A stretch of 26,977 nt of DNA. Source: a virus. The position numbers and the translations under genes are program-made. The notes below the pieces were generated by a model. It was not told where the DNA came from. It ran no database searches and saw only the letters and a program-made list of their open reading frames with translations. The stretch spans positions 1 through 26,977 of IMG/VR virus record IMGVR_UViG_3300047356_000211, one strand, 5' to 3'. The first letter of the stretch is position 1, and each line of letters starts with the position of its first letter. This document shows positions 1 to 26,977 of this stretch, in pieces.

Positions 1-73
1 AGAGCCCTACAGCTATTGCGTTGTAGAGCAGCGGGCTTCTCATCCCGCTATGCATGTTCGGACATGACCCTCT
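1..73 (+). other. Cloverleaf-like RNA fold, possible degenerate tRNA
   Basis: Three hairpins are closed by an outer helix in tRNA order. AGAG (1-4) pairs with CTCT (70-73). Inside are CTACA/TGTAG (7-11 with 22-26), AGCGGG/CCCGCT (30-35 with 44-49) and CATG/CATG (53-56 with 63-66). GTAGAGC and GTTCGGAC resemble a D-arm end and a T-loop. However, the middle loop has 8 bases (CTTCTCAT), the T-loop 6, the acceptor only 4 visible pairs, and no CCA follows, so I assign no anticodon. It lies on the plus strand, unlike the two good tRNAs here, and starts at the window edge, so more acceptor pairs may be missing. It could be a decayed tRNA, a tRNA-like element or chance. Confidence 0.35.
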
Positions 74-151
74 GAGACTTCACATAGGTACATAATAAAA
101 GAATAACTCTCAGATTAACTTCTTTTTCCCTGTTACACAGTAATTATACCA

Positions 152-382
152 TTAATGGAAGGTCTTTGCAACCCCATTTATGACTATTTGTTCAATTTCT
201 ATCTGACCGATGACTTCGATACCGAGACGTGCTTTGACCATGTCCATGGCTTTCTCCCACGACTCATTAATCTCAACCTTCGCACATGCAAGAAGCATCT
301 CCTGTTTGGTTAGATTAATCTCCACTCCCATACCTGTTGCGATGTGAGTACCGATGAGTCCGTGACCATTTTTCTTTATCAT
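152..382 (-). CDS. Small hypothetical protein (76 aa)
   Basis: I do not recognise this family. The product is small and mixed alpha/beta with no obvious signal peptide or membrane helix; the C-terminal third has repeated hydrophobic beta-like stretches (IEVIGQIEIEQIVINGV). The frame can be read from a GTG at 418, but the ATG at 382 (MIKKNGHGLI) is preferred because AGGAG lies 8 bases upstream and because it overlaps the stop of a 32-codon reading frame as ATGA. It is probably co-transcribed from the strong sigma70-like promoter at 484-513, which would make it an early gene. Confidence 0.6.
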   Translation of the reverse strand: MIKKNGHGLIGTHIATGMGVEINLTKQEMLLACAKVEINESWEKAMDMVKARLGIEVIGQIEIEQIVINGVAKTFH

Positions 383-477
383 AACACTTCTCCTAGGATT
401 ATCATCACTGCAAGACACAGTAGGGGTTGAAGGAAGTCCGCATCGAGCAGACCGTTAGTTCTTAGTTTCTTTATCAT
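379..477 (-). CDS. Putative 32-aa leaderless small membrane peptide
   Basis: The reading frame begins at an ATG exactly 6 bases after a consensus TATAAT box and ends in a TGA sharing ATGA with the next gene's start. The peptide starts MIKKLRTNG; its second half (residues 15-32) is mostly hydrophobic (FLQPLLCLAVMIILG), as in a single-pass membrane peptide. There is no Shine-Dalgarno sequence, so translation would have to be leaderless. The stop-start overlap, the promoter placement and the hydrophobic segment favour a real gene; the short length and lack of a known family do not. An alternative is that this is simply the 5' leader of the downstream gene. Confidence 0.4.
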   Translation of the reverse strand: MIKKLRTNGLLDADFLQPLLCLAVMIILGEVL

Positions 478-483
478 GTAGCC

Positions 484-513
484 ATTATACAAAAAAGTGA
501 TGGCCATTGTCAA
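484..513 (-). promoter_or_regulatory. Strong sigma70-type early promoter
   Basis: On the minus strand TTGACA (508-513) is followed by an 18-base spacer and TATAAT (484-489), both perfect consensus. The -35 is part of a longer CTTGACAATGGCC block that recurs at 8431-8443 and 9017-9029. The predicted start of transcription falls on or next to the ATG at 477. Confidence 0.8.
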
Positions 514-520
514 GTTTTAT

Positions 521-537
521 GGCGCCTCTGAGACGCC
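521..537 (-). terminator. Short GC-rich hairpin between gene and promoter
   Basis: A 7-bp stem (one G-T pair) with a 3-base loop is formed by GGCGTCT and its partner on the minus strand. It lies just after the stop of the 64-aa gene and just before the promoter at 484-513, where a terminator would be expected. No T-run follows, so it is at best a weak or factor-dependent terminator. Confidence 0.25.
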
Positions 538-558
538 TTGCCCATAAGGGTTTCCCGA

Positions 559-753
559 CTATTGCCCTAACTCACACATAAAGAAGGGAACAAAGGCGTG
601 TTGAGGGTCTTTGAAACCACCCATACCAATCTCATCAAACCCATAGAGGACAATACCGTCTTCGATAGGGTCACTGCCCTTCTCGAATTCAACCATTTCA
701 TGTAGGTTAGGTATAGAACCTTGGTAGTCATTGATGTCTATGTACTTAATCAT
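559..753 (-). CDS. Small acidic hypothetical protein (64 aa)
   Basis: I do not recognise this family. The product is short and acidic with many glycines and prolines, no membrane segment and no Cys-based metal site. The start at 753 is supported by AGGGAG about 8 bases upstream. A sigma70-like promoter at 781-810 leaves a leader of about 20 bases, so unlike several neighbours this is a normal leadered message. Being small and directly behind a host-type promoter, it is probably an early gene, perhaps a host-takeover factor; that role is inference only. Confidence 0.6.
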   Translation of the reverse strand: MIKYIDINDYQGSIPNLHEMVEFEKGSDPIEDGIVLYGFDEIGMGGFKDPQHAFVPFFMCELGQ

Positions 754-780
754 GTATGTATCTCCCTAGTTGATGAATAC

Positions 781-810
781 AGTATATAAGAAAGTGAGGG
801 GCATTGTCAA
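781..810 (-). promoter_or_regulatory. Sigma70-type promoter for the 64-aa gene
   Basis: On the minus strand TTGACA (805-810), 18-base spacer, TATACT (781-786). The bases after the -35 (ATGCCCC) are a variant of the conserved ATGGCC seen at the other early promoters. Confidence 0.75.
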
Positions 811-1040
811 CCCCTATCGCCTTGCCTTATCACGTTTCTGAGGTGCTGTCAACATGCTCTCATGCTTGACTCTCCGCTAAAAATAGGTTTTGTATCCCCG
901 AACAGCACCACCAAAACCCACTTTATTCCACATTCTCCCATCCATCTCAAATACGAATATAATTACACACTACTGCACACTACTACACACATTATATTCA
1001 TCCTCCCATTCCGCTCTCAGACATTATATTCGAAACCCCC
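811..1040. other. Non-coding, G-poor intergenic stretch
   Basis: I see no credible gene here. From about 885 to 1035 the plus strand is strikingly G-poor and C/A/T-rich, with only a handful of Gs in 150 bases. It contains a 10-bp tandem repeat (966-990) and a duplicated 11-mer ACATTATATTC (989-999 and 1021-1031), whose complement carries TATAAT. Plus-strand frames through it have no ribosome binding site and low-complexity translations. It could be a long unstructured leader, a divergent control region or a replication-related element. Confidence 0.5.
966..990. repeat. 2.5 copies of a 10-bp tandem repeat
   Basis: CACACTACTG (966-975), CACACTACTA (976-985) and a partial CACAC (986-990) follow one another directly. 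The unit equals about one helical turn, as for binding-site iterons, but with only 2.5 copies chance is possible. Confidence 0.6.
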
Positions 1041-1069
1041 TATACAAAGGCATCTCAGCGTGTTATACT
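1041..1069 (+). promoter_or_regulatory. Possible promoter for the plus-strand gene
   Basis: TATACA (1041-1046), 17-base spacer, TATACT (1064-1069); the ATG at 1075 is 5 bases past the -10. The -35 matches the consensus at 4 of 6 positions. As at several minus-strand promoters, transcription would begin at the start codon. Confidence 0.4.
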
Positions 1070-1074
1070 AAGGT

Positions 1075-1305
1075 ATGAACAAAGAAACTCGAAGATATCA
1101 CAAAGAAACCTTTACTACAGTCTTTACTGGACTGCTCATTAACTATCCTCTGAATCTAATCGGATTGTTTATCTGTATTGATGTTATAGGGATGACTTCT
1201 GCGTTTACTATCGGTACTACCATTACTGCGTTCATGACAATAGTAGCGTATATGCGAGTCTTTACGATTAGACGTTACTTCGGGAAACGTCAACAAACCT
1301 CTTAG
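1075..1305 (+). CDS. Small two-helix membrane protein (76 aa)
   Basis: This is the only credible plus-strand gene in the window. The protein has a basic N-terminus (MNKETRRYHKE), two hydrophobic segments (about residues 14-38 and 43-65) and a basic tail (RRYFGKRQQ), predicting two membrane helices with both ends cytoplasmic. It resembles small membrane proteins common in aquatic phages with the pattern INYPL...LIDV.G...A...A..T, recalled from memory without a search. There is no proper Shine-Dalgarno: AAGG sits almost on the ATG, and a TATACT box lies 5 bases before it, so translation may be leaderless. Its 3' end overlaps the 3' end of the convergent DSBH gene by 38 bases with no terminator between. 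Isolated orientation suggests a separately regulated, moron-like gene. Confidence 0.75.
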   Translation: MNKETRRYHKETFTTVFTGLLINYPLNLIGLFICIDVIGMTSAFTIGTTITAFMTIVAYMRVFTIRRYFGKRQQTS

Positions 1306-1942
1306 TGTTACTGAATCCTTTCTCTATCGTATCCCATCCTTTGGTGTAATCTCTGAAATAGATATCCATGGCCAGCGAGTAGCGTGGTGTACGGTATACG
1401 TTCGTCTTGACTTCGTGTCTGTGGTATGCACCTACTATGTGTAAGTCTCCCTTAATGTTTAACGTTTGTTTTGTATCTTCGTAATGTGTGTATGAGGGTT
1501 CTACTCCGTCTAGGAATATATTGGTTGCGACCATTGGGACGAGTTGCGTTTTGGCTCGTTCCTGTGGTGTGGTATCTTTGTGAAAGTCGGATAGGGGTTC
1601 TGTGTCTTCTTCGTGATGTTGGTGTGGAGTGATGTGTTCACCCTGTCGTAATATGTTACCCCAACATTGAAGTGTGAGATTGTTGATATCTTTGAATAGG
1701 TCAAGACCGAGCAGTCGTTGTGGTATATTCAACGGACGGATGTCGGGATGGGTTAACCAATTATAGACTACGTGTTGTTTTGTTAGAGGTGGGTAGTTGG
1801 AATCGTTCCATTCGGGATTGGGTAGTCTGAGTACGTCTCTTTCTGAACGTTTCAATACCCTAGCAATGTGTTCGGATTCCTCTATAGAGAGGAACCCTTG
1901 CACGACATCGTGTGATGTATTAGTGTAGTTTACAGGAACCAC
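1268..1942 (-). CDS. Putative DSBH oxygenase-like protein (224 aa)
   Basis: This looks like a double-stranded beta-helix protein related to 2OG/Fe(II) oxygenases. Around the middle it has WGNILRQGEHITPHQHHEED, whose histidine-rich segment could supply metal ligands, followed by IFLDG, a second histidine-rich strand (GDLHIVGAYHRHEV) and R..RYSLAMDIYF, where the Arg is placed like a 2OG-binding residue. The exact ligand set is not certain and no substrate can be inferred. The GTG start at 1942 lies inside the end of the upstream gene (13-base overlap), implying translational coupling. At the other end it converges on the plus-strand membrane gene. Confidence 0.6.
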   Translation of the reverse strand: MVPVNYTNTSHDVVQGFLSIEESEHIARVLKRSERDVLRLPNPEWNDSNYPPLTKQHVVYNWLTHPDIRPLNIPQRLLGLDLFKDINNLTLQCWGNILRQGEHITPHQHHEEDTEPLSDFHKDTTPQERAKTQLVPMVATNIFLDGVEPSYTHYEDTKQTLNIKGDLHIVGAYHRHEVKTNVYRTPRYSLAMDIYFRDYTKGWDTIEKGFSNTKRFVDVSRSNV

Positions 1943-2799
1943 AACAAAAGATACCAGTCATCTTTTGGATTCATTTTGTTTTCTGTATTGTCGAGGTATA
2001 AGAATTTGACCTGTTTTGTTACATCCCTATACTCATGATTCCATTCGAGGAATGGTGCTTCTTCTTCACCACCATGTCCTGTCCATGCATCGGGGAAGTA
2101 TGGTCTTACATTGGTTTCCCACTGAGTATTTAACTCATCGGTCTTTTCTTTATTCCCTACGTAATAGGGTGAGAATGCGCCTGGTTCTGTTGGTAACAAT
2201 ACTCCTTTGAAGTTTGTTGATAGGAACTCTGCGAATGATGTGGATTGTGCTGCTACTGGGTCTTCTTCAAATTTACGACAAAGATGCGAACAGTCACTAC
2301 CATTGAATGATACGTACCAGTCCTCATATCCTAATTCTTCTGTATTCCACCACTTGGTCACAAGTTGTAAAAACGGAAGCATCTCGTTCTTGATTTTCAT
2401 ACCAAGTTCCAAGTCCATATCGGGGATGAAGTCTAGTGCTTCTCTATGGTCACCAGCAGGTGGGAATCCAGCAATTACCCTAGTCTGACATAAGTCAAGT
2501 GGATGTAACATTGCATCCCATAGAACGATTTTATCATGTGGGTCGAATCCGTTCGTGGTATCCATGAATTGTAACATATTGAATCGAACATCCGTGATGG
2601 ACTCATTCTCTACGTAATCGATTACTTTGATATCTTCATGTAAACCCGTAGCATCGTCCGTAAGACAATGAAGGTTGATGATTTGGTTTGGTGCAGTCAT
2701 CGTAAAGATTCTCTTACGTGACATTTCGAGGTGCAATCTATTGATGTCCTCAGTTGTGCAAGAATCACCAATTTTCGAGGTGATAATTTGAATTGCCAT
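1930..2799 (-). CDS. Hypothetical protein (289 aa)
   Basis: I do not recognise this family. The protein is soluble and acidic, rich in Trp, His and Asp, with no signal peptide or membrane segment. The N-terminal 100 residues look like an alternating alpha/beta region ending in DKIVLWDAMLHPLD. The start is well supported by ACAGGAGAAATACATAATG. A sigma70-like promoter at 2869-2898 leaves a leader of about 60 bases. It is coupled by overlap to the DSBH oxygenase-like gene downstream, so the two may act together, for example as a modifying enzyme and its partner or substrate; this is a guess from context. Confidence 0.6.
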   Translation of the reverse strand: MAIQIITSKIGDSCTTEDINRLHLEMSRKRIFTMTAPNQIINLHCLTDDATGLHEDIKVIDYVENESITDVRFNMLQFMDTTNGFDPHDKIVLWDAMLHPLDLCQTRVIAGFPPAGDHREALDFIPDMDLELGMKIKNEMLPFLQLVTKWWNTEELGYEDWYVSFNGSDCSHLCRKFEEDPVAAQSTSFAEFLSTNFKGVLLPTEPGAFSPYYVGNKEKTDELNTQWETNVRPYFPDAWTGHGGEEEAPFLEWNHEYRDVTKQVKFLYLDNTENKMNPKDDWYLLLWFL

Positions 2800-2868
2800 T
2801 ATGTATTTCTCCTGTAAAAAATAATATATTTCGTTCTTTTATATAGGTAGTCCCATATTCCTTATATT

Positions 2869-2898
2869 ATTATACAATGGATATGGGACAACCGTCAA
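2869..2898 (-). promoter_or_regulatory. Sigma70-type promoter for the 289-aa gene
   Basis: On the minus strand TTGACG (2893-2898), 18-base spacer, TATAAT (2869-2874). The spacing is identical to the promoters at 484, 781 and 8413. A second AT-rich box (CCTATATAA) near 2838-2846 lies closer to the gene and could be an additional start. Confidence 0.7.
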
Positions 2899-2902
2899 GT
2901 GG

Positions 2903-3016
2903 TTATTTGAATGAATTGTTGATAACTCTACTGAGTCTACCGCATTTCATAAAATCATTAAATTTGTCTGCTTGTGTCCTAAGATACGAGGCAGACCATG
3001 ATGCGTAATAATGCAT
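2903..3016 (-). CDS. Putative 37-aa small protein
   Basis: A 37-codon frame begins at an ATG with a textbook ribosome binding site, ACAGGAG followed 6 bases later by ATG, and ends in TAA at 2903. The peptide starts MHYYASWSASYLRTQADK and is basic overall with a few aromatics; no family is recognised. It lies between two promoters and downstream of a 20-bp palindrome, so it would be expressed from the promoter at 3122-3136. The perfect Shine-Dalgarno is the main support; the short length is the main doubt. Confidence 0.5.
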   Translation of the reverse strand: MHYYASWSASYLRTQADKFNDFMKCGRLSRVINNSFK

Positions 3017-3100
3017 TTTCGTCTCCTGTTATGTTTGAAACTATCCGACATCTGCACTTCCCATATAGGTACTTAGTCTTGTGTCATAAGTGTTTCAGTT

Positions 3101-3120
3101 ATGTTACAATATTGTAACAT
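3101..3120. promoter_or_regulatory. Perfect 20-bp palindrome, operator-like
   Basis: ATGTTACAATATTGTAACAT is its own reverse complement with no spacer. It begins one base downstream of the TATAAT at 3122-3127 on the minus strand, so the start of transcription would fall within it. AT-rich composition and no following T-run argue against a terminator; a dimeric repressor or activator site is more likely. Confidence 0.55.
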
Positions 3121-3121
3121 T

Positions 3122-3136
3122 ATTATATAGGCGATT
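3122..3136 (-). promoter_or_regulatory. Conserved 15-mer promoter element (AATCGCCTATATAAT)
   Basis: The minus strand reads AATCGCCTATATAAT, identical base for base to 18172-18186. Both contain TATAAT and precede a gene. No good -35 is present (TTGGTC is the closest), so a phage activator or modified polymerase may recognise the upstream part, as in T4 middle promoters. That class assignment is inference. Confidence 0.5.
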
Positions 3137-3231
3137 AGAGTTTGACCAATATCGCAATCAATAATATATTGGTTAGGAATATCTCTGCAGCTAATATGGT
3201 GTGATACCACACCCATCTCGATTGGTAGATT

Positions 3232-3432
3232 TTATTTACTGTAAAAGTTTCCTTCATTTCCTTTAACATGTTGCCTCACTAAGCATATACGTCCAAACTC
3301 ATCCAACTGAACAGTGAGTGTTTCACCTACCACCAGTTTTGTTTGTTCCGTGGTTAACATTTCATCCTTATGTTTGTCGGTGAAACATATACCATTCTCA
3401 TTCACTTCAAACATATAATCTACGTACAACAT
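3232..3432 (-). CDS. Small hypothetical protein (66 aa)
   Basis: I do not recognise this family. The protein starts MLYVDYMFEVNENG and looks like a small beta-rich domain: FEVNENGICF, LVVGETLTVQLDEFGRICLV and so on, perhaps an SH3-like or OB-like barrel. The start is supported by AGGAAGAG about 6 bases upstream. It begins 23 bases after the encoded CCA of tRNA-Ala, so it is probably on the same transcript and released by tRNA processing. The 100 bases after it contain a 6-bp GGTGTG/CACACC hairpin without a T-run. Confidence 0.6.
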   Translation of the reverse strand: MLYVDYMFEVNENGICFTDKHKDEMLTTEQTKLVVGETLTVQLDEFGRICLVRQHVKGNEGNFYSK

Positions 3433-3454
3433 TGTACTCTTCCTATTCTAAACG

Positions 3455-3530
3455 TGGTGGAGCTAGAGGGAATCGAACCCACGACCTACTGGTTGCAAAC
3501 CAGTCGCTCTCCCTACTGAGCTATAGCCCC
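3455..3530 (-). tRNA. tRNA-Ala (anticodon TGC)
   Basis: A full cloverleaf reads on the minus strand: acceptor GGGGCTA/TAGCTCC (one G-T pair), D-arm GCTC/GAGC, anticodon stem ACTGG/CCAGT with loop TTTGCAA (anticodon TGC), variable AGGTC, T-arm with TTCGATT, discriminator A and an encoded CCA. The first ten bases overlap the 3' end of the oxygenase gene and supply its last two codons and stop. UGC is the A/U-favouring alanine anticodon, which would suit an AT-rich phage. Confidence 0.95.
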
Positions 3531-4159
3531 TTGTCGAAAATCCCATTATAGAATGCATCCATCTTCATGGGTTTTTCGGTGTACACACATGCATATAGAC
3601 CTCTTGGTTCATCTGTCATGTTTGGTGTACTCTCGTGATATGTATCACCTTTGATGGCGACAATGTCTCCAGCGTTAAACTGATAATTCAGTTTAGTGTC
3701 TTTGACTTGAAGTCCACCGTTTCTAAAGTTCATGTCATCTAATATCCATGAACAGTTTACAGTATGTATTGCGTTATTAGCATTACTCCCATATTGATTA
3801 TCGTAATGGGGTTCAAATGAGAAATCATCATCGATTCCCTTACCCATCTTATAGACCATTTGGTCATTGAACAGATGTGGTAAATCTGTTCCTAGTAGTG
3901 TGATTGCAATCTCTCTCATAAAAGGTGCCTTGTAACATTTCTCTAGTTTCTGTTCGTACATCATAGCACATGCTATTCCGTCCCAGTGTACCTCTGGCCC
4001 ATAATAACATGGTTTTCCTTTCATGTTATTGTCCAGCATCCATTGTCTGAGTGCGAGTCCTTCCTTACGTGCGAGAGACAGCAAATCAGAGGGTATAACA
4101 GAGGGTAGATGTACCCACCCCCATTTGTTATAATGTTTGAGTTGTTCCTTTGATATCAA
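3521..4159 (-). CDS. PhyH-family 2OG/Fe(II) dioxygenase-like protein (212 aa)
   Basis: The N-terminus (SKEQLKHYNKWGWVHLPSVI) is the typical opening of phytanoyl-CoA dioxygenase (PhyH)-like enzymes. The facial triad is visible as H-x-D in EPHYDN and the distal His in DTYHEST, with Arg in DEPRGLYACV placed to bind 2-oxoglutarate. Such enzymes couple decarboxylation of 2OG to hydroxylation of a small molecule or protein; the substrate here is unknown. The conserved N-terminus forces a TTG start at 4159, overlapping the upstream TGA as TTGA, with no clear Shine-Dalgarno, so translation probably depends on coupling. The stop codon lies inside tRNA-Ala. Confidence 0.8.
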   Translation of the reverse strand: MISKEQLKHYNKWGWVHLPSVIPSDLLSLARKEGLALRQWMLDNNMKGKPCYYGPEVHWDGIACAMMYEQKLEKCYKAPFMREIAITLLGTDLPHLFNDQMVYKMGKGIDDDFSFEPHYDNQYGSNANNAIHTVNCSWILDDMNFRNGGLQVKDTKLNYQFNAGDIVAIKGDTYHESTPNMTDEPRGLYACVYTEKPMKMDAFYNGIFDKGL

Positions 4160-4386
4160 AGTGCAACAGGTTTGGGGACGAATTCAATCTTCTTACCGCC
4201 CCTTCCCATTCTACGGACTAACTCATTCTTTATCTTTTGTTTGAGTCTTCCTGTTGTGTTGGAATTGTTGTATTTCTCAATCAAGTCTGAAGTACTCTGA
4301 TTTTTCATGTACTCGTGTTTGATGGTAGATTTACCTGTATTCCTATCTTTGATGGTTTGTGATTTGCCGAATTTAACTGGTGGCAT
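4156..4386 (-). CDS. Conserved small basic phage protein (76 aa)
   Basis: A strongly basic protein starting MPPVKFGKSQTIKDRNTGKS and ending in KIKNELVRRMGRGGKKIEFV. From memory, the same start and the KxKxKNELxRR tail occur in small proteins of many T4-like aquatic phages, function unknown. An in-frame ATG lies 15 bases upstream, but 4386 is preferred because AGGAG/AAGGA immediately precedes it. It overlaps the small zinc-finger gene upstream by 14 bases and is coupled to the PhyH gene downstream. The charge suggests nucleic acid binding; that is inference. Confidence 0.7.
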   Translation of the reverse strand: MPPVKFGKSQTIKDRNTGKSTIKHEYMKNQSTSDLIEKYNNSNTTGRLKQKIKNELVRRMGRGGKKIEFVPKPVAL

Positions 4387-4519
4387 TCCTTTTCTCCTCA
4401 TGATATTTTAGACTGCATTCTGCACCGCAAAACACATGTCTAGTGTCCATAGTGTGATACTTTATATCCTCATGATTGATGGATACTCCGCACACACTAC
4501 ATGGATACGTGTTAGTCAT
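4373..4519 (-). CDS. Small zinc-finger-like protein (48 aa)
   Basis: A 48-codon frame exactly fills the gap between two larger genes: its ATG overlaps the upstream stop by 8 bases (ATGACTAA) and its TAA overlaps the downstream gene by 14. The peptide has two cysteine pairs, PCSVCG near residue 8 and FCGAECS near residue 33, plus several histidines, the pattern of a small treble-clef/TRASH-like zinc-binding domain. Codon phase is continuous with no stops. The gap-filling position, overlaps at both ends and paired cysteines make it a credible gene. Role unknown; small phage zinc fingers often bind nucleic acid or host proteins. Confidence 0.65.
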   Translation of the reverse strand: MTNTYPCSVCGVSINHEDIKYHTMDTRHVFCGAECSLKYHEEKRNATS

Positions 4520-5258
4520 TTATAATGACGCTATTAAACTTCTTTCTACCCTCTTGTTCTGTAGATTCTTCCTCTAATCGAGCAATACGGTCTGCATTTG
4601 TCTCAGGCAGTCTATCGGAATCTTCATCCATACTGACATATCCTGTTGGCATTTCTGTTCCACCGTGTTCTGCTTCTTGTTCGGGATTGGTGAACCATAC
4701 ACATAATGAGAATCTCTCACCCATGATTACAGGGTTAACACCATGGAATCTATTCACACAATTATTGAACACAATCATACTACCAGTATATGGTTTGATT
4801 TGGTGGTCATCAATTACGAAATCACCACCTCTAAAATTGTCATTCAATGGTACTACGAGTGTTGCTGTATCAGCACTATCTGCATCGTCTTGATGCATCG
4901 GCATAGCAGTATTAGCAGGGTAACCAATAATACTCATATATGTGATTTCATCTAAATCATGTGTAAGTGGTAGTAATGGTCTAATCACTTCCTCAATCAT
5001 TTCGAAGTGTGGATTGCTCTCACCGATAGAATAGATATCCCTGTTCATATGGTCAACATACTTCAGTCTATCGTTCTCTTCCTCATTAACACATTCGACT
5101 ACGTTAGGGTTCTTTTCATTTGGATGTGTGATTTCTGTGTACTCTGCAAGTTCCCACATCTTGATGAACTCCTCACATATATCGGGGTCGATAACTCCAT
5201 GTCCTATGTATAGGAATGAAGAGTTTAAATTTTGTGCTTCTACAAATTCTTCTGACAT
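4512..5258 (-). CDS. Prolyl 4-hydroxylase-like 2OG/Fe(II) oxygenase (248 aa)
   Basis: The core is a recognisable 2OG/Fe(II) fold: MPMHQDD gives the H-x-D, FRGGDFVIDD the conserved strand, GSMIVFNN the strand before the distal His in RFHGVNPV, and GERFSLCVWF carries the 2OG-binding Arg. The arrangement is that of prolyl 4-hydroxylase-type enzymes. The N-terminal 60 residues are acidic; after the core comes a charged C-terminal tail of about 55 residues. The start at 5258 has AAAGG upstream. It lies second to last in a run of four oxygenase-like genes, which suggests related or sequential chemistry, possibly on proteins or cell-surface components. Confidence 0.8.
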   Translation of the reverse strand: MSEEFVEAQNLNSSFLYIGHGVIDPDICEEFIKMWELAEYTEITHPNEKNPNVVECVNEEENDRLKYVDHMNRDIYSIGESNPHFEMIEEVIRPLLPLTHDLDEITYMSIIGYPANTAMPMHQDDADSADTATLVVPLNDNFRGGDFVIDDHQIKPYTGSMIVFNNCVNRFHGVNPVIMGERFSLCVWFTNPEQEAEHGGTEMPTGYVSMDEDSDRLPETNADRIARLEEESTEQEGRKKFNSVIIND

Positions 5259-5274
5259 TTTCTTTACCTTTAAA

Positions 5275-5973
5275 TTATCTGTTACTATTACGTGGTAGGA
5301 GAAATTGTACTTGACTCATTCTCCATTTATCTCCACTGTATTTAGTGTAGTCATCAATCCATGCTCCATGCAATCTATTGCCAGGGAACATGACACATCT
5401 ATTGAACTTAGCAGGAATCATGTGTGCTACCTCAAATTGGTCTTCTACTGGGAATAGGAGACTGTGTCTCTCATCGTTAGTAATCCACTCACCATTGTAT
5501 ATTGCAGTCCCACCACTTTCTTCTTTGTCCATATACCATAACACATTGATGGTAGATGATTCATCTGATTGAGTCAATGGCGAATCAACGTGTGGATAGT
5601 GTTGCATCTTATTATCAAAACACTCAATGGTTTGAAATATATTCCATTCGAATGCTTGTGCAGTTTCGTATCCTTTTCTCCACCATACATTACCACATAT
5701 TTGACTGAGTCTTTCTATGTTCATCTCCCACATTCTTGTTGGATGTGAGATTGCTAGTGTGTTTCTACAATCATTGTACACTTTACCATTAAGTGTTTCT
5801 ATCTCTTCACTGTATTTCCATAGAGGATAGTCCGCATTTGTCAACCAATCATAGATTGTATCGGGGTCTTCGTAAAAATCATCAATCGTGATGACTTGGT
5901 TTTGTTTATCGTATTGAACGTTCCATTGTGGTGATGGACGAAACATCTTGTCTATTGAGAACGGTTGTCCCAT
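5275..5973 (-). CDS. 2OG oxygenase-like protein (DUF6445-like, 232 aa)
   Basis: A DSBH protein with QHYPHVDS (H-x-D), NVLWYMDKEESGGTAIY, a strand ending FNRCVMFPGN and then RLHGAW (distal His), followed by W..SQVQFLL. The order resembles the DUF6445-type putative 2OG oxygenases, named from memory. The first 45 residues include ITIDDFYEDPDTI, typical of the region before the core in such proteins. The start is strongly supported by AAGGAGG 7-8 bases before the ATG, inside the end of the upstream oxygenase gene (22-base overlap). Substrate unknown. Confidence 0.75.
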   Translation of the reverse strand: MGQPFSIDKMFRPSPQWNVQYDKQNQVITIDDFYEDPDTIYDWLTNADYPLWKYSEEIETLNGKVYNDCRNTLAISHPTRMWEMNIERLSQICGNVWWRKGYETAQAFEWNIFQTIECFDNKMQHYPHVDSPLTQSDESSTINVLWYMDKEESGGTAIYNGEWITNDERHSLLFPVEDQFEVAHMIPAKFNRCVMFPGNRLHGAWIDDYTKYSGDKWRMSQVQFLLPRNSNR

Positions 5974-6731
5974 GGGTCTTCCTCCTTATGTACTGTGCCA
6001 TAGTGAAATTGGTCACCAATTTCCTTGTCTTCCAAATTCTCTCTAGCGTGGTCTAAATTAAATGAGATAGAAATTCTCTCATAGTTATCGGGTAATTCAT
6101 TAAAATCTGTGATGGGTGGTACTGAGTGGAACATTGCTGAGGGCCACATCAAAAACTCACCACATTGTGGGTGAAACATAATTTCAGATTCATGCATCCC
6201 ACTCCCAAGAATACCTGTGTTTTGTGGCATGTAATTTTTTGGTGGTTGTGGATGAGCAACTGTTTGTAACCCAAAATCCATCATTGCATTTGGTGATACA
6301 AATTTGATTGGTTGTGAGTCACTATCCGTCTTAACATAGTAAGTACCACTCACATATGAATTGACATGGTTATGCATTTCATGGTGATGTGCTTTATTGT
6401 AGACGTTGACCCAACAGAAGAAATGTACATCATGTCTTGTCAAATGTGCCACTCTACATCCGTATGTGGCATTTATATAATCAATGTAGGTGTCTTTAAG
6501 TTTGTTTGTCATGTCTATAAACCACGACTCTTTTTGCATCTCTTCACGGATATCACCATCAAAGTATGTGGTGTAATCCATTGCAGTATTCCCCTTGTGT
6601 CTTCTCTTGACCTTAGCGACTGCTCTTCTACACGATTCTGCTATCTCGTGATGATTTGCTTCCAATTCTCCATGCAACATGTAAACTGGAAAGACTGGGA
6701 AGATTGATGCCTTTTGGGGTTGATGGGTCAC
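5952..6731 (-). CDS. Putative 2OG/Fe(II) oxygenase (2OG-FeII_Oxy_5-like, 259 aa)
   Basis: The pattern W.NVYN....H.MHNHVNSYVSGTYYV, then IKFVSP, GEFLMWPS, MFHSVPP and ERISISFN is that of the putative 2OG-FeII_Oxy_5 family, common in aquatic phages. Candidate ligands are the His residues in HEMHNH and the His in MFHSV, with Arg in ERISISF for 2-oxoglutarate. The N-terminal half (about residues 20-115) is mainly helical. The gene starts with GTG, overlapping the stop of the lipoprotein gene as GTGA, with GAGGT upstream. It is the first of four oxygenase-like genes in this operon. Confidence 0.8.
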   Translation of the reverse strand: MTHQPQKASIFPVFPVYMLHGELEANHHEIAESCRRAVAKVKRRHKGNTAMDYTTYFDGDIREEMQKESWFIDMTNKLKDTYIDYINATYGCRVAHLTRHDVHFFCWVNVYNKAHHHEMHNHVNSYVSGTYYVKTDSDSQPIKFVSPNAMMDFGLQTVAHPQPPKNYMPQNTGILGSGMHESEIMFHPQCGEFLMWPSAMFHSVPPITDFNELPDNYERISISFNLDHARENLEDKEIGDQFHYGTVHKEEDPWDNRSQ

Positions 6732-7255
6732 TTAGATTGCACCTCTGCTACTACTCCCTGTGAACCATCTTTCATGGTTACATTACGATACACTACAATC
6801 ACTTCACCGAGTTGTTTGATGTATCTCTTAATCTCTTGATTGTTCTGTATCATGACTTTGTAATCACCTACTGTAGATGCAACAAAAACCACATCACCAC
6901 TGTTCTGTGCTTTCATCTCATCCAAGAACCTATCTAAGTATGTGTATCCTACTGGCCAATCGGGATTCTCTCTTTCGAGTAAATCACATGTCTTTGGTCT
7001 TTTAAGTTGTTCTACACCTTCGTCATTGAATCTCTTAGGTTCAAATGATAATGTTCTTTTACATGGATTTGTTATACGTGCTTCTGACACTACGTACCAT
7101 TTAGGAACTCCAAGTTCAAGTGGTCTTGGTAGTGTTGGTTGTATAATATCTATCTCTACAGGTTTAGATACTATTTGCACTTCCCTCTGTGGAAGTAATG
7201 AACAACTAGTCGTTAGAACTAGTAGACTCAAGATTACTAATTGCTTTTGAATCAT
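6728..7255 (-). CDS. Outer-membrane lipoprotein, probable o-spanin (175 aa)
   Basis: The N-terminus is a lipoprotein signal: basic MIQKQ, hydrophobic LVILSLLVLTTS, then Cys18, with Ser at +2, which favours the outer membrane. The start has AGGGGG upstream and lies 50 bases inside the preceding membrane/coiled-coil gene. That embedded-lipoprotein layout is the hallmark of Rz/Rz1-type spanins, which fuse inner and outer membranes at the last step of lysis. At 175 residues it is longer than classic Rz1, with a folded C-terminal domain (about 50-175, including PKWYVVSE) also seen in other marine phages as far as I recall. It could instead be an unrelated envelope lipoprotein. Confidence 0.6.
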   Translation of the reverse strand: MIQKQLVILSLLVLTTSCSLLPQREVQIVSKPVEIDIIQPTLPRPLELGVPKWYVVSEARITNPCKRTLSFEPKRFNDEGVEQLKRPKTCDLLERENPDWPVGYTYLDRFLDEMKAQNSGDVVFVASTVGDYKVMIQNNQEIKRYIKQLGEVIVVYRNVTMKDGSQGVVAEVQSK

Positions 7256-7589
7256 CTTCTATCCCCCTAATTACTTCTTCGGTACCTTTGTTGAATCTTA
7301 GTTCCATCAACCCTGGCTTTGCAACGGATAGTTTTTCGAAGTTATGTTTACTTAAGATTGAAAGGTATTGTGCCTTATCCGCCTCAATCTGTGCGTTTTG
7401 TCTAGTGAGATTCGATAGTGCTTGTGATTGTCTTTCGAAGTTCTCCTTAATTGATGCAATCGCATCTTGTTGTTCCTTTACCGCAACCTCAAGAGCAGCG
7501 TTATTCTTTACCAAGACTTCATTCTGTTGATATAGATAATAACCACCGAGACTGAGTACGATAATGATACCAATGAAAAATTGATTCAT
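7206..7589 (-). CDS. Inner-membrane coiled-coil protein, probable i-spanin (127 aa)
   Basis: The N-terminus is a single membrane helix (FFIGIIIVLSLGGYYLY, about residues 4-20) followed by a long heptad-like region (about 25-90, rich in Gln, Glu, Ala and Leu) and a polar tail. That is the topology of an Rz-type i-spanin: anchored in the inner membrane with the coiled coil in the periplasm. The lipoprotein gene begins inside its 3' end, as in other spanin pairs. The start has GAGGAG upstream, formed by the final codons of the preceding gene. The membrane-first pairing argues for lysis rather than secretion. Confidence 0.65.
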   Translation of the reverse strand: MNQFFIGIIIVLSLGGYYLYQQNEVLVKNNAALEVAVKEQQDAIASIKENFERQSQALSNLTRQNAQIEADKAQYLSILSKHNFEKLSVAKPGLMELRFNKGTEEVIRGIEDDSKAISNLESTSSND

Positions 7590-7590
7590 A

Positions 7591-7818
7591 TCATTTCTCC
7601 TCTATCTTATAGTCGAGTCCGCCCGCTGACCGTATCTCTACTGTCTTTTTAGTATCGAAGTCTCTAAACTTAAGATGTTTTTCTTTCTGCACGAAGATTT
7701 TACGTGCAACGTATTGTGATTTGTACATCTGACCAGTCTGTTCTGACTGTCGATATACGGTGATTTCATAGAGGGGCGAAAGAATCATCTTCACCCATAG
7801 TTTAAATTTTTCCCACAT
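7591..7818 (-). CDS. Conserved small phage protein (75 aa)
   Basis: The protein begins MWEKFKLWVKMILSPLYEIT and is beta-rich and basic after that (ITVYRQ, QYVARKIFV, LKFRDFDTKKTVEIRS, LDYKIEE). Small proteins with LYEITV near the start and an S..L.K..HI.G.. core occur in cyanophages and pelagiphages beside other small genes, from memory; function unknown. In-frame codons continue 12 residues upstream, but the ATG at 7818 is preferred because GAAAGG lies 6 bases before it. It sits directly upstream of the spanin pair, so a late or lysis-associated role is possible. Confidence 0.6.
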   Translation of the reverse strand: MWEKFKLWVKMILSPLYEITVYRQSEQTGQMYKSQYVARKIFVQKEKHLKFRDFDTKKTVEIRSAGGLDYKIEEK

Positions 7819-7845
7819 AATTGACCTTTCCATAATATAAGATAT

Positions 7846-7883
7846 AAGAAACAACCCTTTGGAATCTCCGCTGGGTTGTTCTT
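7846..7883 (-). terminator. Probable terminator after the deoxyribonucleotidase gene
   Basis: On the minus strand AAGAACAACCC (7873-7883) pairs with GGGTTGTTTCTT (7846-7857, one bulged base) across a 15-base loop, and the 3' arm is T-rich. It lies 20 bases past the HAD gene stop and before the next gene, the right place for an end of transcription. Confidence 0.5.
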
Positions 7884-7884
7884 A

Positions 7885-7892
7885 TATTTAGT
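7885..7892 (-). promoter_or_regulatory. Possible late promoter box (ACTAAATA)
   Basis: ACTAAATA on the minus strand matches the box at 15217-15224 and is close to the T4-type late consensus TATAAATA. It would serve the operon starting at 7818, including the spanin genes, which are expected to be late. The hairpin at 7846-7883 would lie in its leader, which is a point against it. Confidence 0.3.
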
Positions 7893-7902
7893 GACTTAGA
7901 AA

Positions 7903-8406
7903 CTAGTCGGTTTTTCTAAGTTCTTTTAGTTGGTTGATGGTGTCTTCCGCACTAGTGTGTAGAATACCGATACCACCGTGTGCTTCCCATGCATCAAGGT
8001 TCTGTTTTCTGTCATCAATAAGGACACTTCCTTTGATTGCAAACATACCTTTCTGACTACCAGTCATAGTGCAAGTGACTACCACTGTAGGACTCACATG
8101 TTCCTTAATCCATTCGTTCTTATCGAACACTACCAACTCTCTGTTGACGACACCAGCTGCAGTTAGGATTTCCCATGGCAATCCAGTGTGTCTTACATAT
8201 CCTACCAAATCATACATATCTGGCATAGGTGGTAACATTCTGAACAATCTCTTGTTCGTTAACTCTTCCTTCCTTTCGTCATAATCGTTATGACCTTGGT
8301 CGGTGTTAGGGAATTCTCTCCCTGTCAATGTTTCAACTCCAGTGTTGAAATCCGCTAGTACTCCATCCATGTCGATGAAGATTCTCTTTACTTTTCTATT
8401 TTCCAT
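7903..8406 (-). CDS. HAD hydrolase, 5'(3')-deoxyribonucleotidase-like (167 aa)
   Basis: The catalytic HAD motif FIDMDGVLADF is at the N-terminus with Asp12 (nucleophile) and Asp14. Motif II is ILTAAG (Thr82), motif III the Lys in GSQKG (Lys119), and motif IV VLIDDRKQN (Asp131/Asp132). The spacing, short cap and NLDAWEAHGGIGILH end match the NT5C 5'(3')-deoxyribonucleotidase family, which removes phosphate from deoxynucleoside monophosphates. It follows the nrd operon, so a role in tuning nucleotide pools is likely. The ATG is 6 bases from a TATACT box with no Shine-Dalgarno, implying a leaderless message. The motif so near the N-terminus makes a later start impossible. Confidence 0.8.
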   Translation of the reverse strand: MENRKVKRIFIDMDGVLADFNTGVETLTGREFPNTDQGHNDYDERKEELTNKRLFRMLPPMPDMYDLVGYVRHTGLPWEILTAAGVVNRELVVFDKNEWIKEHVSPTVVVTCTMTGSQKGMFAIKGSVLIDDRKQNLDAWEAHGGIGILHTSAEDTINQLKELRKTD

Positions 8407-8412
8407 ACGTAT

Positions 8413-8442
8413 AGTATACTCGATTTATATGGCCATTGTCAA
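8413..8442 (-). promoter_or_regulatory. Sigma70-type promoter for the deoxyribonucleotidase gene
   Basis: On the minus strand TTGACA (8437-8442), 18-base spacer, TATACT (8413-8418). The extended -35 block CTTGACAATGGCCAT is shared with the promoter at 484-513. It begins right after the stop of the SprT-like gene. ATATAAATC in the spacer resembles a late box, so dual use is possible. Confidence 0.75.
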
Positions 8443-8444
8443 GT

Positions 8445-8882
8445 CTATTTTAACCAAAACAGGTCATATATCATATCTTCTTTCTTGTATGCTTCACGTT
8501 CCCAAGGTTGACGGGAATAGGGTGTAAACTTGTATTTCTTACCTTTGTAGTTCACCAAAGATGGTGTTAAATCACCACGTAAGAACTGTTTAGCATGGAC
8601 TAGTTCATGTGCAAGTGTCATCATCATCTGTGACATTGATTGCGGTTTTCCAGTCATTGGGTTGGTTTTACTGATTTCTATATCAATGAAGTTTTTATCA
8701 CCAAGACAATATCCTAGTGCATCGGGTATAGATTTAGTAAATGATATTTGGATTTCAACTTCACGTCTGAGACGTGGCATAAAGTAATGTATTGTGGAAC
8801 GGACAAATTTAGAGATTCGTTTCTTCTCTGCAATTTGACCTTTAAAGGTCACGTCTATATTGTCAAACCATATCTTCGTCAT
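8445..8882 (-). CDS. SprT-like zinc metalloprotein (145 aa)
   Basis: The zinc site is visible: TLAHELVHAKQF carries H92-E93-x-x-H96, and W127-E128-R-E130 in QPWEREAY gives an acidic third ligand downstream, as in SprT/Spartan-type minigluzincins. The size is typical of a stand-alone SprT domain. Eukaryotic relatives cut DNA-protein crosslinks; for phage forms the substrate is not known. GTG and ATG codons lie in frame 24 and 18 bases upstream; the ATG at 8882 was chosen, with GAGG 12 bases before it, but the start is uncertain. It overlaps the zinc-ribbon gene and is the last gene of the primase-nrd operon. Confidence 0.7.
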   Translation of the reverse strand: MTKIWFDNIDVTFKGQIAEKKRISKFVRSTIHYFMPRLRREVEIQISFTKSIPDALGYCLGDKNFIDIEISKTNPMTGKPQSMSQMMMTLAHELVHAKQFLRGDLTPSLVNYKGKKYKFTPYSRQPWEREAYKKEDMIYDLFWLK

Positions 8883-9042
8883 CAATTCTTTCAACCTCAT
8901 CTTCACTTATCTCGGAACCACAGAACACACAATGTGCTATAGTATAGTGGTTCTCATCCATATCATAAAAGCATTCGAATTCACTCTTACAACTGTTACA
9001 TGATACTAAAAAGTTGTGGCCATTGTCAAGGTTAATTGTCAT
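8863..9042 (-). CDS. Small zinc-ribbon protein (59 aa)
   Basis: Two cysteine pairs, SCNSCKS and HCVFCGS, about 23 residues apart form a classic zinc ribbon; the C-terminus is acidic (EISEDEVERIDDED). The ATG at 9042 is preferred over an in-frame start 33 bases earlier because GGAG lies 9 bases upstream and it gives an 11-base overlap with the previous gene. The codons for LDNGHN happen to spell the CTTGACAATGGCC block of the early promoters. Function unknown; such short zinc ribbons often bind nucleic acid or RNA polymerase. Confidence 0.65.
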   Translation of the reverse strand: MTINLDNGHNFLVSCNSCKSEFECFYDMDENHYTIAHCVFCGSEISEDEVERIDDEDMV

Positions 9043-9310
9043 AATTTGGTCTCCATCCTGTTTTATCTTTCTCACTTTTCACCATAATTTTCTCATAAAG
9101 AGACTCAAATGACATCTTTTTGTCATTATAGACAGCATATGGTAGTTTGTGTTTCGCTTCATCTGTATGAAATTCGAGTCCAGCAGTGTACACACGTACA
9201 GTTTGATACTCCCTATCAATCATCCCAAAGAGGTGTTTCCACCTCTCACATATGACATCTTGGTCACTTGGTTTGGGTAGATATAGGTAGTACTCGTTTG
9301 CTTGTCCCAT
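9032..9310 (-). CDS. Small hypothetical protein (92 aa)
   Basis: I do not recognise this family. The protein begins MGQANEYYLYLPKPSDQD and contains ICERWKHLFGMIDREYQTVRVYTAGLEFH, a pattern of short strands and helices rich in Tyr, Lys and Glu; there are no membrane segments. The start at 9310 shares one base with the glutaredoxin stop (TAATG), and a GTG or ATG further upstream would overlap glutaredoxin more. It overlaps the zinc-ribbon gene by 11 bases. The position inside the nrd operon suggests expression with DNA precursor synthesis. Confidence 0.6.
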   Translation of the reverse strand: MGQANEYYLYLPKPSDQDVICERWKHLFGMIDREYQTVRVYTAGLEFHTDEAKHKLPYAVYNDKKMSFESLYEKIMVKSEKDKTGWRPNYDN

Positions 9311-9549
9311 TAGTCTTCCCAAACGTCTCCGTGTTTTACATATTCTGCAAGTTGGTCATACCCACCTATTGCATCACCGTCCACTCTGATTTGTGGGAAT
9401 GTTCGTGCAGTTGGAAACTCTTCAAAGAGTTCTTCTCTAGTGAAATCAGTACCCAACTGTTTGTAAGTGTATTCTAGTCCTTTCTGTTCACATAAAGACT
9501 TTGCTTTATCACAGAATGGACACATTGTTTTTCCGAATATTTCAATCAT
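9310..9549 (-). CDS. Glutaredoxin (79 aa)
   Basis: A full-length small glutaredoxin: CPFC active site (Cys10, Cys13) after the first strand, the cis-proline motif RTFPQIRVDG near residue 50 and the GGYDQL glutathione-binding turn near residue 63. It would reduce the ribonucleotide reductase disulphide using glutathione, the same job as T4 NrdC. Start and stop overlap neighbours (ATGA with nrdB, TAATG with the next gene), and GAGG lies upstream. The placement directly after nrdB supports it as the dedicated electron donor. Confidence 0.9.
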   Translation of the reverse strand: MIEIFGKTMCPFCDKAKSLCEQKGLEYTYKQLGTDFTREELFEEFPTARTFPQIRVDGDAIGGYDQLAEYVKHGDVWED

Positions 9550-10643
9550 AGTTTAAAGTCCTCAAAAGTTGAGTCGTCTACATCTTGTGTAATACCACCG
9601 ATGACATACGACTCTATTTCTGTCTCTTGTGGTGCATTCTGCAATCCTCTACTGTTGAACCAATGTGATGTCCATGGTAGTGGATTGTTCGTTGAACTGA
9701 TATCATATATAGGGTTCAGTCCAATTGCACGTAATCTCTTATTAGCAGTAAATTCAACATAGTTTCCTAACAATTGAGTACTCAAACCAATCATTGACCC
9801 ATGTTGGAATAGGAAATCTGCCCAGTCTTTCTCTTGTGCGACTGCATCCTCATACATAGTGTACACTTCAGATTCACAATCCTTCATCACTTGAATCATA
9901 AGTTTATCATTCTCTTGATTCTTATATGCTTTGAGTATGTGTTGCGACACTGCAAGATGTTGTGATTCATCTCTTGCGATTAGAGATATAATCTTTGCAC
10001 TTCCTTCCATGAGTTTCAACTCACCGAATGCAAATGAACATGCAAATGATACAAAGAATCTAATCCCCTCTAGAATGTTTACACTTATAAGTGCAAGGTA
10101 TAGTGCCTTATATAAATCGTAATCATCTACTTTAAGACCTAGTAGTCTACGTCTACCTAATTCAATAAACTCATCGTATTTCTTAGTTACTGACTCAGCA
10201 CGTGCAACAATAGCAGGTTCATCTAAGATAGTGTCAAAGATATCACTTGGGTTACTATAAACATTCTTTATAATATGAGTGTAGGAACGTGAATGTATGG
10301 TCTCCATAAAGTCCCATGTAATGATACAAGATTCTAACTCGGGTAATGTCACAAATGGTAGGAATGCAATTGATGGAGCACGTCCTTGTACACTATCCAA
10401 TAGTGTTTGGTATCTTAGATTGGATGTGAAGATGTGCTTCTGTGCATCATTCAGTGAATTGTAATCACTCCTATCTTTCTGTAGTGATACCTCTTCGGGT
10501 CTCCAAAAGAATCCTAGTTGTGTCTGTGTGAGTTTATCAAATATGGGATATTTGAACTCATCAAATCTTTGTGTGTTTAGTGGTTCACCAAAGAATAATT
10601 TCTCTTTGGTAAAGTCTATGTTGTTCTTGTTAAATACTGTCAT
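9546..10643 (-). CDS. nrdB: Ribonucleotide reductase class Ia, beta subunit (365 aa)
   Basis: The diiron and radical site is intact: Asp83 (LLDSVQGR), Glu114 and His117 (METIHSRS), the radical Tyr121 (SRSYTHI), then Glu in ILEGIRFF and Glu/His in ARDESQHL. Each early position is one lower than in E. coli NrdB (Asp84, Glu115, His118, Tyr122). With NrdA it makes deoxynucleoside diphosphates, handing the radical to the alpha subunit. The C-terminal tail is acidic (DSTFEDFKL) as needed for docking. The ATG overlaps the oxygenase stop as ATGA, with AAGG upstream. Full length for the family. Confidence 0.95.
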   Translation of the reverse strand: MTVFNKNNIDFTKEKLFFGEPLNTQRFDEFKYPIFDKLTQTQLGFFWRPEEVSLQKDRSDYNSLNDAQKHIFTSNLRYQTLLDSVQGRAPSIAFLPFVTLPELESCIITWDFMETIHSRSYTHIIKNVYSNPSDIFDTILDEPAIVARAESVTKKYDEFIELGRRRLLGLKVDDYDLYKALYLALISVNILEGIRFFVSFACSFAFGELKLMEGSAKIISLIARDESQHLAVSQHILKAYKNQENDKLMIQVMKDCESEVYTMYEDAVAQEKDWADFLFQHGSMIGLSTQLLGNYVEFTANKRLRAIGLNPIYDISSTNNPLPWTSHWFNSRGLQNAPQETEIESYVIGGITQDVDDSTFEDFKL

Positions 10644-11629
10644 TTTTTCCTTTTCCTTTCCTTCTCTTCTGCTCTCACGTAATCATACCGATTCGACCAT
10701 AACACTCTTTCTTCGGGTGATGCATTGTGCCATGCTTTGTTTGCTCTTTCGAATGCTAGGTTGTCTTTATTGTCACCCTCACCACCGTATCTGTCTTCTC
10801 TTCCATCCCATTGAAGATTGTTATGTGAAGCACAATATTGGCCAGGAGCAATCACTTCTGTAGAATTTGGTATTTCATCAATTGGGCCTGGATGTCTTAT
10901 AAAATGTAAAAACATGTGGTATGAGTATTCTCCTACAAAATAATCTCTCCAATGGGGACAATTTGGCCCTTGATATAACATGACATCGCCTGGATGTAGT
11001 ATAACCTTTGTACCAGTCCTGTCTTTATGACGTGGTGCTTGTGTTAACTCAAACATCTCTTCATGACCCATCTCCTCTCCAAGATAGTTCTTATCATTCT
11101 GAATCCATATTGACCATGGTGTCCCATCATCGGATGAATAGTCCAAACAAAGAGTAGCACTAATCTCACATGATGGTCTATCCATGTGTGATTTTAGATA
11201 TGCACCTCGTTCATACTTTCTACTGTATGCATAGGTTTCTTTTAAATCGAAATCTAATACTGGTTTTAGGTTCTCCCATAACCATCTATGCAATGCTACT
11301 GCAGGCGGAAATGAGTAAGCAGCAACTGACTTACCCAGTGATGTTGTAGGTGACTCAAATATGATGTCGCCTTCTCTTTTGAGTACTGAGTCTTCTTGTC
11401 CTTCGATAGTCTTCCACGTGTCCATTGTCATATCAATGATATCTTGTGGTATAAAATCTCTAAGAATCAGATATCTATTCTCAATGAATGACATGGTCTC
11501 TTCATTGGTGTGACCAAAAACGTATTTTCCGTCACCTTCATGTTCAAGTGACCTAATTCTTACTGTCTTATCTTCATCAGACACATATTGACGATTACTT
11601 CTATATCGCACATGCTTCGCAGTCTTCAT
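10640..11629 (-). CDS. 2OG/Fe(II) oxygenase-like protein between nrdA and nrdB (329 aa)
   Basis: The core has KYERGAYLKSHMDRPSCEIS, where HMD is the H-x-D, followed by ATLCLDYS, GTKVILHPGDVMLYQG and CPHWRDYF with the distal His, then YSYHMFLHF. It looks like a prolyl 4-hydroxylase-type fold with long extra regions, including a charged C-terminal tail (WSNRYDYVRAEEKERKRKK). The frame stays open far back into nrdA; the ATG at 11629 is chosen because GGGAG lies 3 bases before the ATG pair, but GTGs nearer the nrdA stop are possible. Its stop overlaps nrdB as ATGA, so it is translated as part of the nrd operon. Substrate unknown. Confidence 0.7.
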   Translation of the reverse strand: MKTAKHVRYRSNRQYVSDEDKTVRIRSLEHEGDGKYVFGHTNEETMSFIENRYLILRDFIPQDIIDMTMDTWKTIEGQEDSVLKREGDIIFESPTTSLGKSVAAYSFPPAVALHRWLWENLKPVLDFDLKETYAYSRKYERGAYLKSHMDRPSCEISATLCLDYSSDDGTPWSIWIQNDKNYLGEEMGHEEMFELTQAPRHKDRTGTKVILHPGDVMLYQGPNCPHWRDYFVGEYSYHMFLHFIRHPGPIDEIPNSTEVIAPGQYCASHNNLQWDGREDRYGGEGDNKDNLAFERANKAWHNASPEERVLWSNRYDYVRAEEKERKRKK

Positions 11630-13892
11630 CATCTCCCTCATAATTCGTTTGTTGCAATGGTTCGTCTGTGACAACGTCTTCAGTCTTACCATCCATAGTG
11701 TTTTGATAATAGGATGTCTTCCAACCATACTTGTATGTGGTTAGAAAATCCCTCGCCATTACTGATACAGGAACTTCATTGTTAGGGTAGTTCTCGGGGT
11801 TGTATGACCAGTTACCACTAATACCTTGGTCAAAGAATTTCTGCATCACTGCTACGATATTTATATATCCAGTGTTATCTGGCATATCCCATAGTAATGT
11901 ATAAGAATTCTTTAAGTGTGTATATTGTGGTACCACTTGTTTCAATGTACCCTTTTTACTCTTCTTAACACTCAGATAATCTCTAGGTGGTTCTACACCA
12001 TTTGTTGCATTTGATACAACACTTGATGATTCACTTGGCATCTGTGCAGTTAGTGTAGAGTGTCTAAGACCATATTCTTTGATGTCACCCCTCAATGTTT
12101 CCCAATCATGGTTTAACACATTTGGTGTCAATTCATCAACTTCCTTTTTGTAAGTGTCGATGGGTAGAATACCATCTGAATACTTTGTCCCACCAAAACC
12201 TAAACAAGCACCTTTCTCTTTTGCAATAGTGTTGGATGCTTTGAGTAAATAGTATTGGAATGACTCTGTAAGTTCGTGTACTAATTTAAGTGCATCGGGG
12301 TCGCCATACTTGACTTTGTTCTTCGCAAGGAAGTGTGCAAGTCCAATATAACCAATCCCCAATGACCTACGGGCGATAGTAGATGCTCGAGCTGCTTCTA
12401 CTGGATACTCTTGGTGGTCTATCAGTTCTTCAAGTCCTCTCACTGCGAGGTCACACAAGTTCTCCATTTCGTCCGATTTTACAATTCCCACATTAATAGC
12501 ACTCAGTATACACAATGCGATTTCACCCTTACCATCAATATGTTGGATTGGGTCTGTCGGTAGTGTAATCTCTTGACATAAGTTACTCATGTTAACTTTG
12601 TCTTTAAAACTACTATGTGTATTACAGTGGTCTATATTCATAATATAGATTCTACCAGTCTCTGCTCTTTCTTTTAACAAATCAGTAATTAGTTCCCTTG
12701 CACTCACCTTAATCTTATTGACGGATGTAGCACGTTCGTATTTCTCATAGAGTTCATCGAACTCGGGTGTTCCGAATGCTTCATAGAGCCCAGGAGCTTC
12801 ATGGGGTGAGAACAATGTGATGTCGTCATTCTTTAAAAATCTCTTATAGAATAACTCTGATAACTGAATAGAATAATCTAACTTTCTGACTCTGTTATCT
12901 TCTGTACCCTTGTTGTTCTTGAGTACAAGAATGTCTTGTATCTCTTGGTGCCAGATAGGGAAATGAACTGTTGCACTTCCTCCCCTTACTCCGTTTTGGG
13001 TGCAACATCTAACAGTTGATTCAAATTTTTTAAGGAATGGGATGACGCCCGTATGCTGGACTTCGCCTCCTCTAATCCTTGAACCAATTCCTCTAATTCT
13101 TCCTGCGTTAATACCGATTCCGGCACGTTGAGCAACGTATTTTCCAATGGCCATATCACTTGAGAAGATACTGTCGAGAGTGTCGTCTGTGTCGACAAGC
13201 ACACACGAAGCAAATTGTCGTAAAGGAGTTCTAACTCCTGCCATGATAGGGGTGGGGATGTTGATTTTGAATGTTGAGATTGCATCGTAGTATTTTTTGA
13301 CATAGTCTAACCTTTTGTCTTTATCATAGTTTTGGAACAGTGTCATGGATATTAACATATACATGAACTGTGGGGTTTCATAGACCAAATTTGCTGACCT
13401 ATCTTGTACCAAATACTTGTCTACTATTTGTTGTAGACCAGCATAGGTAAAGTCTGTATCTCTTCCATGTTTAATGAAAGAATCAATCCTGTTGATTTCT
13501 TCGGTAGAATATGAGTTGATGATAGCATCATCATACACACCAAAGTCTATATTTCTATGTATGATTTCACCCAGTGGTGGATATATCTCTGAATCTTTCC
13601 ACTTGGTATTGAACACTTGTTTTTGAATTGCAAATAGTAGTAACCTAGCTGCAACAAATTGATAATTGGGATTCTCTAGTGTAATTAAGTCACTTGCACT
13701 TTTCACTAGAATCTTTTGAATTTCTTTTGTGGTGATACCGTCAAAGAACTGGAGTCCACTATTCATTTCAACCAATGATTCTGATACACCTGTAATACCT
13801 CTGCATGATTTTTCTACCATACGATGAATCTTGTCTAGGTTGATGTCCGATTTCGAACCATCTGATTTTAATACTTTTATCATAGCATTCAT
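11601..13892 (-). CDS. nrdA: Ribonucleotide reductase class Ia, alpha subunit (763 aa)
   Basis: The large subunit, essentially the same length as E. coli NrdA. It opens with an ATP-cone domain (IKVLKSDGSKSDINLDKIHR), so overall activity should still respond to ATP/dATP. Active-site features are visible: the first redox Cys in FASCVLVD, the Asn-x-Cys-x-Glu triad in SNLCQEI, its partner Cys in IALCILSAIN, MPSESSS, the tyrosine pair in TSYYQNT that relays the radical, and the C-terminal CEACAI pair that glutaredoxin reduces. The ATG overlaps the primase stop as ATGA, with AAGGAG upstream; Met4 is an alternative start. It supplies dNDPs for phage replication. Confidence 0.95.
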   Translation of the reverse strand: MNAMIKVLKSDGSKSDINLDKIHRMVEKSCRGITGVSESLVEMNSGLQFFDGITTKEIQKILVKSASDLITLENPNYQFVAARLLLFAIQKQVFNTKWKDSEIYPPLGEIIHRNIDFGVYDDAIINSYSTEEINRIDSFIKHGRDTDFTYAGLQQIVDKYLVQDRSANLVYETPQFMYMLISMTLFQNYDKDKRLDYVKKYYDAISTFKINIPTPIMAGVRTPLRQFASCVLVDTDDTLDSIFSSDMAIGKYVAQRAGIGINAGRIRGIGSRIRGGEVQHTGVIPFLKKFESTVRCCTQNGVRGGSATVHFPIWHQEIQDILVLKNNKGTEDNRVRKLDYSIQLSELFYKRFLKNDDITLFSPHEAPGLYEAFGTPEFDELYEKYERATSVNKIKVSARELITDLLKERAETGRIYIMNIDHCNTHSSFKDKVNMSNLCQEITLPTDPIQHIDGKGEIALCILSAINVGIVKSDEMENLCDLAVRGLEELIDHQEYPVEAARASTIARRSLGIGYIGLAHFLAKNKVKYGDPDALKLVHELTESFQYYLLKASNTIAKEKGACLGFGGTKYSDGILPIDTYKKEVDELTPNVLNHDWETLRGDIKEYGLRHSTLTAQMPSESSSVVSNATNGVEPPRDYLSVKKSKKGTLKQVVPQYTHLKNSYTLLWDMPDNTGYINIVAVMQKFFDQGISGNWSYNPENYPNNEVPVSVMARDFLTTYKYGWKTSYYQNTMDGKTEDVVTDEPLQQTNYEGDDEDCEACAI

Positions 13893-14932
13893 ATTCTCTT
13901 GTACTCCTTTAGTTTCAGTTTTGCAGTGAGACCTTCGGTTGTACAGTTATCTATAATTGACACAATGTCTTCGCTTGTCATTCCACTCATTATCATATTG
14001 TTTATATCTTTCAATCCTTCTACTCTCTTATCATTCCAAATACACACACGGTAACCTTCATCGATTACCTCATCAATTTTCTTTAGAATTTCTTTGTTTC
14101 GTGGTTCATTGTCATAAATTATTATTGCGTTGTCTTTTATAGCATTGTCGATTTTTTTAAAGTCACTACCACCGACAGCAATACTGTTTGGTAGGAATAA
14201 ACTGTCTAGTGGCCCTTCTGTAACATAGATAGTTTTAGTCATATTCACTTTATCAATATTGAAGATGAGTGAATCGTCATCTCGGAATCTCATTGTTAGA
14301 TATCTCAACGGTGAGTCATCGATTGCTCTCCCACTAACACCAACAAGTTCCCCATTCTTGATGAATGGCAATACAATTCTAGGATTATTTCCTAGAGGTC
14401 GTGTTTTATATTTATCTGACAAGAACGATAGACTTTGTGCAGATTCAACAAACCACAACTCTTTTTGTGACTCTACTGGAATTTTTCTGTTGTCTAGGTA
14501 CTTCCTTGCGACTTTACTTTCAATCGCTGGTTTCGCTATAAACTTCAAGTTCTCAATGGTCATTTTTGTTGCATCTGTATTTAGACTTTCAGTAGTCTTG
14601 GGTTTAAACTTGAATGCATTCGATGATGGCATTCTTTGATTGACATTCTTCTTACCATGTTTCTCTTGTAGAAGTTCTTTAACATACTCCTTGTATTGTA
14701 CAGGAAAATGGTCTTTCAAAAATGTCATTGATGATGTGGATTTACCACAGTTATGACACTTATATATGAATGATTGGTCGACTAAAAAATGATATGCTCG
14801 TGCTTTGTAGCGATTCTTTTGGGAATCACCACAATAAAGACATCTGTGATTTAATGTACTGTCTCCCTTCCATTTACAAACCTCAAGATGAGGTGTAACT
14901 GTAGAGAGGTACTTTCGCTCTAACCATAACAT
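13889..14932 (-). CDS. DNA primase, T4 gp61-like (347 aa)
   Basis: An N-terminal zinc-binding domain has Cys31/Cys34 (RCLYCG) and Cys59/Cys62 (YKCHNCG). After a linker (about 95-120) comes the catalytic region with a TOPRIM fold: Glu239 in IYVTEGPLDS and IIIYDNEPRN near residue 274 (D-x-E instead of D-x-D). The length matches T4 gp61, which works with the gp41 helicase to make primers for Okazaki fragments. It is the first gene of the nrd operon. The start codon sits in the arm of an inverted repeat and 6 bases after a TATACT box, with no Shine-Dalgarno, so the message is probably leaderless and may be controlled at this site. Confidence 0.85.
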   Translation of the reverse strand: MLWLERKYLSTVTPHLEVCKWKGDSTLNHRCLYCGDSQKNRYKARAYHFLVDQSFIYKCHNCGKSTSSMTFLKDHFPVQYKEYVKELLQEKHGKKNVNQRMPSSNAFKFKPKTTESLNTDATKMTIENLKFIAKPAIESKVARKYLDNRKIPVESQKELWFVESAQSLSFLSDKYKTRPLGNNPRIVLPFIKNGELVGVSGRAIDDSPLRYLTMRFRDDDSLIFNIDKVNMTKTIYVTEGPLDSLFLPNSIAVGGSDFKKIDNAIKDNAIIIYDNEPRNKEILKKIDEVIDEGYRVCIWNDKRVEGLKDINNMIMSGMTSEDIVSIIDNCTTEGLTAKLKLKEYKRI

Positions 14933-14967
14933 ACACTCAGTATATCACTGAATGTATGTTATTTCAA
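14926..14967 (-). promoter_or_regulatory. Primase-nrd operon promoter inside an inverted repeat
   Basis: On the minus strand TTGAAA (14962-14967), 17-base spacer, TATACT (14939-14944). Spanning it is an inverted repeat with 10-bp arms ATAACATACA (14953-14962, minus strand) and TGTATGTTAT (14926-14935), a 1x1 mismatch, 5 more pairs and a 5-base loop. The right arm contains the primase ATG. As DNA it could be an operator; the RNA start would be at the ATG, so an RNA hairpin over the start is less likely. Confidence 0.6.
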
Positions 14968-14981
14968 GTGGATTTTGGGAA

Positions 14982-15188
14982 TTATCCGGCGTCTATTAGT
15001 GCTTGAATTTCAGCGATTTGAGCAGCGTTTGTTGTGACTGAACCATCGTATGCGACCTTTTTTGGGTCGTCTGATTCTAAGTCTGCATAACCTTCGGGTT
15101 GAACAGGCACTCCATCTCCTGTCTCAAACCATGCTTTCCTTTCTGCTAGGTTGTCAATCGTTGGGATTGGCGATAATGGTTCTGGCAT
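14982..15188 (-). CDS. Small acidic protein with GDGxPVxPEG motif (68 aa)
   Basis: A short acidic protein whose middle reads ERKAWFETGDGVPVQPEGY, then an Ala/Gln-rich helix (NAAQIAEIQALIDAG). It shares the same layout with the neighbouring 83-aa protein: an Arg/Phe-rich lead, GDGxPVxPEG(F/Y), an acidic stretch and a helical tail with a conserved N..QIA. The two are tandem paralogues. AGGAG lies 6 bases before the ATG and a late-type box (ACTAAATA) about 30 bases upstream. Function unknown. It is the last gene of the PAP2/membrane-protein group, before the primase promoter. Confidence 0.65.
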   Translation of the reverse strand: MPEPLSPIPTIDNLAERKAWFETGDGVPVQPEGYADLESDDPKKVAYDGSVTTNAAQIAEIQALIDAG

Positions 15189-15216
15189 GTTAATCTCCTA
15201 AATTAATGTTACTATC

Positions 15217-15224
15217 TATTTAGT
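15217..15224 (-). promoter_or_regulatory. Possible late promoter box (ACTAAATA)
   Basis: ACTAAATA on the minus strand lies between the two paralogous small genes, giving a leader of about 22 bases that contains the AGGAG for the 68-aa gene. It matches the box at 7885-7892 exactly. Confidence 0.35.
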
Positions 15225-15229
15225 AAATA

Positions 15230-15481
15230 CTAGTCTTCTTGGACTGCAAATTTACCTTCTTTCTCTGCTTCTTTTCTAGCAATTTCCGCAAGTACTTCAA
15301 GTTCTGCCTCTAAAGATGCAATTTGTCTTTCGTTAGTTGCGAGTGAAGTTTCGTATGATTGCACCGCCTCTTCTGTTGCATCCTTTCCATTGAACCCTTC
15401 GGGTGCCACTGGTTTTCCATCACCTTTATAGAACTCTAAACGTTCCTCTTTGGTCATTTCTCCTAAATTTAAATCTGTCAT
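15230..15481 (-). CDS. Small acidic protein with GDGxPVxPEG motif (83 aa)
   Basis: Paralogue of the 68-aa protein that follows it: ERLEFYKGDGKPVAPEGF corresponds to its ERKAWFETGDGVPVQPEGY, and both continue with an acidic linker and a helix containing N..QIA. Here the C-terminal helix is longer and strongly coiled-coil-like (about residues 45-77, Glu/Ala/Leu-rich). AGGAG precedes the ATG and a GATAAATA box lies about 27 bases upstream, so it is probably a late gene. No enzymatic motif is visible; a structural or adaptor role is a guess. Confidence 0.65.
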   Translation of the reverse strand: MTDLNLGEMTKEERLEFYKGDGKPVAPEGFNGKDATEEAVQSYETSLATNERQIASLEAELEVLAEIARKEAEKEGKFAVQED

Positions 15482-15507
15482 TTTTTACTCCTAATTAGTG
15501 TACACTG

Positions 15508-16371
15508 TTATTTATCTTTTGACAAGTCTAAAACCTTGTCTTTTGGTACCTGTAATACAATTTTATTTGTTACTTTTGGTTGTGGTTTTGCGGTTACTTT
15601 TTTTTTCTGTGCTGGTGCAGTTTTTCTTTTTGGTATAGGTTTCTTATCAACAATAAGTGCAACACTAGTGACCAAAAGTAACACTGCAAGTGGGTCAAAC
15701 ACAAAAATAAGTGCAAAAATCACCCACCTAACTGCGTTGTCAAGATACTTGACACTTTCCTCTTGACCGTATATAACTTCTGCAACATACTTGATTGGCC
15801 CTATTTTTGAGTTCTGTTCAAGTTGTTTCCGTTGAATCGGGAGTTTGTCCTCCGTGTATTCTGTAATCAAGCCGATCGCTGTATCTATATCTTCTGCAAT
15901 TTGGTTTCTTTCGTCTTTCTGTTGTCTGTTGATATAGTTTCTATCTTGTGGTCTACCAGTGGATAACACTAGGTCTAAGTTTGCAACTCTATCTTGATAT
16001 CTTTCTATCTTACCTTTCTCTGCATCTATTCTAGTGTCCAGTATGGATAGTTCTAAACTGTTCCCATCACCCACTAGTGACACTTCAATGTTCGCCTTAG
16101 ATAGATAACCAAATATACCAAGTGATGTTATGAGCATGAGTACCACAACTGAAGTTAGTAAATACCATTTTAGATAGTTCATCTTCTCCCATGCGAGGTG
16201 AAGATAAGCAGCGGTCACAAGTTTACCAAATTCCAATGCAGTCATCATTACGACTGTTCCTAGATATGCACCTGCGAACATTGTCGCCATACCTATGACT
16301 GAGAAGTATGCAGCAATTCCAGCGATTACAATAGATGTAATTAGAGCTAAGTAATTTAATAGTTTCAACAT
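15508..16371 (-). CDS. Four-helix membrane protein with coiled-coil domain (287 aa)
   Basis: Hydrophobic segments lie near residues 5-25, 27-50, 70-92 and 215-240. Between the third and fourth is a charged helical region (about 105-200) with coiled-coil character. The C-terminal 45 residues are basic and Lys/Pro-rich (KPIPKRKTAPAQKKKVTAKP), likely cytoplasmic. Similar membrane proteins (LE.GK.V.A) occur in other marine phages as far as I recall, function unknown. It begins 2 bases after the PAP2 gene, with AGGT upstream. Coupling to a membrane-lipid-type phosphatase suggests an action at the host envelope, or less likely a membrane-bound late function such as assembly. Confidence 0.7.
   Translation of the reverse strand: MLKLLNYLALITSIVIAGIAAYFSVIGMATMFAGAYLGTVVMMTALEFGKLVTAAYLHLAWEKMNYLKWYLLTSVVVLMLITSLGIFGYLSKANIEVSLVGDGNSLELSILDTRIDAEKGKIERYQDRVANLDLVLSTGRPQDRNYINRQQKDERNQIAEDIDTAIGLITEYTEDKLPIQRKQLEQNSKIGPIKYVAEVIYGQEESVKYLDNAVRWVIFALIFVFDPLAVLLLVTSVALIVDKKPIPKRKTAPAQKKKVTAKPQPKVTNKIVLQVPKDKVLDLSKDK
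15509..15516 (-). promoter_or_regulatory. Late-type promoter box (GATAAATA)
   Basis: GATAAATA on the minus strand overlaps the stop codon of the membrane protein gene and lies 27 bases before the ATG of the 83-aa gene, leaving room for its AGGAG. It fits the NATAAATA form of T4-like late promoters. Confidence 0.45.
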
Positions 16372-16373
16372 AG

Positions 16374-17141
16374 TTATACCTGTGAGTTTCTTTTGATTAA
16401 GTCAAAGAGTTGGGCAGGTTCGTATTTCTTTTTCTTCTTTACCACTGGTACATCTGTTGCAACTGCAGTACCTGTAGCATTCAAGGGCGCATCTTCTAAT
16501 ATATCATATTTAAAATACTTCATACATGCATCCGCTAGTTGGTATCCTGCTATCTTATCACTAGGATAGTGGATACCAGCATGGACTCTACCCAGTGCAG
16601 AGATTTCTGCCATTGCCAACAATTCAGATTTATGTTGGGGATAGATTGATGAGTAGTAGTTTGCAACTACTCTCGCCTGTAAAGCATGGTTTGAAGGATA
16701 TGATGGGGATTGTGCAGTATCTGTATTGAAATAGTCCATTTCCATACCTAGTTTCTCTGCAAGTACATAAGGTCTCGGTCTCATGTATTTATTCTTGAAT
16801 TGTCTACCAATGTGTCTTGCACTATCTGTGATTTTTTCTATATCATCATCTGTATATGCTAAATCATTGTTCGACATGTATTCTTTGATGTAGTATGAAG
16901 TGTCTTCATCTGTGTTTAGATAACGTTTCTTCTGTTCATCTGTAAGTTTCTGAATCATACCAACCATCTGTTTGAGTTCTTTGATGGTTTGTGGACTAGA
17001 ATTGGCAGTATTCGGATTTAAAGATAACTCCTCCAAAACTTTAGTGTCGAACAATTCACCCAATTCTTCTATCTTGGGTTTCTTAGTCTTCCCTGTATGT
17101 TTTAGACTGTCTACGTTTACTACTGCCTCAATAAACGTCAT
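16374..17141 (-). CDS. PAP2-family acid phosphatase (255 aa)
   Basis: All three PAP2 motifs are present: K116-x6-R123-P124 (KNKYMRPRP), P149-S-N-H152 (SYPSNHA) and G184-R185-x5-H191-x3-D195 (GRVHAGIHYPSD), with His191 as the predicted nucleophile. The NHALQARVVA region and GRVHAGIHYPSD resemble class A nonspecific acid phosphatases and vanadium haloperoxidases rather than membrane-spanning lipid phosphatases: there are no membrane helices and no signal peptide. The N-terminal 105 residues are hydrophilic and helical. It overlaps the preceding gene by 14 bases and is followed 2 bases later by the membrane protein. Substrate could be a nucleotide, a phospholipid head group or another phosphomonoester. 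Confidence 0.85.
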   Translation of the reverse strand: MTFIEAVVNVDSLKHTGKTKKPKIEELGELFDTKVLEELSLNPNTANSSPQTIKELKQMVGMIQKLTDEQKKRYLNTDEDTSYYIKEYMSNNDLAYTDDDIEKITDSARHIGRQFKNKYMRPRPYVLAEKLGMEMDYFNTDTAQSPSYPSNHALQARVVANYYSSIYPQHKSELLAMAEISALGRVHAGIHYPSDKIAGYQLADACMKYFKYDILEDAPLNATGTAVATDVPVVKKKKKYEPAQLFDLIKRNSQV

Positions 17142-17688
17142 CTTCTGTTACCAATATTCGTTCTACTCCACATTGTGCGATATAGATGTTAACACCAAAC
17201 ACTATTGAGTGTTCTGCGATAACTGTTATAGGGGTCTTTTGTGGATAGGTTACACCGTTTTGTTCTTCTAGGTTTCTTCTAAGGTGGTAGTGTCTACCAA
17301 CGTCAAGTGTCATAACTTGATTCGCTTCATGAAGGTCGTCTACATCAAATTCACCTGTATCTTTGATGTGTCTGTAAACCTTCTCACACAATTCTTCTGC
17401 TTGTTCTGCAGTGATACCTGTCTCTTCTTTCAGTAATGCGATTGCAACAGCGTATGATGCAAATCTAGATTTACCAAAAGGTACCTTTTCTATGATTCGT
17501 TTTAAGTTGAAGACAAGTTTGTGTAGCATGGAATAAGCACTCTTCTCTTCGGATGTTTTCGGTTCTTTTTCAGTTCGTTTACCCTTGTTGGTAATCAAAC
17601 CAAGTTTATATGCATCCGTGTCCACCCATTTCTGAGTTAACATTTTAATGATTCTAAAAACTATAAGTGTGTTTATTAAGTTCGCCAT
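17128..17688 (-). CDS. Conserved hypothetical phage protein (186 aa)
   Basis: The protein opens MANLINTLIVFRIIKMLTQKW and contains KLVFNLKRIIEKVPFGKSRFASYAVAIALLKEE, a pattern I remember from a widespread T4-like aquatic phage family of unknown function. The N-terminal 16 residues are hydrophobic but too short for a sure membrane helix. The middle is helical and basic; the last 50 residues look beta-rich (PITVIAEHSIVFGVNIYIA). The ATG is 5 bases past a CATAAATA late box with no good Shine-Dalgarno, pointing to a leaderless late message. It follows tRNA-Thr. Confidence 0.7.
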   Translation of the reverse strand: MANLINTLIVFRIIKMLTQKWVDTDAYKLGLITNKGKRTEKEPKTSEEKSAYSMLHKLVFNLKRIIEKVPFGKSRFASYAVAIALLKEETGITAEQAEELCEKVYRHIKDTGEFDVDDLHEANQVMTLDVGRHYHLRRNLEEQNGVTYPQKTPITVIAEHSIVFGVNIYIAQCGVERILVTEDDVY

Positions 17689-17693
17689 ACTTC

Positions 17694-17701
17694 TATTTAT
17701 G
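17694..17701 (-). promoter_or_regulatory. Late-type promoter box (CATAAATA)
   Basis: CATAAATA on the minus strand, between the 3' end of tRNA-Thr and the ATG at 17688 (5 bases away). Transcription would start at or within a base or two of the start codon. Confidence 0.5.
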
Positions 17702-17713
17702 TATTCAAAATAG

Positions 17714-17789
17714 TGGAGCTCCCAAACCGATTCGAACGGTTGACCTACTGATTACAAATCAGTTGCTCTACCAACTGAGCTATGGGAGC
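17714..17789 (-). tRNA. tRNA-Thr (anticodon TGT)
   Basis: A complete cloverleaf on the minus strand: acceptor GCTCCCA/TGGGAGC (all seven paired), D-arm GCTC/GAGC, anticodon stem ACTGA/TCAGT with loop TTTGTAA (anticodon TGT), T-arm AACCG/CGGTT with TTCGAAT, discriminator T and an encoded CCA. It begins 2 bases after the stop of the 123-aa gene, so it is cut from that transcript. TGT, like the TGC of tRNA-Ala, reads A/U-ending codons. Confidence 0.95.
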
Positions 17790-17791
17790 GT

Positions 17792-18163
17792 TTATAAATC
17801 TCGTAACCTCTGTACAAGTGCATCGTCAAGAGGCATCTCGGGTGACCACGACTCATCAATGTACCCCAAGTAGAGTAACATTGTCTTAACAGATATCCAA
17901 TATTTCTCATCCTTCAATTTAAACTCCAACATTTTCATTGATGCATCAAATCCAAATACATTGAATATGGTAATGATATGGTTTAACATAAGACGTTCTC
18001 TCATCTCACCATTTTCATGGTATCTGTGTAAGAGACGTTTAAGGTAACGGAATCTACGCAAATCTTCCTCAAAGTCTTCTATGGTCTCACATTGTGGGTC
18101 GTCATAGTGTTTTTGAGCGAATGCAGTAAAATTTTTGTTTGTAAGGGTATCAAAGAGTTTCAT
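17792..18163 (-). CDS. Conserved hypothetical phage protein (123 aa)
   Basis: A helical protein beginning MKLFDTLTNKNFTAFAQKHY with RRFRYLKRLLHRYHENGEMRERLMLNHI and FNVFGFDASMKMLEFK. From memory this pattern (ED..RF.Y.KRL..RY...G....RL.LNH.I...NVFG) marks a conserved family of T4-like aquatic phages with no known function. The ATG at 18163 is preferred over a TTG 9 bases upstream. A TATAAT box ends 8 bases before it and no Shine-Dalgarno is present, so the leader is at most a couple of bases. Its transcript continues into tRNA-Thr. Confidence 0.7.
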   Translation of the reverse strand: MKLFDTLTNKNFTAFAQKHYDDPQCETIEDFEEDLRRFRYLKRLLHRYHENGEMRERLMLNHIITIFNVFGFDASMKMLEFKLKDEKYWISVKTMLLYLGYIDESWSPEMPLDDALVQRLRDL

Positions 18164-18171
18164 AATATACA

Positions 18172-18186
18172 ATTATATAGGCGATT
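18172..18186 (-). promoter_or_regulatory. Conserved 15-mer promoter element (AATCGCCTATATAAT)
   Basis: Identical to 3122-3136. The TATAAT (18172-18177) is 8 bases from the ATG of the 123-aa gene, and the element starts just downstream of the terminator at 18194-18220, so it opens a new transcription unit. No recognisable -35 is present (a T-run lies there), consistent with a phage-specific recognition element. Confidence 0.55.
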
Positions 18187-18193
18187 TCAGCCA

Positions 18194-18220
18194 TAAAAAA
18201 AGGGACGTAAAGTCCCTTTT
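18194..18220 (-). terminator. Rho-independent terminator of the virion block
   Basis: On the minus strand AAAAGGGAC and GTCCCTTTT form a 9-bp stem with loop TTTAC, followed by more Ts (seven in a row including the stem). It lies 16 bases past the stop of the last CTS-like gene and is the clearest terminator in the window. The plus strand also ends the stem with TTTT, so it may work weakly in both directions. Confidence 0.85.
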
Positions 18221-18235
18221 AATGTCTAGTTTTTT

Positions 18236-18655
18236 TTATACTAATGAACCGTAAACTTTGAATGAACCAGTTTCTAGTTTTTCGTATCTAACCTTTAGGG
18301 TATATGCTTTAGATGATTCTTCGAACTCATCGTTTGGTGTGTCTACAGTCTTACCAAATGACTCATATCTTGTGAACTCTAAATCCATCTCTCCAGCGTC
18401 ATCAAACTCTTCGTTCTGTACAACACCCATTTCACCAACACTTCTTAGTTTAGTCATTCCTAACTGCATAAGTTTAGATTCCATCTGTTGCAAAGCAGCA
18501 AGTGGATTCATGAACTCAACTGTTGCAGTGTGTCCTAAGATAGCGTTAACTTTTTGTTTAACAACCGAATCATCAACGTCAAATGGTACCTTCTCTGAAG
18601 ATAGACCAGCGCCGTCCATATATGATTCATCTAAAAAGTCTTTAAATTTCTTCAT
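18236..18655 (-). CDS. Putative capsid-internal protein with CTS-like N-terminus (139 aa)
   Basis: The N-terminus MKKFKDFLDESYMDGAG resembles the T4 capsid-targeting sequence (from memory MKTYQEFI followed by an E-x cleavage point), and Leu-Asp-Glu at residues 8-10 fits the prohead protease rule (L/I)-x-E. The rest is an acidic alpha/beta protein with a beta-rich C-terminus (AYTLKVRYEKLETGSFKVYGSLV); no enzyme motif is seen. AGGGAAA precedes the ATG. Last gene before the terminator. The targeting role is inference from the peptide and the neighbourhood. Confidence 0.6.
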   Translation of the reverse strand: MKKFKDFLDESYMDGAGLSSEKVPFDVDDSVVKQKVNAILGHTATVEFMNPLAALQQMESKLMQLGMTKLRSVGEMGVVQNEEFDDAGEMDLEFTRYESFGKTVDTPNDEFEESSKAYTLKVRYEKLETGSFKVYGSLV

Positions 18656-18671
18656 AATTTTTCCCTATTGT

Positions 18672-19226
18672 TTATGCAACTACAGTAATTGTACCAGCAG
18701 CAGTTCCAACTCCAGCAATGTTAGTAATTACTGATGCAACGTTAGTACCTTTATCTTTAATTGTACCACTGTTTAATGCGATTGCGTTAGCACCAATTGA
18801 AAGTACATCACCAGCATTTGTAGCAGCGTTAGCAGCAGCAATTACTAATGTGAATACTAGTTCGTTAGTACCTGAACCACTTGCGTATGATAATACGTGT
18901 GGGCCTCTTCCACTTCCATTGTTAGCAACAGATAGTTGAGGTGTTCCAGTTACTGTTACATCTTCGTTAAAAGTTGCAGTAACAGATAATGTTCCACCTT
19001 CTGACTTATCAAAAGCAGTGATATTCCAATCGATATCAGTTAAGTTAGCAGCACCCAAGGCAGTAGTTAGATTTTTCATCGCAACTAATGTTTCAGTCAA
19101 AGTTCTTGAACCAACTTTACGAACTAATTCCCAACCGTGTGGTTTTGCTACAGTTTTTTGTTTATCAGCATCAGATAACCAATTTGGTTTTGATTCTGAA
19201 CCTGAAGTATGTCCCCATAATGCCAT
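18672..19226 (-). CDS. Probable virion surface protein with Ig-like/SwmB-type repeat (184 aa)
   Basis: After a short start (MALWGHTSGSESKPNWL) like that of many cyanophage virion proteins, the second half is low-complexity beta-sandwich sequence: SVTATFNEDVTVTGTPQLSV, then LVFTLVIAAANAATNAGD and ASVITNIAGVG. TFxExVxVTGTPQL is the signature of SwmB/Ig-like repeats found in surface adhesins. The protein is rich in Ala, Thr, Gly, Val and poor in Cys. It may decorate the capsid or tail. GAGG lies upstream. Because it is surrounded by genes with CTS-like N-termini but has none, it is more likely exterior than internal. Confidence 0.6.
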   Translation of the reverse strand: MALWGHTSGSESKPNWLSDADKQKTVAKPHGWELVRKVGSRTLTETLVAMKNLTTALGAANLTDIDWNITAFDKSEGGTLSVTATFNEDVTVTGTPQLSVANNGSGRGPHVLSYASGSGTNELVFTLVIAAANAATNAGDVLSIGANAIALNSGTIKDKGTNVASVITNIAGVGTAAGTITVVA

Positions 19227-19239
19227 TTTTATTTCCTCT

Positions 19240-19785
19240 TTATTTGTTTGCGACTTTCAATATAGCATCAAAAGTCTTTTTAAACGTTTTAGCGTCTTTC
19301 TGTAAAAGTCTAGAGTATTTATCACGAATAGGGGCCTTAACCTTCATTAAAGTATCATAAACCTTTACCGCATCATCTCTCTTTACTTTCGTCTTTTTAT
19401 TATCGTTGGTGGAGACTTCTCCATCCTTAATATGGTCTCTAAATTGACCAAGTTGGACAACGATATTTTTATCTGCCCATGCCTGAGAACCCATTGCAGT
19501 ATCTTGGAAGGCAGAAATTGCCCTATCAAGTACTTCATCTTCAGTTGCTTCAGAATACTTTCCGCCGGCCATTGTAGAAATTTTCTCTAACTTTTGTTTG
19601 AGTTCTTTCTCCGACTTAGACTGTTTAACGGCACGTGCAATTTTCTTATTACCAGCATCAGACATCATACCAAAGTCACCCGCCTTTTCTAAAACAGCGT
19701 TAGTTTCTTTTGCCTCTTTCTTTGCATATCCCAGTTTCTTTAATTTTTCTTTAAAGAGTTTATATCTGGCGTCTACTCTATCCAT
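19240..19785 (-). CDS. Basic helical protein of the virion block (181 aa)
   Basis: I do not recognise this family. The protein is Lys-rich and almost entirely helical: MDRVDARYKLFKEKLKKLGY at the start, KKIARAVKQSKSEKELKQKLEKI in the middle, and KDAKTFKKTFDAILKVANK at the end. High positive charge and position suggest DNA or scaffold contact inside the capsid. The ATG shares one base with the stop of the preceding gene (TAATG), so translation is coupled. It lacks a CTS-like N-terminus. Confidence 0.6.
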   Translation of the reverse strand: MDRVDARYKLFKEKLKKLGYAKKEAKETNAVLEKAGDFGMMSDAGNKKIARAVKQSKSEKELKQKLEKISTMAGGKYSEATEDEVLDRAISAFQDTAMGSQAWADKNIVVQLGQFRDHIKDGEVSTNDNKKTKVKRDDAVKVYDTLMKVKAPIRDKYSRLLQKDAKTFKKTFDAILKVANK

Positions 19786-20006
19786 TATCCAAACCTTTTG
19801 GCGAATGTTTTAAGGTCGATAGTTTCAAAGTCTCCAAACTCATTCTGAACTCTGAATCCTAACTTATTACTACCATATATTACTGGTTTAGCATTATAAG
19901 TACCGTTCTTGTATTTTAATCCACTAATCTCTGAACCGTATATGCCCAACTTTTTCATTTTTGGTGCCGCTTCTACGATACTTCTATAGGTTTCCATTAA
20001 GTTCAT
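19785..20006 (-). CDS. Small protein with CTS-like N-terminus (73 aa)
   Basis: The N-terminus MNLMETYRSIVEAAPKMKK fits the capsid-targeting pattern, with Ile-Val-Glu/Ala at residues 10-13 matching the (L/I)-x-E cleavage rule. If cut there, a domain of about 60 residues remains, beta-rich (LKYKNGTYNAKPVIYGSNKLGFRV) like a small barrel. The ATG comes one base after the stop of the large gene upstream and one base of its own stop starts the next gene. A related pattern (MDSYRNMWEESLDEA) occurs inside the large upstream gene. Function unknown. Confidence 0.6.
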   Translation of the reverse strand: MNLMETYRSIVEAAPKMKKLGIYGSEISGLKYKNGTYNAKPVIYGSNKLGFRVQNEFGDFETIDLKTFAKRFG

Positions 20007-20007
20007 G

Positions 20008-21345
20008 TTACTTTAACCCCTTGTTTAACATCTTATCGATTTGAGGTGTTGATGTGTCTTTTTCTGTTGGGTCACCATATGATGATTTACCAATGACTAC
20101 TCTTAGAAAGTCATTGACTGCCTTCTTACCACCTTTGAGTCTGACATGTTTACCCATCAATGAACTTTTTAAACCAAATCTTTTTGCCTGTTTTGCAATT
20201 TCCATTGCATGTTTGTTTTGGTCAGCAGGTTTTGGTATTTTGTTTCTTATATCCACAGTGAGGTCTGCAACTGCTTCATCTAGTGATTCTTCCCACATGT
20301 TTCTGTATGAATCCATAACAGATTCATTTTTCTTTTTCTTTGCGATTGCGATTGCTGCCTGTTGTGCAGATGCCATTTCTGTTGTAAGAACTTTTGGTTT
20401 AAATTTCTTTAACACTTCTTTGTGATACTTGGTCATGTCATACTTACCAGCATCAATTGCAAGTTCACCTTGACTCAATCCGTCATCATTGATTTCTAGT
20501 TTGATTAACTGTTGACTTTTAAAGTAGTCTAATGCTTTTTGAGCATCTCTTTTGTTTTTGAATTTGTATTCTGCATACTCTACTTTTTCTTGTATGTTAT
20601 CACCCTGTTTGAGATATTTTTTTGCTTTAACTCTATCGTGATAAGTGAACTTGTAGGTTTTACCATTCTTATCGTCTTTAACTTGATAATCCTTTGCAGA
20701 CATCTTAGTGACTTTACCCATGTACTTAGCACCGTCAGCACGATAATAATCAATCTCTGTTCCTACTTTGATTGAGTTCTTTGTTTCAGTACCCATACCA
20801 TGTTTTGCAAGAACTCTATAGTTCTCTGATACAGTTTCTTCTTTGATTTTACCTTTGACTATGTCTTCAAGGTCACGAGATAACCAATCAAAAAACTCAT
20901 CGGGGTCATCACTATGAATTTCATTGTTGTTCAATGCCCATTGAGTTAGGTCATCTTCCGCTTTCTTACCAGCAGAAGACATGAATGATAAATCACCAGT
21001 TTTGTATGCTTTTGTAAGTTCTCTTTTATGTTTTCTGAAGAGGTCTTTCATCTTTGCTTCTGATACAACTTCTTCGTTTGCGTATCTTAATGCACTCTGA
21101 ACTTCTTTTGATTTAAGTATTTTATCACCAAAAAAGTTTTTAATTTCTTTAGCAGCGATATCCATAGCACCACTCATGTCGAGTGCAACTTCTACTGCTC
21201 TTTTGACTTTGGAGTCTGATACTTTATTCTTTTTGAAATAAGAAGCGACTTCTTGACCAGTAAGTTTCTGTTTACCGTATGGCCCAAGTGGATTTACTTT
21301 ACCATCTTTGTCTAGAACTTTTTTTGCTTCGTGAAATATGTTCAT
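20008..21345 (-). CDS. Large virion-block protein with repeated CTS-like peptides (445 aa)
   Basis: The protein starts MNIFHEAKKVLDKDG, a start I remember from cyanophage virion-associated proteins. It then has a helical region (to about 160), a small beta domain (about 180-250; GTEIDYYRADGAKYMGKVTK), a region with VEYAEYKFKNKRDAQKALDYF, a motif ASAQQAAIAIAKKKKNE also common in cyanophages, and an internal VMDSYRNMWEESLDEAVADL that resembles a second targeting peptide with Leu-Asp-Glu/Ala. The C-terminus is basic. The internal site could let a prohead protease split the product. The ATG has GGAG upstream (TTTGGAGTATAAGT). Probably a capsid-internal polyprotein-like product; inference. Confidence 0.6.
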   Translation of the reverse strand: MNIFHEAKKVLDKDGKVNPLGPYGKQKLTGQEVASYFKKNKVSDSKVKRAVEVALDMSGAMDIAAKEIKNFFGDKILKSKEVQSALRYANEEVVSEAKMKDLFRKHKRELTKAYKTGDLSFMSSAGKKAEDDLTQWALNNNEIHSDDPDEFFDWLSRDLEDIVKGKIKEETVSENYRVLAKHGMGTETKNSIKVGTEIDYYRADGAKYMGKVTKMSAKDYQVKDDKNGKTYKFTYHDRVKAKKYLKQGDNIQEKVEYAEYKFKNKRDAQKALDYFKSQQLIKLEINDDGLSQGELAIDAGKYDMTKYHKEVLKKFKPKVLTTEMASAQQAAIAIAKKKKNESVMDSYRNMWEESLDEAVADLTVDIRNKIPKPADQNKHAMEIAKQAKRFGLKSSLMGKHVRLKGGKKAVNDFLRVVIGKSSYGDPTEKDTSTPQIDKMLNKGLK

Positions 21346-21347
21346 AC

Positions 21348-22295
21348 TTATACTCCAAATATTGCGTATGCGAGATTGTCATCATGTTTAATGATGATTG
21401 ATGCAACGTCTTCTCTAAACATTGTGTCACCGTTATAAGCAGCAACAATTTCTTTATTGAACTTTGGTGTCATATGTGGAATGCCATCATCGTTAACAAG
21501 AGTAACGTTATCCATTGCTTTCATCAACATCTTACCATACTTTTGAGAATCTTTAAACTCTGATTCTCTTTTCATCAATTTTTTGAGGTCTTGTTTGATT
21601 TTATTGAGTGATGCAGACTTGTACTTGTACTCTACAAAGTCTTCCATTCCTTGACTGTTGTCTTCTTTAACTTTTTTTTTCTTGTCGTAAGAGCAGTCAC
21701 CCAATTTTAAGAACTTTTTTACAGGTTTTGCTTTTCCTTCTTCGACTTCTTCTTCCTTTATCAATCCGTTCTTGTGTTTCTTTGCAAGTTTGGTAACAAG
21801 TTTCAACATACTTTTATAGTCGTTTGCAGTATCACCCTCGATATAATCACCATCTTCATCTTCTACTGATACTTCATATGGCATTTTACCATCATTATCT
21901 TGTGAACCAACAAAGATATTGTATTTGCCTAGACCACCAAAATCTATTGCACCTGTATTATAATCAGAATCACTCATTCTGAAATCGACATTTTTACCAA
22001 CTGCTCGAGAAACTACTTTCTGAACATCTTTCATTTCTTTATCTTTCAGAATGATTTTAGCCTTTTCAGATAAATTTGCTTCTTTGACTTCTTCTTCCTT
22101 CTCACCCTTGTAGTTTTTATCTACATAGTCAAAGAACTTCTTTTTCTCTTCGTCTGATTTGAAATCAGCAGGTGTATTTACACCAAACTTTTTAAGTGCT
22201 GCTTTGAAGAACACTTCATATTCGCCTTCCATGGCGAGTACTGCTTCCATTGTGTTGATTAGGTCTTCTGATAAACCCATAGATGTGAATTTCAT
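21348..22295 (-). CDS. Virion-block hypothetical protein (315 aa)
   Basis: Begins MKFTSMGLSEDLINTMEAVL, a start I recall from conserved T4-like aquatic phage proteins near the capsid genes. The sequence alternates helical parts (residues 1-60, 100-130) with a beta-rich part (DFGGLGKYNIFVGSQD..., about 130-170) and a Lys-rich stretch (KAKPVKKFLKLGDCSYDKKK). Glu-rich linkers (EKEEEVKEANLSEKAK; EEEVEEGKAK) separate them, one with Leu-Ser-Glu that could be a protease site. The C-terminus (FREDVASIIIKHDDNLAYAI) is compact. Start overlaps the upstream stop as TAATG, with GGAG upstream. No function assigned. Confidence 0.6.
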   Translation of the reverse strand: MKFTSMGLSEDLINTMEAVLAMEGEYEVFFKAALKKFGVNTPADFKSDEEKKKFFDYVDKNYKGEKEEEVKEANLSEKAKIILKDKEMKDVQKVVSRAVGKNVDFRMSDSDYNTGAIDFGGLGKYNIFVGSQDNDGKMPYEVSVEDEDGDYIEGDTANDYKSMLKLVTKLAKKHKNGLIKEEEVEEGKAKPVKKFLKLGDCSYDKKKKVKEDNSQGMEDFVEYKYKSASLNKIKQDLKKLMKRESEFKDSQKYGKMLMKAMDNVTLVNDDGIPHMTPKFNKEIVAAYNGDTMFREDVASIIIKHDDNLAYAIFGV

Positions 22296-22873
22296 TATTG
22301 TTTTAATTCTCCATTTTCGAAGTAGTCGAACATTTTCTCTTTACCTTCTTCATCCAAACGTAAAGATTTTGCCAATCTACCTAACATATTTCTTTCTACG
22401 AGTTTTTCTACAGTTTTTTCTACTGAAAGATTCTCTTCTTGTACTGTTTCTTTGATACCTGCATCTTTAAACATTTTCATTAGTTTACTATTGGTAGGTA
22501 GTGTAATCTTTTTCTCTTTACCTAATTGAGAAACTAACTTTTCAAATCCTTTTGGATTTTGTTTCTGCATTTGTTGTACAACTTTAACACCAGTCATACT
22601 TAGCATCTTTGCAACACCGTATTGTGAATCCTTATCTCCTTTAAGATTGAACAATTGGTCAATCATTGCACCAGCGGATGCTTCTAGGAGAATTTCTTCT
22701 TCAATTGTTTCGGTGGTCTCATCCTCTTGGAAAAACTTTTTAAGTTCTTCCTCAATCTCGTTATTGATTACTGTATCATTATCAAGAACTTCTTCCACTA
22801 CTACAGCAGGTTCTCGACCAAAGTTACGGACTTCGTCTAGTTTGTCTTTCCAGTTGTCTTTGTTATAACTCAT
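22295..22873 (-). CDS. Acidic virion-block protein with LLE/A site (192 aa)
   Basis: The first half is strongly acidic (EEVLDNDTVINNEIEEELKKFFQEDETTETIEEE) and ends in ILLEASAGAM, where Leu-Leu-Glu/Ala is a good match to the T4 prohead protease rule. The second half is basic and helical (QQMQKQNPKGFEKLVSQLGK). An acidic, cleavable front half with a basic back half recalls scaffold or core proteins trimmed during head maturation. The ATG lies 8 bases after a perfect TATAAATA late box and has no Shine-Dalgarno. Function is inference. Confidence 0.6.
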   Translation of the reverse strand: MSYNKDNWKDKLDEVRNFGREPAVVVEEVLDNDTVINNEIEEELKKFFQEDETTETIEEEILLEASAGAMIDQLFNLKGDKDSQYGVAKMLSMTGVKVVQQMQKQNPKGFEKLVSQLGKEKKITLPTNSKLMKMFKDAGIKETVQEENLSVEKTVEKLVERNMLGRLAKSLRLDEEGKEKMFDYFENGELKQ

Positions 22874-22881
22874 AGTACTAT

Positions 22882-22889
22882 TATTTATA
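22882..22889 (-). promoter_or_regulatory. T4-type late promoter (TATAAATA)
   Basis: Perfect TATAAATA on the minus strand. It incorporates the stop codon of the cupin-like gene (ATA TAA ATA) and lies 8 bases before the ATG at 22873, so the leader would be only about 2-3 bases. Confidence 0.7.
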
Positions 22890-23175
22890 TATTCTCTATC
22901 CTTACCACCAAGTCGCCATGACCCTTAATTAATCGGTGGTATGTCTCTTTGAGAATAAAGTATTCGCCTCCAGTAGCAAGTGTTTCAGGTAGTTTATCAT
23001 CTAATTGTAACTTCCAATCCATACCTGAAAGGATTCGAAGTGTTCTATTTGTTTTATCTCTATGCCAAATGAGGTCATTTTCATCGACTGTTTCTGAGAA
23101 TGTCCTTATTATATATGGTAACCCAGTACCATGTTGTTCGTAAAGTGTTTCTGTATATGGGTTGTCACTGGTCAT
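22885..23175 (-). CDS. Cupin-like small protein (96 aa)
   Basis: The core pattern LIWHRDKTNRTLRILSGMDWKLQLDDKLPETL followed by GGEYFILKETYHRLIKGHGDLVVRI is a compact beta-barrel: a lead His-Arg-Asp turn, alternating strands and a second His in YHRLIKG, like a single cupin domain. From memory, close matches occur in many T4-like aquatic phages beside capsid genes. Metal binding via the two His positions is possible but incomplete for a classic cupin. AGGA lies upstream. Its stop codon forms part of the TATAAATA box for the next gene. Confidence 0.65.
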   Translation of the reverse strand: MTSDNPYTETLYEQHGTGLPYIIRTFSETVDENDLIWHRDKTNRTLRILSGMDWKLQLDDKLPETLATGGEYFILKETYHRLIKGHGDLVVRIENI

Positions 23176-23184
23176 AATGTATTC

Positions 23185-23721
23185 CTACCAGTAAAAACTA
23201 CCTCCATCGGATAGTCCTAACTGTTTTGCATAATATGGTAATCTACATGCCCAATAAGCAGCAGAAGTTTTATCTTTTTGTTGTGAACACTTGTGTCTAG
23301 CAGCGAATGATTTACGTGCTTTTTCGTTACCAAGTTTCACCTTTAAACCTGTAGTGTCACCCCATGTTACTTTCTTAATTTTGTCTCCGTCTTTAACATA
23401 GACATAGTATTTTTTTGGGCCACCTGCTTTTGGTTTATTTAATTCGGGTTGTTTCTTTTCTTCCGCCTCTACTATCATCGGACAATCGAGGGGTACTAGA
23501 TTACCCTCATATACTTCAAAATCTCCAATATCTGTCTCTAGTATATGTTTATCGACTTCTGTGAGTCTATATCGTCCTTCACTGACTAACTTTCGTGCTT
23601 CTTTGATGGTCTCAAAGAACATTAAGGAACCCAACCTGAATGGGTTGTCGAGGATGTTGGTATTAGTCTCTTGTAGTGTATCGAGTGTCTCGATAAGAGC
23701 TTGGTCTTTAAAGGTCTTCAT
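23185..23721 (-). CDS. Two-domain virion-block protein, CTS-like start and DUF5872-like C-terminus (178 aa)
   Basis: The start MKTFKDQALIETLDTLQE is CTS-like (Leu-Ile-Glu at 9-11). The N-terminal domain carries GRYRLTEVDKHILETDIGDFEVYEGNLVPLD, which I recall from cyanophage proteins. It ends in CPMIVEAEEKK, an Ile-Val-Glu/Ala site, and after a linker comes KKYYVYVKDGDKIKKVTWG...RKSFAARHKC...YWACRLPYYAKQLGL, the DUF5872-type domain (name from memory) with two conserved Cys. A protease cut at the linker would separate the two domains. Its ATG shares a base with the upstream stop. Function unknown. Confidence 0.65.
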   Translation of the reverse strand: MKTFKDQALIETLDTLQETNTNILDNPFRLGSLMFFETIKEARKLVSEGRYRLTEVDKHILETDIGDFEVYEGNLVPLDCPMIVEAEEKKQPELNKPKAGGPKKYYVYVKDGDKIKKVTWGDTTGLKVKLGNEKARKSFAARHKCSQQKDKTSAAYWACRLPYYAKQLGLSDGGSFYW

Positions 23722-24038
23722 TATGATTCGGTTTCTTCACCTATAGGGACACAGTTTGGTACTTGTTTGCCATTTTTCATCTTGTAACCTTTCTGAACAT
23801 AACCATCCCAACATGCTTCTTCTAGTTTCTCTTCCTTCTGATAAGGATATCCCTTTAATGGATTTTGGAACACTTGACTGAAGTGTTTCTTTGTCTTTTC
23901 TGTTTGTTCTTCATTGACGAGTGCAATCTGTGACAAGTATTCTTCTACAGTTTGCCCAGGCGTGTCTTCTTGGTATGCTTTACGGATTTCGTCTGTTCCT
24001 ATTTCGTGAACACCATTATCATGTTTATTTCCTGTCAT
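23721..24038 (-). CDS. Small virion-block protein with KNGKxVPNCVP tail (105 aa)
   Basis: The C-terminal motif ACWDGYVQKGYKMKNGKQVPNCVP matches a short module (CW.GY...G.K.KNGK.VPNCVP) repeated at the end of many T4-like aquatic phage proteins, from memory, with two conserved Cys. Directly before it is KLEEA, where Leu-Glu-Glu/Ala fits the protease rule. The N-terminal 60 residues are acidic and helical. The start at 24038 has GGAGAG upstream. The module's role is unknown; with DUF5872-like it recurs in the same neighbourhood, so both may be structural add-ons. Confidence 0.6.
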   Translation of the reverse strand: MTGNKHDNGVHEIGTDEIRKAYQEDTPGQTVEEYLSQIALVNEEQTEKTKKHFSQVFQNPLKGYPYQKEEKLEEACWDGYVQKGYKMKNGKQVPNCVPIGEETES

Positions 24039-24102
24039 GTCTACTCTCCAATTCCATGTATAAAATACATATAGTTATTAATACTACAAACCAAAATGTC
24101 AC

Positions 24103-25224
24103 TTAACCACCTGCTTTCTTAGCAAGGTCTTTATCAGCACCACCCCAAGTTCCTTTACCTTTTGTGATAAAAGAATTAACACGAGCATGTCCCCACTGTT
24201 CTGGCGTTGTGCCTGGTCTGTGACCAGTTTTCCAAGCGGCGACTCCTCTGTTATAAACTTGTTGTAGAATACCCTTAGCGATTCCTGACTTGTCTGCTTT
24301 CTTTGCAAGGGATTTACCAGCATCTTCACCAAACATCTTTTGGAATTTCTTGGTGTGTTTTGATGGTTTTGTTTCTGCACTTGAATCGCCTGGCGCTGGG
24401 CCATCTTTCTTCTGTGCAAAATGAGCGGCACGTTTTTGTTTGGTGGATTTGGACATCTCATCACCATCAGCATCCTTTGCATAATACTTAGATGGTTGTG
24501 TACCTTTACGGTCTTTGATATCTTTGTCCTGTTTAACTTCCTGTACATCACCAAACTTAAGAAATAATCTATTTTTCTGTTGTTTCTTATCAGTCACTTT
24601 ATGATTTACAAATGCCCCTACGGTATTAATCATACCAAGACCTTTTTCGGGGTTCCTTTTGTATTCTGTCTCTAGTTTATCTTTAAGTTTTTTGAAGATG
24701 ACGTTAATAATATCACCAATATCTGAGACATATTTACCTTCTTCTACAGAGTCTTCTTCTCTAAGTCTTGGTTCTTTTCTGTTATAATTTTGAGAAACGA
24801 TACTAAGATTAGACTTATCGTTGTTCATAGGATTATTGTCCTTATGGTGAACGTCCTTTCCTTTTATATCTTTTCTGTCCTTTAGACTTCTTCGTGCTTC
24901 ATTTCTTTTTGCACGTCTTTTAATTTGGTCGGGTTTTGAGTGATAATTTGCATACTCTTTTTTGTAATCCCGCTCTTCGTTCGCCTTTCTATCAGCGTCT
25001 CGTTTTGCCTTGATTTGGTCATCTTTTACTTCTTTCTCATCTTGACCTTTCTGTCTCTCACTCTCTCTTTCGTGTCTATCAGTAAGTGCTTCTAATTCGG
25101 TCTCGTGTTTTGTTTTAAGACGTTCCAATTCTTCTGCTTGTTTTGCTTTTAGTTCCGCTGCTGCGACTGCATCCTCTTTTAAGGATGTAAATTGATGAAG
25201 TAATGTTTCTAATCTTTTAGTCAT
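24103..25224 (-). CDS. Coiled coil + HNH-like + DUF5824-like protein (373 aa)
   Basis: Residues 1-90 form a long charged coiled coil (Glu/Lys/Arg-rich). About residues 100-150 carry RRAKRNEARRSLKDRKDIKG then DVHHKDNNPMNNDKSNLSIVS, an HNH-type signature in which HH..N.....N fits the first strand, helix and second Asn of HNH nucleases. The last 60 residues (SGIAKGILQQVYNRGVAAWKTGHRPGTTPEQW...ARVNSFITKGKGTWGGADKDLAKK) match the DUF5824 module, named from memory. In virion-type blocks of aquatic phages this HNH-like module is frequent and may be a packaged nuclease rather than a homing enzyme. The ATG is 5 bases after a TATAAATA box, with no Shine-Dalgarno. Confidence 0.7.
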   Translation of the reverse strand: MTKRLETLLHQFTSLKEDAVAAAELKAKQAEELERLKTKHETELEALTDRHERESERQKGQDEKEVKDDQIKAKRDADRKANEERDYKKEYANYHSKPDQIKRRAKRNEARRSLKDRKDIKGKDVHHKDNNPMNNDKSNLSIVSQNYNRKEPRLREEDSVEEGKYVSDIGDIINVIFKKLKDKLETEYKRNPEKGLGMINTVGAFVNHKVTDKKQQKNRLFLKFGDVQEVKQDKDIKDRKGTQPSKYYAKDADGDEMSKSTKQKRAAHFAQKKDGPAPGDSSAETKPSKHTKKFQKMFGEDAGKSLAKKADKSGIAKGILQQVYNRGVAAWKTGHRPGTTPEQWGHARVNSFITKGKGTWGGADKDLAKKAGG

Positions 25225-25229
25225 AATAC

Positions 25230-25237
25230 TATTTATA
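25230..25237 (-). promoter_or_regulatory. T4-type late promoter (TATAAATA)
   Basis: Perfect TATAAATA on the minus strand, built on the stop codon of the nucleotidyltransferase-kinase gene (ATA TAA ATA). The ATG at 25224 is 5 bases downstream, so transcription should start at the start codon. Confidence 0.7.
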
Positions 25238-26651
25238 TCTTTCCAATAACTGTCTTCTTACCAGTCTTTCTACTTTTGAATGTTTTTAAATTTGACCCAA
25301 ACGGACTTGATTTATCTGTTGGTGGTTTTTTCACCCTATCTTTACTTTTCATAGATGAATACCCAGTAGTATCCTTCTTCAGCAGTTCGTAAGATTTCCA
25401 ATTAAGTGCAATTTTATTTTTAGGGAATGAAGTAGTCCAACTCATTAGTTTACTAAAGAGACTATTAGACTTTCTCTGTAGTGCGTTTAAATCATCATCG
25501 TTGGAAATTTCTACGTAGTCTCTACCGAATATCTTTTTAAGGTCTCTTGCATTTTTCTGCGCCTTATCCCAGTCTTGTTTTACAATTTCTTGCGGCAACT
25601 TTCTAGGTCTCATATCATTTCGTTTTTGAGCATTGTCTAATGATGCATTAACAAATATCATTTTCGATTCATATCCAATCGAGTCTAACATCTTCTTGTA
25701 TGAATTAACCTTGGATAGGTTTGCACTAGTAGTGTCAAATATCAACCCTAGTCTACCTTCTATATATGCATCCATATTCCTTCCAGTAATCCTTTTCGCC
25801 TTTGCACGAATGGGGTCTATTTTATCAAAGTCTGCACCTCTAAGGTCTAGAGATAATCCTGCTTTCTTTAATCCATTCTCAAATGCTTTATCAGTGTTGA
25901 CTAACTTTAAACCAAGTGCTTTTAATGAAAGTGCATCAACTACTGTTGACTTACCACTGCCTGGCCCACCTGAAAAGAAAACTGCTTTGAATACGCCTGG
26001 GTCATATACACCCTCTGTAATTAAGTCTTCCATCATGTAGTGTGGTAGTGTACCTTCTGCAATACCCATTCCTTTACGAATGTCTTTGTACAATTTGTCT
26101 GCAAGTCGTTTGCCTTTTGTGGGGACACCTTCCTTAAATGATTCAAAGTCTCCCTTCTCTGCAAATGCTCTCATTTTACTTGCACTCATTCCACTTACGT
26201 CATCTGAATCGGGGTCTCTTTCTCCAGCAGATACAATCTGTATTTCATCAAACTTGTAGAAACCGTGTCTTCCCTTTACACTATTATACTTATTGATAAT
26301 AGTCTCAAACTCTCTAACTCTATCTGACCCCACTATCATCCGAATTTTTCGGTAGTTCTTATCATATAGGTATGTTAGGATTTGGAAAATCTGTTTGACA
26401 TCAGCGTCAATTACATTCACGTCTTTACCGAAGAATGCTTTTAGATACTTAACTTTATCTTTGTGTGACAGCGGATTCTTTACTTTGTCATTTGAGTGTG
26501 ATGAGAATAAAAGTACATCACCAAATGATTTTTGACTTGCGAGTTTCTTTACTAGTTTCTCGTGACCAGTTGTTGGTGGATTGAATCTACCGAAGGTGAA
26601 TACTGCACCTTTATCTTTTGCTTCTGTTAGAAATTTTCCGAATTTTTTCAC
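25233..26651 (-). CDS. CTS-like peptide + nucleotidyltransferase + P-loop kinase fusion (472 aa)
   Basis: Residues 1-12 (MKKFGKFLTEAK) are CTS-like with Leu-Thr-Glu/Ala at 8-11. Next is a cytidylyltransferase-like Rossmann domain: FGRFNPPTTGHEKLVKKL (T-x-G-H), IVGSDRVREFE, and SGMSASKMR as the ISSTxxR-like motif (about 15-190). After DLITEGVYDPG, an Ile-Thr-Glu/Gly site, comes a P-loop kinase domain (about 220-390) with FFSGGPGSGKST, NTDKAF and RPRKLP, like zeta-toxin or polynucleotide kinase-type folds. The C-terminus is basic. The GTG start overlaps the upstream TGA as GTGA. Similar fusions are known in cyanophages from memory; the reaction is not. Confidence 0.75.
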   Translation of the reverse strand: MKKFGKFLTEAKDKGAVFTFGRFNPPTTGHEKLVKKLASQKSFGDVLLFSSHSNDKVKNPLSHKDKVKYLKAFFGKDVNVIDADVKQIFQILTYLYDKNYRKIRMIVGSDRVREFETIINKYNSVKGRHGFYKFDEIQIVSAGERDPDSDDVSGMSASKMRAFAEKGDFESFKEGVPTKGKRLADKLYKDIRKGMGIAEGTLPHYMMEDLITEGVYDPGVFKAVFFSGGPGSGKSTVVDALSLKALGLKLVNTDKAFENGLKKAGLSLDLRGADFDKIDPIRAKAKRITGRNMDAYIEGRLGLIFDTTSANLSKVNSYKKMLDSIGYESKMIFVNASLDNAQKRNDMRPRKLPQEIVKQDWDKAQKNARDLKKIFGRDYVEISNDDDLNALQRKSNSLFSKLMSWTTSFPKNKIALNWKSYELLKKDTTGYSSMKSKDRVKKPPTDKSSPFGSNLKTFKSRKTGKKTVIGKI

Positions 26652-26833
26652 GACATCTTCTCTCTTTCTTTATCTACTAAGTCATTCATGATTTCCATAT
26701 TTTGGTCACCAGTTTTACTACCGTCATACTCATATGCTTTTTCGGGGTCACCTACAACCCAATCATCGTCTTTGAATTCTATATCAGTTTGAGCTGGATA
26801 CTTAGGTAATGCAAACTCTCTGAATGATTTCAT
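26648..26833 (-). CDS. Small acidic protein with CTS-like N-terminus (61 aa)
   Basis: MKSFREFALPKYPAQTD opens the protein: the first eight residues fit the targeting pattern, but no (L/I)-x-E follows soon after. The rest is acidic and probably largely unstructured (IEFKDDDWVVGDPEKAYEYD). The ATG at 26833 shares one base with the stop of the upstream gene; a GTG 12 bases earlier is in frame but would overlap it further. It leads directly into the nucleotidyltransferase-kinase by GTGA overlap. Function unknown. Confidence 0.6.
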   Translation of the reverse strand: MKSFREFALPKYPAQTDIEFKDDDWVVGDPEKAYEYDGSKTGDQNMEIMNDLVDKEREKMS

Positions 26834-26977
26834 TACTTGTCCCACGCTTTCATTGCAGTGAAGTTATTGTATGCAAACTCCATTCTGTCAACAAGTTTTA
26901 CTGCACTTCCAGTTCTATCAATTGCAACATAACCCTCGGGGTTGACCGCCTCGAACCCCTTATCGGTTCTTTTGAAT
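26833..26977 (-). CDS. C-terminal fragment of a larger gene, ligase-tail-like
   Basis: The frame is open from the window edge to TAA at 26833-26835 and gives 47 residues: FKRTDKGFEAVNPEGYVAID, then an RTGSAVKLVDRMEFAYNN stretch, ending MKAWDK. EGYVAI followed by VKLVD resembles motifs IV and V of covalent nucleotidyltransferases (RNA/DNA ligases), where Glu and Lys line the active site, but the diagnostic K-x-D-G lies outside the window. It may equally be another phage family ending this way. The gene is coupled to the CTS-like protein by TAATG. Confidence 0.55.
   Translation of the reverse strand, partial: FKRTDKGFEAVNPEGYVAIDRTGSAVKLVDRMEFAYNNFTAMKAWDK

Follow-up and report, generated by a model that had tools for sequence, protein, structure and literature searches.

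The window analysed here, the whole stretch of 26,977 nucleotides of the IMG/VR virus record IMGVR_UViG_3300047356_000211, probably contains a portion of a locus for virion-packaged proteins, the phage being marine and T4-like. In our main reading, to which we give a probability of roughly 0.78, a 10-residue capsid-targeting sequence (CTS) of the T4 type loads two of its products, a nucleotidyltransferase-kinase and a 139-aa protein, into the prohead. The motif M-K-x-F-x-x-F-(L/I)-x-E would act as the tag, entry of the precursor into the prohead core would depend on residues 4 and 7, and cleavage after Glu10 by a gp21-type protease would follow. The fusion enzyme would probably be cut further at a conserved (I/V)-x-E/G (slashes mark proposed cuts), and perhaps also at I-x-E199, freeing the nucleotidyltransferase and the kinase within the capsid, and the products would enter the cell alongside the DNA. 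For this phage, targeting, cleavage, ejection and activity are all what we infer: at least two window proteins, one of them a two-enzyme fusion, carry the tag, probably for head loading, in-head trimming and host delivery.

Start peptides and the exact T4 register

The original prediction held that six genes of the window start with related peptides. As characterized here, these genes and the two exact tags are:

25233 to 26651, minus strand: nucleotidyltransferase-kinase of 472 aa, CTS-bearing, proposed as a capsid-packaged polyprotein (phrog, Pfam, AF2 model)
26622 to 26651, minus strand: its CTS MKKFGKFLTE, with proposed cleavage before Ala11 (exact register; 53/58 homologues)
18236 to 18655, minus strand: 139-aa protein with exact CTS and no assigned function (exact register, conservation, AF2)
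18626 to 18655, minus strand: its CTS MKKFKDFLDE (23/23 homologues)
26648 to 26833, minus strand: 61-aa protein, CTS MKSFREF- degenerate and lacking a cleavage site (family alignment)
23185 to 23721, minus strand: 178-aa protein, variant CTS-like start MKTFKDQALIE/T (family alignment)
20008 to 21345, minus strand: 445-aa protein, short variant MNIFHE/A (family alignment)
19785 to 20006, minus strand: 73-aa protein, variant MNLMETYRSIVE/A (8 aligned rows)

All six starts lie in open frames of the minus strand: MKSFREFALPKY at 26833 (12 bases inside the listed ORF, which opens with a GTG at 26845), MKKFGKFLTEA at 26651 (start codon GTG), MKTFKDQALIET at 23721, MNIFHEAKK at 21345, MNLMETYRSIVEAA at 20006 and MKKFKDFLDES at 18655. 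These positions stand, and four of the peptides do end in (L/I)-x-E as claimed (LTE, LIE, IVE and LDE). Their equal rank does not: six equivalent CTSs are rejected, the exact register being present at 26651 and 18655 only.

According to the portion of PMC9026906 that treats the mutagenesis of T4 IPIII, targeting depends mainly on residues 4 and 7, and processing on residues 8 and 10. The exact register was defined as an aromatic residue or Leu at position 4, an aromatic at 7, an aliphatic at 8 and Glu at 10. It is found in 2 of the 41 genes taken for the window (25233-26651 and 18236-18655) and is absent from the other four named genes (26833, 23721, 21345 and 20006). In two cyanophage proteomes, the same rule picks 1/874 and 1/849 internal Met positions, and the binomial probability of 2/41 is 0.0002 to 0.0018 at assumed rates of 0.0005 to 0.0015. 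The control was a 50-kb T4 segment with 75 CDS, of which two that are cut and four with alternative starts were set aside; the rule picks 2/69, namely IPII and IPIII, and misses IPI, the site of which lies further in. Past their first 12 residues, the six window proteins display no significant similarity by blastp (best off-diagonal E 0.72).

Conservation of the tag

Homologue counts are drawn from the best 80 of 130, the best 80 of 592 and the best 80 of 579 matches. Among the matches listed, the CTS match is kept by 53/58 metagenomic homologues of the fusion (up to three extra start residues being allowed; 4/58 carry no CTS and a fifth shows a one-residue deletion), by 23/23 of those of the 139-aa protein and by 76/80 distant nucleotidyltransferase loci. 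The match fails in the relatives in HTVC008M and Melnitz-1. The nucleotidyltransferase of HTVC008M begins MKTLKELLRKK and that of Melnitz-1 starts one residue short, the register failing in both, and the relatives of the 139-aa protein in these two phages start MKSFKDFQNVNEK and MKNFKNHIAEE, with no exact match.

Conservation tracks function in both exact-register families, the functional columns being kept and positions 3, 5, 6 and 9 being freer among the matches listed. In the fusion family, the columns kept are K2, F/L4, F/W7, aliphatic 8, E10 and A11 (50/54), and the freedom of columns 3, 5, 6 and 9 is seen in the alignment of the matches listed. In the 139-aa family, K2, F4 and E10 are invariant and a gappy spacer comes next; the AF2 model of this protein places residues 5-12 in a helix and has no Foldseek match at E 0.001 or better. 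Compared with the T4 internal proteins, the starts at 26651 and 18655 match at all four functional positions, the one at 26833 is degenerate and those at 23721, 21345 and 20006 match in part.

A gp21-type protease was found in 4/11 related records. One of them, of 57 kb (G002), carries a partial gp21-type protease gene at the record end, and encodes 472-aa and 139-aa proteins that share 100% identity with those of the window. Another record, of 120 kb (G001), encodes gp22 and gp23 homologues, the latter with an LEE/A site near residue 52. The ART-like look, by eye, of a CTS gene in another relative (G006) and of the N-terminal part of an Atu_ph07 protein was unsupported by Pfam.

The nucleotidyltransferase-kinase fusion

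The fusion comprises a nucleotidyltransferase (residues 11-199), a linker (200-213) and a P-loop kinase (214-472). It matches a phrog cytidyltransferase (1.6e-59) and, above their respective cut-offs, the Pfam families CTP_transf_like, Zeta_toxin and AAA_33; its family has no match among PDB sequences, and the kinase domain none in cyanophage records at E 1e-5. As modelled, residues 13-198 resemble PPAT 5h16_A (VIA Z 14.5, rmsd 2.9, 155 aligned) and NadD 5db4_B (Z 13.4, rmsd 3.1, 156 aligned) and have a predicted NMNAT/PPAT-like nucleotidylyltransferase fold, a match at the level of the fold and not of the substrate.

Two observations are new in this analysis. The first is the presence of two further protease-like sites, recognized from sequence conservation, around the linker:

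26013 to 26057, minus strand: inter-domain linker between protease-like sites GI-x-E199 and LI-x-E213/G214 (conservation, pLDDT)

E199, E213 and G214 are invariant in 58 rows of fusion homologues among the matches listed, P2 being free. Seven Glu columns are near-invariant, and only 10, 199 and 213 pair an aliphatic P3 and a variable P2 with a P1' that is mostly A, G or S; columns 114 and 208 also have an aliphatic P3 and a variable P2, so that P1' is the sole difference. The second is that in two relatives, HTVC008M and Melnitz-1, the kinase has a gene of its own, whose start is CTS-like (MIPFILKE/GLYDPG or MKTFAELQE/GVYDPN) and lies a few residues ahead of the same Glu-Gly. In Atu_ph07, the kinase sits behind another N-terminal part, with the junction SEVTE/GVND. 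As the sites bracket the linker and the separate kinase genes have a CTS-like start, the fusion looks like a polyprotein cut in the capsid.

We lean only slightly against the alternative that the inter-domain sites stay uncleaved, the fusion being packaged and working as a single bifunctional protein with a NadR-like layout. In the Foldseek ranking, an ATP sulfurylase entry is at the top, followed by NadR 6gyf and, in third place, by a bifunctional ATP sulfurylase-APS kinase, although the whole-chain TM-scores are no higher than 0.24-0.30, and folding could also have conserved the internal Glu sites. The invariant Glu and Gly around a variable P2 and the separate kinase genes that begin just ahead of this same Glu-Gly argue against it. 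So does the low confidence at 200-219: in the AF2 model, this stretch and residues 1-11 are two of the seven segments in which pLDDT is below 50. Against the polyprotein stand the five other segments of low confidence, the helix drawn at 204-212 and the Glu columns 114 and 208.

Variant starts and neighbouring genes

In the 26833 family, 10 of the 12 members among the matches listed have the full register (e.g. MKSFKQFLEE), and the window copy is one of the two that do not. As it is without a cleavage site, this protein may be targeted yet uncut. The start at 23721 belongs to a family in which MKT(F/L) is conserved and Glu11 is present in 51/64 aligned rows among the matches listed; within the first 20 columns, variability is highest at residue 10. 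At 21345, the pattern is MN(L/I)FxE/A, with Glu6 in 56/61 and Ala7 in 49/61 rows among the matches listed. Glu-Ala-Ala occurs in 8/8 rows of the 20006 family, which are few and mostly near-identical.

As aligned, these last three families are suggestive of CTS variants. That their likeness is due to chance is a serious contender, if somewhat the less probable view: all three fail the exact register, and Glu is absent from 13/64 rows of the 23721 family among the matches listed. Against this, each family retains, in most rows, a hydrophobic-x-Glu near its start whose middle residue varies, and T4 propeptides are reported to span 7 to 65 residues.

Two neighbouring genes also have relatives in the phages named above:

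24103 to 25224, minus strand: DUF5824 protein, HNH-like stretch below cut-off, no exact-rule CTS (Pfam, exact rule)
23721 to 24038, minus strand: 105-aa protein, matching part of the nucleotidyltransferase proteins of HTVC008M and Melnitz-1

The DUF5824 protein matches part of HTVC008M gp130 and of Melnitz-1 gp17, and the 178-aa protein also matches part of the latter. For most of the unassigned window proteins, family searches returned nothing.

Motif matches were also found to TATAAATA, which we take to be a T4-late-promoter-like motif:

25230 to 25237, minus strand: T4-late-promoter-like TATAAATA
22882 to 22889, minus strand: T4-late-promoter-like TATAAATA

By itself, TATAAATA is not above chance (3 matches vs 2.06 expected). 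NATAAATA lies within 100 bases upstream of the start of 5/19 genes from 14982 on vs 0/22 others (P 0.016 with a post hoc grouping), which is only a hint.

Virion proteomes and the syntenic locus

Relatives of the nucleotidyltransferase are present in the published virion lists of S-CREM2, S-SZBM1 and S-SCSM1, and all three have a CTS-like start. Virions of S-SM1 are also reported to contain a putative cytidylyltransferase. In S-CREM2, 5 of the 6 exact-rule proteins are virion-listed vs 47/213 other CDS (Fisher 0.003). These five, a SAM lyase, an APH-like kinase, the nucleotidyltransferase and two unknowns, have non-homologous bodies and only the tag in common, the same pattern as in the window. 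Detection concerns 0/2 exact-rule proteins in S-SZBM1 and 1/2 in S-SCSM1, i.e. 6/10 over the three lists. The exact rule was set from T4 mutagenesis after the starts of S-CREM2 and S-SZBM1 were known, and these two are therefore not blind tests; S-SCSM1 was scored afterwards, from six-frame ORFs of at least 40 aa matched by hand to annotated CDS (48 proteins of its record are flagged as virion by our count, 45 according to the figure in its paper). The exact rule replaced a loose one, which detected 5/9 in S-CREM2 and 1/4 in S-SZBM1, and a strict one (5/7 and 0/3).

The syntenic stretch holds 4/7, 3/10 and 7/9 virion-listed genes in the three cyanophages, i.e. 14/26 vs 116/693 elsewhere (P 3e-5), within limits set by eye and, for S-SCSM1, after its virion table was known. 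Besides the papers cited individually, PMC10665884, PMC9964418, PMC9602691, PMC9146016, PMC9503650, PMC3037559 and PMC7029224 were drawn on.

The predicted packaging in the capsid is supported for two proteins, the nucleotidyltransferase-kinase and the one of 139 aa, whose exact register is conserved while neighbouring residues vary, and published lists add virion evidence for relatives of the former. It holds for most of the 26833 family, though the window copy is without the cleavage site, and for 23721, 21345 and 20006 the match is partial.

Presence in the virion would not prove ejection, and the tagged proteins could be associated with the prohead core or scaffold and stay in or leave the head instead of being delivered to the host. 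T4 IPIII is indeed thought, in the passage of PMC9026906 devoted to it, to be active in head morphogenesis, and the putative cytidylyltransferase of S-SM1 is reported among the structural proteins. We nevertheless consider such a role improbable, as the tagged set has unrelated bodies and enzyme-like members (nucleotidyltransferase, kinase, SAM lyase). Still less probable is a start conserved as a short helix for folding, expression or membrane contact, with mass spectrometry hits due to co-purifying abundant proteins: the helix modelled at residues 5-12 of the 139-aa protein, the 0/2 of S-SZBM1 and the caution about possible carry-over of such proteins in the S-CREM2 and S-SCSM1 papers favour it, against the exact functional register, a Glu10 that is invariant where present beside a freer residue 9, the same tag on unrelated proteins and the listing in three virion proteomes.

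Comparison with known systems

Like T4 IPI, IPII and IPIII, the two proteins carry at their N-terminus a tag whose functional positions are the same (MKTYQEFIAE/A in IPII and IPIII), ahead of unrelated bodies. In contrast to them, the proposed cargo belongs to marine phages and comprises a two-domain enzyme of 472 aa with additional candidate sites. Many ip genes of T-even phages have already been found through the CTS signal, as summarized in PMC12373910, and a review suggests, in its section on the subject, that the CTS is a general route by which T4-like phages package various proteins (PMC9026906). T4 Alt is likewise described as a head-packaged enzyme that is processed by gp21 and injected, but it is an ADP-ribosyltransferase and no homology is claimed.

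In S-CREM2, S-SZBM1 and S-SCSM1, the cytidylyltransferase/NMNAT of cyanophage virions (T4-GC190 and others) has a nucleotidyltransferase domain homologous to that of the fusion, and the relevant sections of the published accounts give no targeting signal for it. The polyvalent proteins (Iyer et al. 2017, PMC5512222) are also multi-domain, predicted to enter with the DNA and in some cases proteolysed, but the main passages on them make no mention of a T4-type CTS or of inter-domain gp21 sites. NadR is described as having its P-loop kinase behind a domain of the adenylyltransferase type; in contrast, the kinase of the fusion matches Zeta_toxin and AAA_33, and the fusion scores 27.2 bits against the NadR equivalog model, below its cut-off of 341.15. 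Searches of the open-access literature returned nothing for capsid targeting with cytidylyltransferase, from which absence from print is not claimed, a review only for capsid targeting with cyanophage, and a T4 study only for capsid targeting sequence with marine phage.

Implications

Cyanophage virion lists hold enzymes that are unexplained or ascribed to possible carry-over, and a conserved address tag would explain their presence. It would also bring to marine phages the predictor of delivered proteins that exists for T-even phages. More broadly, we give even odds to the view that, in T4-like phages of the ocean, a single mobile tag of 10 residues and internal gp21 sites serve to build capsid-matured polyproteins, whose modules would be joined, split and re-joined across relatives and freed in the head by the prohead protease. 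If this is true, the tag would forecast the injected effectors of phages abundant in the sea from sequence alone, and cleavage of a two-enzyme precursor within the capsid would extend the known cargo of T4-type heads.

Gene order of the phage

The 26,977-base virus record derives from a marine T4-like phage, whose minus strand carries the claimed genes through to the primase and also, judging from synteny and visual inspection, nrdA, nrdB and several oxygenases. The arrangement of homologues is the same in the Pelagibacter phage HTVC008M, where they lie between the annotated primase-helicase and primase, and in the Methylophilales phage Melnitz-1, where they precede a primase homologue; both phages are filed in the Kyanoviridae. 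The following features are considered:

3455-3530, minus strand: tRNA-Ala (tgc)
6728-7589: two small overlapping ORFs, spanin-like on visual inspection only, whose starts resemble a lipoprotein and a membrane anchor, respectively
7903-8406: 5'-nucleotidase (NT5C), devoid of a capsid-targeting sequence (CTS) in the window
16374-17141: phosphatase-like protein of the PAP2 superfamily, close to the locus (PF01569, 4.1e-11)
17714-17789, minus strand: tRNA-Thr (tgt)
18236-18655, minus strand: 139-aa protein
25233-26651, minus strand: 472-aa nucleotidyltransferase-kinase (fusion enzyme)

Candidate capsid-targeting sequences and their conservation

According to PMC9026906, residues 4 and 7 of the T4 CTS mainly ensure targeting, residues 8 and 10 ensure processing, and L/I-x-E is the cleavage site. 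The original prediction assigned CTS-like starts to six genes (starting at 26833, 26651, 23721, 21345, 20006 and 18655). All six peptides are real, but only the fusion enzyme and the 139-aa protein, 2 of the 41 window genes, display the exact register (aromatic residue or Leu at 4, aromatic at 7, aliphatic at 8, Glu at 10). The same rule retrieves 2 of 69 CDS in the tested T4 segment, both internal proteins, and 1/874 and 1/849 internal Met positions in two cyanophages. A T4-type CTS is the best reading for these two proteins and a weaker one for the four others.

The register is kept in 53 of 58 distinct homologues of the fusion enzyme, where K2, E10 and K12 are invariant if present, positions 4, 7 and 8 stay in class and positions 3, 5, 6 and 9 vary. 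It is kept in 23/23 members of the 139-aa family, followed by a gappy spacer. Among the best 80 of 579 distant nucleotidyltransferase loci, 76 show a CTS, 3 none and 1 was unread, the script favouring in-frame starts that give a CTS. In the isolates HTVC008M and Melnitz-1, the members of both families deviate from the exact register; by eye, two other Melnitz-1 genes of the region (MQGFKTFLSE and MINFSKYITE) match it. The 26833 family has the register in 10/12 members, relative to which the window copy lacks residues between MKSFREF and ALPKY, and most rows of the 23721, 21345 and 20006 families retain a hydrophobic-x-Glu site, either shortened or displaced.

Two side observations concern other genes. 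In the related record G006, a further gene without Pfam match (L078 8394-8843) starts with MKQFKDFITE, in register. Unlike the window 5'-nucleotidase, HTVC008M gp134 (annotated deoxyribonucleotidase) and the similar-looking Melnitz-1 gp21 are extended at the N-terminus, the extensions terminating in a Glu (VQE and INE); homology was judged by eye.

Virion proteins and prohead protease of relatives

Five of the six exact-rule proteins of S-CREM2 belong to its published virion list of 52, gp175 being absent. S-SZBM1 gp191 and gp192 match the rule and are absent from a list of 30, which includes the nucleotidyltransferase, whose start (MRFRQFIIE) is one residue short of the register. In S-SCSM1, the nucleotidyltransferase gp91 matches and is flagged as a virion protein; gp30 matches and is not flagged. 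Pooled over the three phages, 6/10 exact-rule proteins are virion-listed versus 124/709 (Fisher 0.0035). The syntenic locus is itself enriched (pooled P 3e-5), with 4/7 genes listed for S-CREM2 gp154-160 (P 0.057), 3/10 for S-SZBM1 133-142 (P 0.14) and 7/9 flagged for S-SCSM1 89-97 (P 8e-5).

The S-CREM2 virion list also includes a protein annotated as Cas9-like nuclease (L008 7704-10313, minus strand), with FASFMAE|A near its start; the motif begins at about residue 17 rather than at the annotated start, and the protein has no Pfam match at E 0.01.

Peptidase_S77 was found in 4 of 11 related records. One of 57 kb (G002), whose 472-aa and 139-aa proteins are 100% identical to those of the window, ends within such a protease; another of 120 kb (G001), with a 99% identical 139-aa protein, is Peptidase_S77-positive and carries gp21, gp22 and gp23 homologues.

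A candidate polyprotein

The AF2 model of the fusion enzyme (mean pLDDT 68, pTM 0.43) comprises a nucleotidyltransferase domain (about 13-198) and a kinase domain (about 219-405), with pLDDT <50 at 1-11 and 200-219, and likewise at 146-152, 244-249, 264-302, 428-457 and 469-472. Seven Glu columns are near-invariant in the family. Those at 10, 199 and 213 have an aliphatic P3, a variable P2 and A/G/S at P1' in 93%, 72% and 100%, respectively; columns 114 and 208 resemble them at P3 and P2 but lack the preponderance of A/G/S at P1'. The kinase is a separate gene in HTVC008M and Melnitz-1, where its start lies a few residues upstream of the corresponding Glu-Gly; it follows a different N-terminal part, after VTE|G, in Atu_ph07. 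In Melnitz-1 gp17, by contrast, the nucleotidyltransferase is fused to stretches matching three separate window genes. Modules have therefore been joined and split, and Glu sites lie between several of them, at which we infer cleavage.

Novelty and possible function

CTS-mediated packaging of varied proteins in T4-like phages is a published general idea (PMC9026906), as is virion association of the nucleotidyltransferase; for S-SM1, PMC3037559 reports a putative cytidylyltransferase T4-GC190 in the virion. Neither a link between CTS and virion nucleotidyltransferase in marine phages nor a candidate capsid-matured polyprotein was found in the literature searched.

The first domain has a nucleotidylyltransferase fold (best matches, PPAT and NadD entries) and the second is a P-loop kinase. 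In its domain order the enzyme resembles NadR, but the score against the NadR model is far under the cut-off. It may be speculated that the enzyme contributes to NAD supply early in infection, a role that others have raised for cyanophage relatives.
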